From Pseudoxanthomonas sp. GM95 (GTDB taxonomy: Bacteria; Pseudomonadota; Gammaproteobacteria; Xanthomonadales; Xanthomonadaceae), in the NCBI RefSeq assembly GCF_900109775.1, contig NZ_FOAX01000001.1, positions 1 to 64,000 on the forward strand: 64,000 bases of DNA, written 5' to 3'. Positions 1-64,000 of the stretch are shown here, piece by piece. Below the pieces are notes generated by a model, which saw only the letters and a list, made by a program, of their open reading frames with translations, had not been told where the DNA came from and ran no database searches. Within the stretch, counting starts at the first letter, position 1; each line of letters begins with the position of its first letter. Made by a program: the position numbers and the translations under genes.

Positions 1-843
1 CAGTCACCAGACACTCGATCGACGTGGACTGAGGAGATGAGCAATGAAAAGCCCACTTGCAAAATGAGCCCGAAACAGTCAGGCAAGATAAAAGGTCGCG
101 GCACGGTCGTGTCGCGAAAGGTTGTCTGCACGTGGGTTGACGCGGCACGTCGCTACGCATGCTTTCGTGCCGTCTAAGTGCCGAAAGCCCTGCCAGCGCT
201 CGCGATTGAGGGTGCTTCCTGCGCTTGAACTTGACCGGACGCGACTAGCTGGAGTCGTCGCGCAGGGCATACACGGCCGGCGCCACCAGGCGTCTCTGGT
301 CGTTGGATGGTGCTCTTGGGTGGCGGGTAGTGGTCGGGGCTCTACAGCGCGTGCGAGAGGCCCTGCTGGCTATCTTGTAGCGCTCTGATGTGGTGACTAG
401 CTTTATGCTCCAAGAAGCCTCCGAGTCGCCTTCTGTCCTGCTTGGCTTGGCCTGCTGGATTTTGTGCGAAGGGTGGTAGCTAACGCCAGTCAAGCGAACC
501 AGCCTGAGCTCTGGGAAGGACATGATCAGGAGCCGCAGATCTTCGTTGCCTGTCTCGCAGGGCTGACAGCTGACTCGGCCAGCCTTGTCAATCGTCAACC
601 GAGCCGGGAGCCAATTCGAGTCTTCCGTACGATGTCATCGCCAGCGCATAAGCACGCGGTTGGGTCATTTGTCAGTTGTTGGCGAAGCAGCCCGAGCGGC
701 CGGGCGGCGACAGATCAAAGCTCGGTCGAGGCGGTGCGTTTGCCGCACTTTAGTGACATGAGGAGTATGGCCAGGTCCTGGCTCATCCAGCGGGTGAAGT
801 TCCTATTGACATATGGCTAGGCGCGGTAGCAGTCTGCGGCTAA
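1..843. other. Island DNA without a supportable gene
   Basis: I see no convincing gene in this stretch. Open frames of about 60 to 120 codons exist on both strands, but they start without ribosome binding sites, have no recognisable motif and read like translated non-coding DNA. Composition is below that of the core genome further right, in keeping with the accessory island. It may be decayed coding sequence. The left border of the island is not visible here. Confidence 0.5.
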
Positions 844-1015
844 GGAGCCTAGAAACTCCTCAGACAGCGGTACCCACCTCCGTCAAACCGGTGGGTTTTT
901 TGTGCCTGCGCTTCGTGGGTGCAAGCCGACGCGATGCCTGCGTCGGGAGGGCGGCTAATACAACACCCGCAAGGGAAATACGCCCGCCGGCTGTCTGCGG
1001 TTTCTAGCCTCCCGA
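844..1015 (+). ncRNA. Candidate structured RNA or leader, closed by a long imperfect helix
   Basis: Two distant segments can pair into an imperfect 20-bp helix: GGAG 844-847 with CTCC 1009-1012, CTAGAAAC 849-856 with GTTTCTAG 1000-1007, and CAGACAGC 861-868 with GCTGTCTG 990-997. Inside lie ACCCACC 872-878 with GGTGGGT 890-896, followed by six T, which resembles an intrinsic terminator on the plus strand. A perfect 7-bp hairpin also lies at 926-932/940-946. A rival stem (943-950 with 1008-1015) would exclude the hairpin and the outer helix. The element ends 56 bases before the gene at 1072, so a cis-regulatory leader on the plus strand is the simplest reading. A small RNA or a folded DNA element on the other strand is possible. 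The pairing is seen; any function is inferred. Confidence 0.45.
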
Positions 1016-1071
1016 CTTCCCGTCCGCCCACATGGCGGGCGGTCACTTCATAGTGATGAGGAGAGGCGGCG

Positions 1072-1776
1072 ATGGCCGAGCACACGTTCGACGATAAGGC
1101 GATGTTGGGGTACTTCCTGCCCGAGGATGGCCAGCTCCTGTTGAAGCAGCTAGTTGCGCACATCAGGTTCCTAGCGCGACTAGCGCAACCACGCATTCCC
1201 GATGAATCACAGGAGTGGGTGCCTGTGGTGGGGCCGGCCGAATTGATGTTCTGCCTCGACCAACTGGCAGGGCAGCTGGACCTCGTTCTCGGGGCTTTGT
1301 CTTGGCCTGCCCGGCAAGCCAAGGTGTTGGGTGAGGATGAGCTTGAGCAGACGAGAGTTCCAGGGGCCGGGTTCGCACAGTCCAGCCCCTCCGCATACGC
1401 CTGTGAGGGCAGCCTCGCTTTCGGCGCAACAGTAGATCAGATCGATAGGCTCAATGGCTTGATATCGTCCATTAGGGCACATGGCGATGTGATCTCGGCC
1501 GGTGGACTTGGCGCACTCACGGCGGGAACATTGCCTGCTCTAGGTAATGAGATTTTCGAGCGCGCCGATGAGGCGCGTCGGCTCCTTTCCCGGCTTGAGG
1601 CGCAACCGCTGAATGACCCAAGCGCCGACACGCTCTCTGTGGGTGAGAGGTTGTCTGAGTACCGCGTATGCACGGTTGTTTCGACTAAGAGCAGGCGTAA
1701 CCACCCCGAGCAACCATTTCCGTACAGCTCTGCTCGGCTAAAAGTCGGCCTTGCGCGGCTTAATGTGCGCCAGTAG
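1072..1776 (+). CDS. Hypothetical protein, XAC0095-like N-terminal region
   Basis: This encodes 234 residues with a good ribosome binding site (GGAG about 9 bases before the ATG). The first 90 residues (GYFLPEDGQLLLKQL, LARLAQPR, then FCLDQLAGQLDLVLGALSWPAR) recall the XAC0095-like family of xanthomonads, whose biochemical role I do not know. That assignment is from memory and needs a profile search. Residues 110-190 form a second, helical region with no recognised motif. The last 50 residues look irregular and basic and may be a poorly conserved tail. No signal peptide or membrane segment is seen. It lies directly behind the folded element at 844-1015 and 59 bases before the ABC-3C operon, and could be part of the same island cargo. 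Confidence 0.6.
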   Translation: MAEHTFDDKAMLGYFLPEDGQLLLKQLVAHIRFLARLAQPRIPDESQEWVPVVGPAELMFCLDQLAGQLDLVLGALSWPARQAKVLGEDELEQTRVPGAGFAQSSPSAYACEGSLAFGATVDQIDRLNGLISSIRAHGDVISAGGLGALTAGTLPALGNEIFERADEARRLLSRLEAQPLNDPSADTLSVGERLSEYRVCTVVSTKSRRNHPEQPFPYSSARLKVGLARLNVRQ

Positions 1777-1835
1777 GAGTCCTCGACAGAAGGTAAGCTA
1801 GGTGAAACGTGGTCGAGGATCCCACAGGGGGCTGG

Positions 1836-3047
1836 ATGGCATCTTCAGAAGGAAAGGCTTCACCGAGGCGCAGACGGAGGACGGAGGTTCCCGGACAGTT
1901 GCTGGGCTTCAGCCTGCAGTTTACAAGGCTCACCCATTTGCTCCTGGAGGCTCCGCCGGGGAGCGTGTGCAGTATGGAGCTGCTCGATGACGTGGCTCAG
2001 GAGGAGAGTTCCGGTGCGGTCAAGCTCGTACAGAGCAAGAGCGCACTCACGGCGAACCCGGCGGCAGATCGCGCTGAAGCGCTCTGGAAGACGCTTTCCA
2101 ATTGGGTGAGTTTCGCGGAAGAGAATGATTTCGAGCTGGATCAGTCAATCTTTGAGCTGTACGTTTCGCGCCCGGTCCAGGGCTCTATCGTCGATAGCTT
2201 TGCGGCCGCAAAGACCCCAAGCGAGGCCCGAGCGGCCCTCGCCCGGGCGCGCGACATCCTGTGGGGGAGCGCCCCGGAGTTCGACCTGAAGCCGGCGGTG
2301 GCTGCAGGCATTGCTCCATACCTTGAAAAGGTATTCAGTGCCAATCAGGCGCTTCTGGAAAGGCTGATCTGTCGCTTCCAGTTGACGACGGGAAGTGGCG
2401 ACCCGCCGCGTGATCTGCAGGATCTGGTGGCCAGCCATCCCGTGTCGCCGTCCAAAGTGGGCGATATTACCGACCACCTGTGCGGGGTAGTGAAGCGTCG
2501 CATCGATGAACTGCTGCAGGCCGGTAAGCCTGCTGTCATTGATCGCGACATGTTCCACAGCGCGTACACCGCCTACGCCCGAAAGATTGACCGGGAAACG
2601 GTGCTCCTGAGTCGTGCCTTGGCACCTACAGAAGAAGTCTCTAAAGGCTTTCTGCCTGATCACTTCATCCGCCAGCTCGAGATCATCGGGCTGTCATATG
2701 AAGAGATGCTTGAAGCGACGAGCGACTTCTTCATGGCGTCCTTCGATCGAACCGATTGGGCATTCAGGGGTGAGGTCGACCCTAGTTCGTTCGATGATCT
2801 CGATGATCTTCTCAAGCGAACATGGCAGCACAAGAAACGAGCCTGCTCGCTCAATTTCCGTGGTAGCACCGAGCAGGACCAGGGCCAGGCGTTGTACTCG
2901 GATTGTATGCAGTTCTCGGCATCGGTCCAGGCCATGGTTCCGCCTACGCATTTCGTTCCGGGATGCTTCCACCTGCTGTCCAACGATCTCGAAGTCGGTT
3001 GGCATCCCAACTACCTGGCCAGATTGAAACGTAAGGAAGTGGCTTGA
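1836..3047 (+). CDS. ABC-three-component (ABC-3C) system effector, nuclease-like N-terminus
   Basis: First gene of a three-gene conflict operon. The N-terminal 90 residues (GFSLQFTRLTHLLLEA, then MELLDDV, then KLVQSK, then LWKTLSNW) follow the pattern of the Cap4/DUF4297-like restriction-endonuclease fold, in which the acidic pair and the QxK lysine would form the active site. The remaining 300 residues, ending in GWHPNY, match what I recall of the C-terminal domain that couples ABC-3C effectors to their ATPase. The presumed job is DNA cleavage in the cytoplasm once the ATPase senses an invader; this is inferred from the family. The ATG at 1836 has AGGGGG just upstream. An in-frame GTG at 1809 with AGGTGA before it is an alternative start. 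The end overlaps the next gene by 4 bases. Confidence 0.72.
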   Translation: MASSEGKASPRRRRRTEVPGQLLGFSLQFTRLTHLLLEAPPGSVCSMELLDDVAQEESSGAVKLVQSKSALTANPAADRAEALWKTLSNWVSFAEENDFELDQSIFELYVSRPVQGSIVDSFAAAKTPSEARAALARARDILWGSAPEFDLKPAVAAGIAPYLEKVFSANQALLERLICRFQLTTGSGDPPRDLQDLVASHPVSPSKVGDITDHLCGVVKRRIDELLQAGKPAVIDRDMFHSAYTAYARKIDRETVLLSRALAPTEEVSKGFLPDHFIRQLEIIGLSYEEMLEATSDFFMASFDRTDWAFRGEVDPSSFDDLDDLLKRTWQHKKRACSLNFRGSTEQDQGQALYSDCMQFSASVQAMVPPTHFVPGCFHLLSNDLEVGWHPNYLARLKRKEVA

Positions 3048-3544
3048 ACGCACTCGCCAGGGAGGTCCAAAACGTCCAGAACCCGGCCTTGGGGGCAGCG
3101 CTTGTCTGGAGATTTTGCTGCGGATATGTCGCAGGCCACCGCGCCAGCGCACCGCCACCGCTCGCGCTTGTTTTTCTCGTCCTGCCGATCGTGCTGCATC
3201 AGGCGACTTCGGAGTTCGTGCGGCGGACCTACAAAAGCTCCGGGTTGCGAGCTTTCGCTGCAAAGTTCGGTGATGCGGCGGTATCCAAGCAGGATCTCCT
3301 GCTACAGATCCATGATCGAACCATTCGCTGGCGCGGCTTGAGTCTTCAGTCGGTCGAACTGGCCGCGGCCGGTCGCCTGATCAGCCTGGAAGAAAGTGGC
3401 GAGGTACTACCGTTGTCTCGTGCAAAGGCCAGGGGAATGGCTGATGAGGTGAAACAGCTGATGGATCTGGCAGAGAAACTAGGCTTCTGGTGTGGCGAGC
3501 TGACAGTGCATGAGGTCGTAACTACCTTGAGGGTAAAGCTCTAA
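3044..3544 (+). CDS. ABC-3C system middle component
   Basis: This encodes 166 residues and starts with TTG inside the stop region of the effector gene (TTGA overlap), so translation is probably coupled. Size, position between effector and DUF3732 ATPase, and a central FLVLPIVLHQATSEFVRRT stretch fit the small middle-component proteins of ABC-3C systems. These are helical adaptors without catalytic residues that are thought to link effector and ATPase. The run around residues 38-52 is hydrophobic, but in this family it is a buried helix and not a membrane segment. No enzymatic motif is visible. The assignment rests mainly on operon context; taken alone the sequence would be hard to place. Confidence 0.7.
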   Translation: MNALAREVQNVQNPALGAALVWRFCCGYVAGHRASAPPPLALVFLVLPIVLHQATSEFVRRTYKSSGLRAFAAKFGDAAVSKQDLLLQIHDRTIRWRGLSLQSVELAAAGRLISLEESGEVLPLSRAKARGMADEVKQLMDLAEKLGFWCGELTVHEVVTTLRVKL

Positions 3545-5529
3545 TGTATTTTCAGATTCGAGGGATCGTCCTGTGGCCACGCGATGAGCGTTTCGAGCCG
3601 AGGAAACTGAAATTCAAGCTGGGCAAGGTCAATGTCATCAGCGGCGCATCGCGCACCGGCAAGTCCGCTGTCATTCCGATCATCGATTACTGTTTGGGAT
3701 CCAGCACCTGCTCAATCCCGGTCAACACGATCCGGAAATATTGCGAGTGGTTCGGGATCGTGGTCGCGACGCCGCGGGGTGAGATGTTGCTGGCCCGAAA
3801 GGAACCTGGGTCTCAGCGCAGTACTGAAGAAATGTTCCTGCTCGAAGCCGATGTCATCAATAAAATCCCCGGTCGTCTGACCAAGAACACCACTGCGGGT
3901 GCGGTGAGAAGGTTGCTGGATGACCTGGCGAATCTTTCAAAACTGGATTTCTCGGGAGGCGAGGAAGCTGCGGGGTTCGAGGGGCGCCCGTCTTTTCGCG
4001 ACCTGGCAGCGTTCACCTTCCAGCCCCAGAACGTGGTCGCCAATCCGGATGTTCTGTTTTTCAAGACCAATACATACGAGCACCGGGAGAAGCTTCGGAA
4101 GATCTTTCCTTATGTACTCGGCGCGGTCACTCCCGCCTTGATGGCCGCGCAGTTCGAGTTGAATCGCACTCGACAAATCTTGCGCCGCAAGGAGCGAGAG
4201 CTCAAGGAAGCCCAGAATGTGTCGGCGCAGTGGATTGCCGAACTTACTGCCAAATTCAGTGAGGCCCAGGAGCTTGGACTTGTTCCAAGCTTCGAGGAAG
4301 AAGTGTCCAGGGAGCAGATGATTGAGCATCTGGAAGAAATCGTCACTCGGACGGATGTGAGTCTGAAGGTCAGCATGTCGACGATCTCCAGTGCGTTGTT
4401 GGAGCTGGAGAGCCTCGAACGTGAGGAGCGCGAGGTCTCGCGAGAGCTCACCACGCTGAGGCATCGCCTGGAGGAAATGAACCGGATGCGGGTTGGGGTC
4501 CAGCAGTACGATCAGGCACTTTCCCTGCAGCGCGGGCGCCTCCAGCTCTCCAGTTGGCTGGGCTCGCACGCTGATCATGATGCCGATTGTCCAATGTGCG
4601 GCAGCCATACTGATTCGGCCAAGCTAAAACTTAGGGCGCTTTCCCAGCGCCTCGGTGAGGTGGAGGTCATGGCGGGTGGAGGGAAGAATCTCGAGGTTCC
4701 CGCTGCTTTTGATCGCGAACTGCAGCGCGTGACTGCGGAGGTCGGCACCATGACCGAGCGCCTGAAGTCGGTTCAGGTCCGCAAGCGCGCATTGACTGGG
4801 CGATCCAAGGAGGCCAAAGAGCAGCAGTTCTCTGCAAAGCAGACTGAGCGCTTCATCGGAAATGTCGAGTCCTCGCTGAAACTGCACAGGCGGCTGGGTA
4901 GCGACAGCGAGTTGCTAGAAGAGGTGCGCTTACTCAAGGAGGCGATGCAGGCCCTTGAGAGGTCGTTGCGAGAGCAGGACGTCGAAGCAAGAAAAAATCG
5001 CGCCTTGAGGATCATCAATGGCAATGCGGCGAAGCTCCTGCCGGACTTGGATGTCGAGAATCCCGGAGACCCTATTTCGCTGGAAATCAATGACCTGACC
5101 ATCAAAGTCCATGGGTCAGATCGCGACGACTATCTATCCGAGATCGGTAGTGGCTCGAATTGGCTTTCCTACCATCTGGCAGCGCTACTAGCCTTGCATC
5201 AGTTTTACCTGAGCCAACAGCACAGTCCCGTCCCGGCTTTTTTGGTTCTTGATCAGCCTAGCCAGGTCTATTTTCCCAAACGGGTAGGGTCAAGGAGTGA
5301 TGAGGTTGAGGAGGATCCCGCGTTTCGGGATGAGGATGTTGAGGCCATCCGCAAGGCGTTTGAGGTTATGGGGAGCGTTGTCCTTGCCGAGAAAGGCAGT
5401 CTTCAGCTCATCGTGCTTGATCACGCCCCCGGTGAGGTGTGGGGAGGAATCGAAGGAATTGTCGGCCTGCCCGAGTGGCGTAACGGGACCAAGCTAGTTC
5501 CTGTGGAGTGGCTGGTCAGTGGAGCATGA
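3544..5529 (+). CDS. ABC-3C system ATPase, DUF3732 (Rad50/SMC-like)
   Basis: A 661-residue ATPase of the SMC/RecN/Rad50 type. Walker A is GASRTGKS at residues 34-41. Long heptad-rich coiled-coil arms run from about 195 to 485 and enclose a single CPMC at about 349-352, like the zinc hook of Rad50. The signature-like GSGSNWLSYH lies near 540, and Walker B is FLVLDQPSQVYFP near 565, where glutamine follows the aspartate as I recall for DUF3732 proteins. The family role is to act as sensor and regulator of the effector, probably on DNA, through ATP-dependent dimerisation. The ATG overlaps the stop of the middle component by one base, so the three genes form one tightly coupled operon. It is intact, with no frameshift. 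Confidence 0.88.
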   Translation: MYFQIRGIVLWPRDERFEPRKLKFKLGKVNVISGASRTGKSAVIPIIDYCLGSSTCSIPVNTIRKYCEWFGIVVATPRGEMLLARKEPGSQRSTEEMFLLEADVINKIPGRLTKNTTAGAVRRLLDDLANLSKLDFSGGEEAAGFEGRPSFRDLAAFTFQPQNVVANPDVLFFKTNTYEHREKLRKIFPYVLGAVTPALMAAQFELNRTRQILRRKERELKEAQNVSAQWIAELTAKFSEAQELGLVPSFEEEVSREQMIEHLEEIVTRTDVSLKVSMSTISSALLELESLEREEREVSRELTTLRHRLEEMNRMRVGVQQYDQALSLQRGRLQLSSWLGSHADHDADCPMCGSHTDSAKLKLRALSQRLGEVEVMAGGGKNLEVPAAFDRELQRVTAEVGTMTERLKSVQVRKRALTGRSKEAKEQQFSAKQTERFIGNVESSLKLHRRLGSDSELLEEVRLLKEAMQALERSLREQDVEARKNRALRIINGNAAKLLPDLDVENPGDPISLEINDLTIKVHGSDRDDYLSEIGSGSNWLSYHLAALLALHQFYLSQQHSPVPAFLVLDQPSQVYFPKRVGSRSDEVEEDPAFRDEDVEAIRKAFEVMGSVVLAEKGSLQLIVLDHAPGEVWGGIEGIVGLPEWRNGTKLVPVEWLVSGA

Positions 5530-5929
5530 GGAAGACCATTCCTGCTTCTGTTTTGCCGAAGCGCAGGCCTTATTCGACGATCATTGTCAGGCCCTGATGC
5601 GAGCGGCCAACAATCGCCTTCTTCACCGGGCTCCTGCGCCATCTACTTTGCCTTGAGCCAGACGAGCTGGCATTGACTTGGCCAGCAAGTGGATGAACAT
5701 GCAGCGACTTTTGACTGGCTTGCCGGTTCTGGGGATTCAGTAAGTTGAAGGGAAAGCCCAGCGGTCGCAAATGCTTTAGTACTTCAAACAGCTGCCCTCA
5801 GTCGGTGCGTCGATTGGAACTGTGCCGCCGTTTTGGGTCGCGGAAAATCTTGATGTATCGCAAGGAATCGGCACGGGCATCATTGTGACTGTCATCGATT
5901 ATCTGCTGGATCCGCTGTCGCTTGCTCAG
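5530..5929. other. Intergenic gap with possible gene remnants
   Basis: Four hundred bases lie between the ABC-3C operon and the convergent seven-TM gene. No complete gene is present. Plus-strand frames read like coding fragments in two places: about 5530-5650, and about 5782-5959, where a stop-to-stop frame of 58 codons with protein-like composition runs into the end of the next gene and lacks a start. These may be the decayed ends of a gene lost during island rearrangement. I see no clear intrinsic terminator for either flanking gene. Confidence 0.35.
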
Positions 5930-7012
5930 CTAATTTTTCTTGAGGTTCGGACACGGTGAGATTGAAACGATGCTCTCCTGAGGGATCCTGTAGACGGCCC
6001 CATCCTTGTCGCCAACTTTGCGAATAAGATAAGAAGAAGATGCATTTGCGTAGATCTTGACTTGAACCGTCTGCTTACTCTTTTTGTCTACAAGTTCTTC
6101 ATAATTGTTCTCACTCTCGCGGAACTTGAGATAGACGCAATTTGCATGTCCAGATGCGCTGCCGCCAATGACTTGGCCAGCCAGGTATGCACCTGTTGGC
6201 GGTACAACGCAAAGCGCAAAAATGACGCCAAGGGCTCCAAGGAAGGCTTGCAGCACGAAGCCATAGCGATCGCTAGTAACCTCGATTGCGATCACTGAAA
6301 CAAGCTGTATTGCCGGTAGAGTCAACATGGCCAAGAGCACCGCGGCGATGACAAGTCGTTCCGAGGCTGCATCGCCGACGAGCTTAATCGCGATCTGCAT
6401 GGCGGAAATTGCGAGCAGCATCTGGATTAAGCTGAAGGCCAGCGTGAGAATCGTCCCGTCCGAAACAAGGCTTCCAAGCGGCTTTTTCTTAATCCGACGG
6501 ACCATCACTGTGAACAGCACAAACGCGAATAAAATCGCGGCGAAGACTAGCCACTGCGCATCGCGAAGCCAGAGGGCTCTTGTTGCAACTGCCGCTGCAA
6601 TCAATGCGCCGGGGATGCAATAGGCGATAAACCATCGCCTGAGATCTTGCTTGCGCTGCTGCGGGTCACGCGACATCACGCGCAAGCGCCCCTTATCGTC
6701 TCGCTGTACGCCCTCGAGTATTAAAAGGGCAGGTGTCAGGATCAGCACAACCAACGTGACCGCTAAAAATGCGATTGCCGCTAACACCGATGGAAGTGAG
6801 GAAATGATGTCTGGCGATGCGATGGACAGCGGGAGATTTTCTGCCGTGGTGTAATGGTAGATACTGATGCTAGGTAGCAAGATTGCCATGATGCTAAGCA
6901 GCACAGGGTGCGCTTCTACCCAGCCCTGCGCAGTGCGAACCTCACTCAGCCAGTTTGCTGGTAGTGGTTCCATATGGCCGCTTTGTACGATTTTCCCGCC
7001 TTTCAGTGACAT
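5930..7012 (-). CDS. Seven-TM membrane protein of unknown function
   Basis: About 360 residues. The ATG at 7012 is preferred because GGAG lies about 8 bases upstream; an in-frame ATG at 7048 has poorer signals. Seven hydrophobic segments can be picked out, beginning with VLLSIMAILLPSISIYHY and ending with LGALGVIFALCVVPPTGAYL. A basic loop rich in Arg and Lys follows TM2, and a soluble tail of about 75 residues ends in CPNLKKN. I do not recognise the family. It lies 147 bases downstream of the retron RT gene on the same strand, so it may be co-transcribed and serve as an accessory or effector of the retron. Known Ec67-type retrons do not need such a partner, so the link is only positional. 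Confidence 0.65.
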   Translation of the reverse strand: MSLKGGKIVQSGHMEPLPANWLSEVRTAQGWVEAHPVLLSIMAILLPSISIYHYTTAENLPLSIASPDIISSLPSVLAAIAFLAVTLVVLILTPALLILEGVQRDDKGRLRVMSRDPQQRKQDLRRWFIAYCIPGALIAAAVATRALWLRDAQWLVFAAILFAFVLFTVMVRRIKKKPLGSLVSDGTILTLAFSLIQMLLAISAMQIAIKLVGDAASERLVIAAVLLAMLTLPAIQLVSVIAIEVTSDRYGFVLQAFLGALGVIFALCVVPPTGAYLAGQVIGGSASGHANCVYLKFRESENNYEELVDKKSKQTVQVKIYANASSSYLIRKVGDKDGAVYRIPQESIVSISPCPNLKKN

Positions 7013-7159
7013 GCCTATCTCCGCGTCAATCAGGGTTTCACACCGCATGTCCTGCAGCGCTTCTTATGCAGAGTTGGCCAGAACTCGGGCGAGCTCAAGA
7101 GTGCCTTTATTGTCATGGAGCGCCAGCGATCAAAATATCAGTTGGAGTAACATGCTTTT

Positions 7160-8869
7160 CTATGGCAGTGGAGAGCTAGACGCTTTGTGGGTGGTCACGA
7201 TTGTCGATATCGCTTCGAGAAGAGGATGGAAGCCGGAAAAATCAATTGATTTGTAGTTGGTCTTGATGACTTTTTCGGCAAACCAGGCCTTGCCGTATTC
7301 GGTTGGTTTTAAAGGTTTATTGGATAAGCTAAGTGTCTTGCCTGACAAGGTTGTAGTCAGGACGCTTTTGTCGAAAAGATGCTCAATGCAATGTCCGGTT
7401 CCGGGCGCGCACTTGGCTGAGCTGAGGACGATGTAAAGGTTGTCGTAGATGCGGATGAACTGGAGGCCATCAGCCATCTTTACTTTGTAGATCTTATCCA
7501 TCGCTGCGAAGATCGAATTCGCACCATTGTCATTGTCATAGAGCACGATCACTGGGTGAGTGCCCTTTGGGCCTTTTATTGGGCGATAGTGCTCGCGATA
7601 CTCATTGACGAAGTTTGTAAGAGGCGGATCGCCACCTGTAAGTCCGAAGATTCTTTGGCGCGTGGGTGTGTGGCTAAATAGATTGACAAGAACCTCTCCA
7701 GTGGCCGCTGCCGCTAGGCGCGGAAACGCCGAGGCAAGGCGCTTGATCGCACAGCGAAGATAGATCTCGTCGGTTTTACCCTCAAATAAAATTACCGGCC
7801 GCTCTGCATTTGCCAGTGTTGTATAGAATAGGAATCGTTTGAGAAGCTTCTCAGTGGCGCTAAGTTGCGGTGACTCGGGGTCGCCGGCCCTGCGAAATCT
7901 CTCTACTTGGAGCAAGAATCCGATCTTGCCATGCAGTTGAGCGTTGGTGCCTTCCCGAGGCTCCGAAACTGTATCTCCTGCCAGTAGTGTCGGTTTGACT
8001 AATTGATAGCAGCCTGTTCGACAGAGCTTGTCTACCATCGCGCGAGTGCTGCGACGAAAGTCAGAATTTGCGTTTAGAGTTTGATTGACAACTATGCCGG
8101 TGACATCTTGGCGTGACCGACGGTGCTGAAGCCGTGTCTTGCTTGGATTGAGCTTGAATCTGGAGTCAGCGATAGCTGACGTGACTCTAGCGCTTAGCTG
8201 CCAAGTAAGAGAATTGGCGCACTCGGTCGCAAGCGCTGCAGGGAATTCAGGCGCCGATGTGGACATCGTGATGTCGTCGGCATACCTCGTGTAGGCACAT
8301 CCGTGAATTCGGGCCAGTTTGGAAAGTCTGACGTCGAGAATCTTGCCGATGAGATTGGATAGTACTGGGGATGTCGGTGCGCCTTGGGGCAGCTGGTTCT
8401 GGTGGCAGCAGAGCTGTGCGATCAAGGTCGCTACGTCTGGATGAAGCTTGAAATATCGATTCGTTATCAGGAATCCGCGAACTCGGCCGAAATGGATCGT
8501 GCCAAAGAAGTCTTCAAGATCGAAGTTCAAAATATACCGTTGACGGCGATGGACAGCGGCGTTTGTCAGTATCGAATGATTGGGTTTGAAGCCGTGGGCA
8601 ACGCTCCGCTTGACCCCCAGAAGTAGCTCGATTTCCGCCTCGCATGACTGGAGTATCGCGGCGAGCTTCTGCTGAGCCAGCTTCAGCTGTGGGATTGGCG
8701 CATTGATGGTTCGTTTGCCGCCAGAGCGTTTGGGGATGTCAAAGGTGCTGTATCGAGCAGTGGGTGGCAGTCCCCATGCCAGAAATCCCAAGGCCTTTGC
8801 TTGAAATCCAAGCAGATTTGCAAGATCAACTACCGACGTACAAGCGTGAAGCCGACTCAGATTGCTCAT
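7160..8869 (-). CDS. Retron reverse transcriptase fused to TOPRIM (Ec67/Eco2-like)
   Basis: A 569-residue protein. Residues 40-320 are a retron RT: the retron-specific NAXXH motif is NAAVH at 103-107, the catalytic YADD is at 196-199, and the VTG motif of region Y, which recognises the msr stem, is at 256-258. The C-terminal 220 residues contain a TOPRIM fold with Glu363 in ILFEGKTDE and Asp445/Asp447 in VLYDNDNG, as in the RT of retron Ec67 (about 586 residues). The RT makes a branched msDNA from the RNA encoded just upstream. The TOPRIM part is the presumed nuclease toxin released on phage attack. The ATG at 8869 was chosen over an upstream in-frame codon at 8995 because the latter would lie inside the msr-msd RNA. 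Confidence 0.93.
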   Translation of the reverse strand: MSNLSRLHACTSVVDLANLLGFQAKALGFLAWGLPPTARYSTFDIPKRSGGKRTINAPIPQLKLAQQKLAAILQSCEAEIELLLGVKRSVAHGFKPNHSILTNAAVHRRQRYILNFDLEDFFGTIHFGRVRGFLITNRYFKLHPDVATLIAQLCCHQNQLPQGAPTSPVLSNLIGKILDVRLSKLARIHGCAYTRYADDITMSTSAPEFPAALATECANSLTWQLSARVTSAIADSRFKLNPSKTRLQHRRSRQDVTGIVVNQTLNANSDFRRSTRAMVDKLCRTGCYQLVKPTLLAGDTVSEPREGTNAQLHGKIGFLLQVERFRRAGDPESPQLSATEKLLKRFLFYTTLANAERPVILFEGKTDEIYLRCAIKRLASAFPRLAAAATGEVLVNLFSHTPTRQRIFGLTGGDPPLTNFVNEYREHYRPIKGPKGTHPVIVLYDNDNGANSIFAAMDKIYKVKMADGLQFIRIYDNLYIVLSSAKCAPGTGHCIEHLFDKSVLTTTLSGKTLSLSNKPLKPTEYGKAWFAEKVIKTNYKSIDFSGFHPLLEAISTIVTTHKASSSPLP

Positions 8870-8889
8870 GCAACGTCCCTGTATGAAGG

Positions 8890-9016
8890 TGGGGTTGCAG
8901 GAACTCCTTCGCACGCCCAGCGCGCGCCGAGCTGCACTCAGCGCCAACCGGCAAATCTTTCTTGCAATTGTTTCTGATGCCGCGAAACGCGACAACCAAA
9001 TCTTCCTGCAACCCCA
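8890..9016 (-). ncRNA. Retron msr-msd RNA, Ec67-like
   Basis: This 127-nt RNA on the minus strand lies 20 bases upstream of the RT gene. It is bounded by a perfect 14-bp inverted repeat (8890-8903 and 9003-9016), the a1/a2 repeats that retron RNAs need for priming. After a1 comes an msr hairpin with 6-bp stem (8979-8984/8988-8993, loop of three). An msd hairpin with an 8-bp stem follows (8924-8931/8937-8944, one G.U pair, 5-nt loop). The 3' part reads GTGCGAAGGAGTTCCTGCA, which agrees closely with my memory of the Ec67 RNA end. The branching guanosine is expected just inside a1. A -10-like TATGTT sits about 6 bases before the 5' end; the exact ends are inferred from the repeat. Confidence 0.88.
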
Positions 9017-9110
9017 GTGTCAACATAGCTCAAAAATGTGTGAGGCGCGAGGATGAGGAGATGTTTGATTACGATGGCGCTCTGGAGATGTTTGGCAGCA
9101 TTCGACCCCG

Positions 9111-10292
9111 TTAGCCTGTAGATGGTGGGCGGTCTAGTCGTTCAACTACAGCGCTGGCGCGGAAGAGCCGGTTGTACTTTCCTACGCCAACTACTTGAAC
9201 CATCCCGTGATCGACCAAGTGATTGAGCGCGGCGTTGGCCGCCGGTTGTGACACATGCAGCAGCTCCTTGGCGGAGCGCACGCTCAGTATCGGATGTCCA
9301 ATCAGAAGCCGCGGCAACTTGCGCACGGCCGAATCCGACCGGAAACCTGAAAGCTGCTCTTCCCAGCGCGCGGCCAGCGCGATCAAGTCATGCGAAATGG
9401 AGATCGATTCGTCGCACGACTCCACCACTGCCCGGGTGAGCAGGCGGATCCACTGATCCCACTCACCCCGTAGCTGGACCGCCGCCAGCGCGGCGTAGTA
9501 GGCCGGCTTCGCGCGCAGCAGTGCTCCGGAGAGATACAGCGGCGGAAGGCCGCTGGCAACCAGCATCAAAGGCATGAGCAGGCGCCCCACGCGGCCGTTG
9601 CCGTCGTGGTAGGGGTGGATAGTCTCGAACTGGGCATGCGTAATGGCGATCTGCCCGAGCAGAGAGAGCTCTCCATATTCGCCATCGCGCTGCTCGTACT
9701 GCAGCATGCTGCTGGCCAGTTCCTCCATGCATCCCTGGATGTGCTGCGGAGGCGCCGGGACAAACGTTGCATCTTCGATCCGCGCTGTCGGGCCGATCCA
9801 GACCTGGTCCTGCCGGTAGTCGCCGATCGGGAAGCGGCTTTCGTCATCGGCCATAAGCTGACGGTGCAGTTCATTGACCATCGCCAGATCGAGCGCTGCC
9901 CGGCCCTTGGTGCGAATCCGACCCATCCCGTAATCAAGCGCGGCGACGTAGCGCTCGGTGACCCTCACGTCTGCCGGCAGGCCATCAGCGCCACGCGTGG
10001 CCTCGTAGGCCAGCAGGTCACTTAGACTGGAACGTGTTCCTTCGATCTGCGAGCTCGTGACTGCCTCTCGCCTGGCTAGGGTCCTGGTGACCATGTCCGA
10101 GTTCGGCAGATGCTGGACCACGCCCTGCAGTCGCCCTAGCGCTGTCGCGGCTTCGCTAAAGAGTGACTGGTACCTGGCGCCGTCCGGTATCAAGCGCGGC
10201 GTCGGGGGAGCCACGAGAGCGGCGGCGTTCGGGTAGCTGGCAGCTGACACCAAGAATTGCTGGCGATCCGGTGCAATCTGGTTCCGACGCAT
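9111..10292 (-). CDS. Fic-domain AMPylating protein with C-terminal winged helix
   Basis: A 393-residue protein of the Fic family, which transfers AMP from ATP to a Ser, Thr or Tyr of a target protein. The active-site loop HPYHDGNGRVGR at residues 226-237 is intact. The class II inhibitory motif (S/T)xxxE(G/N) is present as S80-x-x-x-E84-G85 in the N-terminal part, so the enzyme is autoinhibited within the same chain. Residues 320-390 form a winged-helix DNA-binding domain, typical of the long bacterial Fic proteins that control their own expression. It has its own promoter region with repeated half-sites (10337-10427). It lies between integrase and retron; a stress or anti-phage role is possible, while the natural target is unknown. 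Confidence 0.9.
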   Translation of the reverse strand: MRRNQIAPDRQQFLVSAASYPNAAALVAPPTPRLIPDGARYQSLFSEAATALGRLQGVVQHLPNSDMVTRTLARREAVTSSQIEGTRSSLSDLLAYEATRGADGLPADVRVTERYVAALDYGMGRIRTKGRAALDLAMVNELHRQLMADDESRFPIGDYRQDQVWIGPTARIEDATFVPAPPQHIQGCMEELASSMLQYEQRDGEYGELSLLGQIAITHAQFETIHPYHDGNGRVGRLLMPLMLVASGLPPLYLSGALLRAKPAYYAALAAVQLRGEWDQWIRLLTRAVVESCDESISISHDLIALAARWEEQLSGFRSDSAVRKLPRLLIGHPILSVRSAKELLHVSQPAANAALNHLVDHGMVQVVGVGKYNRLFRASAVVERLDRPPSTG

Positions 10293-10336
10293 GAGCAGTC
10301 CCTTGAGCGTTAGTCTTATAGACGCGCTCGATTTTG

Positions 10337-10427
10337 ATAAGGATAGTCATCTAACCTTATTTATTGCGCTCGATCAATAAGGATGTCTCCATAGCCTTAT
10401 AATTAAGGGTGGCCTTTATAAGGCTAT
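10337..10427 (-). promoter_or_regulatory. Operator-like array of ATAAGG/CCTTAT half-sites upstream of fic
   Basis: Five copies of a hexamer alternate in orientation: ATAAGG 10337-10342, CCTTAT 10355-10360, ATAAGG 10377-10382, CCTTAT 10395-10400 and ATAAGG 10418-10423. Spacings are 18, 22, 18 and 23 bases. The rightmost pair belongs to a perfect 12-bp inverted repeat (10391-10402/10416-10427). The array is AT-rich and lies in the gap between the fic start and the integrase, so it probably holds the fic promoter. The natural candidate ligand is the winged helix of the Fic protein itself, giving autoregulation. The repeats are seen; the ligand is inferred. Confidence 0.55.
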
Positions 10428-10476
10428 TGCTTTTGTCAGTGGTGAGCAGGCGAGACGAAGGTGCAGGAGATTCGCC

Positions 10477-10578
10477 ATGGATTTGGCTACTCGCCTTGGC
10501 CTGGATGAGCTGGAGCCCTTCAAATGGGAAGAGCCGAGGCGGGCATCGGAACCTCGTATTGCACGGGTGCCTCCATGA
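10477..10578 (+). CDS. Small ORF, possible truncated gene
   Basis: A 33-codon frame with a good ribosome binding site (AGGAG, 7 bases before the ATG) lies just right of the half-site array and runs into the 3' end of the convergent integrase gene. The product begins MDLATRLGLDELEPFKWEEP and matches nothing I know. It could be a real micro-protein sharing the divergent fic promoter, or the stump of a longer gene cut when the integrase arrived. Confidence is low because such short frames occur by chance. Confidence 0.25.
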   Translation: MDLATRLGLDELEPFKWEEPRRASEPRIARVPP

Positions 10579-11647
10579 CGAAGTTCTGCGGCGAAGCGGC
10601 GCGCTGGCGGTCTCGATACAGGTTCTGGGGGCGCAGGTGGGTATAGCGCTTGAGCATCTTCCAGTCCCGATGGCCCGTGACCAGCGCGACCTGCTCGATT
10701 CTCAGCCCAGACTCAAATAGGCGGCTCGTCGCCTCGTGTCTCAAATCGTGGAAGTGGAGGTTCTCGATCTTGAGTTCCTTGCAGGCGCGGCGGAAGGCGG
10801 CGCCCACTGAGCGCGGGTTGTAAGGAAAGATCAGGTCGCCGAGGGGGACGTATTTGCGCTGGATGCGGATCAGGCGCAGGGCGTCCAGGCCCCCGACGTT
10901 GAGCAGCGGCACCCATTGGTCGTTGCCGTCCTTCTCCCGCGGGTCTTTTCGGTCCTGGACCAGAACGACGCGCTGTTCTGTGTCCACCTTGCTCCAGCAG
11001 ATCCTGCAGATCTCTTCCTGCCGCATCGCGCTGGCGATCGCGAACCGCACGATGCGCGCCAGGGGGATCAGGGACTGGGGTTTGGCATCCAGGTAGTCAA
11101 GGAGGCGTTTTAGCTCCAGCTTGGTTGGGCGGCGATCGCGCGCGCGCGACTTGCCGATCAGTCCCAGGCGCTTGAGCGCCACGCGCGCCAGATCGACCGG
11201 TTGCACGTCGACATCGATCCCGTGCACGGCTGCGGCGTGCGTCAGTACCAACTTCAGGTACCCGATGTCGGAGCTGAGGGTGACCGGCCCAGCCCCCTCC
11301 CGGGCCCGGTCCTTTCCGAACTGAATCAGGCACTCGCGCGTCAGTCCCTTGAGCTTGACCTCGCCGAGTTGATCCTTGAGCGCGTTCAGCGTGAATCGCT
11401 TGGAGCGGCGTAGTACCTTGCCCACTTCGCGCATGTCTTCGATGTGTAGATCCACTAGGTGCGCAAAAGTGGTCGGGGTGGCCTGACCTCGGCGGCGCGG
11501 CGTCCGGCCCAGATCGACCTCACGCTCGGCCGCGGTAGCCCACTTGCGGGCATCTTCATGGCGCAGGAAAGTCTCGCTCGCATACGATTGCTTGCGTCGG
11601 ACTTGGACTCGCCATCTACCGGATGGAAGCTGGGTGATCGTCGCCAT
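10520..11647 (-). CDS. Tyrosine-type integrase, dusA-associated family
   Basis: A 375-residue site-specific recombinase. The N-terminal part (GRWRVQVRRK) is the usual arm-binding domain, followed by a SAM-like core-binding domain and the catalytic domain, with Arg in SAMRQEE, HDLRH, the GHRDW histidine and the tyrosine in KRYTHL all present. The start at 11647 was chosen because the upstream extension to 11866 would run through the repeat cluster and into dusA. The gene is divergent from dusA, separated by 130 bases, exactly the arrangement described for integrases of islands and prophages that insert into the 5' end of dusA. It appears intact, so excision may still be possible. No excisionase gene is recognised nearby. 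Confidence 0.93.
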   Translation of the reverse strand: MATITQLPSGRWRVQVRRKQSYASETFLRHEDARKWATAAEREVDLGRTPRRRGQATPTTFAHLVDLHIEDMREVGKVLRRSKRFTLNALKDQLGEVKLKGLTRECLIQFGKDRAREGAGPVTLSSDIGYLKLVLTHAAAVHGIDVDVQPVDLARVALKRLGLIGKSRARDRRPTKLELKRLLDYLDAKPQSLIPLARIVRFAIASAMRQEEICRICWSKVDTEQRVVLVQDRKDPREKDGNDQWVPLLNVGGLDALRLIRIQRKYVPLGDLIFPYNPRSVGAAFRRACKELKIENLHFHDLRHEATSRLFESGLRIEQVALVTGHRDWKMLKRYTHLRPQNLYRDRQRAASPQNFVMEAPVQYEVPMPASALPI

Positions 11648-11649
11648 TT

Positions 11650-11739
11650 CGTGTGCGCTCCGTGTGCAATGGGGCGTCGTAGTAGGGCGTTTTGGGGCGA
11701 AAACCAGTGCACACGAGCGTGCACACGAGCGTGCACACG
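11650..11739. repeat. Short direct repeats between integrase and dusA
   Basis: On the plus strand GTGCACACGAGC occurs twice in tandem (11707-11718, 11719-11730) and a third partial copy GTGCACACG follows at 11731-11739. The related word CGTGTGC, in the opposite sense, occurs at 11650-11656 and 11661-11667. Such clusters beside an integrase gene are typical of arm-type binding sites for integrase or excisionase, or of an operator for the integrase promoter. Confidence 0.55.
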
Positions 11740-11777
11740 GCCTGTTCATGCTATTGATTTTACGAGATAAGTGACTG

Positions 11778-11840
11778 ATGTACAACGGGAAAAAATTGTC
11801 CGTGGCTCCTATGATGGACTGGACCGACCGGCATTGCCGG
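11778..11840 (+). other. Right attachment site of the island at the 5' end of dusA (approximate)
   Basis: Islands with this integrase family recombine within the first codons of dusA, in the stretch encoding SVAPMMDWTDRHCR. Here that stretch begins at 11799, and the codons before it, together with the promoter, are expected to come from the island and restore the gene. The exact crossover cannot be fixed without the second copy, which I did not find in the window. Confidence 0.5.
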
Positions 11841-12758
11841 GCGTTCCACCGCGTGCTGGCGCCCAACGCGCTGCTCTACACCGAGATGGTCCATGCCAAC
11901 GCGGTACTGCAGGGCGATCGCGAGCGGCTGTTGGGTTTCGATGCGGTTGAGCATCCGGTTGCCCTGCAATTGGGTGGCAGCGATCCCGAACGCCTGGCCG
12001 CAGCCACGCGGGTGGGCGAGGAATTCGGCTATGACGAGGTCAACCTCAACGTCGGCTGCCCGTCCGATCGCGTGCAGGCCGGGCGCTTTGGCGCCTGCCT
12101 GATGAAGGAGCCTTCGCTGGTGGCCGAATGCATCGCCGCCATGCGCGAAGCCGTCGCGATCCCGGTCACGGTGAAGTGCCGGCTGGGCGTGGACGAGCTC
12201 GAGGACTATGACCACTTCGCTGGCTTCATCGACACCATCGCCGCGACCGGCTGCGACACCTTCATCGTGCATGCGCGCAAGGCCTGGCTCGATGGCCTGT
12301 CGCCGAAGGAAAACCGCGAGATCCCGCCGCTGCGCTACGAATGGGCCTACCAGCTCAAGCGCGAGCGCCCGCAGCTCAACATCTCGCTCAACGGCGGCAT
12401 CACCACGCTGGAGGCGATCGACACGCATCTGGGTGCAGTCGATGCGGTGATGCTGGGGCGCAGCGCATATCACGATCCATACTTCCTGCATTGCGCCGAC
12501 GCGCACCTGGCCGGCACCGCGTTGCGCCCGCGCGCCGAGCTGCTGCGCGCGCTGCAGCCGTACGTCGAAGCGGCGCTGGCCCGCGGCGTGGCGCTCAAGC
12601 ACATCACGCGCCACGTGCTGGGCCTGTTCGCCGGCCAGCCCGGTGGCCGCCAGTTCCGTCAGATCCTGAGCGAAGGCGCGCACAAGCCGGGCGCAGACTG
12701 GTCGCTGGTCGAGCGCGCGCTGGACGCCACCGACGCTGCCCTGGCCAGCGCGGCCTGA
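11778..12758 (+). CDS. dusA: tRNA-dihydrouridine(20/20a) synthase DusA
   Basis: This 326-residue flavoenzyme reduces uridines 20 and 20a in the D-loop of tRNAs with NADPH. The TIM barrel carries SVAPMMDWTDRHCR near the start, the catalytic cysteine in LNVGCPSDRVQ at about residue 94, and an FMN phosphate site at LNGGI and MLGRSAY. The C-terminal helical domain with HITRHVLGLF is complete. The first seven residues differ from what I would expect of chromosomal xanthomonad DusA and are probably contributed by the integrated island, which also supplies the promoter. The reading frame is intact, so the host keeps the enzyme despite the insertion. Confidence 0.97.
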   Translation: MYNGKKLSVAPMMDWTDRHCRAFHRVLAPNALLYTEMVHANAVLQGDRERLLGFDAVEHPVALQLGGSDPERLAAATRVGEEFGYDEVNLNVGCPSDRVQAGRFGACLMKEPSLVAECIAAMREAVAIPVTVKCRLGVDELEDYDHFAGFIDTIAATGCDTFIVHARKAWLDGLSPKENREIPPLRYEWAYQLKRERPQLNISLNGGITTLEAIDTHLGAVDAVMLGRSAYHDPYFLHCADAHLAGTALRPRAELLRALQPYVEAALARGVALKHITRHVLGLFAGQPGGRQFRQILSEGAHKPGADWSLVERALDATDAALASAA

Positions 12759-12777
12759 TGCGTCCGGAGCCGACCGC

Positions 12778-13689
12778 TTGATCACCCGCGATCCGCAGGC
12801 CTTCCTCGCCCTGGCCCAGACGCTGCGGCCCGATGCCGGCCCGGCGACGGCGCGCGGCGCGTTCCTGGTGTCGCCCGACGGCTTCGCCCGCGCGGCCGAA
12901 TCGGCCCGCGACAACGTCTACATGGCGCAGGACGGCTTCGATGCCGCCGCCGCCCTGGCCGAACACCGCGCGCTGCACCAGGCGCTGTCGGCGCAGCTGC
13001 CGGTGGTGACCTTCGCCGGCGATGCGGCCACGCCGGATGCGTTGTTCCCCAACAACGTGTTCGCCACCGCGCCGGGGCGGGTGATCGTCGGCCGGATGCG
13101 CCATCCCGTCCGCCAGCGCGAGGCGCAACGCGCCGACATCCGCGGGTTCTTCACCGGCGTGCTGGGCTACGCCGAACATGACCTCTCCATCCAGCCGCAC
13201 GCCTGCGAGCTGACCGGATCGCTGGCGATCGATCGCGCCCGCGGGATCGGCTTCTGCGGGCTGTCCGAACGCTGCAACCTGGAAGGCGCGGCGTTGATGC
13301 ACGCCGCCTTCGGCCTGCGCGCGACCTTCGTGTTCGACCTGGCGCCGGGCGAATACCACACCAACGTGGTCCTGGCCCTGCTGGCCAGCCGCGCCGCGCT
13401 GGTCTGCCCAGATGGCCTGGCCGCGCCACAGCCGGTCCTGGACGTGCTGCAGGCGCTCTACGGCCCGCACGTGATCGTGCTCTCGCCGGCCGAGAAGCGG
13501 GCTTTCGCCGGCAATGCGATCAGCCTGACGCCTGACGCGGTCTGGATGAGCGGCGGTGCCGCCGCCGGCCTGAGCCAGGGCAGCCACGCCGCGCTGGCCG
13601 CCGCGGGCCTGACGGTGCACGGCGTGCCACTGCCGGCGACCGAGGCCGCAGGCGGCTCGCTGAGGTGCTGCGTGGGCGAGATTTTCTGA
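12778..13689 (+). CDS. Amidinotransferase/arginine deiminase-related hydrolase (CtlX-like)
   Basis: A 303-residue protein of the guanidino-group-modifying superfamily (arginine deiminase, dimethylarginine hydrolase, amidinotransferase). The fold signature FPNNVF lies near residue 90, a histidine occurs in PGEYHTNVVLAL near 190, and the nucleophilic cysteine is in GGSLRCCVGEIF at the very end, where DDAH and CtlX enzymes have theirs. Likely substrates are arginine, citrulline or methylated arginines; the exact one cannot be read from the sequence. It starts with TTG at 12778, 19 bases after dusA on the same strand, with GGAG about 10 bases upstream, so it may share dusA transcripts. An ATG at 12758 is out of frame. 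Confidence 0.85.
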   Translation: MITRDPQAFLALAQTLRPDAGPATARGAFLVSPDGFARAAESARDNVYMAQDGFDAAAALAEHRALHQALSAQLPVVTFAGDAATPDALFPNNVFATAPGRVIVGRMRHPVRQREAQRADIRGFFTGVLGYAEHDLSIQPHACELTGSLAIDRARGIGFCGLSERCNLEGAALMHAAFGLRATFVFDLAPGEYHTNVVLALLASRAALVCPDGLAAPQPVLDVLQALYGPHVIVLSPAEKRAFAGNAISLTPDAVWMSGGAAAGLSQGSHAALAAAGLTVHGVPLPATEAAGGSLRCCVGEIF

Positions 13690-13821
13690 GCGATTCACGG
13701 GCCTGAATCGCGTCATCAACCTGTTCAGAAAGTTCAGAGCCAATTCACTGCGCGGCGCCAAGACTGGCGGTCCATCCTTGATCCGGAGTGTCGGCAGCGG
13801 TTCATCCAGCTTTGGAAAGTT

Positions 13822-13838
13822 CCGTTACGATTCCGTTA
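13822..13838 (+). promoter_or_regulatory. Direct hexamer repeat resembling a PhoP box
   Basis: CCGTTA occurs at 13822-13827 and 13833-13838, the 6-5-6 spacing typical of PhoP-type OmpR-family boxes. A second pair, TTCAGA at 13724-13729 and 13733-13738, has 9-base spacing. The first pair overlaps the start codon of the next gene, which is an unusual place for an activator site, so the assignment is weak. Confidence 0.2.
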
Positions 13839-14257
13839 TGGCCATTGCGTCTCTCCCGTTTCGTCGTCTGACCCTTGCGATCGCGTGCTGCGTCGCCGGT
13901 TCGGCGTGGGCGCAGCAGGGGCCGCCGGACGGCGGTTCCCCGCAGGGCGCGTGGCCGCCGAACAGCGGGCAGATGCCGCGCGGCGGCTTCGATGACGATG
14001 CCGCGGGTTCGCGCAACGCGGCCGCCGATGCGGTCCGTCGTGCGCAGGCCGCGAGCGGAGGGCGCGTCCTGGGCGCCGAGCGCGTTCAGTTTGACGGGCG
14101 CGACATCATGCGGGTCAAGGTGATGGATGAGAGCGGCCGCGTCCGCTACATGGACGACGATCCGTCCAACCGGAGCCGCCAGCGACGCGGTGGCGGAGCT
14201 GAACGAAACGACATGCCTTCGCAGCGTCTACGCGGGCCTAACCCCCCGAGACCGTAA
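13838..14257 (+). CDS. Secreted PepSY-like protein preceding PhoPQ
   Basis: About 139 residues from the ATG at 13838 with a clear signal peptide (LTLAIACCVAGSAWA, cleavage before QQ). A Gly/Pro-rich linker follows, then a short domain (residues 65-115: NAAADAVRRAQAASGGRVLGAERV to VKVMDESGRVRYMDDDP). Its pattern, a helix then a strand with VLGAERV and RVKV, resembles PepSY-type domains often encoded next to two-component systems. The tail is basic and rich in Arg. It lies 73 bases upstream of phoP on the same strand and is probably co-regulated. A periplasmic modulator of the sensor kinase is a reasonable guess, but nothing in the sequence proves it. Confidence 0.7.
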   Translation: MAIASLPFRRLTLAIACCVAGSAWAQQGPPDGGSPQGAWPPNSGQMPRGGFDDDAAGSRNAAADAVRRAQAASGGRVLGAERVQFDGRDIMRVKVMDESGRVRYMDDDPSNRSRQRRGGGAERNDMPSQRLRGPNPPRP

Positions 14258-14330
14258 TCTGAACGGAATGGCGCCCGGTTCATCCGCCGCCTTCCTTCAA
14301 GACACCGCCATCTATTTTTAGGGAGAGCCC

Positions 14331-15014
14331 ATGCGCATTCTGCTGGTCGAAGACGAAGCACCCCTGCGTGAAACCCTTGCCGCGCGCCTGAAGCGCGAAG
14401 GTTTCGCGGTCGACGCCGCCCAGGATGGCGAGGAAGGCCTGTACATGGGTCGCGAGGTGCCGTTCGACGTCGGCATCATCGACCTGGGCCTGCCGAAGAT
14501 GTCGGGCATGGAGCTGATCAAGGCGCTGCGCGATGAGGGCAAGAAATTCCCCGTGCTGATCCTGACTGCGCGTTCGAGCTGGCAGGACAAGGTCGAGGGC
14601 CTCAAGCAGGGCGCCGACGATTATCTGGTCAAGCCGTTCCATGTCGAAGAGCTGCTGGCGCGCGTCAACGCGCTGCTGCGCCGCGCTGCCGGCTGGTCCA
14701 AGCCCACGCTGGAATGCGGCCCGGTCGCGCTGGATCTGGCCGCGCAAACGGTCAGCGTCAACGGCAGCAACGTCGACCTGACCAGCTACGAGTACAAGGT
14801 GCTCGAATACCTGATGATGCACGCCGGCGAGCTGGTCTCGAAGGCCGACCTCACCGAGCACATCTACCAGCAGGACTTCGACCGCGACTCCAACGTGCTG
14901 GAGGTCTTCATCGGCCGCCTGCGCAAGAAGCTCGATGCCGATGGCGCGCTCAAGCCCATCGAGACCGTGCGTGGTCGCGGCTACCGCTTCGCCATCCCGC
15001 GCAACGAGGGCTAA
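14331..15014 (+). CDS. phoP: OmpR-family response regulator PhoP
   Basis: A 227-residue response regulator. The receiver domain has the acidic pair Glu7-Asp8, phospho-acceptor Asp51 in IIDLGLP and Lys in DYLVKPF. The C-terminal winged helix (residues 125-220) ends in ETVRGRGYRFAIP, typical of OmpR/PhoB proteins. Overall sequence and the pairing with the next gene agree with xanthomonad PhoP, which controls responses to low Mg2+ and cationic peptides. GGGAG lies about 8 bases before the ATG. The stop overlaps the kinase start (TAATG), so the pair is translationally coupled. Confidence 0.9.
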   Translation: MRILLVEDEAPLRETLAARLKREGFAVDAAQDGEEGLYMGREVPFDVGIIDLGLPKMSGMELIKALRDEGKKFPVLILTARSSWQDKVEGLKQGADDYLVKPFHVEELLARVNALLRRAAGWSKPTLECGPVALDLAAQTVSVNGSNVDLTSYEYKVLEYLMMHAGELVSKADLTEHIYQQDFDRDSNVLEVFIGRLRKKLDADGALKPIETVRGRGYRFAIPRNEG

Positions 15015-16462
15015 TGCCCGAAGCATCGGCTCCACCGCAGGCAGTTGGCGGCGGGCGCGAACCGATCGTCAAATGGCGCCCGCGTTCGCTGCGGGCGCGC
15101 CAGGTGCTGGTAGCCAGTGTGGGCTTGCTGGCGTTCCTGGCACTGGCCGGTTACGCGCTGGATCGCGCCTTCGTCACCACCGCCGAGGACAACCTCGAGC
15201 GGCGGTTGGAAGGTTACGCGTACTCATACGCGAACAAGGTCGATTTCGCCCGTAACGGGGAGTTGCTGCCGCCGTCGGACAGCCAGATCGATCCGCGCTT
15301 TGCGCAGCCGGGCAGCGGCCTGTATGCCATGATCGTGCTGCCGGCCGGGCGCTGGGGCTCGGACTCCACGCTCGGCCCGTACCTTCCGCCCAGCGAGATG
15401 CTCAAGCCGGGCCAGAAGAAGTTTGAAGGCCCGCTGGAAATGACCCAGCTCGATGGCAGCCAGGGCAATGTCTATCGCTTCGGCCTGGGCACGATCTGGG
15501 GCGCGCGCGGGCCGCAGAGCGAGTTCTCGTATTCGATCTACGTGCTGGAGGACACCGAAGTCCTCAACTCGCAGCTACAGACCTTCCGCCATGCGCTCTG
15601 GGTGTACCTGGGCAGCGCCGGCGTGGTGCTGCTATTGCTGCAGGGGCTGATCCTCAACTGGAGCCTGCGTCCGCTGCAGCGCGTGATTGCCGAACTCAAG
15701 CGCGTCCAGCGCGGCCAAGCGCAGGGCATGACCGAGCACCACCCGCGCGAGCTCGAACCCCTGACCGAAAGCATCAACGCCTTCATCGAATCCGAGCGCG
15801 AGAACCTGGACCGCCAGCGCAACACGCTGGCCGACCTGGCCCACAGTCTGAAGACGCCGCTGGCGGTGCTGCGTGCGCAGCTGGATGACGGCGTGCATGC
15901 AATGGCGCTGCGCGAGGAGCTGGATGTGCAGCTCAAGCGCATGAATGACCTGGTGTCCTACCAGCTGGCACGTGCCGCCTCGACCGGGCATGCGCTGTTC
16001 TCCGCGCCGGTGGCGATCGAGCCGTACGCCGATGTGATCGTGCGCGGGCTGGAGAAGGTCTATGCACACAAGGGCGTGATCTGCGAGTTCGAGATCGATG
16101 AGGAAGCGCGTTTCCACGGCGAGCCTGGCGACCTGCAGGAGCTGATGGGCAACCTGCTGGAGAACGCCTTCAAGTGGGCGCGTTCGCGCGTGCTGCTGAC
16201 CGTGGCGCCGATTTCCAGCGTCGGAAATCGCCGTGCCGGCCTGCTGATGGCGGTGGACGACGATGGTCCCGGCATCGCCGAGGAAGACGTGGCCAAGGTG
16301 CTGCAGCGGGGCGTGCGTGGCGACGAGCGCGTGCAGGGGCACGGCATCGGCCTGGCGATCGTGCAGGACCTGGTGCGCGGCTATCGTGGCGAGCTTACCG
16401 TCAGTCGTTCGCAGGAACTGGGCGGTGCCCGTTTCGAAGTGCAGCTGCCGCCCGGCCTGTAA
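15014..16462 (+). CDS. phoQ: Sensor histidine kinase PhoQ
   Basis: A 482-residue inner-membrane kinase starting at the ATG that overlaps the phoP stop. TM1 is about residues 33-52, a periplasmic sensor loop runs to about 195, and TM2 (VYLGSAGVVLLLLQGLILNW) leads into a HAMP-like linker. The phosphorylated histidine is in LADLAHSLKTPLAV near residue 277. The ATPase domain has the N box NLLENAFKWA, then DDDGPGI and GHGIGLAI. It senses divalent cations or cationic peptides by family and phosphorylates PhoP. The upstream in-frame extension into phoP is a shadow and was rejected. Confidence 0.9.
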   Translation: MPEASAPPQAVGGGREPIVKWRPRSLRARQVLVASVGLLAFLALAGYALDRAFVTTAEDNLERRLEGYAYSYANKVDFARNGELLPPSDSQIDPRFAQPGSGLYAMIVLPAGRWGSDSTLGPYLPPSEMLKPGQKKFEGPLEMTQLDGSQGNVYRFGLGTIWGARGPQSEFSYSIYVLEDTEVLNSQLQTFRHALWVYLGSAGVVLLLLQGLILNWSLRPLQRVIAELKRVQRGQAQGMTEHHPRELEPLTESINAFIESERENLDRQRNTLADLAHSLKTPLAVLRAQLDDGVHAMALREELDVQLKRMNDLVSYQLARAASTGHALFSAPVAIEPYADVIVRGLEKVYAHKGVICEFEIDEEARFHGEPGDLQELMGNLLENAFKWARSRVLLTVAPISSVGNRRAGLLMAVDDDGPGIAEEDVAKVLQRGVRGDERVQGHGIGLAIVQDLVRGYRGELTVSRSQELGGARFEVQLPPGL

Positions 16463-16489
16463 GCATCGTGCGCGCCCGCAACGCGCGCA

Positions 16490-17233
16490 TTAGAACAGCG
16501 TCGGCGGCGCGCCGTAGAGCTTGGTCAGATGCTCAGCCACTTCCGGCATGGCCTCACGCAATACCTGTGGCGCGGAGAAGTGGTACTCGCTCACCACGGC
16601 GAAGAATTCTTCGGGGGATTCGGCCGCGTAGTCGTCGATGCGCGTGCGTTTGCCGGCGTCCACGCGGGCACACAACGCGTCGTAGTGCTGCTGGAAATCC
16701 CGCGTCCATGCGCGCTGCCACGCACCCGGCAGCGGCGGACTGCCATCGGCCTGGCCATTGAGCGCATCGAGTTTGTGCGCCATCTCGTGCACCGCCACGC
16801 AGAAGCCCGACGCCGGATCGGCGATGTCGGCCTGCACGTCAGCCCAAGACAGGATCAACGGGCCGCTGTCCCAGGCCTCGCCGGCCAGTTCGTCTTCCCA
16901 TTCGTGCAGCACGCCGGCCGCATCGACATGGCTGCGCTGCACGCGGAACGCTTCGGGATAGATGATCAGCTGCGACCAGCCCCGCAGGCCGCCGATGCCG
17001 AATTCCAGCAGCGGCAGGCAGCACAGCGCGGCCAGCTGCACGCGCGCGGCCTCATCCAGCGTCAGGTCGCCCAGCGGTGTGATCGTTTTCTGGTGGAGGA
17101 AGCGCGCGGCCAGCGCGCGCAGCGTCAGCTGCTGCGCAGGCGTCAGGCCACGGACCCACGGCAAGGTCTCGCAAGCGTGCTGCCAGGGTGCGTCTTCGAT
17201 CGAAAGTGGCTGGCCGCGCAGCCAGCGCAACAA
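16490..17233 (-). CDS. mtfA: MtfA-family zinc-dependent peptidase (M90)
   Basis: About 247 residues. The zinc motif HEMAH is in FCVAVHEMAHKLDALNGQADG, with the third ligand expected at the glutamate of ESPEEFFAVVSEYHF, the arrangement of E. coli MtfA (about 265 residues). MtfA binds the glucose repressor Mlc and is an aminopeptidase in enterobacteria; here the partner is unknown because no Mlc is seen. It is a cytosolic protein without signal peptide. The likely start is a TTG at 17233 (or 17230), 8 bases after the stop of the small upstream gene, suggesting coupling. No strong ribosome binding site is visible. It ends convergent to phoQ with a 27-base gap. Confidence 0.85.
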   Translation of the reverse strand: MLRWLRGQPLSIEDAPWQHACETLPWVRGLTPAQQLTLRALAARFLHQKTITPLGDLTLDEAARVQLAALCCLPLLEFGIGGLRGWSQLIIYPEAFRVQRSHVDAAGVLHEWEDELAGEAWDSGPLILSWADVQADIADPASGFCVAVHEMAHKLDALNGQADGSPPLPGAWQRAWTRDFQQHYDALCARVDAGKRTRIDDYAAESPEEFFAVVSEYHFSAPQVLREAMPEVAEHLTKLYGAPPTLF

Positions 17234-17241
17234 CGGCTGGA

Positions 17242-17523
17242 TCAGCGGAACATCCCGGGCAGGAAGCTGTTCCACTTCGGCACGCGCATGCGCATCACGG
17301 CGTCTTCGTCGCCGCCGCCGCCCTGGCTGGTCGCCGGGGTGGCCGGCCGCGTGTAGCTGCCGGAGGTCGCCGGCTTTTCCTGCGGAGTGGTCGAGCCGCT
17401 GCCGGAATTGCGATTGGCCGCATCGGGTGCGCCAGGCGCGGACACGTCGGCGCGCCCGTTCTGCGCGAGCACGGGCGAGACGGCACAGGTCAACAGCAGA
17501 ACAGCAAGGCAGGCGCGAAGCAT
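17242..17523 (-). CDS. Small secreted protein of unknown function
   Basis: 93 residues from the ATG at 17523. The first 21 (MLRACLAVLLLTCAVSPVLA) are a clear signal peptide, and the rest is low-complexity, rich in Ser, Thr, Pro and Gly, ending in MRMRVPKWNSFLPGMFR. The conserved-looking C-terminus and the signal suggest a real exported protein. It immediately precedes mtfA on the same strand. I do not recognise the family. Confidence 0.6.
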   Translation of the reverse strand: MLRACLAVLLLTCAVSPVLAQNGRADVSAPGAPDAANRNSGSGSTTPQEKPATSGSYTRPATPATSQGGGGDEDAVMRMRVPKWNSFLPGMFR

Positions 17524-17600
17524 CGGAAGACTCCGGGGCGGGCACACAGCAGCGGACCCGCATCATAGCGTGGTTTGGGGCGCCCGGCGGGTGCCGCATA

Positions 17601-18611
17601 ATGGACCGGATGAATGCTTCCCCTGTTCAGTCTGCCGCGCCCGCCGAACGCGAACGCCAGCTGCTGCTGCGCCTGGCGCAGGGCCCGGTGTCGGGCGACC
17701 TGCTGGCCCAGGAAACCGGCCTGACCCGGGCTGCGATCTGGAAGCGGGTGCAGGCGCTGCGCGAGGCCGGGATCGCCGTTGCCGGCAGCGCCGGGCATGG
17801 CTACACGCTGGAACAGCCGCTGGACCTGCTCGAGGCCGGCGCCATTGCCGCTGGACTGGACGCGGCCGCGCGTGCAGAGATTGCTGGGCTGGACGTGGCC
17901 TGGAGCCTGGATTCGACCAATTCCGAACTGCTGCGCCGGGACACCCCGGCCGCCGGCTGCGCGGTGCTGCTGGCCGAGCGCCAGACCGGCGGCCGCGGCC
18001 GGCGCGGACGGTCCTGGACCTCGCCGCTGGCCGCGCACATTTATCTGTCGATCGCGCGCCGGTTCGGCGGCGGCTTGGCCCGGCTGGGCGGTTTGAGCCT
18101 GGTCGCGGGCGTGGCGGTGGCCGAAGGCCTGCGCGACCTGGGCGTGTCCCAGATCGGGCTGAAATGGCCCAATGACCTGGTGATCAACGGCCGCAAGCTC
18201 GGCGGCCTGCTGGTCGAAGGCGGCGGCGAAGCCGGTGGTCCGGTGCGCGCGGTGATCGGCATCGGCCTCAACGTGCGCATGCCGGCCGCGCAAGCCGGGC
18301 TGATCGACCAGCCGTGGCTGGACCTAGCCGAAGCGCTGCCGGGGCTGACCTCGCGCAACGCGGTGGCCGGCGCGGTGCTGGCGCGGCTGCTGCCGGCGCT
18401 GGCGCTGTTCGATGCAGAAGGGCTGGCGCCGTTCCGTCCTCGGTACGCCGCGCTGGATGCGCTGCACGGGCAGCGCGTGGTGGTGAAGCTGGATAGCGGC
18501 GATGTGTTCGGCACCGCCGAGGGCATCGCCGACGATGGCGCGCTGCGCCTGCGCACGCCGCAGGGCCTGCGCGATTTCCACGCCGGCGAAGTCAGCGTGC
18601 GGGCGGTCTGA
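17601..18611 (+). CDS. birA: Bifunctional biotin ligase/biotin operon repressor BirA
   Basis: A 336-residue protein that activates biotin as biotinyl-AMP and attaches it to the carboxyl carrier protein. An N-terminal winged helix (residues 18-75, GPVSGDLLAQETGLTRAAIWKRVQALR) would let it repress biotin genes. The ligase core has GRGRRGRSW and KWPNDLVINGRKLGGLLVEG, with the C-terminal SH3-like domain complete. The start at 17601 was chosen over a much longer upstream frame; a second in-frame ATG follows at 17610. The stop is 2 bases before coaX, so the two cofactor genes are co-transcribed, the usual xanthomonad order. Confidence 0.94.
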   Translation: MDRMNASPVQSAAPAERERQLLLRLAQGPVSGDLLAQETGLTRAAIWKRVQALREAGIAVAGSAGHGYTLEQPLDLLEAGAIAAGLDAAARAEIAGLDVAWSLDSTNSELLRRDTPAAGCAVLLAERQTGGRGRRGRSWTSPLAAHIYLSIARRFGGGLARLGGLSLVAGVAVAEGLRDLGVSQIGLKWPNDLVINGRKLGGLLVEGGGEAGGPVRAVIGIGLNVRMPAAQAGLIDQPWLDLAEALPGLTSRNAVAGAVLARLLPALALFDAEGLAPFRPRYAALDALHGQRVVVKLDSGDVFGTAEGIADDGALRLRTPQGLRDFHAGEVSVRAV

Positions 18612-18613
18612 GC

Positions 18614-19381
18614 ATGACGGCCGAACCCGAGCGCTGGCTGTTCGACCTGGGCAACACGCGGCTGAAGTGCGCACGCGTGCAGGCCGATGGTCGGCCTGGG
18701 CCGGTGATCGCCTTCGGCAACGGGCAGGGCGATCTGCTGCAGGGACTGGCCGCGCAGCTACCGCCGTCGGGCCTGTCGGCCTGCCTGGCCAGCGTGGCCG
18801 CGCCGGCGCTGACCGCGGGCGTGCTGGAGGTGCTGCAGGCGCGCTTCCGCGTGGTGTCGCTGGCGCGCACGCAGGCCTCGCTGGCCGGGTTGCAGGTGGC
18901 GTATGCGGAGCCTGCGCGGCTTGGCGTGGACCGTTTCCTGGCCATGCTCGGTGCGCGCACGCATGGCACGGGGCCGTGGCTGGTGGCCGGGGTCGGTACC
19001 GCGCTGACCATCGATGCGATCGCTGAAGACGGGCGCCACCTGGGCGGGCGCATTGCGCCCTCGCCGCAGCTGATGCGGCAGGCGCTGCATCGCGCCGCAG
19101 CGCAGTTGCCAGCCGACGGCGGACTGTTCGACGAATTCGCCTGCGACACGCCCGACGCGTTGGCCTCGGGCTGCGAAGGCGCGGCCGTCGCCCTGATCGA
19201 ACGCAGCCTGGTCCAGGCCACTGCGGCGCTGGGCGCAACGCCGGGCCTGCTGCTGCACGGCGGCGGCATCGAAACGCTGCTGCCGCTGTTGCCGCAGGCG
19301 CGCCGTGTCGATGGCCTGGTGCTGGAAGGCCTGGCTGTCTGGTCCGGCGCGCAGGCTGGCGTCGTCGCGGCCGCCCGCTAG
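18614..19381 (+). CDS. coaX: Type III pantothenate kinase CoaX
   Basis: A 255-residue kinase of the ASKHA fold that phosphorylates pantothenate, the first step of coenzyme A synthesis. The phosphate-1 motif is DLGNTRLK near residue 12, GVDRFLAMLGA near 105 holds the catalytic aspartate, and GVGTALTIDAI near 127 is the second phosphate motif. Type III enzymes are not inhibited by CoA and need a monovalent cation. It lies between birA and the SPOR gene with 2- and 11-base gaps, one transcription unit. Length is normal. Confidence 0.93.
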   Translation: MTAEPERWLFDLGNTRLKCARVQADGRPGPVIAFGNGQGDLLQGLAAQLPPSGLSACLASVAAPALTAGVLEVLQARFRVVSLARTQASLAGLQVAYAEPARLGVDRFLAMLGARTHGTGPWLVAGVGTALTIDAIAEDGRHLGGRIAPSPQLMRQALHRAAAQLPADGGLFDEFACDTPDALASGCEGAAVALIERSLVQATAALGATPGLLLHGGGIETLLPLLPQARRVDGLVLEGLAVWSGAQAGVVAAAR

Positions 19382-19392
19382 AATCCCGCGTC

Positions 19393-20199
19393 ATGCTGAC
19401 CCGCGCCCTCATCCTCCTGCTGGTGTTCCTCAACCTGGGCGTGGCCGCCTGGTGGTTGATGGCGCCGCCGCCCAAGCCCGTGTCCGTCGCCGCGCAGGTT
19501 GGTCAGGCGCCAGTGCTTGACTACCCGACCGCCCAGCAGCTGGCCGAGGCGCGCCGCGTCGCCGCCGCGCGACCGGTGGCGGTCGATGCGCCCCCGCCGC
19601 CGCAGCTGGTCGAGGTCAAGCCGACCACCTCGGTGGTGCCCGCGCCACAACCCGAAGCCGCCAAACCCAAACCCAAGCCGGAACCGCTCAAGCCTGCGCC
19701 GGCCAAGGTCGAGCCGCCCAAGCCCGAACCCGCCAAGCCGGTCACTTCGCCGTTGGCCTGCGCCTCGCTGGGGCCGTTCGAAACCGAGGCGGACGCCCAG
19801 GCCGCGCAGGCACGCCTGAAGCTGCCCGGCGGCGTGCGCCTGCGCAGCCAGGCCCAGCCGGCGCGTGCCTACTCGGTGATGGCGCCGTTCGCCGATCGCG
19901 CTGCCGCGCAGGACATGGCGATGCGGATCTCCGCCGCCGGTTTCGATGACCTGATGGTGATCTCCAGCGGTCCCAACACCGGCGTGGCGTTGGGTCGCTA
20001 CAGCACGCGCGAAGCGGCCCAGCGCCGCCAGCGCGATCTGGAAGCGGCCGGCTTCGACGCGCGCATGGAACCGGTCGGCGCCGAAGGGCCCAACCAGTGG
20101 TGGATGGACGTGCGCGCCAACCAGCCGATCTCGATCCTGCAGACCCAGGCCGGCGCCGCGCGCGCGGTGGCGCAAGACTGCACGCGCACGAGCGGCTAG
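19393..20199 (+). CDS. SPOR-domain membrane-anchored protein
   Basis: A 268-residue protein with one N-terminal membrane anchor (LTRALILLLVFLNLGVAAWWLM). A Pro/Lys/Glu-rich spacer follows (residues 60-115, repeated KPKPEP units). The C-terminal SPOR-like domain covers about 120-200 (CASLGPFETEADAQAAQARL to AYSVMAPFADRAAAQDMAMR). SPOR domains bind denuded septal murein glycans, so a role at the division site is likely. It follows coaX by 11 bases. A second half-repeat at 200-225 (GRYSTREAAQRRQRDLEAAG) may complete the fold. Confidence 0.85.
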   Translation: MLTRALILLLVFLNLGVAAWWLMAPPPKPVSVAAQVGQAPVLDYPTAQQLAEARRVAAARPVAVDAPPPPQLVEVKPTTSVVPAPQPEAAKPKPKPEPLKPAPAKVEPPKPEPAKPVTSPLACASLGPFETEADAQAAQARLKLPGGVRLRSQAQPARAYSVMAPFADRAAAQDMAMRISAAGFDDLMVISSGPNTGVALGRYSTREAAQRRQRDLEAAGFDARMEPVGAEGPNQWWMDVRANQPISILQTQAGAARAVAQDCTRTSG

Positions 20200-20228
20200 A
20201 ATGCGGGCCCGGCCACGCGCCGGCCCGT

Positions 20229-20304
20229 GCCGCTTTAGCTCAGCTGGTAGAGCAACCGCCTTGTAAGCGGTAGGTCATCCGTTCGATTCGGATAAGCGGC
20301 ACCA
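20229..20304 (+). tRNA. tRNA-Thr (anticodon TGT)
   Basis: A 76-nt cloverleaf. The acceptor arm GCCGCTT pairs with AAGCGGC; the D arm is in AGCTCAGCTGGTAGAGC; the anticodon stem ACCGC/GCGGT holds loop CTTGTAA with anticodon TGT, which reads ACA threonine codons; the T arm contains GTTCGATTC; and CCA is encoded. No island is attached to its 3' end. Confidence 0.97.
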
Positions 20305-20470
20305 TTTTCTTCTCTTCATGCGACCTGCTGCCGATGTGCGCGGCGTCGCGGTCCGATCCTTCGATCGCCTTTCATTCAGCGGGTTCACGCGGTTTCCACG
20401 GCGATCTCGTCAGCCTGCATGGCAAGGTTTTCCGAAGGGGAAAACCGGGAAACCAAACTGGAGAATTCCC

Positions 20471-20626
20471 ATGAAGCGCATGATCGCGATGCTGGTGTTG
20501 TCGGTCTTCTTTGCCGGTTCGCTGGCTGCCTGCAACACCGTCAAGGGTGCAGGTCAGGACGTGCAGAAGGTCGGCACCAAGATGGAAGATTCCGCCGACA
20601 AGACCGGCGGCACGGGTACCAAGTAA
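20471..20626 (+). CDS. Entericidin A/B-family lipoprotein
   Basis: A 51-residue lipoprotein. The signal peptide ends in the lipobox LAAC, so the mature peptide starts at Cys20, and the short mature part (NTVKGAGQDVQKVGTKMEDSAD) matches entericidin-type small membrane lipoproteins. E. coli entericidins form a toxin/antidote pair with osmotic and stationary-phase control; only one copy is present here, so the paired system is not evident. It has a ribosome binding site (GGAGAA) and its own terminator at 20661-20690. Confidence 0.88.
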   Translation: MKRMIAMLVLSVFFAGSLAACNTVKGAGQDVQKVGTKMEDSADKTGGTGTK

Positions 20627-20660
20627 GTCCTGCGCGGGCCCTGCGGCCCAGCGCGAAGGA

Positions 20661-20690
20661 AAGGCCGGCGCAAGCCGGCCTTTCTTTTTG
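20661..20690 (+). terminator. Rho-independent terminator after the entericidin gene
   Basis: AAGGCCGGC (20661-20669) pairs with GCCGGCCTT (20674-20682) around a GCAA loop, followed by TTCTTTTTG. Confidence 0.9.
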
Positions 20691-20826
20691 TGCGGCAGGG
20701 TGTGCGGCGGCGATCTGCGGGGCTGAATGCATAACGCGGCCTGCACGCGCGGCGCACGCGCAGGCAACGCGCCGTTGGCCAAGGTGGGGGCGTCCCGCAA
20801 CACCACACCAACCAACGAGGTGACGC

Positions 20827-21036
20827 ATGAACAAGGACATCATTGCCGGCAACTGGAAGCAGCTCAAAGGCAAGGCCCAGGCCAAATGGGGCGACCTGAC
20901 CGATGACGTCTTCGACGTCGCCGAAGGCAACGCCGAATACCTGGCCGGCAAGCTGCAGGAACGCTACGGCTGGGATCGCGACCGCGCCGAAAAGGAAGTC
21001 AGCGCCTTCCAGCGCGACTTCGACAAGCATCACTGA
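20827..21036 (+). CDS. CsbD-family small stress protein
   Basis: A 69-residue hydrophilic protein with the CsbD pattern [24 protein letters not shown], then a [20 protein letters not shown] helix. CsbD/YjbJ proteins are abundant in stress and stationary phase (sigma-B dependent in Bacillus), and their molecular role is unclear. The ribosome binding site GAGGTGACGC lies before the ATG. It is monocistronic and followed by a strong hairpin. Confidence 0.95.
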
Positions 21037-21057
21037 GCCAGCGCACATCCCGTAAAG

Positions 21058-21085
21058 CGACAACGGGCCTTCGGGCCCGTTGTCG
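21058..21085. terminator. Hairpin terminator between csbD-like and a convergent gene
   Basis: A perfect 11-bp stem (21058-21068 with 21075-21085) closes a 6-nt loop. No long T run follows on the plus strand. Its place between converging genes suggests it serves both. Confidence 0.7.
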
Positions 21086-21101
21086 TGTGTGGCGATGGAC
21101 G

Positions 21102-21851
21102 TTACGGGTCCGGGACGAACCCGTCGGCGAATGCTTGAGGACGATCAACCGCCAATGGCCTGCGCACAGGCAAGACGCCGAGCGCGATCAGGCGCGATCG
21201 GGTGTCGTAGCGCAGCTGCGTGCGCTGCTGCGGACGCGCGCTGTCGCGGACGAAGGTGGTGCGGCCGACCGGCGCCCATTGGCGCTCGCCATGCCCGGTG
21301 CCCAGCGTCTGCTTGCTTGCCTCGGCGGCCGGTGCGGCAGCCCGTGCGGCGTCGTTGCGGCGCTCGGGCGCGGCCGGGTCGGGCAGAACGGAAACCGGCG
21401 CCGGCGCGCGTTCGCGGAACGCCGCCAGGCCGATCACGCCGACGTTGTCCGGCCGCCCGGTGCGCGCCGCGTAACTGTCGGGCAGATCGGTGAACACGAA
21501 CGCGGCCACCTCCTGCAACGATTTGCGCCAGCCGCTGATTTCAGTCGTTTGCCACGGCGCGAGCACGTAGCCGCCCTGGTCGACGCACGCGTCCTGGCCG
21601 GAAACCGCGTTGACGCCGTCCACCGACACCACGACCAGCACGCGCGCGCCCGTGAGGTTGGTCAGGCGCAGCGCGTAGCGATGGCCGGGATCACCCTCGA
21701 TCCAGCGCTCGCCGCGGTGCGGCCATTCGGGCAGGGTGCGGCCGCTGTCGCGGTCCACCACGCTCAGCTGGACCAGGGATTGGGCGTGCAGCACGGGCGC
21801 GCAGCCCAGCGCGAACAGGACGAGCGTGACGCGGAACAGGCGGCGGAACAT
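21102..21851 (-). CDS. Secreted protein of unknown function
   Basis: 249 residues from the ATG at 21851, with signal peptide MFRRLFRVTLVLFALGCAPVLHA. The mature part reads as a mostly beta domain (VQLSVVDRDSGRTLPEWPHRGERWIEGDPGHRYALRLTNLTGARVLVVVSVDGVNAV and so on to about residue 150). It includes the pattern VNAVSGQDACVDQGGYVLAPWQTTEISGWRKS, followed by an Ala/Pro-rich tail. The family recurs in xanthomonads without known function as far as I recall. It is divergent from trpS with a 115-base gap. Confidence 0.75.
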   Translation of the reverse strand: MFRRLFRVTLVLFALGCAPVLHAQSLVQLSVVDRDSGRTLPEWPHRGERWIEGDPGHRYALRLTNLTGARVLVVVSVDGVNAVSGQDACVDQGGYVLAPWQTTEISGWRKSLQEVAAFVFTDLPDSYAARTGRPDNVGVIGLAAFRERAPAPVSVLPDPAAPERRNDAARAAAPAAEASKQTLGTGHGERQWAPVGRTTFVRDSARPQQRTQLRYDTRSRLIALGVLPVRRPLAVDRPQAFADGFVPDP

Positions 21852-21966
21852 GGCGGTCACCGGCAGTGGTGGAAGGTGATCGATCCAACGGCCCAGCCAC
21901 GCCAACGGGGTTGCACCGTCGCGGGCAGGTAAACTGGACGGCCTGGTTCCCCTGCATCCAACGCGC

Positions 21967-23265
21967 ATGACCACCCGTGTCCTGACCGGCATCAAGCCTT
22001 CCGGCGTCCCCCACATCGGCAATTTCGTCGGCGCGATCCGTCCGGCGGTCGTGGCCAGCCGCACCCCGGGCGTGGAAAGCTTCTTCTTCCTCGCCGACCT
22101 GCACAGCCTGATCAACACCCAGGACCCGGAGCGCGTGCGCCGCTCGACGCTGGAGATCGCCGCCAGCTGGTTGGCCGCCGGGCTGGAGCCGGACAAGGTG
22201 TGGTTCTACCGGCAGAGCGACATCCCCGAGATCTCCGAGCTGACCTGGCTGCTGACCTGCGTGGCCGGCAAGGGCATCCTCAATCGCGCCCATGCCTACA
22301 AGGCGGCGGTGGACAAGAACACCGCCGACCACCAGGACGCTGATGCGGGCATCACCGCCGGCCTCTTCATGTATCCGGTGCTGATGGCGGCCGATATCCT
22401 GATCTTTAACGCGCACCAAGTGCCGGTCGGTCGCGACCAGGTCCAGCACATCGAGATGGCGCGCGACTTCGGCCAGCGCTTCAACCATGTGTACGGGCGC
22501 GAGTTCTTCACCCTGCCCGAGGCGGCGATCGACGAGCAGGTGGCGACCTTGCCGGGCCTGGACGGCCGCAAGATGAGCAAGAGCTACGACAACACGATTC
22601 CGCTCTCGGCCTCGCCCGCCGAGCTGAAGAAACTGATCTTCTCGATCCTCACCGATTCGCGCGCGCCGGGCGAGCCCAAGGACACCGAAGGCTCGCCGCT
22701 GTTCCAGCTCTACCAGGCGTTCGCCACGCCGGAAGAAACGGCCGCGTTCGCGCAGGCCTATGCCGACGGCATCGCATGGGGCGATGCCAAGCAGCAGCTG
22801 TTCGAGCGCGTCGAGCGCGATATCGCGCCGCTGCGCGAGCGCTACGAAGCGCTGGTGGCCAAGCCGGCCGAGATCGAGGCGATCCTGCGCGATGGTGCGC
22901 AGCGCCTGCGTGCGCAGTACGCCACGCCGCTGCTGCGCGAGTTGCGCGACGCGGTGGGCCTGCGCGATCTGTCGCTGGCGCCAAGCGTCGCCAAGCAGGC
23001 CACAGCGAAGGCCGCATTGCCGGTGTTCAAGCAGTATCGCGAGGCCGACGGACGCTTCTATTTCAAGCTCTCCGATGCGCAGGGCAACGTGCTGGTGCAG
23101 AGCCAGGGCTTCGATTCGCCGCGCGATGCCGGCCAGCTGGTGGCGGCGTTGAAGAACGCCGAAGTCGCCGACCAGCTGCAGTCCACCGAGATCGAACTGA
23201 AAGTCGCGGCCGACGAGGTCTTGGCTGCACTGGCCTCACTGCGCGAAGCCGCCGCACAGGCCTGA
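21967..23265 (+). CDS. trpS: Tryptophanyl-tRNA synthetase
   Basis: A 432-residue class I synthetase charging tRNA-Trp. The HIGH-type motif is HIGN at about residues 16-19 and the KMSKS loop is at about 202-206. It is about 90 residues longer than the E. coli enzyme (334). The extra part is a C-terminal domain (VFKQYREADGRFYFKLSDAQGNVLVQSQGF), known in xanthomonad-type TrpS and resembling a small DUF1508-like module. Start at the ATG 21967; the frame is intact. Confidence 0.96.
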   Translation: MTTRVLTGIKPSGVPHIGNFVGAIRPAVVASRTPGVESFFFLADLHSLINTQDPERVRRSTLEIAASWLAAGLEPDKVWFYRQSDIPEISELTWLLTCVAGKGILNRAHAYKAAVDKNTADHQDADAGITAGLFMYPVLMAADILIFNAHQVPVGRDQVQHIEMARDFGQRFNHVYGREFFTLPEAAIDEQVATLPGLDGRKMSKSYDNTIPLSASPAELKKLIFSILTDSRAPGEPKDTEGSPLFQLYQAFATPEETAAFAQAYADGIAWGDAKQQLFERVERDIAPLRERYEALVAKPAEIEAILRDGAQRLRAQYATPLLRELRDAVGLRDLSLAPSVAKQATAKAALPVFKQYREADGRFYFKLSDAQGNVLVQSQGFDSPRDAGQLVAALKNAEVADQLQSTEIELKVAADEVLAALASLREAAAQA

Positions 23266-23345
23266 GCCTTGCGACCAAGGGTGCATCGTGCGCTCACGGT
23301 GCGCTGCCTAGAATCGGGCTTCCTCCTCAAGAAGCCCCGCGCGCC

Positions 23346-24287
23346 ATGAGCCAGCACGGCATCCACACGGTCGACACCGCGTTCCAGCGCGAGCACTTCG
23401 ATGCCTGCTATCTGATCGTGGAAGGCGGACGCGGCGCGTTCGTCGATTGCGGCACCAATCATTCGGTGCCGCTGCTGCTGGCGGCGATCGCACGCGCCGG
23501 ACTGACGCCGGCCGACATCGACTGGGTGCTGGTGACGCATATCCATCTGGATCATGCCGGCGGCACTGGCCTGCTGCTGCAGCACCTGCCCAATGCGAAG
23601 GTGGTCGCGCATCCGCGCGCTGCGCCGCACCTGATCGATCCCAGCCGGATCATCGCCGGCGCCACCGCGGTCTATGGCGCTGAAGAAATCGCGCGCAGCT
23701 ACGGCCAGGTGCAGCCGGTGCCCGCCGAACGTGTCGTCGTGGCGGAGGACGGCCACGTGGTCGATCACAACGGCCGGCCGTTGCTGTGTCTGGATACGCC
23801 AGGCCATGCCAAGCATCACTACTGCGTGTGGGATGCGCGCAGCGCGTGCTGGTTTACCGGCGACACGTTCGGCCTCTCGTATCGCGAATTCGATGGGCCG
23901 CAGGGGCCTTTCATCCTGCCGACCAGTTCGCCGGTGCAGTTCGAGCCCGACGCGCTCAAGCAGTCGATCGCGCGCATGCTGGCTTACCAGCCGCAGGGCA
24001 TGTATCTCACCCATTACGACCGCGTCGGCCAGTCTTATGCCGAGGTGGAGAAGCTCGCGCAGGATCTGTACGAACAGATCAACGCGATGGAAAAGCTCGG
24101 TCACGACGCCAACGGCAAACCCGAGCGCCACGCCAAACTGCTCGAAGCGCTGACGGCGCTGTATCTGCAGCGCGCCCGCGAGGCGCAGGTGCCGCTGGAC
24201 GATACGCAGGTCGAAGCCGCGCTCGCGCTAGATATCGAACTCAACGCGCAGGGCCTGGCCTGCTGGCTGGATCGCGAACGGCGTTGA
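23346..24287 (+). CDS. Metallo-beta-lactamase-fold hydrolase
   Basis: A 313-residue MBL-fold protein. The metal motif is THIHLDHAGG (HxHxDH, about residues 71-78), followed by TPGHAKHHY and TGDTFG with further ligands. The C-terminal helical region (AEVEKLAQDLYEQINAMEKLG) is characteristic of a subgroup of unknown substrate specificity. No signal peptide, so cytoplasmic. It follows trpS by 80 bases on the same strand and may have its own promoter. The substrate cannot be deduced; glyoxalase II-like thioesters or phosphoesters are possible. Confidence 0.88.
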   Translation: MSQHGIHTVDTAFQREHFDACYLIVEGGRGAFVDCGTNHSVPLLLAAIARAGLTPADIDWVLVTHIHLDHAGGTGLLLQHLPNAKVVAHPRAAPHLIDPSRIIAGATAVYGAEEIARSYGQVQPVPAERVVVAEDGHVVDHNGRPLLCLDTPGHAKHHYCVWDARSACWFTGDTFGLSYREFDGPQGPFILPTSSPVQFEPDALKQSIARMLAYQPQGMYLTHYDRVGQSYAEVEKLAQDLYEQINAMEKLGHDANGKPERHAKLLEALTALYLQRAREAQVPLDDTQVEAALALDIELNAQGLACWLDRERR

Positions 24288-24353
24288 GGGCGACGATGGC
24301 CCGCGTGCCATCGCCTAGACTGGCCATCACTTTGTTGCGATGGAAGCTCGAAG

Positions 24354-26003
24354 ATGCGTGGATGCCTGGCCGTGTCGTGTCTGCTGGTCTTGGGCTTGCC
24401 CGTCGCCGCGCAGGAGGTGCCCGGTGGCGGCATCGGCGCCGAGGCGCTCTCGCGCCATGTCGCCGAGTTGTCCTCCGATGCCTACGCGGGCCGCGCACCG
24501 GCAACGGACGGCGAGCGCCGCACGGTCGATTACCTGGTGGCGCAGTTCAAGCGCGATGGCCTGCAGCCCGGTGGCGAGCGTGGCGGCTGGACCCAGGACG
24601 TGACCCTGGTGCGGGCCGAAGTGCAGGGGCAGCCGGTGGCGACCGTGCGGGTCGGCGGGCAGGCGAGCACCTGGCGCAATGGCGAGGACGTGACCCTGCA
24701 GTCGCTTTATCCAGCCACGCACATCGCGTTGCAGGACGCGCCGCTGGTGTTCGTCGGCTATGGCGTGAATGCGCCGGAGCGGCACTGGGACGACTACAAG
24801 GGCGTGGACCTGGCGGGCAAGGTCGCGGTGGTGCTGATCAACGATCCGGACTTTGAAACGCCGCAGCCCGGCGCCTTCGACGGCAAGGGCATGACGTACT
24901 ACGGGCGCTGGACCTACAAGTACGAGGAGCTGGCGCGCAAGGGCGCAGCGGGCGTGCTGATCGTGCACGAGACCGCGCCAGCCGCGTATGGCTGGGCCAC
25001 GGTGAAAAGCTCAGGCACCTCGCCGTTGTTCGACATCCCGCGCGACAACGCCGCGCAGTACCACACGCGCTTGCGCGGCTGGCTGCAGCGCGATGCCGCG
25101 GTGGCATTGTTCAAGCACGCCGGCTTGGATTTCGAGGCCTTGAAGGCCAAGGCGCAGCGGGCGGACTTCAAGCCGGTGGAGCTGGGTGATGCGCGGCTGA
25201 GCACCGTATTCGAGGTCAAGCGCGAGCAGGTCACCAGTCACAACGTGATCGCCAAGCTGCCCGGTGCGCAACGACCGTCGGAGTCGGTGATCTATTCCGC
25301 GCACTGGGATGCGTACGGCATCGGTGCGCCTGATGAGGCGGGCGATGCGGTCCGCCACGGGGCGGTCGATAACGCCACCGGCGTGGCCGCGGTGCTGGAG
25401 CTGGCGCGCGTGTTTGCCGCCGGGCCGCGGCCGGCACGCACCACGCTGTTCATGGCGCTCACCGCGGAAGAAAAAGGCCTGCTCGGCGCGACGTACTACG
25501 CGGCCCACCCCTTGATGCCGCTGGCCAGGACCGCGGCGGTGATCAACATCGAGATGCTCAGCCCGGATGGCCCGACCCGCGACATCGCTTCGTGGGGCCG
25601 CGGACGCGTGTCGCTGGAACATGATCTGGCGATGGCCGCGAAAGCGCGCGGCAAGGCCTATTCGCCCGACCCGAATCTCGAAGCCGGCTTCTTCTATCGC
25701 GCAGACCATTTCGCGTTCGCGCAGAAGGGCGTGCCGGCGATCACCGTCGGCGCCGGGCTGGATCGCGTCGATGGCGGCGTGGCCAAGGGCAAGGCCTTGC
25801 GCGATGCCTACTTCGCGCGCTGCTACCACCAGCCCTGCGACAAGGTCACCGCGCGTTGGGATGCGAGCGGGCAGGCGCAGGACGTGACGATCCTGTACGA
25901 CCTGGGACGCGACATTGCCAACGGCGATGCGTGGCCGGTGTGGCAGGCCGATTCGGAATTCAGCGGCGCACGCGCGGCCAGCGCGGACGCACGCACCGAC
26001 TGA
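24354..26003 (+). CDS. Exported M28-family zinc aminopeptidase with PA insert
   Basis: 549 residues. A signal peptide (CLAVSCLLVLGLPVAAQ) is followed by an M28 catalytic fold split by a protease-associated (PA) insert (about 130-260). Metal ligands are visible as SAHWDAYG, GAVDNATGVAAVLELA with the bridging aspartate, TAEEKGLLG with the catalytic Glu pair, and a histidine in RADHFAF. Such enzymes remove N-terminal residues from peptides in the periplasm or outside the cell. Length is normal for the PA-containing group. It is monocistronic, 66 bases after the MBL gene. Confidence 0.92.
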   Translation: MRGCLAVSCLLVLGLPVAAQEVPGGGIGAEALSRHVAELSSDAYAGRAPATDGERRTVDYLVAQFKRDGLQPGGERGGWTQDVTLVRAEVQGQPVATVRVGGQASTWRNGEDVTLQSLYPATHIALQDAPLVFVGYGVNAPERHWDDYKGVDLAGKVAVVLINDPDFETPQPGAFDGKGMTYYGRWTYKYEELARKGAAGVLIVHETAPAAYGWATVKSSGTSPLFDIPRDNAAQYHTRLRGWLQRDAAVALFKHAGLDFEALKAKAQRADFKPVELGDARLSTVFEVKREQVTSHNVIAKLPGAQRPSESVIYSAHWDAYGIGAPDEAGDAVRHGAVDNATGVAAVLELARVFAAGPRPARTTLFMALTAEEKGLLGATYYAAHPLMPLARTAAVINIEMLSPDGPTRDIASWGRGRVSLEHDLAMAAKARGKAYSPDPNLEAGFFYRADHFAFAQKGVPAITVGAGLDRVDGGVAKGKALRDAYFARCYHQPCDKVTARWDASGQAQDVTILYDLGRDIANGDAWPVWQADSEFSGARAASADARTD

Positions 26004-26015
26004 GGCGCGACAGCT

Positions 26016-26402
26016 TCACTCCCATCGATTGGGCGGGGTGCCCGTCTCGGTCTCGCGCATCGGCACCACGCAGAAGCGATGGCCGGTAGGGGCCTCCATC
26101 ACCCACCAGCGCTCGCGGACCTGCTGCACGCGCCGGGCGCCGAGGGCTTCCAGGCGCGCGACTTCGGCGGCGATGTCGTCGGTCTCGATATCCAGGTGCA
26201 CGCGCGAAGGGTGCTCGACCTTCTGCACTTCGATATGCAGGCCGCCAGGGCCCTCCTGCAGGACGGCGTAGCGGTCTTCGCCGCCTTCATCTGCATCGGC
26301 GACGGCCAGGCCCAGCGCCTGGCTCCAGAAGGTGGCGTGATCGGTCAGGCTGCCGTCCTGGCAGTCGATGATGAAACCGGCAAGGCGACTGCGATGGGCC
26401 AT
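26016..26402 (-). CDS. VOC-superfamily (glyoxalase-like) protein
   Basis: 128 residues from the ATG at 26402. Two beta-alpha-beta-beta-beta repeats of the vicinal-oxygen-chelate fold are visible (LAGFIIDCQDGSLTDHATFWSQALGL, then VHLDIETDDIAAEVARLEALGARRV ending in GHRFCVVP). Candidate metal or substrate residues are His and Glu in GGLHIEVQ and HRFCVV. Members of this branch are often annotated as glyoxalase or bleomycin-resistance-like without proof. The substrate is unknown. It precedes nothing in the same direction within 40 bases, so it probably shares the SDR transcript. Confidence 0.85.
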   Translation of the reverse strand: MAHRSRLAGFIIDCQDGSLTDHATFWSQALGLAVADADEGGEDRYAVLQEGPGGLHIEVQKVEHPSRVHLDIETDDIAAEVARLEALGARRVQQVRERWWVMEAPTGHRFCVVPMRETETGTPPNRWE

Positions 26403-26449
26403 GGCGTGCTCCGGCGAATGCGTTCGCGCGAGCTTACGCCGCGCAGCTG

Positions 26450-27205
26450 TCAGGCACCGAGTGCCTGGCCACCATCGACCGCCAGCACCTGGCCGGTGAT
26501 CCAGCGGGCGCGCGCAGAGGCCAGGAAAACGGCGGCCTCGGCCACGTCTTCGACCGCGCCGAATCGACCGAACGGAATGCTGTCGCGAATGCGCGCGTAC
26601 AGCGCGGGTTCGGTGGTCTTGCGCTTGTCCCACAGGCCATCGGCGAATTCGATCGAGCCTGGCGCGATCGCATTGACGCGGATTTTCTCGCGTGCCAGCT
26701 CGGTCGCCAGGGTCACGGTGTAATAGTTCAACGCGGCCTTGGCGGTGGAGTACGCGGCAGCACGCGGCGTGGGCACGCTGCCGTTGATCGAGCTGATGTT
26801 GATGATCGCTGGCGATGCGCTGCGGCGCAGGTGCGGCAAGGCAATGCGGTTGGTGCGGACCGCCGCCATCAGGTCGACGTTGAAGCCGGCCAGCCAGCTC
26901 GCATCATCGCTGCCGTTGCCATAGCCAGAGGCGTTGTTGACCACCACGTCGATGCCACCGAGCGCGGCTGCGGCGGCGGTGACCCACGCCTCGATCTGGG
27001 CCGCGTCGGACAGGTCGCAAGGCAGTGCGTGGACTGCGCGGCCGTGGCGTGACAAAGCGGCGACGGCGTCGTTCAAGCCGCCTTCGCTGCGCGCGCAGAT
27101 CGACACCTGTGCGCCTTCGCGCGCGAACGCGTCGGCCATCGCCAGGCCGATGCCGCGGCTGCCACCGGCGACGAGAATGCGCAGATCGTGCAGGGAGTCG
27201 GTCAT
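26450..27205 (-). CDS. SDR-family NAD(P)-dependent oxidoreductase
   Basis: A 251-residue classical short-chain dehydrogenase. The nucleotide motif is GGSRGIG near residue 14, NNAS near 88, the catalytic Ser-Tyr-Lys set is NISSINGS with YSTAKAAL near 150, and a C-terminal TGQVLAVDGGQ is typical of FabG-like enzymes. It probably reduces or oxidises a hydroxyl/keto pair on a lipid or secondary metabolite; the substrate is unknown. The ATG at 27205 was preferred to an upstream extension that would include repeat DNA. It is followed 47 bases later by the VOC gene on the same strand. Confidence 0.92.
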   Translation of the reverse strand: MTDSLHDLRILVAGGSRGIGLAMADAFAREGAQVSICARSEGGLNDAVAALSRHGRAVHALPCDLSDAAQIEAWVTAAAAALGGIDVVVNNASGYGNGSDDASWLAGFNVDLMAAVRTNRIALPHLRRSASPAIINISSINGSVPTPRAAAYSTAKAALNYYTVTLATELAREKIRVNAIAPGSIEFADGLWDKRKTTEPALYARIRDSIPFGRFGAVEDVAEAAVFLASARARWITGQVLAVDGGQALGA

Positions 27206-27254
27206 GGCGGAGCTCGATGTTGGAGAGGCGTCGATTATCGACGAGTGCGCGGGC

Positions 27255-27322
27255 GTAGGCGCTGCTTCTGCAGCGATGGCGCTTTCCCGCGAGAGCCACC
27301 TCGCTGCTGAAGCGGCTCCCAC
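27255..27322. repeat. REP/BIME-like inverted repeat pair
   Basis: Two 22-nt units face each other: GTAGGCGCTGCTTCTGCAGCGA (27255-27276) and, on the opposite strand, a near copy with about five mismatches (27301-27322). Each is a GTAGGAGC-type palindromic unit of the kind scattered in intergenic regions of gamma-proteobacteria. Confidence 0.65.
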
Positions 27323-27348
27323 AGTTAAGCCAGCTGCCATGCGCGCAC

Positions 27349-27376
27349 AAAAAAGGGAGCCGGACGACCGGCTCCC
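27349..27376 (-). terminator. Rho-independent terminator of the EF-G-like gene
   Basis: A 9-bp stem (27355-27363 with 27368-27376, loop ACGA) is followed on the minus strand by six U from the A run 27349-27354. It lies 38 bases after the stop of the EF-G gene. Confidence 0.92.
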
Positions 27377-27413
27377 TGTTCCTTTTCTTCATGGTGTTGC
27401 GTGATGCGAAGTG

Positions 27414-29450
27414 TCACGCAGCGCGTGCCGGTGCATAACCTTCAAACTGCAGGCTGGCCGACGCGCGTCCCTGGGTCAGCGAACGCAGCGTGGTGGTGTA
27501 GGCCTGCAGCTGCGCCAGCGGGGCCAGGGCCTGCACCTGAGCGCGCGTGCCGTGGTCTTCGATCGTCAGCACGCGGCCTTCGCGTCGCTGCAGGTCGCCG
27601 ACCACATCGCCGACATGGCTGGCCGGCGTGTCGATCGCCATCGCCATCACCGGCTCCAGCAGCGTGGTGCCGCCTTGCTGCAGCGCCGTGCGCACGGCTT
27701 CAGCGGCCGCGCGCTGGAACGCCATGTCCGACGAATCCACCGTGTGCGCCTGCCCATCGACCAGCGCCACCTCGACGCCGACCACAGGATATCCGCGCGG
27801 GCCCTGCGCAAGCGCCGCGCGCACGCCCTTTTCCGTGGCGGCGATGAACGCGCGCGGCACCACGCCGCCGGTCGTGCGATCGACGAACACCACCTGGCCG
27901 TCGGCGCGCGGGAAGAGATCCAGCACCACGCGGGCGAACTGGCCGTGGCCACCGGTCTGCTTGGACAGCCGGCCTTCCACGCCGCGCGAAATCTCCTGCG
28001 GGGTTTCCTGGTAGGCCACGCGTGGCGAACCGGTGCGCACATCCACCTTCCACTCGCTGCGCAGGCGTTCGACCATCACCTCCAGGTGCAGCTCGCCCAT
28101 GCCCCAGACCAGGGTTTCGCCGGTCTCGGGATCGCTGCCGACGCGGAAGGACGGGTCCTCCTGCGCCAGCTGGGCCAGGCCCTGGCCCAACCGGATCAGG
28201 TCGTTGGCGTTGGCCGCGCTCAAGCGCCACGACAGCACGGCCGGCTGCGCCTGGATGCGCTCCAGCTGCAGCGGCTGCGCAATCGCGCTCAGGGTTTCGC
28301 CGGTAGCGACGTCCTTCCAGCCCAGCACGGCCACGATCTCGCCGGCCTGTGCCTGGGCGATGTCGTGCACGCGGTCGGCCTGCACCACGGCCAGGCGGCC
28401 GATGCGGCGCGGACGTTCGGCATGGCTGGAGGCCACCGCATCGCCCACGCGCAACGTGCCCGAATAGACGCGCACGAAAGCCAGCGCCGTGTGTTCCTGA
28501 TGGGTGATCTTGAACACCAGCGCCGCGAGCGCCCCGTTGGGATCGGCCGGCAGCCGCACCTCGCCTTCGGCACCCCGCGCGCGCACCGCCGGACGATCCA
28601 GCGGCGAGGGCAGGTAGTCGACGATGGCATCGAGCAGCAGCTCCACGCCCTTGTGCTTGAACGCCGAGCCGGCGATCACCGGCACGCCCAGTCCCGCCAG
28701 CGTGCCGCGGCGCAGGGCCGCGCGCAGCGCTGACGCATCGATGTCCACGCCTTCCAGCCACGCCGTGGCCAGGGCCTCGTCATGGTTGGCGACCGCTTCC
28801 ACCAGCTGCTGGCGTGCAGGCTCGTAACGCGCGTGTTCGTCGTCCGTCCACGGGCGCTGCAACGCCGGCTGCGGGTGCTGCCAGCTGACCACGCGGCGTT
28901 CGACCAGGTCGATCCAGCCATCGAAGTCGCCATCACTTCCCAGGACAAGACCCAGCGGCCACGGCGTGGCATCGAGCTTGTCGCGCAGCTGGGCGACGAC
29001 GCCGTCCAGCGACGCGCCGGGGCGATCCATCTTGTTGACGAAGGCCAGCAGCGGCACGCCGTGCCGGCGCGCCTGGCGCCACACGGTCTCCGACTGCGGC
29101 TGCACGCCATCGACCGCGGAAAACACCGCGACCGCACCATCGAGCACGCGCAGCGAGCGTTCCACCTCGATCGCGAAATCGATGTGGCCCGGGGTGTCGA
29201 TCAGCGTGAGCTGGTGGGCCGGCTGGTCGCGTGGCGCCCATTGCGCCTGCACGGCGGCCGCGCCGATGGTGATGCCGCGCTCGCGTTCGATCGCCGAGAA
29301 GTCGGTCGTCGCCGCGCCATCGTGGACTTCGCCGATGCGATGGATCGCGCCGGTTCTCCACAGCAGGCGTTCGGTAAGCGTGGTCTTGCCCGCGTCGATG
29401 TGGGCAATGATGCCCAGGTTGCGGCGGCGGGACAGGGTGGTGGTGTTCAT
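27414..29450 (-). CDS. Second elongation factor G (FusA2-like GTPase)
   Basis: A 678-residue translational GTPase with G1 AHIDAGKTT, G3 DTPGHIDF and G4 NKMD, then domains II to V in order, ending in RSLTQGRASASLQFEGYAP. It lacks part of the G' insert of canonical EF-G and is the kind often called EF-G2 or FusA-like. Such paralogues may help in ribosome recycling or stress and some protect from antibiotics; which applies here is unknown. Start is the ATG at 29450 with GGAG about 10 bases upstream. The long leader (29486-29737) contains an intrinsic terminator and small frames, suggesting controlled expression. Confidence 0.9.
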   Translation of the reverse strand: MNTTTLSRRRNLGIIAHIDAGKTTLTERLLWRTGAIHRIGEVHDGAATTDFSAIERERGITIGAAAVQAQWAPRDQPAHQLTLIDTPGHIDFAIEVERSLRVLDGAVAVFSAVDGVQPQSETVWRQARRHGVPLLAFVNKMDRPGASLDGVVAQLRDKLDATPWPLGLVLGSDGDFDGWIDLVERRVVSWQHPQPALQRPWTDDEHARYEPARQQLVEAVANHDEALATAWLEGVDIDASALRAALRRGTLAGLGVPVIAGSAFKHKGVELLLDAIVDYLPSPLDRPAVRARGAEGEVRLPADPNGALAALVFKITHQEHTALAFVRVYSGTLRVGDAVASSHAERPRRIGRLAVVQADRVHDIAQAQAGEIVAVLGWKDVATGETLSAIAQPLQLERIQAQPAVLSWRLSAANANDLIRLGQGLAQLAQEDPSFRVGSDPETGETLVWGMGELHLEVMVERLRSEWKVDVRTGSPRVAYQETPQEISRGVEGRLSKQTGGHGQFARVVLDLFPRADGQVVFVDRTTGGVVPRAFIAATEKGVRAALAQGPRGYPVVGVEVALVDGQAHTVDSSDMAFQRAAAEAVRTALQQGGTTLLEPVMAMAIDTPASHVGDVVGDLQRREGRVLTIEDHGTRAQVQALAPLAQLQAYTTTLRSLTQGRASASLQFEGYAPARAA

Positions 29451-29485
29451 ACGGGGAAACTCCAATGCGGTGCCAACGAAAGTGA

Positions 29486-29547
29486 CCGTCCGCATCGGTT
29501 GGCTTCGACGCGGACGGCTAGGGTTTGGTTTCCGGATCGAGGTGCAT
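29486..29547 (-). promoter_or_regulatory. Leader micro-ORF and hairpin just upstream of the EF-G-like gene
   Basis: A 9-codon frame (29518-29547, MHLDPETKP) has a good ribosome binding site (GGAG 8 bases before the ATG). It ends one base before an 8-bp hairpin (29510-29517 with 29486-29493). Ribosome passage over the small frame could alter this hairpin. Seen in sequence; effect inferred. Confidence 0.35.
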
Positions 29548-29589
29548 GGCACGTGCTCCTTGGGAGGGTGTGGGTCGGTGAAAAGGCAT

Positions 29590-29615
29590 AAAAAAAGCAC
29601 CCGGGCGGGTGCTTT
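29590..29615 (-). terminator. Terminator/attenuator in the EF-G leader
   Basis: AAAGCACCC/GGGTGCTTT forms a 9-bp stem (29594-29602 with 29607-29615) with loop GGGC, followed on the minus strand by seven U. No gene ends upstream of it on this strand, so it lies inside the leader of the EF-G gene, 140 bases before its start. A rival pairing of 29678-29687 with the first arm would prevent it. Confidence 0.7.
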
Positions 29616-29650
29616 GTCGGTCCAGCGGATGGCGCGCGGATCAGGTGATC

Positions 29651-29737
29651 CTAATCGTCCATCGCCCAGCGCAGGCACACCCGGCCCGCGCTTGCGCGTG
29701 GGGTTATCGGCAATATCAGCAGCGGCTGGCGGGTCAT
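29651..29737 (-). CDS. Putative leader peptide of the EF-G-like gene
   Basis: A 28-codon frame beginning MTRQPLLILPITPR and ending WAMDD, 36 bases before the intrinsic terminator. It contains two ATA isoleucine codons, very rare in this GC-rich genome, within LLILPITP. Stalling there would leave GGGCCGGGTG (29678-29687) free to pair with the terminator's first arm. No strong ribosome binding site is visible, which lowers confidence. An in-frame start further upstream is possible. Confidence 0.35.
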   Translation of the reverse strand: MTRQPLLILPITPRASAGRVCLRWAMDD

Positions 29738-29932
29738 GGCGGCGGGACGGCAAACGGGGTGGGAGGCGCGCATTCTGTGCCTGCGCGGGTGGGCCTTCAA
29801 GCCTTCATCGTGACTATTGGTAGAACGCTGTGAGGCGGACGGCTTTCGGTGTTCCATCGAGATGAAGGGCCGCGATTCGCGCGCCGGCGGCGCTGGGCCT
29901 CACAATAGGCGGCCGTTTCGGATCGATGTGCC

Positions 29933-30268
29933 ATGAGAAAGACCTACCCGCTTCAGATTGAAGGCAAGAACCCCGATCGTCTGCTGGAGGCCGCCAAGCA
30001 CGACATCCGCAAGTACATCGCGCGCGAACAGCGCAAGGCGCTGCCGGCCGACGCCGATACCTGGCGCTTCGATGCGCGCCTGGGCACCGAGGAAGCCAGT
30101 GCCAGGACGATTTCCTCCGGCGAGCTGATCCGCGCGATCGACGCGCTGGTCGCTGACGGCGGGACCCAGTTCTACGTCGAAGTCGTCGCCAAGCCGGGCA
30201 AGCGCAACGCGCCGCCGGCCGACAAGGCGGCGCCATCGGACGAGCTGGATTTCGACGACGAAGATTGA
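29933..30268 (+). CDS. DUF6172-type small protein
   Basis: 111 residues, hydrophilic, no signal peptide. The N-terminus MRKTYPLQIEGKNPDRLLEAAKHDIRKYIARERRK-like pattern (basic helix, then WRFDARLG) agrees with my recollection of the DUF6172 family, conserved in gamma- and beta-proteobacteria with unknown function. The tail is acidic (DELDFDDED). It is divergent from the EF-G leader and stands alone. Confidence 0.7.
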   Translation: MRKTYPLQIEGKNPDRLLEAAKHDIRKYIAREQRKALPADADTWRFDARLGTEEASARTISSGELIRAIDALVADGGTQFYVEVVAKPGKRNAPPADKAAPSDELDFDDED

Positions 30269-30305
30269 TCCATGTGGCCGCTGACGTGCGGCCACAACCT
30301 GTCGG

Positions 30306-31568
<1,263 letters not shown>

Positions 31569-31684
31569 GCGGACAGGTCGGCAGCGGTGTGCAAAAGGAA
31601 GAAAGCGGAGCACTAAAACCACTCGCGCAAGGCCGGCATGCTACGCCAGTGCGCCCATCGGGCCGAAAAGCGCCGCGTGACATG

Positions 31685-31708
31685 AAAACGCCGGCAATGT
31701 GCCGGCGT
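31685..31708 (-). terminator. Terminator of the 2-oxoacid dehydrogenase operon
   Basis: ACGCCGGCA (31688-31696) pairs with TGCCGGCGT (31700-31708), loop ATG, followed on the minus strand by UUUU. It lies 27 bases after the E2 stop. Confidence 0.85.
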
Positions 31709-31734
31709 CTTCGGATCCCGCGTCACGCGTCGCG

Positions 31735-33117
31735 TCAGTCGGCCAGCGCCAGGTCGTCGATCAGCGCACGCAGGAAACGCGCCGCTTCGCCGCCGGTGCA
31801 GGCGCGGTGGTCGAAGGTCACCGACAGCGGGATGACCTTGTGCGATTCGAAACCGCCCATCACCGGCGTCATCTGGAAGCGCGCGCGGCCGGCGGCGACG
31901 ATGCTCACGCACGGTGGCACCACGATCGGCGTGGCATAGCGGCCGGCGAACATGCCGAAGTTGCTCAGCGAGATCGTGTAGCCGGTCAGCTCGCTGGCCG
32001 GCAGGCTGCGCTCCAGCACCTGCGCGCGCAGGCGGTTGACGCCTTCGCGCACGCCGCGCGCATCCAGGATGTCGGCATTGCGCAGCGCGGGCACGAACAG
32101 GCCATCGTCGGTATCGACGGCGATGCCGACGTCCACGTGCGGATGCAGGGTGCGGGTCAGCGCCTGGCCATCGAACCAGGCATTCATCGCCGGCACCGCC
32201 TTGCAGGCGGCGACGATGCCGCGCACCAGGCGCGCGGTGACATCGCTGCCGGGTAGCCAGGCCTGCACGTCGGCGTCGTCGCTGATGGTGGTGGCCACCA
32301 CCTGCGCGTGCGCGTCGGCCATCACGCGCGCCATGTTGCGGCGCACGCCCTTGAGTGGCTCGGGCTGGCCGCTGGCGCTCACGCCCGGCGGCGAGGTGCG
32401 CATCGGCTTGCCGCTGGCCGACAGCGCGGTGCGCGCGCGGTTGGGATCGATCGCCGGGGCGCCGGCGGGCGCCGGTGTGGCCGCGCGTGCGGCCGGTGCG
32501 GGTGCCGCGCCGATCTTGGCCGAACCCTCGGCCGCGGCCTGCTTCACATCGGCCATCGTCACCACGCCTTCGGCGCCGGTGGCGCGCACGCGGGCCAGGT
32601 CCACGCCGAGCTTGCGCGCCATCGCACGCACCGCCGGCATCGCCTTGACGCCGCCGACGGCGATAGCGGCCTCGGCCTGCACGGCATTGGAAGACTGCAT
32701 CGCGCCGACCACGGTGCCGGCGTCGTCGCGTTCGTGGTCGAAGCTTTCCACCGCCGGCGTCGGCACTGCTGGTTCTGCTACTGCTGCAGCAGGCTTGGTC
32801 GCGGCAGGCGGGGCCTTCGGTGCGCCGTGCGCATGGCCGGTGTCCTGGCCATCGGCGCGCTGCGGCAGGTTGGGGTCGGGTTCGAACTGGGCCAGCATCG
32901 CGCCGGTATCGACGATATCGCCCGGCGCACCGGCCAGCTTGAGCACCTTGCCCGAGACCGGCGAGGGCACTTCCACCACGGCCTTGGCCGTCTCCATCGA
33001 CACCAGCGGCTCGTCCAGGCGCACCACATCGCCTTCTTTCACGAACCACTCCACGATGGTCGCATCGGGCAGGCCTTCGCCCAGGTCGGGAAGGTGGAAG
33101 GTCTTGCTTTCGCTCAT
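31735..33117 (-). CDS. Dihydrolipoamide acyltransferase (E2) of a branched-chain 2-oxoacid dehydrogenase
   Basis: 460 residues. The lipoyl domain is at 5-80 with the lipoylated lysine in METAKAVVEV; a Pro/Ala linker follows; the peripheral subunit-binding domain is at about 155-190 (MPAVRAMARKLGVDLARVRATGAEGVVTMADV); the catalytic domain spans 255-460. E2 passes the acyl group from E1 to CoA. The active-site signature reads FDHRACTGGEAA, with threonine where most E2s have aspartate in HxxxDG. The ATG at 33117 has AGGAAA upstream and lies just behind the SH3 gene. Domain order and the E1 neighbours make the assignment firm; the substrate could be branched-chain 2-oxoacids or pyruvate. Confidence 0.92.
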   Translation of the reverse strand: MSESKTFHLPDLGEGLPDATIVEWFVKEGDVVRLDEPLVSMETAKAVVEVPSPVSGKVLKLAGAPGDIVDTGAMLAQFEPDPNLPQRADGQDTGHAHGAPKAPPAATKPAAAVAEPAVPTPAVESFDHERDDAGTVVGAMQSSNAVQAEAAIAVGGVKAMPAVRAMARKLGVDLARVRATGAEGVVTMADVKQAAAEGSAKIGAAPAPAARAATPAPAGAPAIDPNRARTALSASGKPMRTSPPGVSASGQPEPLKGVRRNMARVMADAHAQVVATTISDDADVQAWLPGSDVTARLVRGIVAACKAVPAMNAWFDGQALTRTLHPHVDVGIAVDTDDGLFVPALRNADILDARGVREGVNRLRAQVLERSLPASELTGYTISLSNFGMFAGRYATPIVVPPCVSIVAAGRARFQMTPVMGGFESHKVIPLSVTFDHRACTGGEAARFLRALIDDLALAD

Positions 33118-33119
33118 GG

Positions 33120-33470
33120 TCAATTTTCCTGAATCAATTCAAGTGCGCGGGCGGGAATCCAGCCGCTGCGTCCGTGTGCATCGTGCGCCCACCACCAGCC
33201 GGCGTGTTCGCGTTCCACCGTCAACACGTCGCCGGGATCGGCGTCCAGTTCACGGGTGTCGTATTCCTGTTGCGCGGTGGCCGCGCCCAGATCGTCCAGA
33301 TGGAAGATGTCGGCCGGCATCCAACCGCCCAAGCCCTGCGCCAGCGTGGCCCAGACGAAGTTGGGCCACTCGGTATCGGCTTCGCCCAGCACCGCGCCTT
33401 CGCCGCGCGCAATGCGGACTGCTTCGCGATCCGGCGCGCGATGGGCGCTGATGACGCGGGCGCGCGGCAT
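33120..33470 (-). CDS. SH3-domain protein inside the dehydrogenase operon
   Basis: 116 residues, soluble, with two SH3-like units: about 5-60 (VISAHRAPDREAVRIARGEGAVLGEADTEWPNFVWATLAQGLGGWMPADIF) and 65-112 (DTRELDADPGDVLTVEREHAGWWWAHDAHGRSGWIPARALEL). Each ends in the GW(M/I)P signature. It lies between E1 beta and E2 with 9- and 2-base gaps, so it is made with the complex. A scaffold or regulatory partner is possible, though I know of no demonstrated role. Confidence 0.8.
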   Translation of the reverse strand: MPRARVISAHRAPDREAVRIARGEGAVLGEADTEWPNFVWATLAQGLGGWMPADIFHLDDLGAATAQQEYDTRELDADPGDVLTVEREHAGWWWAHDAHGRSGWIPARALELIQEN

Positions 33471-33479
33471 GGCGGCGCC

Positions 33480-34538
33480 TCAGCCGCGGGCGAGGGTGCG
33501 CTTGGCCGCGGCGACCACGCGCTCGGCGCTGGGCAGGTACTTCATCTCCAGCCGGAACAGCGGCATGTGCGTGTCCGGGCCGGTGACGCGTTCCACCGGC
33601 GCCAGCAGGTCGTACATGCATTCCTCGGCCAGGCGCGCGGCGATCTCCGCGCCGAAACCCGCGGTGCGCGGCGCTTCGTGCACGATCACGCAACGGCCGG
33701 TCTTGGCCACCGATTCGGCGATGGTGTCGAAGTCCAGCGGGGTCAGCGTGGCCACGTCGATGACTTCGGCGCTGATGCCTTCGGCGGCCAGCGCATCGGC
33801 CGCTTCCAGCGTTTCCTTGACCTGCGCGCCCCAGCTGACCAGGGTCACGTCGGTGCCGTCGCGCAGGACGAAGCACACATCCAGCGGCAGCGCCTCGCCG
33901 TCATCGGGCACCAGTTCCTTGTACTGGCGATAGATGCGCTTGGGCTCGTAATAGATCACCGGGTCCGGCTCGCGGATCGCCGCCAGCAGCAAGCCGTAGG
34001 CGCGCTGCGGCGAGGACGGCAGCACCACGCGCAGGCCGGGCACGTTGGTGAACATCGATTCGTTGGCTTCGGAGTGGTGCTCCGGCGCACGGATGCCGCC
34101 GCCCCACGGCACGCGCAGCACCATCGGGCAGTGCAGGCGGCCACGGGTGCGATAGCGCATGCGTGCGGCGTGGCAGATCAGGTGATCGATCATCGGATAG
34201 ACGAAGCCGTCGAACTGCGCCTCGGCCACCGGCTTCATGCCCTGCGCGGCCAGGCCGACGGTCAGGCCGGCGATGGTGGTTTCGTCCAGCGGCGTATCCA
34301 GGATGCGCTGCGAACCGAAGCGCTTCTGCAGGCCGGCAGTGGCGCGGAACACGCCGCCGTTGACGCCCACGTCCTCGCCCAGCACGACCACAGACGGATC
34401 GTGCGAGATCTCCCAGGCCAGCGCCTGGGTGATGGCTTCGATCAGGGTGATCGGCGTGGCGGTCGGGGTTTCATTGACAGTCATCGGCGCGGACTCCGAC
34501 GCGGCGTCATGGCCGGCAGTGGGCTTGTGGTCATCCAT
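33480..34538 (-). CDS. 2-oxoacid dehydrogenase E1 beta subunit
   Basis: 352 residues of the transketolase-type beta chain (TITLIEAITQALAWEI, GEDVGVNGGVFRAT, then WGAQVKETLEAADALAAEGISAEVIDVATLTPLD). Together with E1 alpha it forms the thiamine-diphosphate decarboxylase that feeds acyl groups to E2. Its start overlaps the alpha stop by 8 bases. The sequence most resembles branched-chain (3-methyl-2-oxobutanoate) enzymes, though pyruvate specificity is not excluded. An N-terminal extension of about 18 residues precedes an internal ATG in MTVNETPTAT, which could be the true start. Confidence 0.92.
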   Translation of the reverse strand: MDDHKPTAGHDAASESAPMTVNETPTATPITLIEAITQALAWEISHDPSVVVLGEDVGVNGGVFRATAGLQKRFGSQRILDTPLDETTIAGLTVGLAAQGMKPVAEAQFDGFVYPMIDHLICHAARMRYRTRGRLHCPMVLRVPWGGGIRAPEHHSEANESMFTNVPGLRVVLPSSPQRAYGLLLAAIREPDPVIYYEPKRIYRQYKELVPDDGEALPLDVCFVLRDGTDVTLVSWGAQVKETLEAADALAAEGISAEVIDVATLTPLDFDTIAESVAKTGRCVIVHEAPRTAGFGAEIAARLAEECMYDLLAPVERVTGPDTHMPLFRLEMKYLPSAERVVAAAKRTLARG

Positions 34539-35649
34539 GGCGCTGCTCCTGGTCGCGGGCGATCGCCTCGGCGCGCTGCTTGAGCAGCTCCGGCGGCGGA
34601 TCGGCGTAGAGGTAATCGAACATCGCCTCCACCGGCTGCACCGGCGTGGACAGGTAGGCGTTGACCTCCTCGTCGACGCGATGGCCGCATTCTTCCTTCC
34701 ACGCAGCTTCCTGCTGCTCGCTCCACAGGCCCTGCGCGGTCAGCCACGCGCGTATGCGCGGGATCGGATCGCGGTCCCAGGCGGCCTTCACTTCGGCCTC
34801 GTCGCGATAACGGCGCGCATCGTCGGCGGTGGTGTGGTCGGACAGGCGATAGGTGACGAACTCCAGCACCGTGCCGCCGCCACCGCTGCGCGCGCGCTGC
34901 ATCGCCTGTTCCATCGCATCGAGTACGGCGATCAGGTCGTTGCCGTCCACCTGCAGGCAGAACAGCCCGCCGGCCAGGCCTTTCTGCGCCAGCGTCTGCG
35001 CGCCGGTCTGGGCCGAACGCGGCACCGAGATCGCCCAGCCGTTGTTGACCACGCCCAGCACCAACGGCAGCTGGTAGGCGCCGGCCGAATTGAGCGCCGC
35101 GTAGAAGTCAGTCTTGGACGAACCGCCATCGCCGCAGGTGCTCACCGCCACGCGGTCTTCGCCACGCAGCTTGAACGCCAGCGCCGCGCCGGAGGCATGC
35201 AGGCACTGGGTGGAAATCGGCACCGACCAGGCGAAATCGTGGCGCGCGCCGGGGAAATCATTGCCGCGCTCATCGCCGCCCCAGTACAGCAGCACGTCGC
35301 GCGGGCGCACGCCGCGCATGAACTGCGCGCCGTACTCGCGATAGCTGGGGGCGAACACGTCTTCCGGTCGCATCGACGCGCCGATGCCCACGTGTGTGGC
35401 CTCGTGGCCCAGGCAGCTGGCGTAGGTGCCCAGCTTGCCGGTGCGCTGCAGGGCGATGGCCTTGGTGTCGAAGACGCGGACGAACAGCATCTGCTTGAAC
35501 AGTTCGACCAGGCGGGCCGTGTCCTTGGCCAGCTCCGGCAGCGCGCGTCCGTTGGAAGTGCCGTCCGGGTTGAGGTACTGCAGGTATTCGATCTGGAAAC
35601 TGGCTGCCAGGGTCATGGCATCGTCGGTCTTGCGGAATGTGGACTTCAT
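34531..35649 (-). CDS. 2-oxoacid dehydrogenase E1 alpha subunit
   Basis: About 372 residues from the ATG at 35649 (an internal ATG at 35616 is also possible; neither has a good ribosome binding site). The thiamine-diphosphate motif runs from GDGGSSKTDFYAALNSA to VVNNGWAIS, with phospho-loop-like TYRLSDHTTADDARRYRD as in mitochondrial-type E1 alpha. First gene of the operon alpha-beta-SH3-E2. No lipoamide dehydrogenase (E3) lies nearby, so the complex must share one encoded elsewhere. Confidence 0.92.
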   Translation of the reverse strand: MKSTFRKTDDAMTLAASFQIEYLQYLNPDGTSNGRALPELAKDTARLVELFKQMLFVRVFDTKAIALQRTGKLGTYASCLGHEATHVGIGASMRPEDVFAPSYREYGAQFMRGVRPRDVLLYWGGDERGNDFPGARHDFAWSVPISTQCLHASGAALAFKLRGEDRVAVSTCGDGGSSKTDFYAALNSAGAYQLPLVLGVVNNGWAISVPRSAQTGAQTLAQKGLAGGLFCLQVDGNDLIAVLDAMEQAMQRARSGGGGTVLEFVTYRLSDHTTADDARRYRDEAEVKAAWDRDPIPRIRAWLTAQGLWSEQQEAAWKEECGHRVDEEVNAYLSTPVQPVEAMFDYLYADPPPELLKQRAEAIARDQEQRHG

Positions 35650-35734
35650 CATAGCCGCGCAATGGTAATGACCGAACCCCGGATTGCCTTCCTGCAGCGC
35701 AGCAGCAAGCGATTCCTTGCTCTGGCGTTCACAC

Positions 35735-35763
35735 AAAAAAACGCGGCCCATCAAGGGCCGCGT
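35735..35763 (-). terminator. Terminator of the large nuclease gene
   Basis: ACGCGGCCC (35741-35749) pairs with GGGCCGCGT (35755-35763), loop ATCAA, then seven U on the minus strand. It ends transcription from the secreted nuclease gene before the E1 alpha promoter. Confidence 0.9.
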
Positions 35764-35803
35764 CGTGGAGTGCCGGGATTTCGCCAGGCGATTTGTCGCG
35801 TAA

Positions 35804-38800
35804 TTACTTCACTGCGGTGTTGAAACGCGCGGTGTTGTTGCCGGTGTTGGCTTCGCTTGACGCGGTCGACACAACCGCCTGCACGCTCACCGTGCTGCCG
35901 CGGCGTGCCGAACCGGTGCTGATCCACACCGGGAAGTTGGCCTTGGCGCCGTTGGCCATCGCCTTGCTGCCGGTGCAGCGGAACTGCATGTCGCGCAACG
36001 TGCCCTGGCGGCTGCAGCTCCAGCCCGAGGCCGGGTTGATCAGCGACAGGATGTTCATCGTGTTGCCGGAGATCACCACCACCGGCTTCTTCGCCGGCTG
36101 GCCGGCATTGGTCACGGTGACCACGTAACGGGTCAGCAACTGGTAGGCCTTGATGCTGGTCGGGCCGTCGATGGACGCGGCGATGTCGGCGGTCGGCGGG
36201 ACGGTGATCGCGATGCTGGTCACGGCCTGGTTGTTGGCCGCATCAGGATCGAAGGTCTGCGCCGTGGCGGCCGCGGCCAGCGTGGCCTGGGTGCCGGACT
36301 GTGTGGCGACCGAAGTGGCGCGGATCGTGAAGCTGGCGCTGCCGCCGTTGTCCAGCGTGGCAGTGTTGCACGCCACCGAGGTCATGCCATCGGCGACCTG
36401 GGCGGTGTCGCAGCTCCAGCCGTTGGCCGCGGTGACGGCCATGTCCGGCAGTTCGCCGGCGATGGAGAAGCCCACGCCCGGGGCGGCGGCGGTGTCCGGA
36501 CCGTTGTTGCGCACGGTGGCGGTGTAGACCAGGGCCTGGCCGGCGGTGACGCTGCCGGTGCTGGCCGACGCGGTCACGGCCAGGTCGGCCTTGGGCGCCA
36601 GTTCGAAGTAGGCCACCACCGGGTCATGGTCGGACAGGCGCGCCGGCGAGGTCGCATCGTTGCGGGCCACTTCCGGGAAGTCCGCGTTGATGCGCGCGTG
36701 GTCCATGCCGAATGCGGTGGTGGCTAGCACCAGCGCATCGTTGACCAGCACGTGGTCCAACGTCTGCGCGCTGCCGTCGTAGGTGTAGGAATAGTTCTGG
36801 CCGGCGGGCAGCAGTTCGCCCAGGTTGGTCAGGTCCGGGTTGACCAGGTCGGCGCCGTCCTCGGTGACGAGGGTCTGCGCATCCGGCGTAGGCGTGCCCA
36901 TGACGGTGTTCATCGCATCGGCGTAGCCGTCGTTGAACGCGTAGGCGTTGAAATCGCCCAGCACGGTGATGCGGCGGTCTGGGTTCTCCGTTTGCATGCC
37001 CTGGATCAGGTTGGCCAGGAACACGGCCTGCGCCTGGCGCTTGGCGCGCACGCGGTCACCGGCGGCGTCGAGCGTGTCGGCGCCGTTGAGCGAGCGCTGG
37101 TGCACGGCGATCACGGTGATCGGGAAGCTGCGGCCATCGGCCCAGTGGACGATCGCATCCAGCGCCAGCGGCGGGCGGTCGTTGAGCAGGCTGGTGCTGC
37201 CCGACGGCTCGGTCCACAGCGTGTCCTTGCCATGCTGGGTGACGGCCGAGACGTCCACGCGCGCCACGCTGGCGCCGACCGTGGCGGTCTTGACCAGGAA
37301 GCCCACGTCGATGCCGCCGACGTCGTTGCCTTCCTGCAGGTATGGCACGTACTGCGGATCGGCCACGCCGGCGGCGACCGCATCGGCGTTCACCTTGTTG
37401 GCGACCTGCTGCAGGGTGGAGAGGTTCTCCATCTCCACCACGGCCAGGATGTCGGGCAGGTTGAGGTAATCGCGGATCGCCACCGAGGCCTTGGACAGAC
37501 GCATCGCGAACGCGGCCTGGGTCAGCGTCGGCGCGCTGTTGCCATCGGCCGTGGTGTCGAAGAAGCGCTCCATGTTGTAGCCGGCGACGGTGAACTCATC
37601 GCTGTTGGCGGCGCGCGCCGGGGTCGGCGACATGCCGGCGATGGTGCCGATGGCCACGCTCGGATCGCGCACGATCACGTAGTGGCGGTAGCTGTAGTCC
37701 AGCGGGCCGGTCAGGCCGGTGATGACCGCGCCGGTGGTGACATCCAGCGCGGTGCTGCTGCCACCGATCGAATCGCTGTCGATGGTCAGCACTTCCGGGT
37801 TGCCGTCCCACTGCGGGATCTCGCCGCTGACCGGGGTCGGGGCTTCGACGCCGGCTTCGCGGAACGGCCGCGCGGTGTCGCCGATGACCGCATAGAACTG
37901 GCCATCGGTCGCGCCGGTGGCGCTGGTCTCGGTGGTATAGCCGCCGGTGGGGGCGACCACGCGCAGGCTCGGCACGGTAACGCGCATGCCTTCGAAGCGC
38001 TCCAGCTGGTCCAGCCCGCCATTGGCGGTGAGCATCGAGGCATCCAGCGGGATCGCCGCCGGCACGGCCTGGCCGCTGGACAGCAGGGCCACGGTGACGC
38101 CGCCGCTGAGTTCGGTCAGCGGACGCTGGTAGGGATCGGCGCTGGGGATGTATTCCTGCACCGTGCCCGAGACGCGCACCAGGTTGCCCACGGCCACCGC
38201 GGCCGACGGCGCCGAGCCGGTGTAGACGTAAATGCCTTCGGAGGTGGCCGGGTTGTTGTCCACCTCCGCATCGGGCGTCTGTAGCCAGAAGCCGGCGCCC
38301 TTCACCCCGGTCACCACGCCGGTGGTGAACACCAGCGCGCCGGCCATCGGCGAGCTGATGCCTGCGCCCTGGATATCGTGGATCGCAGTCAGCGAGATGT
38401 CGTCGTTGACGATCGTGCCGGTGGCCTTGGCCGAGCCCAGCAGCGCCTCGCCGACCAGGTTGGTCAGGGTGACGGTGAAGGTCTCGTCGGCTTCGGTCAG
38501 CGCATCGTCGATCAGGGTCACGGTGACCGTGGTGCTGGTCGCGCCCTCGGCAATCGTGGCGGTGCCGTTGGCGGCGACGTAATCGCTGCCGGCGTTGGCG
38601 GTGCCATCGGCCGTGGCCCAGTCCACCGTGATGCCACCGGCGGGCGCCGGCTGGGTCAGGGTGATGGTGAAGGTCAGCGGGCCGGCGCCTTCATCGCCCG
38701 AGGCATCGGCGATGGACAGCAGCGGCGTGCCGGCCGCGCCGCAGATCGAGCCGGCGGTGGCGCTGTTGCGCGGGTTCGGTGCGCCTGTGGCGAAGTCGCT

Positions 38801-39355
38801 GGCGTTGTTGTTGGTGTCGGTGCAGCCATCGCCAGCGCGCAGCACGGCCAGGGTGTTGCTCGGCGCGGGCGTGGCGCCGCTGCCTTCGAAACAGCTGGCG
38901 GTCGAGCCGAAGCCGACCAGGTCGACCATCCCCGTCGGGCAGGTGCCAGACAGCGCGGTCTGCGAGGCCGACAGCGCGACCTTGCCGGCCGTGCCGGACA
39001 TGGCGATGCCGCCGCTGGCATCGGGCGTGGGCAGCGCCGTGGTGCCGCCGGAGCCCTTGCCTTCCTGCACCAGGTAATAGCCGCCCGGCGCGATGCTGCC
39101 GCTCAGCGCGGTGATCTGCCACGAACTACCGGTGGCGCTGGCGTATTGCACGCTGTAGCTGGACAGATCCACCGACGCGGTGCCGGTGTTGTGCAGCTCG
39201 ATGAAGTCGTTGGTGAAGGTCGCGCCGCTGTTGCCGCCGCCGCCATAGACCTGGCTGATGACCACCTGGGCCTGCGCGGATGCCGCGCTCCCCAATCCCA
39301 ATAATGCAAGCGCCACCAGGCGCGACAACCGCGTCGTCATCGACTGCTTCTCCAT
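35804..39355 (-). CDS. Secreted multidomain nuclease, ExeM/NucH type
   Basis: About 1183 residues from the ATG at 39355. Signal peptide (LVALALLGLGSAASAQA), lamin-tail domain about 30-140, Calx-beta repeat about 210-310 (SIADASGDEGAGPLTFTITL), NucH-like region to about 575, endonuclease/exonuclease/phosphatase domain about 600-920 (FTVAGYNMERFFD, VLGDFNAY, SDHDPVVAYF), then DUF11 and a second Ig-like domain. It is an extracellular DNase of the ExeM/Xds kind, probably used to gain phosphate and nucleosides from biofilm DNA. Length and order are normal for the family. Monocistronic, with a strong terminator. Its gene is the longest in the window. Confidence 0.92.
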   Translation of the reverse strand: MEKQSMTTRLSRLVALALLGLGSAASAQAQVVISQVYGGGGNSGATFTNDFIELHNTGTASVDLSSYSVQYASATGSSWQITALSGSIAPGGYYLVQEGKGSGGTTALPTPDASGGIAMSGTAGKVALSASQTALSGTCPTGMVDLVGFGSTASCFEGSGATPAPSNTLAVLRAGDGCTDTNNNASDFATGAPNPRNSATAGSICGAAGTPLLSIADASGDEGAGPLTFTITLTQPAPAGGITVDWATADGTANAGSDYVAANGTATIAEGATSTTVTVTLIDDALTEADETFTVTLTNLVGEALLGSAKATGTIVNDDISLTAIHDIQGAGISSPMAGALVFTTGVVTGVKGAGFWLQTPDAEVDNNPATSEGIYVYTGSAPSAAVAVGNLVRVSGTVQEYIPSADPYQRPLTELSGGVTVALLSSGQAVPAAIPLDASMLTANGGLDQLERFEGMRVTVPSLRVVAPTGGYTTETSATGATDGQFYAVIGDTARPFREAGVEAPTPVSGEIPQWDGNPEVLTIDSDSIGGSSTALDVTTGAVITGLTGPLDYSYRHYVIVRDPSVAIGTIAGMSPTPARAANSDEFTVAGYNMERFFDTTADGNSAPTLTQAAFAMRLSKASVAIRDYLNLPDILAVVEMENLSTLQQVANKVNADAVAAGVADPQYVPYLQEGNDVGGIDVGFLVKTATVGASVARVDVSAVTQHGKDTLWTEPSGSTSLLNDRPPLALDAIVHWADGRSFPITVIAVHQRSLNGADTLDAAGDRVRAKRQAQAVFLANLIQGMQTENPDRRITVLGDFNAYAFNDGYADAMNTVMGTPTPDAQTLVTEDGADLVNPDLTNLGELLPAGQNYSYTYDGSAQTLDHVLVNDALVLATTAFGMDHARINADFPEVARNDATSPARLSDHDPVVAYFELAPKADLAVTASASTGSVTAGQALVYTATVRNNGPDTAAAPGVGFSIAGELPDMAVTAANGWSCDTAQVADGMTSVACNTATLDNGGSASFTIRATSVATQSGTQATLAAAATAQTFDPDAANNQAVTSIAITVPPTADIAASIDGPTSIKAYQLLTRYVVTVTNAGQPAKKPVVVISGNTMNILSLINPASGWSCSRQGTLRDMQFRCTGSKAMANGAKANFPVWISTGSARRGSTVSVQAVVSTASSEANTGNNTARFNTAVK

Positions 39356-39521
39356 AGCTTTGTTTCGGGGGATGCGCGCCGGATCCCGAGCGCGAATTTC
39401 GACTATGAACGAATCCTGAGTAAATTGCATGACAGGTCATCGCGTGTCGCCGAGGGCGATTCCGGGCCCGCATCGGCACGACCGGCTACCATGCCGCTCC
39501 CTCGATGGCTTGGCGTGTTTC

Positions 39522-40391
39522 ATGCAGATCCAGGACAACCAGCGGCCGCTGGAAGACGGCATCCACACCGACCTGGCAGGTCGCACGACCTATGGCGGCT
39601 ATCTGCATCTGGACCGCCTGCTGTCGGCGCAGCAGCCGCTGTCGAGCCCTGCCCACCACGACGAGATGCTGTTCATCGTCCAGCACCAGGTGTCCGAGCT
39701 GTGGATGAAGCTGATGATCCACGAGCTGAGCGCGGCCATCGGCCACCTGCAGCGCGATGAGGTCTGGCAGACGCGCAAGGTGCTGGCGCGGGCCAAGCAG
39801 GTGCTACGCCAGCTGACCGAGCAATGGTCGGTGCTGGAAACGCTGACGCCCTCGGAATACATGGGCTTCCGCGATGTGCTGGGGCCCTCGTCGGGCTTCC
39901 AGTCGCTGCAGTACCGGCAGCTGGAATTCATGCTGGGCAACAAGAACGCGGCGATGCTGAAAGTGTTCTCGCATGATCCCTTCGGCCAGGAAGCCCTGCG
40001 CGGCGCGCTCAACGCACCCAGCCTGTACGAGGAATTCTTGCGTTACCTGGCACGCTTCGGCCACGCGGTGCCGGGCGAACACCTGGAGCGCGATTTCAGC
40101 CATGCGCATGTGCGCGACGAGGCGCTGCTGCCGGTGTTCGAACGCATCTATCAGGACACCGATCGCTACTGGCGCGAGTATTCGCTGGCCGAGGATTTCG
40201 TCGATCTGGAAACGCAGTTCCAGCTGTGGCGCTTCCGCCACATGCGCACGGTGATGCGGGTGATCGGCTTCAAGCGCGGCACCGGCGGCTCGTCCGGCGT
40301 GGGGTTCCTCAAGCAGGCGCTGGAGCTGGAGTTCTTCCCCGAGCTGTTCCAGGTGCGCACGGTGGTGGGCCTGACAACATCGTCAGCCTGA
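39522..40391 (+). CDS. kynA: Tryptophan 2,3-dioxygenase
   Basis: A 289-residue heme dioxygenase opening the indole ring to N-formylkynurenine. TDO signatures [33 protein letters not shown] (with the distal-side His) and [11 protein letters not shown] are present, the xanthomonad TDO being known from structural work. The ATG at 39522 is preferred over an upstream frame. It stands alone here with no kynureninase nearby. Confidence 0.95.
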
Positions 40392-40504
40392 ATCCGGGGG
40401 CAAATGGTTTCATTTGACGCAAAGGGCCGGCTGCGGCGATCCTTCGGCGTCCCCCTGGCGGGACATTTTTTTGTCTACGCACGATCCATAGGGGAATCTG
40501 ACGC

Positions 40505-42031
40505 ATGACCGTCGAGGCCAAGTCGCCCACGCTTGAACCCATCCCGCCGTTTTCCGGGGACCCGCCGAATTTCGGCAACCTGATGGGCCATCCGCGTCCC
40601 TTGTGGATGCTGTTCATGACCGAGTTCTGGGAGCGTTTTGCCTTCTACGGCATCCGCTGGGCGATGGTCCTGTACATCGTGGCGCAGTTCAAAGGCGGCG
40701 ACCCCGCTGGCGAAAAAGACGCCAGCCATCTCTATGGCGCCTATCTGGCGCTGGTCTACGCGGCGGCGATCTTCGGTGGCTATATCGCCGACAAGCTGAT
40801 CGGGTACCAGCGCGCCATCCTCACCGGCGCGGTGATCATGGCGGTGGGCCTGTTCATGCTGGCCGCGCCGACCGAGCCGCTGTTCAAGCTGGGCCTGGCC
40901 ACGGTGATCGTGGGCAATGGCCTGTTCAAGCCGATCATCTCCACCCTGGTCGGCAAGATCTACCGGCAGGGCGACGAGCGGCGCGATTCCGGCTTCACCA
41001 TCTTCTACATGGGCATCAACCTCGGCGCGATGGTCTCGCCGATCCTGACCCAGGCGCTGGCGCAGTACGTGTTCGGCAGCGATGGCATGCCGGCCTACAA
41101 GGTGGTGTTCATCACCTCGGCCATCGGCATGGTGCTGAGCTTCATCTGGTTCCTGTTCGGCCGCGCGGCGCTGCAGGGCATCGGCGAAGCGGAGGGCAAG
41201 CAGGCCAGCAATACGCGCTTGGCCGGCGTGATCGCGCTGAACCTGCTGATCGGCATCCCGATGTATTACGCGCTGCTGAGCATCGACGCGCAGATCCTCA
41301 ACTGGATCCTGATGGCGTGCTTCATCGTGCCGGCGATCATGCTGGTGGTCGAAGGCATCCGCGAAGGCAGCATGGCGCGCGACAAGGTCTTCGCGATGCT
41401 GATCATCCTGGGCTTCAACGTGTTCTTCTGGTGCTTCTTCGAGCAGGCCGGCAGCAGCTTCACGTTCCTGGCCGACAAGGTGGTCAACCGCGACCTGGGC
41501 TTCATGGAATTCCCCAATGCCTGGTTCCAGTCGGTCAACTCGGTGGCGATCATCGTGCTGGCGCCGATCATTGCGTGGATCTGGGTGCGCATGGGCAAGA
41601 ACAACCCGAGCATCCCGCGCAAGTTCAGCCTCGGCCTGATGTTCAACGGCCTGGCGTTCCTGCTGCTGATGTTCGCGCTGGCCAAGCTGGTCGAGCCGGT
41701 GACCGGCAAGATCCCGTTCTGGACGCTGTTCGCGGTGTACTGGATCCAGTCGATCGGCGAGCTGTGCCTGTCGCCGATCGGTTTGTCGATGACGACCAAG
41801 CTGGCGCCGGCGCGCCTGACCGGCTTCGCGATGGGCGCCTGGTTCCTGTCGGTGGCTATCGGCAACAACCTGGCCGGCCTGTTCGCGGGCGAAGCCAGCG
41901 GCGAAGGCGGCATGACCGTGGCCAGTGCCTACGGTGCCTACAGCCAGGGCTTCTGGATCCTGATGATCGCCGGTGCGGTACTGTTCCTGGTTTCGCCGCT
42001 GGTCAACAAGCTGATGCACGGCGTGAAGTAA
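40505..42031 (+). CDS. Proton-dependent oligopeptide (POT) transporter
   Basis: A 508-residue MFS transporter with 14 predicted membrane segments. The POT signatures are FWERFAFYGIRWAMVLY near residue 38 (ExxER-like) and FTIFYMGINLGAMVSP near 160. It imports di- and tripeptides with protons. It has a ribosome binding site (GGGGAA) upstream of the ATG and ends at the strong hairpin 42053-42080. The import of short peptides would suit an organism that also digests protein and murein. Confidence 0.94.
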   Translation: MTVEAKSPTLEPIPPFSGDPPNFGNLMGHPRPLWMLFMTEFWERFAFYGIRWAMVLYIVAQFKGGDPAGEKDASHLYGAYLALVYAAAIFGGYIADKLIGYQRAILTGAVIMAVGLFMLAAPTEPLFKLGLATVIVGNGLFKPIISTLVGKIYRQGDERRDSGFTIFYMGINLGAMVSPILTQALAQYVFGSDGMPAYKVVFITSAIGMVLSFIWFLFGRAALQGIGEAEGKQASNTRLAGVIALNLLIGIPMYYALLSIDAQILNWILMACFIVPAIMLVVEGIREGSMARDKVFAMLIILGFNVFFWCFFEQAGSSFTFLADKVVNRDLGFMEFPNAWFQSVNSVAIIVLAPIIAWIWVRMGKNNPSIPRKFSLGLMFNGLAFLLLMFALAKLVEPVTGKIPFWTLFAVYWIQSIGELCLSPIGLSMTTKLAPARLTGFAMGAWFLSVAIGNNLAGLFAGEASGEGGMTVASAYGAYSQGFWILMIAGAVLFLVSPLVNKLMHGVK

Positions 42032-42050
42032 GCGCCGGGCATTGGCCCAC

Positions 42051-42080
42051 AAAAAACGCCGCGGATCTCCGCGGCGTTTT
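42051..42080. terminator. Bidirectional terminator between the POT gene and marR
   Basis: A perfect 12-bp stem, AAAACGCCGCGG (42053-42064) with CCGCGGCGTTTT (42069-42080), loop ATCT, with U runs on both strands. It serves two convergent genes. Confidence 0.92.
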
Positions 42081-42103
42081 GCTGTGCGCGATGGGCGCGG
42101 GCG

Positions 42104-42643
42104 TCAGTCTTCGGATGGCTCGACCTGGGCCGAGGACACCGGGCTGACCGGTGCGTCCTTCAGGCCGGAGATCAGGCGATGCATGCCTTCGCCGCCCAGG
42201 CGCTCCATCAGGCGGTGCAGCTGGGCCAGTTCATCGGCTTCCAGCACCGAGAGCAGGCGGCGCTCGCACTCCAGCACCAGCGGGGCGACGGTGTCGTGCA
42301 GCGCCTGGCCCTTGGCCGACAGCGCCAATACCGAGCGTCGGCGATCGTCGCCGTGGATGTCGCGGCTGACCAGCTCGCGTTCCAGCAGGCGCGCGACCGC
42401 GCGACTGACGGCGACCTTGTCCATCGCGGTCTGCTCGGCCACTTCGCCCGCCGACAGGCCCGGGAAGCGCCCGAGCACGGCCATCGTGCGCCACTCGGTC
42501 ATGACCAGGCCGAAGCGGCGGTAATACTCGGCCGAGATCGCCTGGCTGACGCGATTGGACAGCACGCTCAGCTGGTAGGGGACGAAGGTTTCCAGCTCCA
42601 AGGTGAGCGGCTGGGCGGGCGGCAAGGGGTCGGGCTGCTTCAT
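42104..42643 (-). CDS. MarR-family regulator of tyrosine/homogentisate catabolism (likely)
   Basis: A 179-residue winged-helix repressor (residues 30-135: LSNRVSQAISAEYYRRFGLVMTEWRTMAVLGRFPGLSAGEVAEQTAMDKVAVSRAVARLLERELVSRDIHGDDRRRSVLALSAKG). It is divergent from hppD with 78 bases between starts. The shared region contains a perfect palindrome (42667-42680). MarR-type HmgR/HpdR proteins elsewhere repress homogentisate genes and respond to pathway intermediates, so that role is the simplest reading. The tail (KDAPVSPVSSAQVEPSED) is disordered. Confidence 0.88.
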   Translation of the reverse strand: MKQPDPLPPAQPLTLELETFVPYQLSVLSNRVSQAISAEYYRRFGLVMTEWRTMAVLGRFPGLSAGEVAEQTAMDKVAVSRAVARLLERELVSRDIHGDDRRRSVLALSAKGQALHDTVAPLVLECERRLLSVLEADELAQLHRLMERLGGEGMHRLISGLKDAPVSPVSSAQVEPSED

Positions 42644-42666
42644 GGTGCGCTGCGGCTTGTGTGCTG

Positions 42667-42680
42667 GTTTCAGGTGAAAC
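42667..42680. promoter_or_regulatory. Candidate MarR operator between marR and hppD
   Basis: GTTTCAGGTGAAAC is a perfect 6-2-6 palindrome in the 78-base divergent region, and MarR dimers bind such sites. It lies where it could cover both promoters. Confidence 0.5.
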
Positions 42681-42721
42681 TATGCTGCCGCCAGTTCCTT
42701 TGCAAGATGGGAGAGGTTTCC

Positions 42722-43831
42722 ATGAGTGCCCAGCCCTCCATGCAGGCCCCCGGAATGGACGTGAAAGATGCCACGTTCGACAACCCGATGGGCATCGATG
42801 GCTTCGAATTTGTCGAGTTTGCCGCGCCGGCCGGCCAGGGCGGCCAGCTGCACGACTATTTCCGCCGGCTCGGCTTCACCCAGGTGGCCCGGCACAAGAC
42901 CCGGGCGATCAGCACCTACCGGCAGAACGACTGCACCTTCCTGATCAACGAGGACCCGGACTCGTTCGCGGCCGACTTCGCGGCCCAGCACGGGCCGAGT
43001 GCCTGTGGCTTTGCGATCCGGGTCAACAAGCTGGCCGAATGGGCGCGCGTGCAGGCGCTCAAGAACGGCGCCGAGCAGATCGGCGAGCGCGAGCTGACCA
43101 AGGCCGTGGCCGCGCCGGTGATCAAGGGCATCGGCGGCTGCATGCTCTACATCGTCGACCGCTACGACAGCTCCGGCACCATCCATGACCCGGATTACGA
43201 ATTCCTGGACGGCGTGGAGCGCATGCCCAAGGGCTTCGGCCTGACCTTCATCGACCACCTCACCCACAACCTCTATCCGGGGAACATGGCGCAGTGGGCC
43301 GATTACTACGAGCGCCTGTTCAACTTCCGCGAGATCCGCTACTTCGACATCAAGGGCGCCAAGACCGGCCTGCTGTCCAAGGCGATGACCGCGCCGGACG
43401 GCATGGTCCGCATCCCGCTCAACGAATCGCACGATCCCAAGTCGCAGATCAACGAATACCTGGACGCGTACAAGGGCGAGGGCATCCAGCACATTGCCTG
43501 CTTCACCGATGACATCTACACCACGGTCGAGGCGATGCGCGCGGCGGGGGTGGATTTCCTGGATACGCCGGACACGTATTTCGAGGTGATCGACCAGCGC
43601 ATCCCCGACCATGGCGAAGACGTGCCGCGCCTGACCCGCAACAAGATCCTGATCGATGCGGACGTGGAGACGGGCCAGCGCAAGCTGCTGCAGATCTTCA
43701 CCCAGAACGCGATCGGCCCGATCTTCTTCGAGATCATCCAGCGCAAGGGCAATGAGGGCTTCGGCGAGGGCAACTTCAAGGCCCTGTTCGAAAGCATCGA
43801 ACGCGACCAGATGCGGCGTGGTGTGCTGTAG
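42722..43831 (+). CDS. hppD: 4-Hydroxyphenylpyruvate dioxygenase
   Basis: A 369-residue iron enzyme that turns 4-hydroxyphenylpyruvate into homogentisate. Iron ligands are the His in FIDHLTHNLYPG, the His in GIQHIACF and the Glu in IFFEIIQRKGNEGFGEGNFKALFES at the end. Start ATG 42722 (MSAQPSMQAPGM) with GGGAG upstream. Its stop abuts the GTG of the next small gene. It belongs with hmgA at 44315 to the tyrosine degradation pathway. Confidence 0.97.
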   Translation: MSAQPSMQAPGMDVKDATFDNPMGIDGFEFVEFAAPAGQGGQLHDYFRRLGFTQVARHKTRAISTYRQNDCTFLINEDPDSFAADFAAQHGPSACGFAIRVNKLAEWARVQALKNGAEQIGERELTKAVAAPVIKGIGGCMLYIVDRYDSSGTIHDPDYEFLDGVERMPKGFGLTFIDHLTHNLYPGNMAQWADYYERLFNFREIRYFDIKGAKTGLLSKAMTAPDGMVRIPLNESHDPKSQINEYLDAYKGEGIQHIACFTDDIYTTVEAMRAAGVDFLDTPDTYFEVIDQRIPDHGEDVPRLTRNKILIDADVETGQRKLLQIFTQNAIGPIFFEIIQRKGNEGFGEGNFKALFESIERDQMRRGVL

Positions 43832-44298
43832 TGCCTTATCGCAGGCGGCTTCTTTTGCTTGCGCTTGCGGGCTTAAGCCTGCAGGCGATTGCGGGATCGA
43901 CGAGTGATTCGTCCAAGCCTCTCAAGGCATCCATTGCTGCAGATCTGGACGGCGATGGGAAGGTTGATCGCGTCTCGTTGGAAGTCGTGAAGCATCAAGT
44001 CATCCTCGACGTTGCGATGGCAGGGAAAAAAACGTCGACTTACGCATTCCCGGAACAGGAATTTGGTTGCTCGCCTGTCAAATGGAGTGAGGATTGTGCC
44101 GGCAAGCAGGTCAGGATGACAGTTGCGAAAATCGACGCGGAATTCCGCAGAGATTTTGCATCCATGTTTGAGATCGAGACGACACATCTTTCTAGCCGGA
44201 GCGGCTCACACGCCGTCATGATCCCGCTTTCCGAAACGGACCCGATTTGGGTCTACTGGGATCCAGCGACCAAGGGCGTGGATTGGGCGCGCTTGTAG
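43831..44298 (+). CDS. Secreted small protein inserted between hppD and hmgA
   Basis: 155 residues starting with GTG directly at the hppD stop. Signal peptide ([15 protein letters not shown]), then a short calcium-loop-like [16 protein letters not shown] (FG-GAP/EF-hand pattern, residues 37-52), then a beta-rich remainder ending in [13 protein letters not shown]. Base composition and codon use are clearly less GC-rich than in hppD and hmgA, so it may have been acquired. I do not recognise a family. Confidence 0.6.
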
Positions 44299-44314
44299 AA
44301 AAAGAGCCATCGAG

Positions 44315-45616
44315 ATGACGACACAAGCCAGCTACATGACCGGCTTCGGCAATCACTTCGCCAGCGAGGCGATCGCGAGTGCGTTGCCGATCGGGCGCAA
44401 TGCGCCGCAGCAGGTCGCGTTCGGGCTGTATGCAGAGCAGCTGTCGGGCACGGCGTTTACCGCGCCGCGTGGTGAGAACCGGCGGAGCTGGCTGTATCGC
44501 ATTCGTCCGGCGGCGATGCATGGCACGTTCGCGCCCTTTGAGGGTGCGAAGGGGTTCCATAACGTGTTCGGCGATGGGCCGGTAAGCCCGGACCAGCTGC
44601 GCTGGTCACCGCTGCCGTTGCCCGAAACGCCGACCGACTTCATCGAAGGCCTGGTGACGATGGCCGGCAATGGCTCGGCCGAAGGCCAGCATGGCGTCGG
44701 CGTGCATCTGTATGCGGCCAATCGCGACATGGCCGGCCGCTGGTTCTACGACGCCGATGCCGAGCTATTGATCGTGCCGCAGCTGGGGCGGCTGCGGATC
44801 GCCACCGAGTTTGGGGTGATCGAGCTCGAGCCACAGCAGGTTGCGGTGATTCCGCGCGGCGTGCGCTTTGCGGTGACGCTGCCCGATGACCAGGCGCGTG
44901 GCTATGTGTGCGAGAACTTCGGCGCGCTGCTGCGCCTGCCGGAGCTGGGGCCGATCGGTGCGAACGGCCTGGCCAATCCGCGCGATTTTGAAACGCCAGT
45001 CGCCGCGTATGAAGACACCGAGGGCGACTTCGAGTTGATCGCCAAGTTCCAGGGCCATCTGTGGCGCGCCGCGATCGGACACAGTCCACTGGACGTGGTG
45101 GCCTGGCATGGCAACGACGCGCCGTGCCGCTACGACCTGCGCCGCTTCAACGTGATCGGTTCGATCAGCTTCGATCATCCCGATCCGTCGATCTTCACCG
45201 TGCTGACCTCGCCCAGCGACACGCCGGGCACGGCCAACCTGGATTTCGTGATCTTCCCGCCGCGCTGGCTGGTGGCGCAGGACACGTTCCGGCCGCCGTG
45301 GTTCCATCGCAACGTGGCCAGCGAATTCATGGGCCTGGTGCACGGCGCCTACGACGCCAAGGCCGAAGGCTTCGCGCCCGGCGGCGCATCGCTGCACAAC
45401 GGCATGAGCGGGCACGGGCCGGATGCGGCGACGTTCGAGAAAGCCTCGCACGCCGATCTGTCCAAGCCGGACGTCATCACCGACACGATGGCCTTCATGT
45501 TCGAAACGCGTGCGGTGCTGCGGCCGACCCGGCAGGCGATGGATGCGCCGTGGCGTCAGCGCGATTATCAGCAGTGCTGGGCGGGCTTGAAGCGCAACTT
45601 CCAGCCGCCGCGCTGA
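44315..45616 (+). CDS. hmgA: Homogentisate 1,2-dioxygenase
   Basis: A 433-residue iron dioxygenase that opens the ring of homogentisate to maleylacetoacetate. Family hallmarks: [12 protein letters not shown] at the start, [52 protein letters not shown], and iron ligands in [45 protein letters not shown]. Start ATG 44315. It follows the inserted small gene and ends 3 bases before a convergent gene. Confidence 0.97.
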
Positions 45617-45619
45617 AGC

Positions 45620-46165
45620 TCAGGCTTCCAGCGCCTGGCCCAGGCGCGCGAGCGCTGGCAAGTGTTCCTCGGGCAGCACTTCACTGAGGCGGGTCTGCAC
45701 GCGTTGGGCGTAGCCGGGCGAGGTGAGCTGCGGCAGCAGCGCGAGCGCTTCGAGCATGACCTCGACCGCGGCGTGTTCCTCGGTGGTGCGATGCAGCTGC
45801 TGGTGCAGGCGCTGGGCGGCCGGGTCACGCTGCAGTTCCAGCATGCCGAGCAGATAGAGTCGCGCCGCGACCAGCGAGCGCCGATGTGAAGGCGCGCGTG
45901 CGGCAGGCGCCGGTGCAGGAACGACGGGCGCAGGTGCGGGCGTGGCCAGCGCTTCGTGCAGGGTGCGCTCGGCATCCAGGGTCAGGTAGCCGTCGCGGAT
46001 CAGCGTGGTGACGTGGGCGGCGGTTTCCGGCCCCAGCATCTGGCTGAGTTCGGCCAGCGAGCGCTGGCCGTCGGCCATGATCAACACCCGGCGCTGGCGC
46101 ATGTCCAAGCCCGCACGATGGGTCTGCAGGGCCGTGTGGGCCAGGGCGGTCTTGCGCGGTTGCAT
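45620..46165 (-). CDS. Conserved hypothetical protein, putative winged-helix N-terminus
   Basis: 181 residues, no signal peptide. The first 70 (ALQTHRAGLDMRQRRVLIMADGQRSLAELSQMLGPETAAHVTTLIRDGYLTL) read as a winged-helix-like unit of the kind found in surface-signalling and PilZ-associated proteins. A Pro/Ala linker and a helical C-terminal half follow. I know similar proteins only as hypotheticals of this order. It is convergent with hmgA. A regulatory role is likely but unproven. Confidence 0.65.
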   Translation of the reverse strand: MQPRKTALAHTALQTHRAGLDMRQRRVLIMADGQRSLAELSQMLGPETAAHVTTLIRDGYLTLDAERTLHEALATPAPAPVVPAPAPAARAPSHRRSLVAARLYLLGMLELQRDPAAQRLHQQLHRTTEEHAAVEVMLEALALLPQLTSPGYAQRVQTRLSEVLPEEHLPALARLGQALEA

Positions 46166-46324
46166 GGCGGCGGATCGGGGAGGCTCGCGCCAGCGTTACC
46201 GCTGACTGTGAAACGGCCGTGACACAGCGATGCCTTTCGGCGCAAGCCGTGCACTGGCGCAGGTTTTCGCTGGATTCACGCACGCCGGCTAGGCTGGCGG
46301 TCTTGAATTGCTGGAGGTTCCACC

Positions 46325-46963
46325 ATGAGCAAAGTCCTGCTGCCCCTGACGGCCGCGCTGCTGGTCGCGTTGTCGGCCTGCAAACCCGCCGATGCGCCGC
46401 CGGCGCCCGCCGACAGCACGCCGCCGACCGCAAGCGCGCCCGCCGCGAGTACGCCCGCGACGTCCGAACCGGCCTCGCTGCCCGAGCCGGGCGAAGCGTC
46501 CGGCCCGGCCGCTTCCACGCAGCTGGCCAGCTTCACCGGCTACGGCGACCTCAAGTTGGGCAGCACGGCCGACGCCGCCAGGCAGGCCTGGGGCGGCGAG
46601 CTCAACAGCAGCACGCCCTCCGAAGCCGGCGCCTGCTACCAGCTGACGCCCAAGTGGGCCACCGACAAGGCCGATGTGGCCTTCATGATCGAGGGCGATC
46701 ATTTCGTCCGCTACGACGTGACCACGTCCAAGGAAACCGCGCCCGACGGCGGCAAGGTCGGCATGACCGAAGCCGAGTTGCGCGCGTTGTACGGCGCCAA
46801 GCTGCAGGCCATTCCGCACAAGTACGTGGAAGGCGGCAAGTACCTGAGCGTGGAAGCCCCGGGCGGCACCAAGCTGGTGTTCGAGACCGATGCCGAAGGC
46901 AAGGTCACCAGCTGGCGCGTCGGCCTGCCGCCGCAGATCGATTACGTGGAAGGCTGCGCTTGA
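46325..46963 (+). CDS. Lipoprotein of unknown function
   Basis: 212 residues with lipobox LSAC (lipidated Cys19) and a long Ala/Pro/Ser/Thr spacer to about residue 65. The globular domain begins FTGYGDLKLGSTADAARQAWGG. Its two halves both carry a GDLKLG/KVGMTEAELRALYG-like pattern, suggesting a duplicated fold of the SmpA/BamE type, which is often called a lectin-like or stress-related lipoprotein. The function is unknown. It has its own promoter region and a terminator at 46989-47016. Confidence 0.75.
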   Translation: MSKVLLPLTAALLVALSACKPADAPPAPADSTPPTASAPAASTPATSEPASLPEPGEASGPAASTQLASFTGYGDLKLGSTADAARQAWGGELNSSTPSEAGACYQLTPKWATDKADVAFMIEGDHFVRYDVTTSKETAPDGGKVGMTEAELRALYGAKLQAIPHKYVEGGKYLSVEAPGGTKLVFETDAEGKVTSWRVGLPPQIDYVEGCA

Positions 46964-46988
46964 TCGCCTATCCGGGCGATGCAGGAAA

Positions 46989-47016
46989 GAAGAAGGCGCC
47001 AAACGGCGCCTTCTTC
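46989..47016. terminator. Terminator between lipoprotein and permease genes
   Basis: GAAGAAGGCGCC (46989-47000) pairs with GGCGCCTTCTTC (47005-47016), a 12-bp stem with loop AAAC, between convergent genes. Confidence 0.85.
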
Positions 47017-47033
47017 ATCTGCGGGATCCATCC

Positions 47034-48326
47034 TCAAACCTTGCGCGGGAACTTGTAGATCACCGTGCCCACCACGATCGCCGCGCCCACCGCCAGCAGG
47101 TTGTCCACGCTGGCGCTGCATAGCAGGCCCAGAGTCAGCAGCAGGGCCAGGATCGGGATCAGCGGACCGCCGGGCAGGCGCAGGGCGTTGGGGTTGTCGC
47201 GATGGCGTCGCGCCAGCACCAGCACTGCCGCTGCGGTGCCGATGTAAGCGAGCAAGCGGGTGACCATCGACAGCAGCGCCAGGTTCTCGAACGAGCCCGA
47301 CAGCGCCAGCGCCACCGAGAGCACGCCCTGGACGATGATCGCTGCGGCCGGCGTGTGGAAGCGCGGATGCACGCGCGCGATGAACTTCGGCCCGAAGCCG
47401 TCCTGCGCCAACGCGAACAGGAAGCGCGGCCCCAGCATCACCGTGTTGCTGGTGGTGCCCAGGATCGAGATCACCGCGCCGACGGTGAGGATCAGCGCCA
47501 GGCCTTCGCCGCCGAAACGGCTGGCGGCATCGGCCAACGGCGTCGCCGAATCCGCCAGGCCGGGCAGGGTGCCCATCGCCACCACCTGCACCGCGGCGTA
47601 GATCAACGTCACCAGCGTGATCATCGTGATCAACGCGAACGGCACGTCGCGGCGCGGATTGCGGAATTCGCCGGCGGCGGCCGGGATGTTCTCGAAGCCG
47701 GCGTAAGCGAACAGCAACAGCAGCGCGGCCTGGCCCAGGTTGGGCAGGTCGGTCAGGTTGGGCGCGGTGCCGGCGAAGGCCAGGTGCCAGTCCATGAAGC
47801 ACAGGCCGATCACGACGAACAACAGCAGCGGCACCAGCTTGCCGATCACCAGCGCCACGCCGGTGCGCGCGGCCGAGCGCACGCCGATGACGTTGATCGC
47901 CGTCAGCAGCGTGAGCGAGCCGACCACCACCAACAGCCGGCCCGCGCCGGTCGCCGCATACGGCCAGAACCGCGACACCGCATCGGCCAAGCCATTGCCC
48001 AACGCGGCGGCCGAGCTGATGCGCGTCAGCCAGATCATCCAGCCGACCTGGAAGCCCGCGTAGCGGCCGAACGCCTCGCGCGCATACAGATAGCTACCGC
48101 CGGGCTGGTCGAAATAGCTGGCCGCCTGCGCGTAGCACAGCACCAGCAGGGCCACCGCCACGCCGGCCAGCAGCACCGCCCACAAACTCAGCGGGCCCAT
48201 CAACGCGACGGTCGCCGCCGGCAGCAGGTAGATGCCGCTGCCGATGACGTCGTTGATCGACAGGCCGACGATCTGCCAGCGGCTGACCGCGCGCACGAGC
48301 TGGCCGTCCTGCGGCGCGGCGCTCAA
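47034..48326 (-). CDS. APC-family amino-acid permease
   Basis: 430 residues with 12 membrane segments. The APC signature SINDVIGSGIYLLPA near residue 20, then LLFAYAGFENIPAAAGE, mark a cationic/neutral amino-acid transporter. It begins with TTG inside the stop of the L,D-transpeptidase gene (TTGA overlap), so the two are coupled. In this locus it probably imports amino acids freed from murein peptides. The upstream extension to 48707 belongs to another gene and was rejected. Confidence 0.9.
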   Translation of the reverse strand: MSAAPQDGQLVRAVSRWQIVGLSINDVIGSGIYLLPAATVALMGPLSLWAVLLAGVAVALLVLCYAQAASYFDQPGGSYLYAREAFGRYAGFQVGWMIWLTRISSAAALGNGLADAVSRFWPYAATGAGRLLVVVGSLTLLTAINVIGVRSAARTGVALVIGKLVPLLLFVVIGLCFMDWHLAFAGTAPNLTDLPNLGQAALLLLFAYAGFENIPAAAGEFRNPRRDVPFALITMITLVTLIYAAVQVVAMGTLPGLADSATPLADAASRFGGEGLALILTVGAVISILGTTSNTVMLGPRFLFALAQDGFGPKFIARVHPRFHTPAAAIIVQGVLSVALALSGSFENLALLSMVTRLLAYIGTAAAVLVLARRHRDNPNALRLPGGPLIPILALLLTLGLLCSASVDNLLAVGAAIVVGTVIYKFPRKV

Positions 48327-49132
48327 CGCAGCGTTCCGGCGGTCAGCAGCGGCAGCGACCAGGCGTGCTGCAGGCGGATGTATTCGGTCTTGGGCAACAG
48401 CACGAACAGCGGCTGCTTTTTCGGATCCAGCCAGGCCTGCAGCGCTTCCATATTGGCCGGTGCCATCGCCGTGCAGCCGGCGGTCGCCTCCCCTGGCGTG
48501 CGCCACAGGTGGGCGAAGATGCAGCTGCCGCGTCCGGGCGTGGCGCTGGCGTTGTGCTGGATCACGAAGCCTTGGCGATACCGCACGTCGCCGTCGTTGT
48601 GCAGGTCCAGGCGCATGTGCTCGCTGACGCCTTCCACGCCGAGCGCACCGACGTCCTTCTCGTCCACGATCTGGTTGTAGAACGGCGAATTGGGTACGTC
48701 GATGCACCAGTTCGAGGCCTGCATTTGCTGGTACTTGAGCTTGGTGCTGACCGATGGCGCATAACCGAAGGCCTCGCCGATGCCGTAGATGCCGGCCGGG
48801 CTGCGACCGTCGCCTTCGCGCTTCTGCGGGCCGGCTTTCTGCGCGGGGAACAGGCCCTCACCCCAGGCGCTGCCGCTTTTGCCGATTGCCACGGCGAAGG
48901 CGTCGCCGGCCGGCTTCCAGTCCTTGCCCTGGCGCACGTAGGTCTGCAGGCGGCCCTGGGTGTCGTCCCAACCGCTGGTGGTGACCACGACCAGCTGCTG
49001 CGCCTGCTGCATCGGCGCCAGCGCGGCAGGCGCCTTTTTTGCCAGGGCCGGCGTGGCCGCCAGCACCGCGGCCAGCAGCAGCCAGCGCGTCGGGTGAAGT
49101 GAGGCTGGTCGTGCAGGCAGGAACATGGTCAC
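48323..49132 (-). CDS. Exported L,D-transpeptidase (YkuD fold)
   Basis: 269 residues. Signal peptide (RWLLLAAVLAATPALA), then an L,D-transpeptidase catalytic domain with His in GFVIQHNASATPGRGSCIFAH and the nucleophilic Cys in ATAGCTAM. Related enzymes make or cut 3-3 cross-links in murein, or act as carboxypeptidases; which activity applies is not readable. An internal ATG at 49126 is a possible start. It overlaps the permease gene by 4 bases and follows rpiR by 13 bases. Confidence 0.85.
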   Translation of the reverse strand: MTMFLPARPASLHPTRWLLLAAVLAATPALAKKAPAALAPMQQAQQLVVVTTSGWDDTQGRLQTYVRQGKDWKPAGDAFAVAIGKSGSAWGEGLFPAQKAGPQKREGDGRSPAGIYGIGEAFGYAPSVSTKLKYQQMQASNWCIDVPNSPFYNQIVDEKDVGALGVEGVSEHMRLDLHNDGDVRYRQGFVIQHNASATPGRGSCIFAHLWRTPGEATAGCTAMAPANMEALQAWLDPKKQPLFVLLPKTEYIRLQHAWSLPLLTAGTLR

Positions 49133-49145
49133 TCCACGGGAAAGG

Positions 49146-49997
49146 TCAGGAATCGAGCAGGTGCTGGACCCGCTCCAGGTTCACCGCCAGCTGGCGCTCG
49201 CGATCCGGGTTGGTCTGGCACAGCAATACAAACACGAAATCCAGCAGGGATTGCAGCGATGCGCGATACAGCAGTTGCGCGATATGCGGCGCCGGGTCGT
49301 GCGCGGACACCACCAGCGCCGCATCGGCATGCGCCCGCAGCGGGTTGGCGGTATGGCGGGTGATCGACACGGTCCAGCCGCCGGCATCCTGGAACTGCCG
49401 TGAGATCTGCGACAGCTGCGGCAGCTTGCCGAACTCGGAAAACACGATCAGCACATCGCCCGGCCGCGCGGCCGAGACGTTGGTCATCATCAGGATCGAG
49501 TCGGCGTGATGCACGGTGAGTACGCCCAGCAGCGACAGCCGCATCGCGAACTCGCGCGCAAACAGCCCGTCATCGCCCAACCCGCACACGAACACCTTCT
49601 GCGCCTGGTCAATGCGCGCCACGATCTGCTCGATCAGGGAACGTGGATTGAGCAGGCGGGTTTCTTCTTCGGCTGCGGCCTTGCTGCGGCGCACGCTGTC
49701 CTGCAGCTGCGCGTAAGCATCGCCTATGGCCTGGGGCGCGTCGGGCGAGGCCGGTTGCGGTCCACCCCCACGCGCCAACGCCTGGCCGACGGAATATTTC
49801 AGGTCGGGATAGCCCTTGAAGCCGAGCTTCTGGCTGAACTTCACCACCGACGACTGGCTGATGCCCAGCGCACTGGCGAGCTGCTGCGAGGAGTAGTCGC
49901 GCAGCAGATGCGCGTTTTCCAGGATGTAGTCCGCGATGCGGCGCTCGATCGCGGACATCGCCTCACGCTCGGAGCGGATCTTGACCAGGGGCGGCAT
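49146..49997 (-). CDS. RpiR/MurR-family transcriptional regulator
   Basis: About 283 residues. N-terminal HTH_6 domain (MSAIERRIADYILENAHLLRDYSSQQLASALGISQSSVVKFSQKLGFKGYPDLK) and a C-terminal SIS sugar-isomerase domain (residues 120-260: KVFVCGLGDDGLFAREFAMRLSLLG). RpiR proteins bind sugar-phosphate or aminosugar ligands; MurR senses N-acetylmuramic acid 6-phosphate. Position in a murein-peptide locus makes it the likely local repressor or activator. The ATG at 49997 is taken; an upstream in-frame ATG is at 50021. Neither has a clear ribosome binding site. Confidence 0.9.
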   Translation of the reverse strand: MPPLVKIRSEREAMSAIERRIADYILENAHLLRDYSSQQLASALGISQSSVVKFSQKLGFKGYPDLKYSVGQALARGGGPQPASPDAPQAIGDAYAQLQDSVRRSKAAAEEETRLLNPRSLIEQIVARIDQAQKVFVCGLGDDGLFAREFAMRLSLLGVLTVHHADSILMMTNVSAARPGDVLIVFSEFGKLPQLSQISRQFQDAGGWTVSITRHTANPLRAHADAALVVSAHDPAPHIAQLLYRASLQSLLDFVFVLLCQTNPDRERQLAVNLERVQHLLDS

Positions 49998-50021
49998 GGG
50001 GTCGTGATCTCCGCGAGGCAT

Positions 50022-50679
50022 CAGGCGGGATGCCTGCAGGTGCTGCAGCTTTTGCTGTTGGCTTCACCGGGTCCCCATCCGCAGCGGCGCCGCCGATGGG
50101 TCAAACCCTGCAAGGGCGGCGTGCATGGATGCACGCCGTTTTTCGACGGCACAGGATGTGCTTTCGAAAAATTCCTATCGGTGGCGCGAACCCGGAGCGC
50201 AGCGCAGGGCGCGAGGCCTGGGGTGTGCTTTCTTTGGCCCACGTTTCTTTGCACAAGCAAAGAAAGGTGGGTCGTGCCCCGGAGGGGCGCGAAAGCCTTT
50301 ACCTGATCATTTGCGCGCGGCACGCGCGAGTTGCCGTCGGGGGAGAGGAAGCGAAAGCGTTTCACGCCCTGTCGGGCGCGAGTCACTTTTCTTTGCTCGT
50401 GCAAAGAAAAGATAACCAAAAGAAAGCACGCCCTGCCTCCGCGCCTTGCGCGCTGCGCGCGCAAGGTCCGCGCACCAGACGGGAATTTTCCGATGGCACA
50501 TCCTGTGCCGTCGGAAAACGTCGCGAATCCCTGCGCGCCGCCCCTGCGGGGTTTGGCCCGTCCGGCACGCCGCTGCGGAAGGGACCCGAGAAAATCCGAA
50601 GCGCGAGCAAAAGCTGGAGCAACAGCAACAAAAGGCCGCGCGGCTGCGTCATGCATCGCCATGCCAGCCCGATACGCCA
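50022..50679. repeat. Dispersed repeat element, two inverted copies, in a gene-free gap
   Basis: No gene lies here. One element copy spans about 50145-50300 and a second, inverted copy about 50351-50512, each containing GACGGCACAGGATGTGC, then a GTGCTTTCTTTGG word and TTTCTTTGCAC-AGCAAAGAAA palindrome near the middle. The pair can form arms of about 160 nt. A perfect 9-bp hairpin (50118-50126 with 50129-50137) followed by T5 lies just before the first copy. Elements of this style are scattered in xanthomonad intergenic regions, in my recollection. No transposase is present. Confidence 0.65.
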
Positions 50680-51777
50680 TCACGGCGACAACATCTCCAG
50701 CCCACGAATCTCCTGGATGCCCAACCCGGGTGCATCCGGGATGCTGATCTCCGACTCGTTGAACAGCACCCCGCCCACGACCGGATTGAACTGGCCCAGC
50801 GACGGACCGTCCAGGTCGATCTTGGTGATGACGTTCGACTTGGCCACAGCCACGTGCACCGCGGCGGCGACGCTGATCGAGGATTCGATCATGCAGCCGA
50901 TCATGCAGTCCACGCCGTACAGCGCGGCGATGTCGGCGATGCGGATCGCGTTGGAAATGCCGCCGGTCTTCATCAGTTTGATGTTGATGATGTCGGCCGC
51001 GCGCAGCTTGATCAGGTCGAATACCTGTTGCGGGGCGAACACGCTTTCGTCGGCCATCACCGGGGTGTTGACCCGGTCGGTGACGTACTTGAGACCCTCG
51101 ATGTCGGCCGCTTTGACCGGCTGTTCCAGCAGTTCCAGTACCACGCCGGCGTCTTCGAGCTTCTGCATCGCATAGACAGCTTGCTTGGCGGTCCAGCCCT
51201 GGTTGGCGTCCAGGCGCAGCAGGGCACGGCCTTCGACCGCGGCGTGGATCGCCTTGACCCGCTCGATGTCCAGCCCCAGGTCCTTGCCGACCTTGATCTT
51301 GAGCGATTCGAAGCCGCGGTCCAGCGCCGAGAGCGAGTCGGACACCATCTTGTCGATGTAGTCCACGCTGATGGTGATATCGGTGGTGATCACCGGATCG
51401 CCGCCACCGAGCAGCTGGTACAGCGGCGCGCCGTACAGCTGCGCCCACAGGTCGTACAGGGCGATCTCCACCGCGGCCTTGGCACTGGTGTTGCGCTCCA
51501 TCGACGACTGCACCAGCCCGGTGAGATGGTTGAGGTTGGCGATGTCCTGGCCGATCAGGCGCGGTTTGATGAAGGTGTCGATGGCCGCGATGATCGAGCC
51601 GAGCGTGTCGCCGGTGATCACCGCGGTGGCGGCCGCTTCGCCGTAGCCGGTGTGGCCGGTGTCGGTGCGGATCAGTACCACCACGTCCTCGACCGTATCG
51701 ACGGTGCGCAGCGCGGTCTTGAACGGCGTCTTCAGCGGGACACGCAGCATGCCCAGCTGGATATCGGTGATCTTCAT
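50680..51777 (-). CDS. L-Ala-D/L-Glu (dipeptide) epimerase, enolase superfamily
   Basis: 365 residues. The enolase-type barrel shows the general-base lysine in LKIKVG, metal ligands in DANQGW, EQPV and DES, and the second catalytic lysine in KLMKTGGI, as in the murein-dipeptide epimerases YcjG of E. coli and YkfB of Bacillus. It converts L-Ala-D-Glu to L-Ala-L-Glu. The ATG at 51777 overlaps the NlpC/P60 stop by 4 bases. Other enolase substrates cannot be excluded, but the murein context supports this one. Confidence 0.9.
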   Translation of the reverse strand: MKITDIQLGMLRVPLKTPFKTALRTVDTVEDVVVLIRTDTGHTGYGEAAATAVITGDTLGSIIAAIDTFIKPRLIGQDIANLNHLTGLVQSSMERNTSAKAAVEIALYDLWAQLYGAPLYQLLGGGDPVITTDITISVDYIDKMVSDSLSALDRGFESLKIKVGKDLGLDIERVKAIHAAVEGRALLRLDANQGWTAKQAVYAMQKLEDAGVVLELLEQPVKAADIEGLKYVTDRVNTPVMADESVFAPQQVFDLIKLRAADIINIKLMKTGGISNAIRIADIAALYGVDCMIGCMIESSISVAAAVHVAVAKSNVITKIDLDGPSLGQFNPVVGGVLFNESEISIPDAPGLGIQEIRGLEMLSP

Positions 51778-53273
51778 TTGGCCTGTTTGTGGGTCGCGCG
51801 CGGCGGACGCACGCGCTGGATGTTGGTGATGCGATCGATGTAGCTGACGGTGTCGCTGGCCAGCATCGGTTCGAGCGGGGTAACCGACACGCCATTGAGG
51901 TGCCCGGCCACGCGCTTGCCATCGGCATCGGCCCAGCCGCCACCGGCGGTGTCGTGGATGACGTAAGTCAGGCCGTTGGCCTTGCCGATCACCACCATCA
52001 CGTGGCCGGGGATGTAGACCATGTCGCCCAGCGCCAGCTGCTTGACCGCATTCGTGCGCTTGCTGTCGGCGTCGCTTTCGGCGAAAGCAATGCGATCCAG
52101 CGCCGGGCTGACCGCCTGCTGCGAGGTGTTGCGCGGCAGCAGCACACCGAAGCTGCGGTAGATCTCGGAGGTGAAGCCGCTGCAGTCGCGCGCATCGTAG
52201 GAATGGCCCCAGCCATAGCGTTCGCCCAGGAACTTGAACGCCTGGCTGAGGAAATTGCGCGGCGTCAGCGGCAGGTAATCGGCGGCCGTATCGGCGGTGC
52301 GCGGCAGCAGCGCCGGCACCAGTTGCAGCGCGCCACTGGCATCGCGGACCGGCAGCTGGATCACCCAGGACGTGTAGGGCATCTGGCCGTTGACCGGCGC
52401 GCTGGGCGTCCAGTCGGCCAGCACCGGCACGCGCACGCCCATGTCCAGCTGCAGCTGCGAGACCTGCGGCTGTTCGGGCGTGAACACCGTGGTCGCGGTC
52501 GCGCCGATGACGACGCGATACGGGCCGCGTGCGCCGTAGTCGAAGACCTGTTGCGCGCTGCCGATGCCGACATGGCGTTTTTCGATCCAGGCGCTGTAGC
52601 GCTCGCTGGTGACGAATAGCCATTGGCCGTCGCGGCTTTCGTGCAGCACCGCGACCGCATCGCCGGGGAACAGCGCGCTTTCCTGGAAGCGGTCGATGTC
52701 GTGGTCGTCGGTGGTGCTGAAGACCCGCTGCGCGGTGGGGAAGGTGCGCAGGTCGGCGCGATGGGTCACCAGGCCGTAGCGCACCGGCGTGCTATCGGCG
52801 ATGGCGTCCAGCGCCAGGCTGTCGTGCAAGGCGTCCAGCGCCTTCGCGTCGAGCATCTGCCCATCGAGGGCGTACAGCGTGCGCTTGGGCGTGGAGGACA
52901 ACGCCTGGATGTCCTTGTCGATTGCCGCGCGCGGCAGCTGCGCGGGCAGGGCGCGCAGGTCGTGTATCGCCGGGTCCTGCGCGCGCATCCGCGCGTTCTG
53001 CGCGGCGATACCGGCGCGGTCCAGCAGCACGCGGTCGGGATGCGCCTGCTGGCGCGTCCAGTAGGCGGCGGTGAGCTTGGGCGGATCGACGCCGACCACG
53101 CCGGTGACCGGATCGATCGGGACCTGTGGCGCGACTACGCGTGCGGCGACGTGGCCCGCAGCGAAGGCCAGCCACAGCGCGAGCATGGTCGTGGCCAAGA
53201 GGCGCGGCGCATGGCGATGGCGCTGCGTGGGCGCCATGCGGCGCACAGGGCGAAGTCCGGGAAAGCTGGGCAT
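51774..53273 (-). CDS. Exported NlpC/P60 endopeptidase (YkfC-like) with SH3 domains
   Basis: About 499 residues. A basic N-terminus and signal peptide (RLLATTMLALWLAFAAGHVAA) are followed by a region of about 130 residues, two SH3-like domains (about 160-330), and a C-terminal NlpC/P60 domain with Cys in RDCSGFTSEIYRSFG and His in GHVMVVIGK. It probably cuts the D-Glu-diaminoacid bond of muropeptides, as YkfC does; the product feeds the neighbouring epimerase. The start at 53273 (MPSFPG) is uncertain; internal ATG at 53237 is possible. It is coupled to the epimerase by a 4-base overlap. Confidence 0.88.
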   Translation of the reverse strand: MPSFPGLRPVRRMAPTQRHRHAPRLLATTMLALWLAFAAGHVAARVVAPQVPIDPVTGVVGVDPPKLTAAYWTRQQAHPDRVLLDRAGIAAQNARMRAQDPAIHDLRALPAQLPRAAIDKDIQALSSTPKRTLYALDGQMLDAKALDALHDSLALDAIADSTPVRYGLVTHRADLRTFPTAQRVFSTTDDHDIDRFQESALFPGDAVAVLHESRDGQWLFVTSERYSAWIEKRHVGIGSAQQVFDYGARGPYRVVIGATATTVFTPEQPQVSQLQLDMGVRVPVLADWTPSAPVNGQMPYTSWVIQLPVRDASGALQLVPALLPRTADTAADYLPLTPRNFLSQAFKFLGERYGWGHSYDARDCSGFTSEIYRSFGVLLPRNTSQQAVSPALDRIAFAESDADSKRTNAVKQLALGDMVYIPGHVMVVIGKANGLTYVIHDTAGGGWADADGKRVAGHLNGVSVTPLEPMLASDTVSYIDRITNIQRVRPPRATHKQAK

Positions 53274-53688
53274 GGGAGGAATAGTTATTCCATTGAATCG
53301 CAAAATCAAGAATAAATTATTGACCCACATTGTGAGCCCGTGTTACACCGATGTTGCGGGGCATGTCATGCATCCGCCAAGCGTGGCGGGGGATGCGCCA
53401 CGCGGCAAGCAACATCCACCTTCGCATCGGCATTCGATGTCCGGCAGGTGCTCCCGTTGACCGCATGTCGCATCGCGTCTTTGCGACGGTCCGGACGAGC
53501 GCAGGCACGCCGGCGCTGGCGAAGGGGCAAACGCCGCTGGGCAGTCGATGGACCCACGGCGCGCCACACACCGGAAGGACCCGGTGCGGGCCGTGGTACG
53601 CGTGCTGCGTGTCATGCCGGAGGGGAGCCGGCGACGCGCGTGGCACGCGACAGGTGCAGTCAGGAATCCACCCGCCAGGAGCGCAGCC
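53274..53688. promoter_or_regulatory. Divergent control region with candidate RpiR sites
   Basis: This 415-base region separates the minus-strand endopeptidase and the plus-strand TonB receptor. An AT-rich stretch has a perfect palindrome, GGAATAGTTATTCC (53278-53291), and a weaker one, AATAAATTATT within GAATAAATTATTG (53310-53322). They are the only AT-rich palindromes in the area and are good candidates for the RpiR regulator. The rest of the gap holds nothing I recognise. Confidence 0.45.
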
Positions 53689-56586
53689 ATGCCCGTTCAA
53701 ACGTCCTTCTTCCCCAAGCGCACCACCTTGTCGCTCGCGCTGCTCGCCTCGCTGTGCGTGCCGCTGGCCGCCGCGGCGCAATCGGTCGAACAGGCCGCGC
53801 CCGATGCCGACACCACGACCAAGCAGCTGGACAAGGTCAGCGTCACCGGCTCGCGCATCAAGCGCACCGACATCGAGACCGCGCTGCCGATCACGGTGAT
53901 CAAGCGGCAGGAGATCGATGCGCAGGGCATCAGCTCGGCCGAGCAGCTGATGAGCTACCTCAACATCTCCGGCAACGGCTCGGACAACCTGGCCAGCAAC
54001 GTCGGCATCGTCTCGGGCGTGGACCAGCGCGGCAACAACGGTGTGTCCGGCGCGGACCTGCGCGGGCAGGGCGCCGATGCGACCCTGGTGCTGCTCAACG
54101 GCCGGCGCGTGGCCGCGCATGGCCTCAAGGGCCGCGTGGTCGACCTCAACTCGATTCCCTTCGCCGCGATCGAGCGCGTGGAAGTGCTGCGCGACGGCGC
54201 CTCGGCGATCTACGGCACCGACGCCATCGGCGGCGTCATCAACTTCATCACCAAGTCCGATTACCAGGGCGTGGAAGTGTCCGGTTTCACCGACACCACC
54301 GAGGACGGCGGCGGCAACATCTATCGCGGCAACCTGCTGGTCGGCGGTGGTGACCTGGATACCGACGGCTGGAATGCCTTCGCCAGCGTCAGCTACAAGA
54401 AGAGCGAGATCCTGCGCGGCACCGATCGCGATTTCTCCAATGCGTTCAAGCCCGATCGCGGCCTGTCGCCGGATACGCGCGGCACGCCGTACGCGACGGT
54501 GGCCAACCGCGCCGGCACGCTGATCGGCAACGGCGTGGTCGATCCATCCGATGGCTCGACCCAGCAGTACATCAATCCACTCGACCTGCCGGGCGCGGCC
54601 GGCTGCGAGACCGGCAGCGGCAACGGCCTGATGGGCCCGTACGACAACGTGCTGTGGGGCGTGAGTTCGGCGCGCTATGCGTGCTCGTACGACTACCCGG
54701 CCGCAGCGGTGATCCAGCAGCCGGTGGAGAGCAAGGACATCATCGGCCGGGCCACGTTCAAGATCTCCGACCAGCACCGGATGTTCGTCGAGTTCACCGG
54801 TTCGGAAGTGGACGTGGAAAAGAGCTTCGAGCCTTACCAGATCTCGCCGGGCACCACCTTCGATGCGAGCACGTTCTACCCCAGCACCGGCGCGGCCTAC
54901 GATGGCGTGTACAACGCACTGGCGTCGTACTTCGGCGCCGGCCAGCTGACCTACGGCGCGCCGATCGCCTACCGCTGGCGCTGCGTGGCCTGCGGCCCGC
55001 GCCAGATCTCCACCAACACCAAGTCCTATCGCGTGCTGCTGGGCTTCGAAGGCGAGATCGGCAGCTGGGACTACAACGCCGGCCTGTCGCGTGCGTCCAG
55101 CAAGTCTACCTCCCGGCTGGGCAGCGGCTACTACTACACCGAGCAGCTGCGCGAAGTGCTGGGCAGCGGCCTGCTCAATCCGTTCCTCCTGCCCGGCGAA
55201 TCGCAGACTCCTGAAGCGATGGCGGCTCTGGCCGACGCGTCGGCGGCCGGCACCGATCTGTACGGTGGCGAGTCGATCATGACCAGCCTCGATGCCAGCG
55301 TCTCCGGCGGCCTGGGCTTCAGCCTGCCTGGCGGCGAAGTGCAGCTGGCCACCGGTATCGACCTGCGCCGCGAGGAGTACAAGTTCGGCGGCAACGTCGC
55401 GGCCGAAGGCACGGTCGATGACCTCTATGACGGCATCTACCTGGCGCCGTTCGACAACGGCAACATCCTGCAGAACGTCAGCCGCGACACCAAGGCCGTC
55501 TACGCCGAGCTGTACCTGCCGCTGCTGGACACGCTGGACCTGACCCTGGCCGAACGCTACGACCATTACGAGGGCTTCGGCGGCACCGCCAACCCGAAGA
55601 TCTCCTTCAAGTGGCAGCCGATCGACATGCTGGCCTTCCGCGGCGCCTACAGCACCGGCTTCAAGGTACCGACCTTCAACCAGATGTACTACGGCACCTC
55701 CGAGAGCCCGTACACCGGCCTGGACCTGGCCGATCCTGCGACCTGCCCCGGCGGCGTGGCCACGCCGAACGTGGCCGGCTGCGAAGCGATCCAGCCCAAC
55801 CTGCTCACCGGCGGCAAGAAGGACCTGGATCCGGAAGAGTCTCGGCAGAAGTCGCTGGGCGTGGTCATCGCGCCGGTGGACTGGTTCAACATGAGCGTGG
55901 ACTGGTGGGAGATCAAGCGCGAGAAGACCATCCGCGCCGGCGTGGACATCGACACGCTGGTGGCCAACTACGACACCTTCGCCGCCAATTTCATCCGCGA
56001 CGACGCCGGCAACATCACCGCCATCGACCAGCGTTACGTCAACTCCGGCGGCAGCCTGATGCGCGGCATCGAGACCGACATCAACGTCGCCTTCGATGAC
56101 GTGCTGGGTGGCGACTGGCGCGTGCACCTCAACGGCAGTTACCTAGATACCTATCGCACCAAGGACCTGGACACGCTGCCCTACACCGACAACCTGGTCG
56201 GCGACTACGTGCGCTACTACAGCCTGCCGATCCGCTGGAAGCACACCCTGAGCCTGAGTTACCTGCGCGGCGACTGGTCGCACACGCTCACCCAGATCTA
56301 TCGCGCCGGCTACAAGGACGAAGAGCCGGTCAGCGTACGCAACGGCACCTACATCCCGTCCAACTGGGATCCGGATGTCGACAGCGACACGACCTACAAC
56401 TACAGCCTGACCTACAAGGGCTTCGACAAGCTCGGGCTGACCTTCGGGATCAAGAACCTGTTCAACACCGATCCGCCGTTCACCGCGCACATGAACGACT
56501 ACGCGGCCGGCGCCGGCTGGGAGCCGCGCGTGGCCGACCCGCGCGGTCGCGCCTACACGCTGCAGGTGTCGTACAAGTTCCGCTGA
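53689..56586 (+). CDS. TonB-dependent outer-membrane receptor
   Basis: 965 residues from the ATG at 53689. Signal peptide (LSLALLASLCVPLAAAAQ), a plug domain at about 45-180 (VSVTGSRIKRTDIETALPITVIKRQEIDAQGISSAEQLMSYL to GGVINFITKSDYQG), and a 22-strand-type barrel ending in YTLQVSYKFR. Such receptors import ligands through the outer membrane using TonB energy. The gene opens the plus-strand arm of the murein-peptide locus, so muropeptides are a natural guess for the ligand, not a proven one. The frame is intact. Confidence 0.92.
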   Translation: MPVQTSFFPKRTTLSLALLASLCVPLAAAAQSVEQAAPDADTTTKQLDKVSVTGSRIKRTDIETALPITVIKRQEIDAQGISSAEQLMSYLNISGNGSDNLASNVGIVSGVDQRGNNGVSGADLRGQGADATLVLLNGRRVAAHGLKGRVVDLNSIPFAAIERVEVLRDGASAIYGTDAIGGVINFITKSDYQGVEVSGFTDTTEDGGGNIYRGNLLVGGGDLDTDGWNAFASVSYKKSEILRGTDRDFSNAFKPDRGLSPDTRGTPYATVANRAGTLIGNGVVDPSDGSTQQYINPLDLPGAAGCETGSGNGLMGPYDNVLWGVSSARYACSYDYPAAAVIQQPVESKDIIGRATFKISDQHRMFVEFTGSEVDVEKSFEPYQISPGTTFDASTFYPSTGAAYDGVYNALASYFGAGQLTYGAPIAYRWRCVACGPRQISTNTKSYRVLLGFEGEIGSWDYNAGLSRASSKSTSRLGSGYYYTEQLREVLGSGLLNPFLLPGESQTPEAMAALADASAAGTDLYGGESIMTSLDASVSGGLGFSLPGGEVQLATGIDLRREEYKFGGNVAAEGTVDDLYDGIYLAPFDNGNILQNVSRDTKAVYAELYLPLLDTLDLTLAERYDHYEGFGGTANPKISFKWQPIDMLAFRGAYSTGFKVPTFNQMYYGTSESPYTGLDLADPATCPGGVATPNVAGCEAIQPNLLTGGKKDLDPEESRQKSLGVVIAPVDWFNMSVDWWEIKREKTIRAGVDIDTLVANYDTFAANFIRDDAGNITAIDQRYVNSGGSLMRGIETDINVAFDDVLGGDWRVHLNGSYLDTYRTKDLDTLPYTDNLVGDYVRYYSLPIRWKHTLSLSYLRGDWSHTLTQIYRAGYKDEEPVSVRNGTYIPSNWDPDVDSDTTYNYSLTYKGFDKLGLTFGIKNLFNTDPPFTAHMNDYAAGAGWEPRVADPRGRAYTLQVSYKFR

Positions 56587-56599
56587 TCGCGCTCGCCCA

Positions 56600-56621
56600 C
56601 GTGCCGCGCTTGTGCGGCACG
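56600..56621 (+). other. Intergenic hairpin after the TonB receptor
   Basis: CGTGCCGC (56600-56607) pairs with GCGGCACG (56614-56621), loop of 6, with no U run. It may slow polymerase or protect the receptor mRNA end. Confidence 0.4.
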
Positions 56622-56655
56622 ATGGCGACTGGCTTCGACGCTTGGTTGTCCTGAT

Positions 56656-58248
56656 ATGCCCGTGACACTTCAACGCCTTCATTTCCCCCTGCGCGGCCTG
56701 GCTGCGGCGCTGCTGCTGGCCGGGGCGTTTGGTGCATCCGCGCGCGAATCGCAGGCGCAGCCATCGTTCGATGCGCTGTTCGACCAGGCGATGGCGCGCT
56801 ACAAGCTCCCTGGGCTGGCGGTGGGCGTAGTCGAAGACGGCCAAGTCGTCTACCTGCGCACCGCTGGCGAAACGCGCGCCGGCAGCGGTGAAGCGGTCAA
56901 TGCCGACACGCTGTTCAAGATCGCCTCCAACACCAAGGCGATGACCACCGGCGTGCTGGCGCGGCTGGTGGACCAGGGCAAGCTCAAGTGGGACGACCCG
57001 GTGACGAAATACCTGCCGGACTTCCGCATGTACGACCCGTGGGTCACGCGCAACATCCAGGTGCGCGACCTGCTGATCCACAACAGCGGGCTGGGGCTGG
57101 GTGCGGGCGACCTGATGCTGTGGCCGGAGCCGAACGACTTCACCCGCACCGACATCATCGCCGGCCTGGCGCATCTCAAGCCCACGCACAGCTTTCGCGC
57201 GCACTACGCCTACGACAACCTGATGTACGTGGTCGCCGGTGAAGTGGCGGCCAAGGCCGGCGGCAAACCCTACGATCAGCTGGTGCGCGAGCAGCTGTTC
57301 GGCCCGCTGGGCATGAGCCGCTGCCAGGTGGGCGCATTCGATCGTGATGCGGTCGGCAATGTCGCCCAGCCGCACATGGTCCAGGACGGCCGCAACGTGG
57401 TGGTGCGCGAGGACGCGGCGCAGGTGCCGGACAATCCCTCGATGTCCGCCGGCGGCATCCGCTGCAGCGTGCGCGACATGGCCACCTGGGTGCGCATGTG
57501 GCTGGACGATGGCGCGGCAAAGCCCTGGGTGTCCGCCGAACAGCGCAAGGCGCTGTGGACCTTGCACACACCGATGCCGATCGGCCCGCAGCTGCGCGCC
57601 TGGGATGGCACGCATCTCTACGGCTATGGCTATGGCTGGCGCCTGTCGGACGTGGATGGCCAGTGGCGCGTGGCCCATACCGGCACGCTGATGGGCATGT
57701 ATTCGTCGGTGACGCTGCTGCCGGACCGGCACGTCGGCTTCGTCGTGCTGATCAACGGCGAAGGCGAGGCCGCACGCACCACGCTCACCGAGGCGCTGAC
57801 CAAGCACTACACCCAGCCGGGCAAGCCGCTGGACGTCGATCACTACGCGGCGTTACTCGATGCCGGCAAGGCCAAAGCCAAGGCCGCGACGCCGGAGCTG
57901 GTGCCCGACACCTCCACGCGTACCGTCGTTGCGCCCGTCGAGGCCAAGGCCTGGCAGGGCGTCTATCGCGATGCGTGGTTCGGCCAGGTCAGCCTGTGCC
58001 CGGTGGGCGATCGGGTGGAGTTCCGCGCGGCCAAGTCGCCGCGCCTGCACGGCCCGGTAATGCGCGTGGGCCAGCGCCTGCTGGTCGACTGGGAAGATCC
58101 CAGCGTCGATGCCGAGCCCTGGCTGACCGTGTCCGGTGCCGGCAAGCAGGCGACGCTGACTTTGGCGGCGATCGATCCCGAGGCCGATTTCAGTTACGAC
58201 TATCGCGACCTGGAGTTCCAGCGCGTTGCCGCGTGTCCGGTGAAGTGA
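56656..58248 (+). CDS. Exported serine hydrolase, class C beta-lactamase/PBP family
   Basis: 530 residues. Signal peptide about 1-35, then a class C beta-lactamase-type fold with SxxK in KIASNTKAMT (near 92), YxN-like YAYDNLMY and HTGTLMG as the KTG-equivalent. The C-terminal 140 residues are a beta-barrel-like extra domain (DTSTRTVVAPVEAKAWQGVYRDAWFGQVSLCPVG) as in D-aminopeptidase/DD-peptidase relatives. It may act on D-amino-acid amides or peptides in the periplasm. Seventy bases after the receptor on the same strand; probable operon. Confidence 0.88.
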   Translation: MPVTLQRLHFPLRGLAAALLLAGAFGASARESQAQPSFDALFDQAMARYKLPGLAVGVVEDGQVVYLRTAGETRAGSGEAVNADTLFKIASNTKAMTTGVLARLVDQGKLKWDDPVTKYLPDFRMYDPWVTRNIQVRDLLIHNSGLGLGAGDLMLWPEPNDFTRTDIIAGLAHLKPTHSFRAHYAYDNLMYVVAGEVAAKAGGKPYDQLVREQLFGPLGMSRCQVGAFDRDAVGNVAQPHMVQDGRNVVVREDAAQVPDNPSMSAGGIRCSVRDMATWVRMWLDDGAAKPWVSAEQRKALWTLHTPMPIGPQLRAWDGTHLYGYGYGWRLSDVDGQWRVAHTGTLMGMYSSVTLLPDRHVGFVVLINGEGEAARTTLTEALTKHYTQPGKPLDVDHYAALLDAGKAKAKAATPELVPDTSTRTVVAPVEAKAWQGVYRDAWFGQVSLCPVGDRVEFRAAKSPRLHGPVMRVGQRLLVDWEDPSVDAEPWLTVSGAGKQATLTLAAIDPEADFSYDYRDLEFQRVAACPVK

Positions 58249-58300
58249 TGCGCGTGCTCCATTCCAGCGTGACCCCTTCCGTTGCAAGCAAGGCCTGTTT

Positions 58301-59077
58301 ATGACGTTCCGATTGCCACTCCGTCCTCGTGCCGCGCTCCTGTTGCTGGGCGTGCTGGCGTTGTCCGCCTGCGCCGGGCTGCCGGCCAAGAATCCGCTGG
58401 CGCAGTGGGAAAAATCGCCCAACCAGAACAAACGTGGCCCGGTGCTGATCGTGCTGCACTACACCGACCAGCATTCGGCCGAGGAAAGCCTCAAGACGCT
58501 CAAGACCGCCAACAGCAAGGGGCCGGTCAGTGCGCATTACCTGATCGGTGAAGACGGCAAGCGCTACCAGCTGGTCAGCGACGACCGCCGCGCCTGGCAT
58601 GCCGGCGCTGGCCGCTGGGGCACGATCACCGACGTCAACTCGGCCTCGATCGGCATCGAGCTGGACAACGATGGCCACACGCCGTTCTCGCAGGCGCAGA
58701 TCGACAGCCTGATCCTGCTGCTGGATGACCTGTGCAAGCGCCATCGCATGCCGCGCACGGCGATCATCGGCCACGAGGACATGGCGCCGGGTCGCAAGGT
58801 CGATCCGGGTCCGCTGTTCCCGTGGAAGCAGCTGGCCGATGCAGGCTTCGGCCGCTGGCCGCGCGCGGACGCGCCGCCGGCGCCGGCCGATTTCGATCCG
58901 TGGCTGGCGATGGCCACGCTGGGCTATCCGCTGACCAACCGCGGCGACGCGGTGCAATCGTTCCGCCATCACTTCCGCGGCATGGAAGGGCGCACCTTCG
59001 ATGCCGAAGACCTGCGCATCCTGCATGACCTCACCCTGCCGCCGCCGGCCGTGGCCGGCGAAGAGGACGGCATGTGA
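58301..59077 (+). CDS. N-acetylmuramoyl-L-alanine amidase, AmiD/AmpD-like lipoprotein
   Basis: 258 residues with lipobox LSAC, so an outer- or inner-membrane lipoprotein. The Amidase_2 domain has zinc His in VLIVLHYTDQHS, substrate contacts in YQLVSDDRRAWHAGAGRW and SIGIELDND, and the last zinc motif in IIGHEDMAPGRKVDPGPLFPW. It frees stem peptides from murein sugar, like E. coli AmiD. It overlaps the next gene by 4 bases. Confidence 0.92.
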   Translation: MTFRLPLRPRAALLLLGVLALSACAGLPAKNPLAQWEKSPNQNKRGPVLIVLHYTDQHSAEESLKTLKTANSKGPVSAHYLIGEDGKRYQLVSDDRRAWHAGAGRWGTITDVNSASIGIELDNDGHTPFSQAQIDSLILLLDDLCKRHRMPRTAIIGHEDMAPGRKVDPGPLFPWKQLADAGFGRWPRADAPPAPADFDPWLAMATLGYPLTNRGDAVQSFRHHFRGMEGRTFDAEDLRILHDLTLPPPAVAGEEDGM

Positions 59078-59781
59078 GACGTGCGCTGACCTTCGCGCTG
59101 GCCCTGTGTGCCGCCAGTGCAGCGCACGCGGCGACGTCGGTGCAGGTGTCGCCGGCCACCACCGCCGCGCAGGCGAATCTGGTCGACATCGCCACGCTGG
59201 CACCGGACGTGCAGCGCGAGATTCGCTACGCCAGCGCGCACAATTTCACCGGCGTGCGGGTCGACGGCTACGGCGCGCCAAAATGCCTGCTGCTGGCGCC
59301 GGTGGCCAAGGCGCTGGCCCAAGTGCAAGAAGATCTCCATCAGCAGGGCCTGTCGCTGAAAGTGTTCGACTGCTACCGGCCGGTGCGCGCGGTGCAGGCC
59401 TTCATGCGCTGGGCGAGGGACCTGCCGGACCAGCGCATGAAGGCCGAGTTCTATCCGTCGCTGGACAAGGCGCGGATCATCCCCGACGGCTACGTCGCCG
59501 AAGTCTCCGGCCATAGCCGCGGTGCCACGATCGATCTCACGCTCACGCGGTGTGGCGCCACCGGTTGCGAAGATCTGGACATGGGCACCCCGTTCGATTT
59601 CTTCGATCGCCGCGCCAATACGGCGCATGCCGGCCTCACGGCCGCCCAGCGCGACAACCGCCAGCGGTTGCTCGATGCCATGCAGCGGCGCGGCTTTGCC
59701 AACTATCCGATGGAATGGTGGCACTACACCTTCCAGCCCGAGCCCACGCCGACCCGCGCTTACGACGTGCCGATCCGGTGA
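59074..59781 (+). CDS. Exported D-Ala-D-Ala dipeptidase (VanX/DdpX, M15D)
   Basis: 235 residues, starting with GTG in the stop region of the amidase gene. Signal peptide (LTFALALCAASAAHA), then M15D metal motif SGHSRGATIDL (SxHxxGxxxD), catalytic EWWH at the end, and RPVRAVQAF substrate loop. It splits D-Ala-D-Ala dipeptide, here probably from murein turnover as in E. coli DdpX, not for vancomycin resistance. It overlaps the DadA-like gene by 4 bases. Confidence 0.93.
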   Translation: MRRALTFALALCAASAAHAATSVQVSPATTAAQANLVDIATLAPDVQREIRYASAHNFTGVRVDGYGAPKCLLLAPVAKALAQVQEDLHQQGLSLKVFDCYRPVRAVQAFMRWARDLPDQRMKAEFYPSLDKARIIPDGYVAEVSGHSRGATIDLTLTRCGATGCEDLDMGTPFDFFDRRANTAHAGLTAAQRDNRQRLLDAMQRRGFANYPMEWWHYTFQPEPTPTRAYDVPIR

Positions 59782-61055
59782 CCGGGAACGGCAAGACCCA
59801 GACTGCCGACGTGGCGGTGATCGGCTGCGGCATCGTCGGGTTGTCCATCGCCTGGCAGCTGCGCCAGCGCGGCCTGTCGTGCGTGCTGATCGATGCGAAA
59901 GGCCCGGCGGGGCAAGTGTCGTTCGGCAATGCCGGGGCGATCTCGATCGGCAACGTGCTGCCGCAGTCCACGCCCGGCATCACGATGAAGGCATTGAAGA
60001 TGCTGGTCGATCCGACGGGACCTTTCAGCCTGGATTGGGCCGCCACGCCGACCTGGCTGCGCTGGTTGCTGCAGTTCGTGCATGACGGGCGCGCGTCGAA
60101 CATGGCGCCGGTGGTCGATGCGATCACCGCGCTCAACAGCGGTGCACGCGCGCCGTGGCTGCAGCTGGCCGAGGCGATCGGCGCGCAGTCGCTGATCGGC
60201 CATACCGGCTACCTGCATGTCTACAGCGATCCGGCGACCTTCGCCGGCGCGGCGTGGGCACGCGCACTGATGCGCGAGCGCGAGGTCGCCTTCGACGAAC
60301 TCGATGCCAAGCAGGTCCGCGCGCTGGAGCCGAAGCTGGGCGAGGGCTTTGCGCATGGCGTGTTCCAGCGCGAGTCGCTGTCGATGCGCGATCCGGGCGC
60401 GTTCTGCGGGCGGCTGTTCGATCACCTGGTCGCCGGCGGCGCGCAGCCGCTGATCGCACAGGTCGAAGGCATCGTGCGCCAGGGCAAGGCCTATCGCGTG
60501 GAGACCGCGCGCGGCGCGGTCCATGTCGGACGCGTAGTCGTCGCGGCCGGGGCCTTCAGCAATGCGCTGCTGGCGCCGTTCGGCGTGCAGTTGCCGATGA
60601 TTCCGGCGCGCGGCTATCACCTGATGTATCCGCAGCAGCCCGACGTGGTCTATCGGCCCACGCTGTGGGTGGAGCGCTACATGGTGATCTCACCGATGCA
60701 GGCCGGCCTGCGCATGACCAGCATCAAGGAACTCACCGCGCTGGAGCGGCCGCCGCGCTTCGAGCTGATCGAGCGCCTCGATGGCCAGGCGCGCTTGCTG
60801 TTCCCCACGTTGAAGGGCGCCGCGCAGGGACGCTGGTCCGGCGACCGGCCATGCACGCCCGATTCGCTGCCGCTGATCGGCCAGCTGCCCGGCGAACAAC
60901 TCTGGATCGCCACCGGCCACGGCCACATGGGCCTGACCCAGGGCCCGGTCACCGGGCAGTTGGTGGCGCAGGCGATGAGCGGCGAAACGCCTTCCATCGA
61001 TCTGGTGCCGTACCGCATCGGGCGTTTCCGCGACGCCTTGCCGCAGGCGGCCTGA
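59778..61055 (+). CDS. FAD-dependent D-amino-acid dehydrogenase-like oxidoreductase (DadA family)
   Basis: 425 residues from a GTG at 59778 overlapping the dipeptidase stop. FAD-binding VAVIGCGIVGLSIAWQL near residue 12 (GxGxxG), then DAKGPAGQVSFGNAGAI and a C-terminal GHGHMGLTQGPVTGQLVAQAM as in DadA-type deaminating dehydrogenases. It probably oxidises D-alanine released by the preceding dipeptidase. No alanine racemase is nearby. No signal peptide; membrane-associated in relatives. Confidence 0.9.
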   Translation: MTGNGKTQTADVAVIGCGIVGLSIAWQLRQRGLSCVLIDAKGPAGQVSFGNAGAISIGNVLPQSTPGITMKALKMLVDPTGPFSLDWAATPTWLRWLLQFVHDGRASNMAPVVDAITALNSGARAPWLQLAEAIGAQSLIGHTGYLHVYSDPATFAGAAWARALMREREVAFDELDAKQVRALEPKLGEGFAHGVFQRESLSMRDPGAFCGRLFDHLVAGGAQPLIAQVEGIVRQGKAYRVETARGAVHVGRVVVAAGAFSNALLAPFGVQLPMIPARGYHLMYPQQPDVVYRPTLWVERYMVISPMQAGLRMTSIKELTALERPPRFELIERLDGQARLLFPTLKGAAQGRWSGDRPCTPDSLPLIGQLPGEQLWIATGHGHMGLTQGPVTGQLVAQAMSGETPSIDLVPYRIGRFRDALPQAA

Positions 61056-61130
61056 TGTCGCCTTTGTCACCGTGCGCGCGGCCGCGTGTGCGGGCTTCTT
61101 CCCGTGTGCAGCACGTACCATGACCGCGCC

Positions 61131-62375
61131 ATGACGACCCCATCTCCCGCCCTGATCCAGAACGACATCGTGTTGTTCGGATTGATCGCCGCCACGCTCG
61201 CCTTCGTGTTCTGGACCGCTTCGCTGAAAGGCGCCTGGCAGAAGTTCTATGGCGTCGTGCCACCGCTGCTGCTGTGCTATTTCATTCCCGGCATCTTCAA
61301 TTCCCTCGGCGTGATCGATGGCGCCAACAGCCAGCTCTACAACCCGGTCGCCAGCCGTGTGCTGCTGCCGGCCGCGCTGGTGCTGCTGACCCTGACCATC
61401 GATCTGAAGGCGGTGATGGGCCTGGGCTGGAAGCTGCTGGCGATGTACTTCGGCTCATCGCTGAGCATCATGCTGGGCGCCTTCGTGGCGTTCTGGCTCA
61501 TGGGCCAGCTGCATCCTGCGACGGTGGCCGGCGATACCTGGGGCGGCATGGCCGCGCTGGCCGGCAGCTGGATCGGCGGCGGCGCCAACATGGTCGCGAT
61601 GAAGGAGATCTTCGAGGTCAACGAAACCACCTTCGGCCAGTTCGTGGTGCTGGACGTGGGCGTGGGCTATGTGTGGATGGCGATCCTGATCTTCCTGGCC
61701 GGCCGCGCCAAGGCGATCGATGCGCGCTCGGGCGCCGATACGCGCGCGCTGGAAGATCTGCAGCAGCGCCTGGCCGACTACAGCGCCCAGCACGCGCGCA
61801 TCCCGAGCCTGTCCGACTACATGCTGATCATCGGCGTAGCCTTCGGCGTGGTTGGTCTGGCGCACGCGGTGTCGCCGCCGCTGGCGGCGTGGTTCGCGCC
61901 GTATCCGTGGGCGCATTCGGCCAGCCTGGATTCGCCCTACGTGTGGGTGGTGCTGCTGTCCACGGTGATCGGCCTGGGGCTGAGCTTCACCGGTGCGCGC
62001 AAGCTCGATGGTGCCGGCGCCTCGAAGATCGGCACGCTGCTGCTGTACGTGCTGATCGCCTGCATCGGCATGCAGATGGATATCGCCGCGCTGTTGGATC
62101 GGCCGTGGCTGTTCGCGCTGGGGATCATCTGGATCCTGGTCCACATCGTGCTGCTGTGGGGCCTGGGCAAGCTGCTGAAGGTGCCGTTCTTCTATTTCGC
62201 GATCGGTTCGCAGAGCAACATCGGCGGGCCGGCCTCGGCGCCGGTGGTGGCGGCGGTGTTCCATCCCGCGCTGGCGCCGGTGGGCGCGCTGCTGGGCACG
62301 CTGGGCTATGCGACCGGCACGGTCGCCGCCTATCTGGTCGGGATCGGCCTGCGCGCGATGGCCGGCGCCGGCTGA
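61131..62375 (+). CDS. DUF819-family membrane transporter
   Basis: 414 residues from the ATG at 61131, with about ten membrane segments. The family signature AGSWIGGGANMVAMKE lies near residue 150, with a related SQSNIGGPASAP near 370; these are two inverted halves. DUF819 proteins (YjcL type) are predicted carriers with unknown substrates and resemble GltS/cation symporters. Ending the murein-peptide gene run, it could export or import D-/L-amino acids or dipeptides. Seventy-five bases separate it from dadA-like. Confidence 0.85.
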   Translation: MTTPSPALIQNDIVLFGLIAATLAFVFWTASLKGAWQKFYGVVPPLLLCYFIPGIFNSLGVIDGANSQLYNPVASRVLLPAALVLLTLTIDLKAVMGLGWKLLAMYFGSSLSIMLGAFVAFWLMGQLHPATVAGDTWGGMAALAGSWIGGGANMVAMKEIFEVNETTFGQFVVLDVGVGYVWMAILIFLAGRAKAIDARSGADTRALEDLQQRLADYSAQHARIPSLSDYMLIIGVAFGVVGLAHAVSPPLAAWFAPYPWAHSASLDSPYVWVVLLSTVIGLGLSFTGARKLDGAGASKIGTLLLYVLIACIGMQMDIAALLDRPWLFALGIIWILVHIVLLWGLGKLLKVPFFYFAIGSQSNIGGPASAPVVAAVFHPALAPVGALLGTLGYATGTVAAYLVGIGLRAMAGAG

Positions 62376-62432
62376 GCCGATGCGTGGGCGTTTGCGCCTA
62401 GAATCGCCCCATCGTCGACGCGGGGAAACGTG

Positions 62433-63383
62433 ATGGCCGAGGCCTGGGGATTGTTCGCGCTGGGACTGGTGCTGCTGGCGCTGGGCGGCGACACCCTGGT
62501 CAAGGGCGCGTCGGGCCTGGCGCAGAAGGCCGGCCTGTCGCCGTTCACCGCCGGTTTGCTGCTGGTAGCCTTCGGCACTTCGCTGCCGGAGCTGTTCGTC
62601 AACGGCGCCGCGCTGCTCCATGGCGAACCCGCGCTGGCGCTGGGCAATGCGGTCGGCAGCAACCTGGTCAACCTGGGCCTGACCCTGCCGATCGCCGCGC
62701 TGTGCGGCACCGTCCTGGTGCGCATGCGGCTGCTGTCGCCGCTGCTGTGGGTGCTGGTCGCGGCCAGCGCGCTGGTGATGGTGTTCGGCCTGGATGGCCG
62801 CATCAACCGGCTGGAGGGCGCGATTCTGCTGGTGGCCTTCGTCGTGGTGGTCGTGCGCCTGATCGTGCTCGGTCGCAGCGAAGCCCCGGCCGTGCGCGAA
62901 GGCGTGGAAACCTATGCCTTCACCCGCACCGTGCTGTGGCTCAATCTGATCCGGCTGGTGATCGGCGTGGTGCTGGTCGGCTACGGCGCGCGCGATGTCG
63001 TGCAGGCGATGCAGGGCCTGGCACCGGCGCTGGGCCTGTCGCCGCTGATGGCGGGCCTGCTGCCGCTGGCGATCGGCACCGCGCTGCCGGAAGTCGCGGC
63101 CGCCATCGTCGCGGCGCGGCGCGGGCAGGGCGACATGGTCCTGGGCCACGTGATCGGCTCGAGCGTGTGCAACCTGCTGCTGGTGATTGGCGGCATGGCC
63201 GCGATCGCGCCGCTGGCGCTGCCGGCCTCGTTCGTGCGCCTGGAGCTGCCGGCCGCCATCGCGCTGGCGGTGGTGCTGATTCCGATGCTGCGCGGCGATG
63301 CACGCGTCAGCCGGGTCGAAGCAGTCGTGCTGCTGGCGGCCTTCATCGGCTGGGTCATGCTGGAACTGGCCGGCTTTTTCTGA
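62433..63383 (+). CDS. Calcium/sodium antiporter, CaCA family (YrbG-like)
   Basis: 316 residues with about ten membrane segments in two inverted halves. The alpha-repeats are FGTSLPELFVNGAALLHGEPALALGNAVGSNLVNLG (near 50) and IGTALPEVAAAIVAARRGQGDMVLGHVIGSSVCNLLLV (near 215), each with the GT(S/A)LPE motif that binds the ions. It exchanges Na+ or H+ for Ca2+ across the inner membrane. Own promoter region is likely in the 57-base gap upstream. Confidence 0.92.
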   Translation: MAEAWGLFALGLVLLALGGDTLVKGASGLAQKAGLSPFTAGLLLVAFGTSLPELFVNGAALLHGEPALALGNAVGSNLVNLGLTLPIAALCGTVLVRMRLLSPLLWVLVAASALVMVFGLDGRINRLEGAILLVAFVVVVVRLIVLGRSEAPAVREGVETYAFTRTVLWLNLIRLVIGVVLVGYGARDVVQAMQGLAPALGLSPLMAGLLPLAIGTALPEVAAAIVAARRGQGDMVLGHVIGSSVCNLLLVIGGMAAIAPLALPASFVRLELPAAIALAVVLIPMLRGDARVSRVEAVVLLAAFIGWVMLELAGFF

Positions 63384-63390
63384 AGGGCGA

Positions 63391-63717
63391 TCAGTCGCGC
63401 TTGGCCGGCGGCTCGGGCCGCTGCCGTGGCAACAGCGCCAGCGCCGCCTTGGCGATCAGGTGTGCACTGATCGGCGCGGTGATGAACAGGAATACCGTGA
63501 TCAGCAGTTCGCGCAGCTGCAGCCCTTCGCCGCGCAGCAGGTGGTAGCCCATTGACGCCAGCAGGACGCAGCCCACGCCGAGCGTGCTGGACTTGGTGGG
63601 CGCATGCAGGCGGCGGAACACGTCCGAAAGCTTCACCAGTCCCAGCGCGCCGACCAGGATGAAGACGCTGCCGGCCACCAGCAGCACGATCAGCGCGAGG
63701 TCGAAGAACGCGCTCAT
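63391..63717 (-). CDS. mnhG: Cation/proton antiporter subunit G (MnhG/PhaG)
   Basis: 108 residues with three membrane segments (LALIVLLVAGSVFILVGALGLVKL, LGVGCVLLASMGYHLL, ELLITVFLFITAPISAHLIAKAAL) and the subunit G signature VKLSDVFRRLHAPTKSSTLG. It is part of the seven-subunit Mrp-type antiporter used for Na+ and pH homeostasis. The ATG at 63717 overlaps the subunit F stop by 4 bases. Last gene of its operon, convergent to the Ca2+ antiporter. Confidence 0.92.
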   Translation of the reverse strand: MSAFFDLALIVLLVAGSVFILVGALGLVKLSDVFRRLHAPTKSSTLGVGCVLLASMGYHLLRGEGLQLRELLITVFLFITAPISAHLIAKAALALLPRQRPEPPAKRD

Positions 63718-63998
63718 TCGACGATGTCCCGGCGCAGCACGAACTTGCTCAGCACCACCGTACTGCCGAAGCCGAGCATGGCGATCACCAGCGCCGCTTC
63801 GAAATACACGGTCGAATCCAGGTGCATGCCGAGCAGCATCAGCCCGGCGATCGCGGTCACCGACAGCGTGTCCAGCGCCAGGATGCGGTCGGTGACGGTG
63901 GGCCCGCGCACCAGCCGCCACAGGCACAGCAACAGGGCCAGGCCAGTGACCCACAGCGCGCCGATCACGGTCAGGTCGAGCAGGACGGCGGTGTTCAT
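63714..63998 (-). CDS. mnhF: Cation/proton antiporter subunit F (MnhF/PhaF)
   Basis: 94 residues, three membrane segments, signature RLVRGPTVTDRILALDTLSV. Second to last gene of the Mrp operon; the remaining subunits would lie beyond the right edge of the window. The start is 2 bases from that edge and seems complete. Confidence 0.92.
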   Translation of the reverse strand: MNTAVLLDLTVIGALWVTGLALLLCLWRLVRGPTVTDRILALDTLSVTAIAGLMLLGMHLDSTVYFEAALVIAMLGFGSTVVLSKFVLRRDIVE

Positions 63999-64000
63999 GG

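Follow-up and report, generated by a model that had tools for sequence, protein, structure and literature searches.

A complete-looking Eco2-like retron and its predicted template RNA in a dusA island of Pseudoxanthomonas sp. GM95

The closest described system is the retron Eco2 (Ec67) of Escherichia coli (PDB entries 9lm3, 9i2f, 9i2g, and 9s1f). In the study of this retron (PMC12405507), Eco2 is presented as an inhibited trimer held by msrRNA, and its TOPRIM domain, when free, as a toxic RNase. The loop of residues 328 to 342 is described there as the trimer interface, and the substitution R332A abolishes defence. Furthermore, escaper phages carry denB mutations, and the single-stranded DNA endonuclease DenB is implicated as the trigger. 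The motif names NAXXH, YADD, and VTG for the retron reverse transcriptase (RT) are used here as in that source.

The locus described here lies in a stretch of 64,000 nucleotides from the start of contig NZ_FOAX01000001.1 of Pseudoxanthomonas sp. GM95, which we refer to as the window. A first-pass annotation had proposed a complete Ec67/Eco2-like retron with its msr-msd RNA upstream of a fused RT and TOPRIM gene, and our analysis agrees with it: the protein matches the NF038237 and RT-Toprim_I-C models and aligns with Eco2 over its full length, and the RNA gene was recovered at the same place. The locus is very probably a type I-C (Ec67/Eco2-family) retron with the msr-msd RNA placed as in Table 1. 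The gene, the RNA, its covariation, and the catalytic residues can be read from the sequence, and together they make strong support for a small, complete-looking, and presumably anti-phage retron of a kind already known. With 36.5% protein identity, it is a distant relative of Eco2. Apart from the template RNA and one point about the trimer loop, it is a further example of a known defence system with a published mechanism.

Table 1. Features of the retron and its surroundings, in positions of the window
Feature	Position	Strand	Basis or remark
RT-TOPRIM fusion gene	7160-8869	-	569 amino acids, ATG at 8869, stop included; NF038237, RT-Toprim_I-C, phmmer match to Eco2
RT domain (approximate)	7799-8869	-	Pfam RVT_1, 6.5e-19 at residues 45-259; border from alignment to Eco2
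TOPRIM effector domain (approximate)	7160-7798	-	Alignment to Eco2 catalytic residues E374, D378, D460, D462, and E515
RT motif NAAVH	8549-8563	-	Residue 103
RT motif YADD	8273-8284	-	Residue 196
RT motif VTG	8096-8104	-	Residue 256
TOPRIM motif EGKTDE	7766-7783	-	Residue 363
TOPRIM motif DND	7529-7537	-	Residue 445
TOPRIM residues E496 and K527		-	K527 conserved
msr-msd non-coding RNA gene	8890-9016	-	127 nt; covariance model built without the window matches 8891-9015
a1 arm of inverted repeat, TGGGGTTGCAGGAA	9003-9016	-	Inverted-repeat search; covariation in relatives
a2 arm of inverted repeat, TTCCTGCAACCCCA	8890-8903	-	Inverted-repeat search; covariation in relatives
Predicted branch guanosine, equivalent of Eco2 rG15	9002	-	First base past a1; AGA there invariant in 20/20 relatives and the window
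msr stem-loop with UUU loop	8976-8996	-	Fold; helix 2: 95.7% of cells paired, 6/7 pairs with two-sided changes
Predicted msd template	8905-8966	-	msDNA of about 62 nt, 5' T opposite A8905; placed by homology, end uncertain by a few bases
Tyrosine integrase of dusA island	10520-11749	-	Pfam Phage_integrase, 1.4e-24; first ATG 11749; context, outside retron
dusA, integration site	11778-12758	+	Pfam Dus, 1.3e-77; context

The RT-TOPRIM protein compared with Eco2

The protein was recognized by the NCBIfam model NF038237 for the polymerase/endonuclease of the retron Ec67 family (625.4 bits against a cut-off of 450, residues 4 to 559) and by the PADLOC model RT-Toprim_I-C (2.7e-204, residues 1 to 565). 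Six of the best 25 of 51 PADLOC families were RT-Toprim_I-C models, 4 of which ranked at the top, followed by the RT-TIR and RT-protease retrons. These last 2 groups (types XII and XI, respectively) share a related RT domain but carry another effector domain, and the Retron_TIR model scored 297.5 bits against a cut-off of 600. The search with phmmer against the PDB sequences matched the Eco2 chain 9lm3_A (4.5e-100, residues 2 to 562) and 9i2f (about 5e-100). The reading frame is open and free of stop codons. A longer open reading frame starting with TTG extends into the msd, beyond the RT gene at 7160-8869.

The similarity to Eco2 covers the full-length fusion, the RT motifs, and the acidic residues of the TOPRIM domain. 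All 3 RT motifs named in the first-pass annotation are present, as are the EGKTDE and DND motifs of the C-terminal TOPRIM domain, in which residues E363, D367, D445, D447, and E496 were assigned by homology from the alignment to Eco2; the Pfam search of the protein gave no TOPRIM match. The aromatic residue F46 (F43) of the RT was also retained in this alignment. K527, the equivalent of Eco2 K546, was invariant in all 17 aligned proteins, a set that includes the window and leaves out L038 and L002. It was also noted that PMC12405507 names K562 as the catalytic lysine, while chain 9lm3_A has D at position 562 when numbered so as to match the remaining TOPRIM and YADD residues that were checked; in Eco2 numbering, the lysine invariant in the 17 proteins is K546. 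The Eco2 DNA was taken from E. coli NCTC8623 (NZ_LR134234, locus L047), which encodes the 577 Eco2 residues compared with 100% identity.

The window protein differs from Eco2 at several sites of structural interest. The trimer-interface loop of residues 328 to 342 is absent, D280 takes the place of H281, the Eco2 residue that stacks against the msr loop, and C494 that of the metal-B ligand S513; the details of assembly may therefore differ from those of Eco2. The trimer-contact residues D331, R332, and Y333 fall in an alignment gap in the window protein and in 11 of the 16 other relatives (12 of 17 proteins), and position 513 as well as the loop and H281 positions also vary among the aligned proteins. 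Thus, the published trimer contact of Eco2 may not be general, or other contacts may replace it in these proteins. The missing loop is the one point of biochemical interest in an otherwise ordinary family member.

The closest relatives found, L022 (in genome G149) and L023 (in genome G365), come from genomes of the same taxonomic family as the window. Their proteins are 53% to 54% identical to the window protein and also lack the trimer loop, their RNAs are 78% to 84% identical to the window RNA, and among the 21 RNAs only these 2 and the window RNA contain the block GAGTGCAGC in the msd. We tentatively suggest that one branch of the type I-C retrons, that of the window included, could restrain the TOPRIM domain without the thumb loop of Eco2, with assembly on the msr RNA alone or with another stoichiometry, and that the conserved GAGTGCAGC block could form a lineage-specific part of the sensor, a proposal that we consider possible but doubtful.

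The template RNA and the conserved cassette

The first-pass annotation had described a perfect 14-bp repeat that bounds 127 nt and begins 20 nt upstream of the ATG at 8869, and this was confirmed. The whole 64-kb window has 23 perfect inverted repeats with arms of at least 10 bp and spans of 100 to 165, and the pair TGGGGTTGCAGGAA/TTCCTGCAACCCCA is the longest among them. The 127-nt sequence folds at -63.8 kcal/mol compared with a mean of -45.8 kcal/mol for shuffled sequences (z -4.98), and none of 200 shuffles reached as low a value. The annotation had tied its reading to the presence of the repeat in close homologues, and L022 and L023 indeed contain it, with 14 and 13 pairs, respectively, each including one G-U pair.

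To compare the RNA across the family, we started from 23 rows of RT matches, 4 of which were excluded: L001 and L024 are copies of the window, L029 is a copy of L021, and the RT match in L036 begins at residue 161, near the end of the locus. For the RNA comparison, L038 was retained despite an RT that reads in 2 pieces, and L002 despite an RT truncated at the contig end. The final set of 20 relatives consisted of 18 retained relatives together with Eco2 (L047) and L046, with the window left out. All 18 retained relatives have an inverted repeat directly upstream of the RT gene, with 11 to 14 pairs (G-U pairs counted) and a span of 121 to 147 nt; because the arms were chosen by taking the best inverted repeat, the pairing of helix 1 is in part built into the comparison. 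The msr stem-loop (helix 2) and the 2 short sequence blocks were not selected beforehand. These blocks, A-G-A just past a1 and G-A-G-T at the junction of the msd and a2, were invariant in the 20 aligned relatives, and both are present in the window.

Across the 20 relatives, 98.3% of the 410 cells were paired, as compared to a mean of 78.4% after shuffling and 29% to 48% when the alignment was slid. Two-sided changes were observed in 18 of the 21 pairs, and the covariation score was 0.703 versus 0.297 for the shuffled and at most 0.153 for the slid alignments. The covariance model inferred from these relatives matched the window RNA (86.9 bits, E 7e-19), which was the only match in the window up to an E-value of 10. 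The same model gave no other match up to an E-value of 1 when it was run against the genome of 4.69 Mb, with scores computed for 150 of the 157 first-look candidates. The placement of the msr-msd RNA by the first-pass annotation is thus upheld by a model from which the window was left out.

Searches against Rfam over positions 8800 to 9120, both at the gathering threshold and with E-values up to 10, returned no retron family, nor did searches over the Eco2 locus, L040, L022, and L023. For type I-C retrons, the present analysis provides a template RNA supported by sequence evidence together with a covariance model; neither the window RNA nor that of Eco2 had a match in Rfam release 15.

The RNA of Eco2, located at positions 1549 to 1679 of L047 in agreement with the residue numbering of PMC12405507, resembles the window RNA in its a1/a2 repeat, the AGA branch block, the msr stem-loop, and the 3' end with GTGCGAAGGAGT and CCTGCA. 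The 3' end had been singled out in the first-pass annotation as similar to Ec67, and GTGCGAAGGAGTTCCTGCA is indeed equal to the Eco2/Ec67 RNA (L047, E. coli NCTC8623) in 18 of 19 bases. However, its core, GCGAAGGAG, was found in only 2 of the 20 relatives, Eco2 and L022, which means that this similarity to Ec67 is not general for the family. The 2 RNAs differ in the msr loop, which is AAU in Eco2 and UUU in the window, and in the msDNA, which is 67 nt in Eco2 and predicted to be 62 nt here. The surroundings also differ, in that the Eco2 locus L047 adjoins phage portal and terminase genes, whereas the window retron sits in a dusA island.

We noted a -10-like element 3 to 22 nt before a1 in 16 of 21 loci, compared with 7.3 expected from mononucleotide shuffles. 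The sole such element before a1 in the window is weak (TATGTT), and a promoter scan found none.

The window RNA is 78.0% and 84.4% identical to those of L022 and L023, versus 55.2% and 55.4% for the RT genes. In the 127 nt before the RNA, the identities drop to 22.4% for L022 and 16.0% for L023, values reached by 37 and 55 of 60 shuffles, respectively, and in the next 127 nt further upstream they are 39.1% and 31.6%, reached by 7 and 41 of 60 shuffles. Past the RT gene, the window flank shares 21.1% identity with L022 (51 of 60 shuffles) and 42.4% with L023, the latter value being reached by only 2 of 60 shuffles. Since the RNA is more conserved than the gene and 5 of the 6 flank comparisons are at shuffle level, the RNA and the RT gene stand out as a conserved cassette, and the comparison suggests that the mobile unit is, by and large, the RNA plus RT-TOPRIM. 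The border of the cassette is less sharp on the downstream side of L023, which may share something with the window. The upstream flanks of L022 and L023 are 39.8% identical to each other, above every shuffle (0 of 60).

Neither the protein encoded at 5930-7048 nor the Fic protein had a tblastn match in the available flanks of the relatives (mostly about 1.5 kb downstream), as would be expected of a system with a single effector gene. The 5930-7048 gene (minus strand, 372 amino acids), located directly downstream of the retron, was accordingly dropped as a candidate partner. Its product has long hydrophobic stretches by eye and had no match in Pfam, NCBIfam, or PADLOC.

Proposed mechanism

By analogy with Eco2, we infer the branching, the msDNA length, the inhibition, the RNase activity, and the trigger for the window retron, and production of msDNA and defence against phages are predictions on the same footing. 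The RNA, transcribed from 9016 towards 8890, would fold with a1 paired to a2, and the RT would prime from the 2'-OH of G9002 and reverse-transcribe the msd, beginning at A8905 and proceeding to about 8966. This would yield branched msDNA, about 62 nt long and beginning with TCCTTCGCAC, which would stay bound to the RT-TOPRIM protein, and the bound msDNA and msr RNA would hold the TOPRIM nuclease inactive. A phage product that damages or removes the msDNA would free the TOPRIM domain, which would then cleave RNA and halt the infection while sacrificing the cell. The whole of this mechanism, including the RNase and the trigger, probably applies to the window retron.

The template limits were predicted by a rule for the Eco2 msd, according to which the template extends from the base after AAU to the A located 2 bases before a2, giving 67 nt in the numbering of PMC12405507; as the rule was derived from Eco2, the recovery of 67 nt is an arithmetic check and no independent test. 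Applied to the window, it gives 62 nt, with a template from 8966 to 8905 and the branch at G9002, the 3' DNA end being uncertain by a few bases.

A different outcome would be that msDNA is made but that the TOPRIM domain cleaves DNA, as in OLD/GajA, rather than RNA, or that the trigger is something other than a DenB-like nuclease. This is unlikely, although the TOPRIM fold is common to the OLD and Gabija nucleases (PMC12405507), the identity to Eco2 is as low as 36.5%, and S513 is replaced by C494. The window protein has the same invariant acidic residues as the RNase-active domain of Eco2, and position 513 varies among the 17 aligned proteins, which both argue against this alternative.

It is also quite improbable that the retron has decayed or is silent, with an intact gene and RNA that are unexpressed or inactive in this host. 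The weak promoter signals would fit such a state, as would the presence of the full protein only in the window's own genome among 38 of the genus, which suggests that the retron may be recent cargo. However, the frame has no stops, the catalytic residues are kept, and the RNA is more conserved than the gene, all of which speak against such a state. That the 127-nt repeat arose by chance, as one of 23 perfect repeats of at least 10 bp with a similar span in the window, and that the true template RNA lies elsewhere can be considered refuted, given that it is the longest of the 23, has the right place and orientation, contains the invariant AGA and GAGT blocks, shows covariation, is more conserved than the gene, and is matched by a model built without the window.

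The dusA island and the distribution of the family

The first-pass annotation had embedded the retron in a dusA island, for which we found support in the adjacent integrase, a drop in GC content, and the varying 5' ends of dusA in relatives. The integrase adjoins the 5' end of dusA and faces it, and the GC content by kilobase is 0.50 to 0.62 over bases 1 to 11000 versus 0.68 beyond 13000. A dusA match was obtained in 36 other genomes of the genus, 19 of which were examined as loci; upstream of the conserved dusA block, the DNA of these 19 varies, with some groups alike. The stretch before dusA and the dusA start in L055 and L067, from the same genus, resemble the window by eye, which suggests related dusA elements there. 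Islands of this type at dusA are reportedly already known.

The window begins at base 1 of its contig, and the far end of the island thus lies beyond the contig start. In the search for att repeats, the window yielded a single shared 11-mer, and no second copy in the genome was convincing. A match named C5 was rejected as the att site, as it reads as a terminator-like hairpin and not as dusA.

Other genes in the window include 3 of the ABC-three-component type at 1809-5529 (plus strand), encoding a CTD7 protein, an MC3 middle component, and a DUF3732 protein. They match the PADLOC models LmuA, LmuC, and LmuB (Lamassu-like), respectively, and are likely to represent a second defence system in the island. 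A candidate third defence gene at 9111-10292 (minus strand) encodes a Fic protein with Fic_N, which matched the PADLOC model SoFic at 1.4e-84 and the NCBIfam SoFic model at 103 bits, below the cut-off of 550. It was also noted that the small RNA sRNA-Xcc1 (RF02221, 77.3 bits) is located at 942-1024 (plus strand), within the low-GC stretch, a match that agrees with the xanthomonad origin suggested in the first-pass annotation.

Ec67-type retrons had been regarded in the first-pass annotation as known from enterobacteria, but the family is not confined to them, as full-length relatives were identified on plasmids of Caballeronia, Sinorhizobium, Rhizobium, Sphingomonas, Enterococcus, and Staphylococcus. 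A literature search by title and abstract, with thin coverage of subscription journals, found no paper on an Ec67-type retron of Xanthomonas. Within the genus, 8 of 38 genomes had some RT match, with a full-length match only in the window's own. With that genome included, the NF038237 cut-off was exceeded in 4 of 395 genomes of the family, 2 of 369 in the class sample, and 6 of 398 in the phylum sample, and in none of 14 control genomes in the family, class, or phylum searches. Two of 398 genomes in the order sample matched the protein query at 1e-70.

A scan of genome contigs by exact peptide patterns recovered 11 relatives from 42 candidate stretches (best 38%), while the viral contigs yielded one distant RT from 6 candidates. 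One full-length relative, 36% identical, was found among 29 phage records, and 16 of the 129 plasmid records with any match covered at least 80% of the query, Gram-positive hosts included; 8 of these 16 were retrieved as loci. The Ec67 family is thus wide but sparse. The retron in L040, which is 50% identical to Eco2, is a related but distinct member of the family, and matches to it were found in 538 of 5,426 complete E. coli genomes, with at least 99% DNA identity in 510 of the 5,426.
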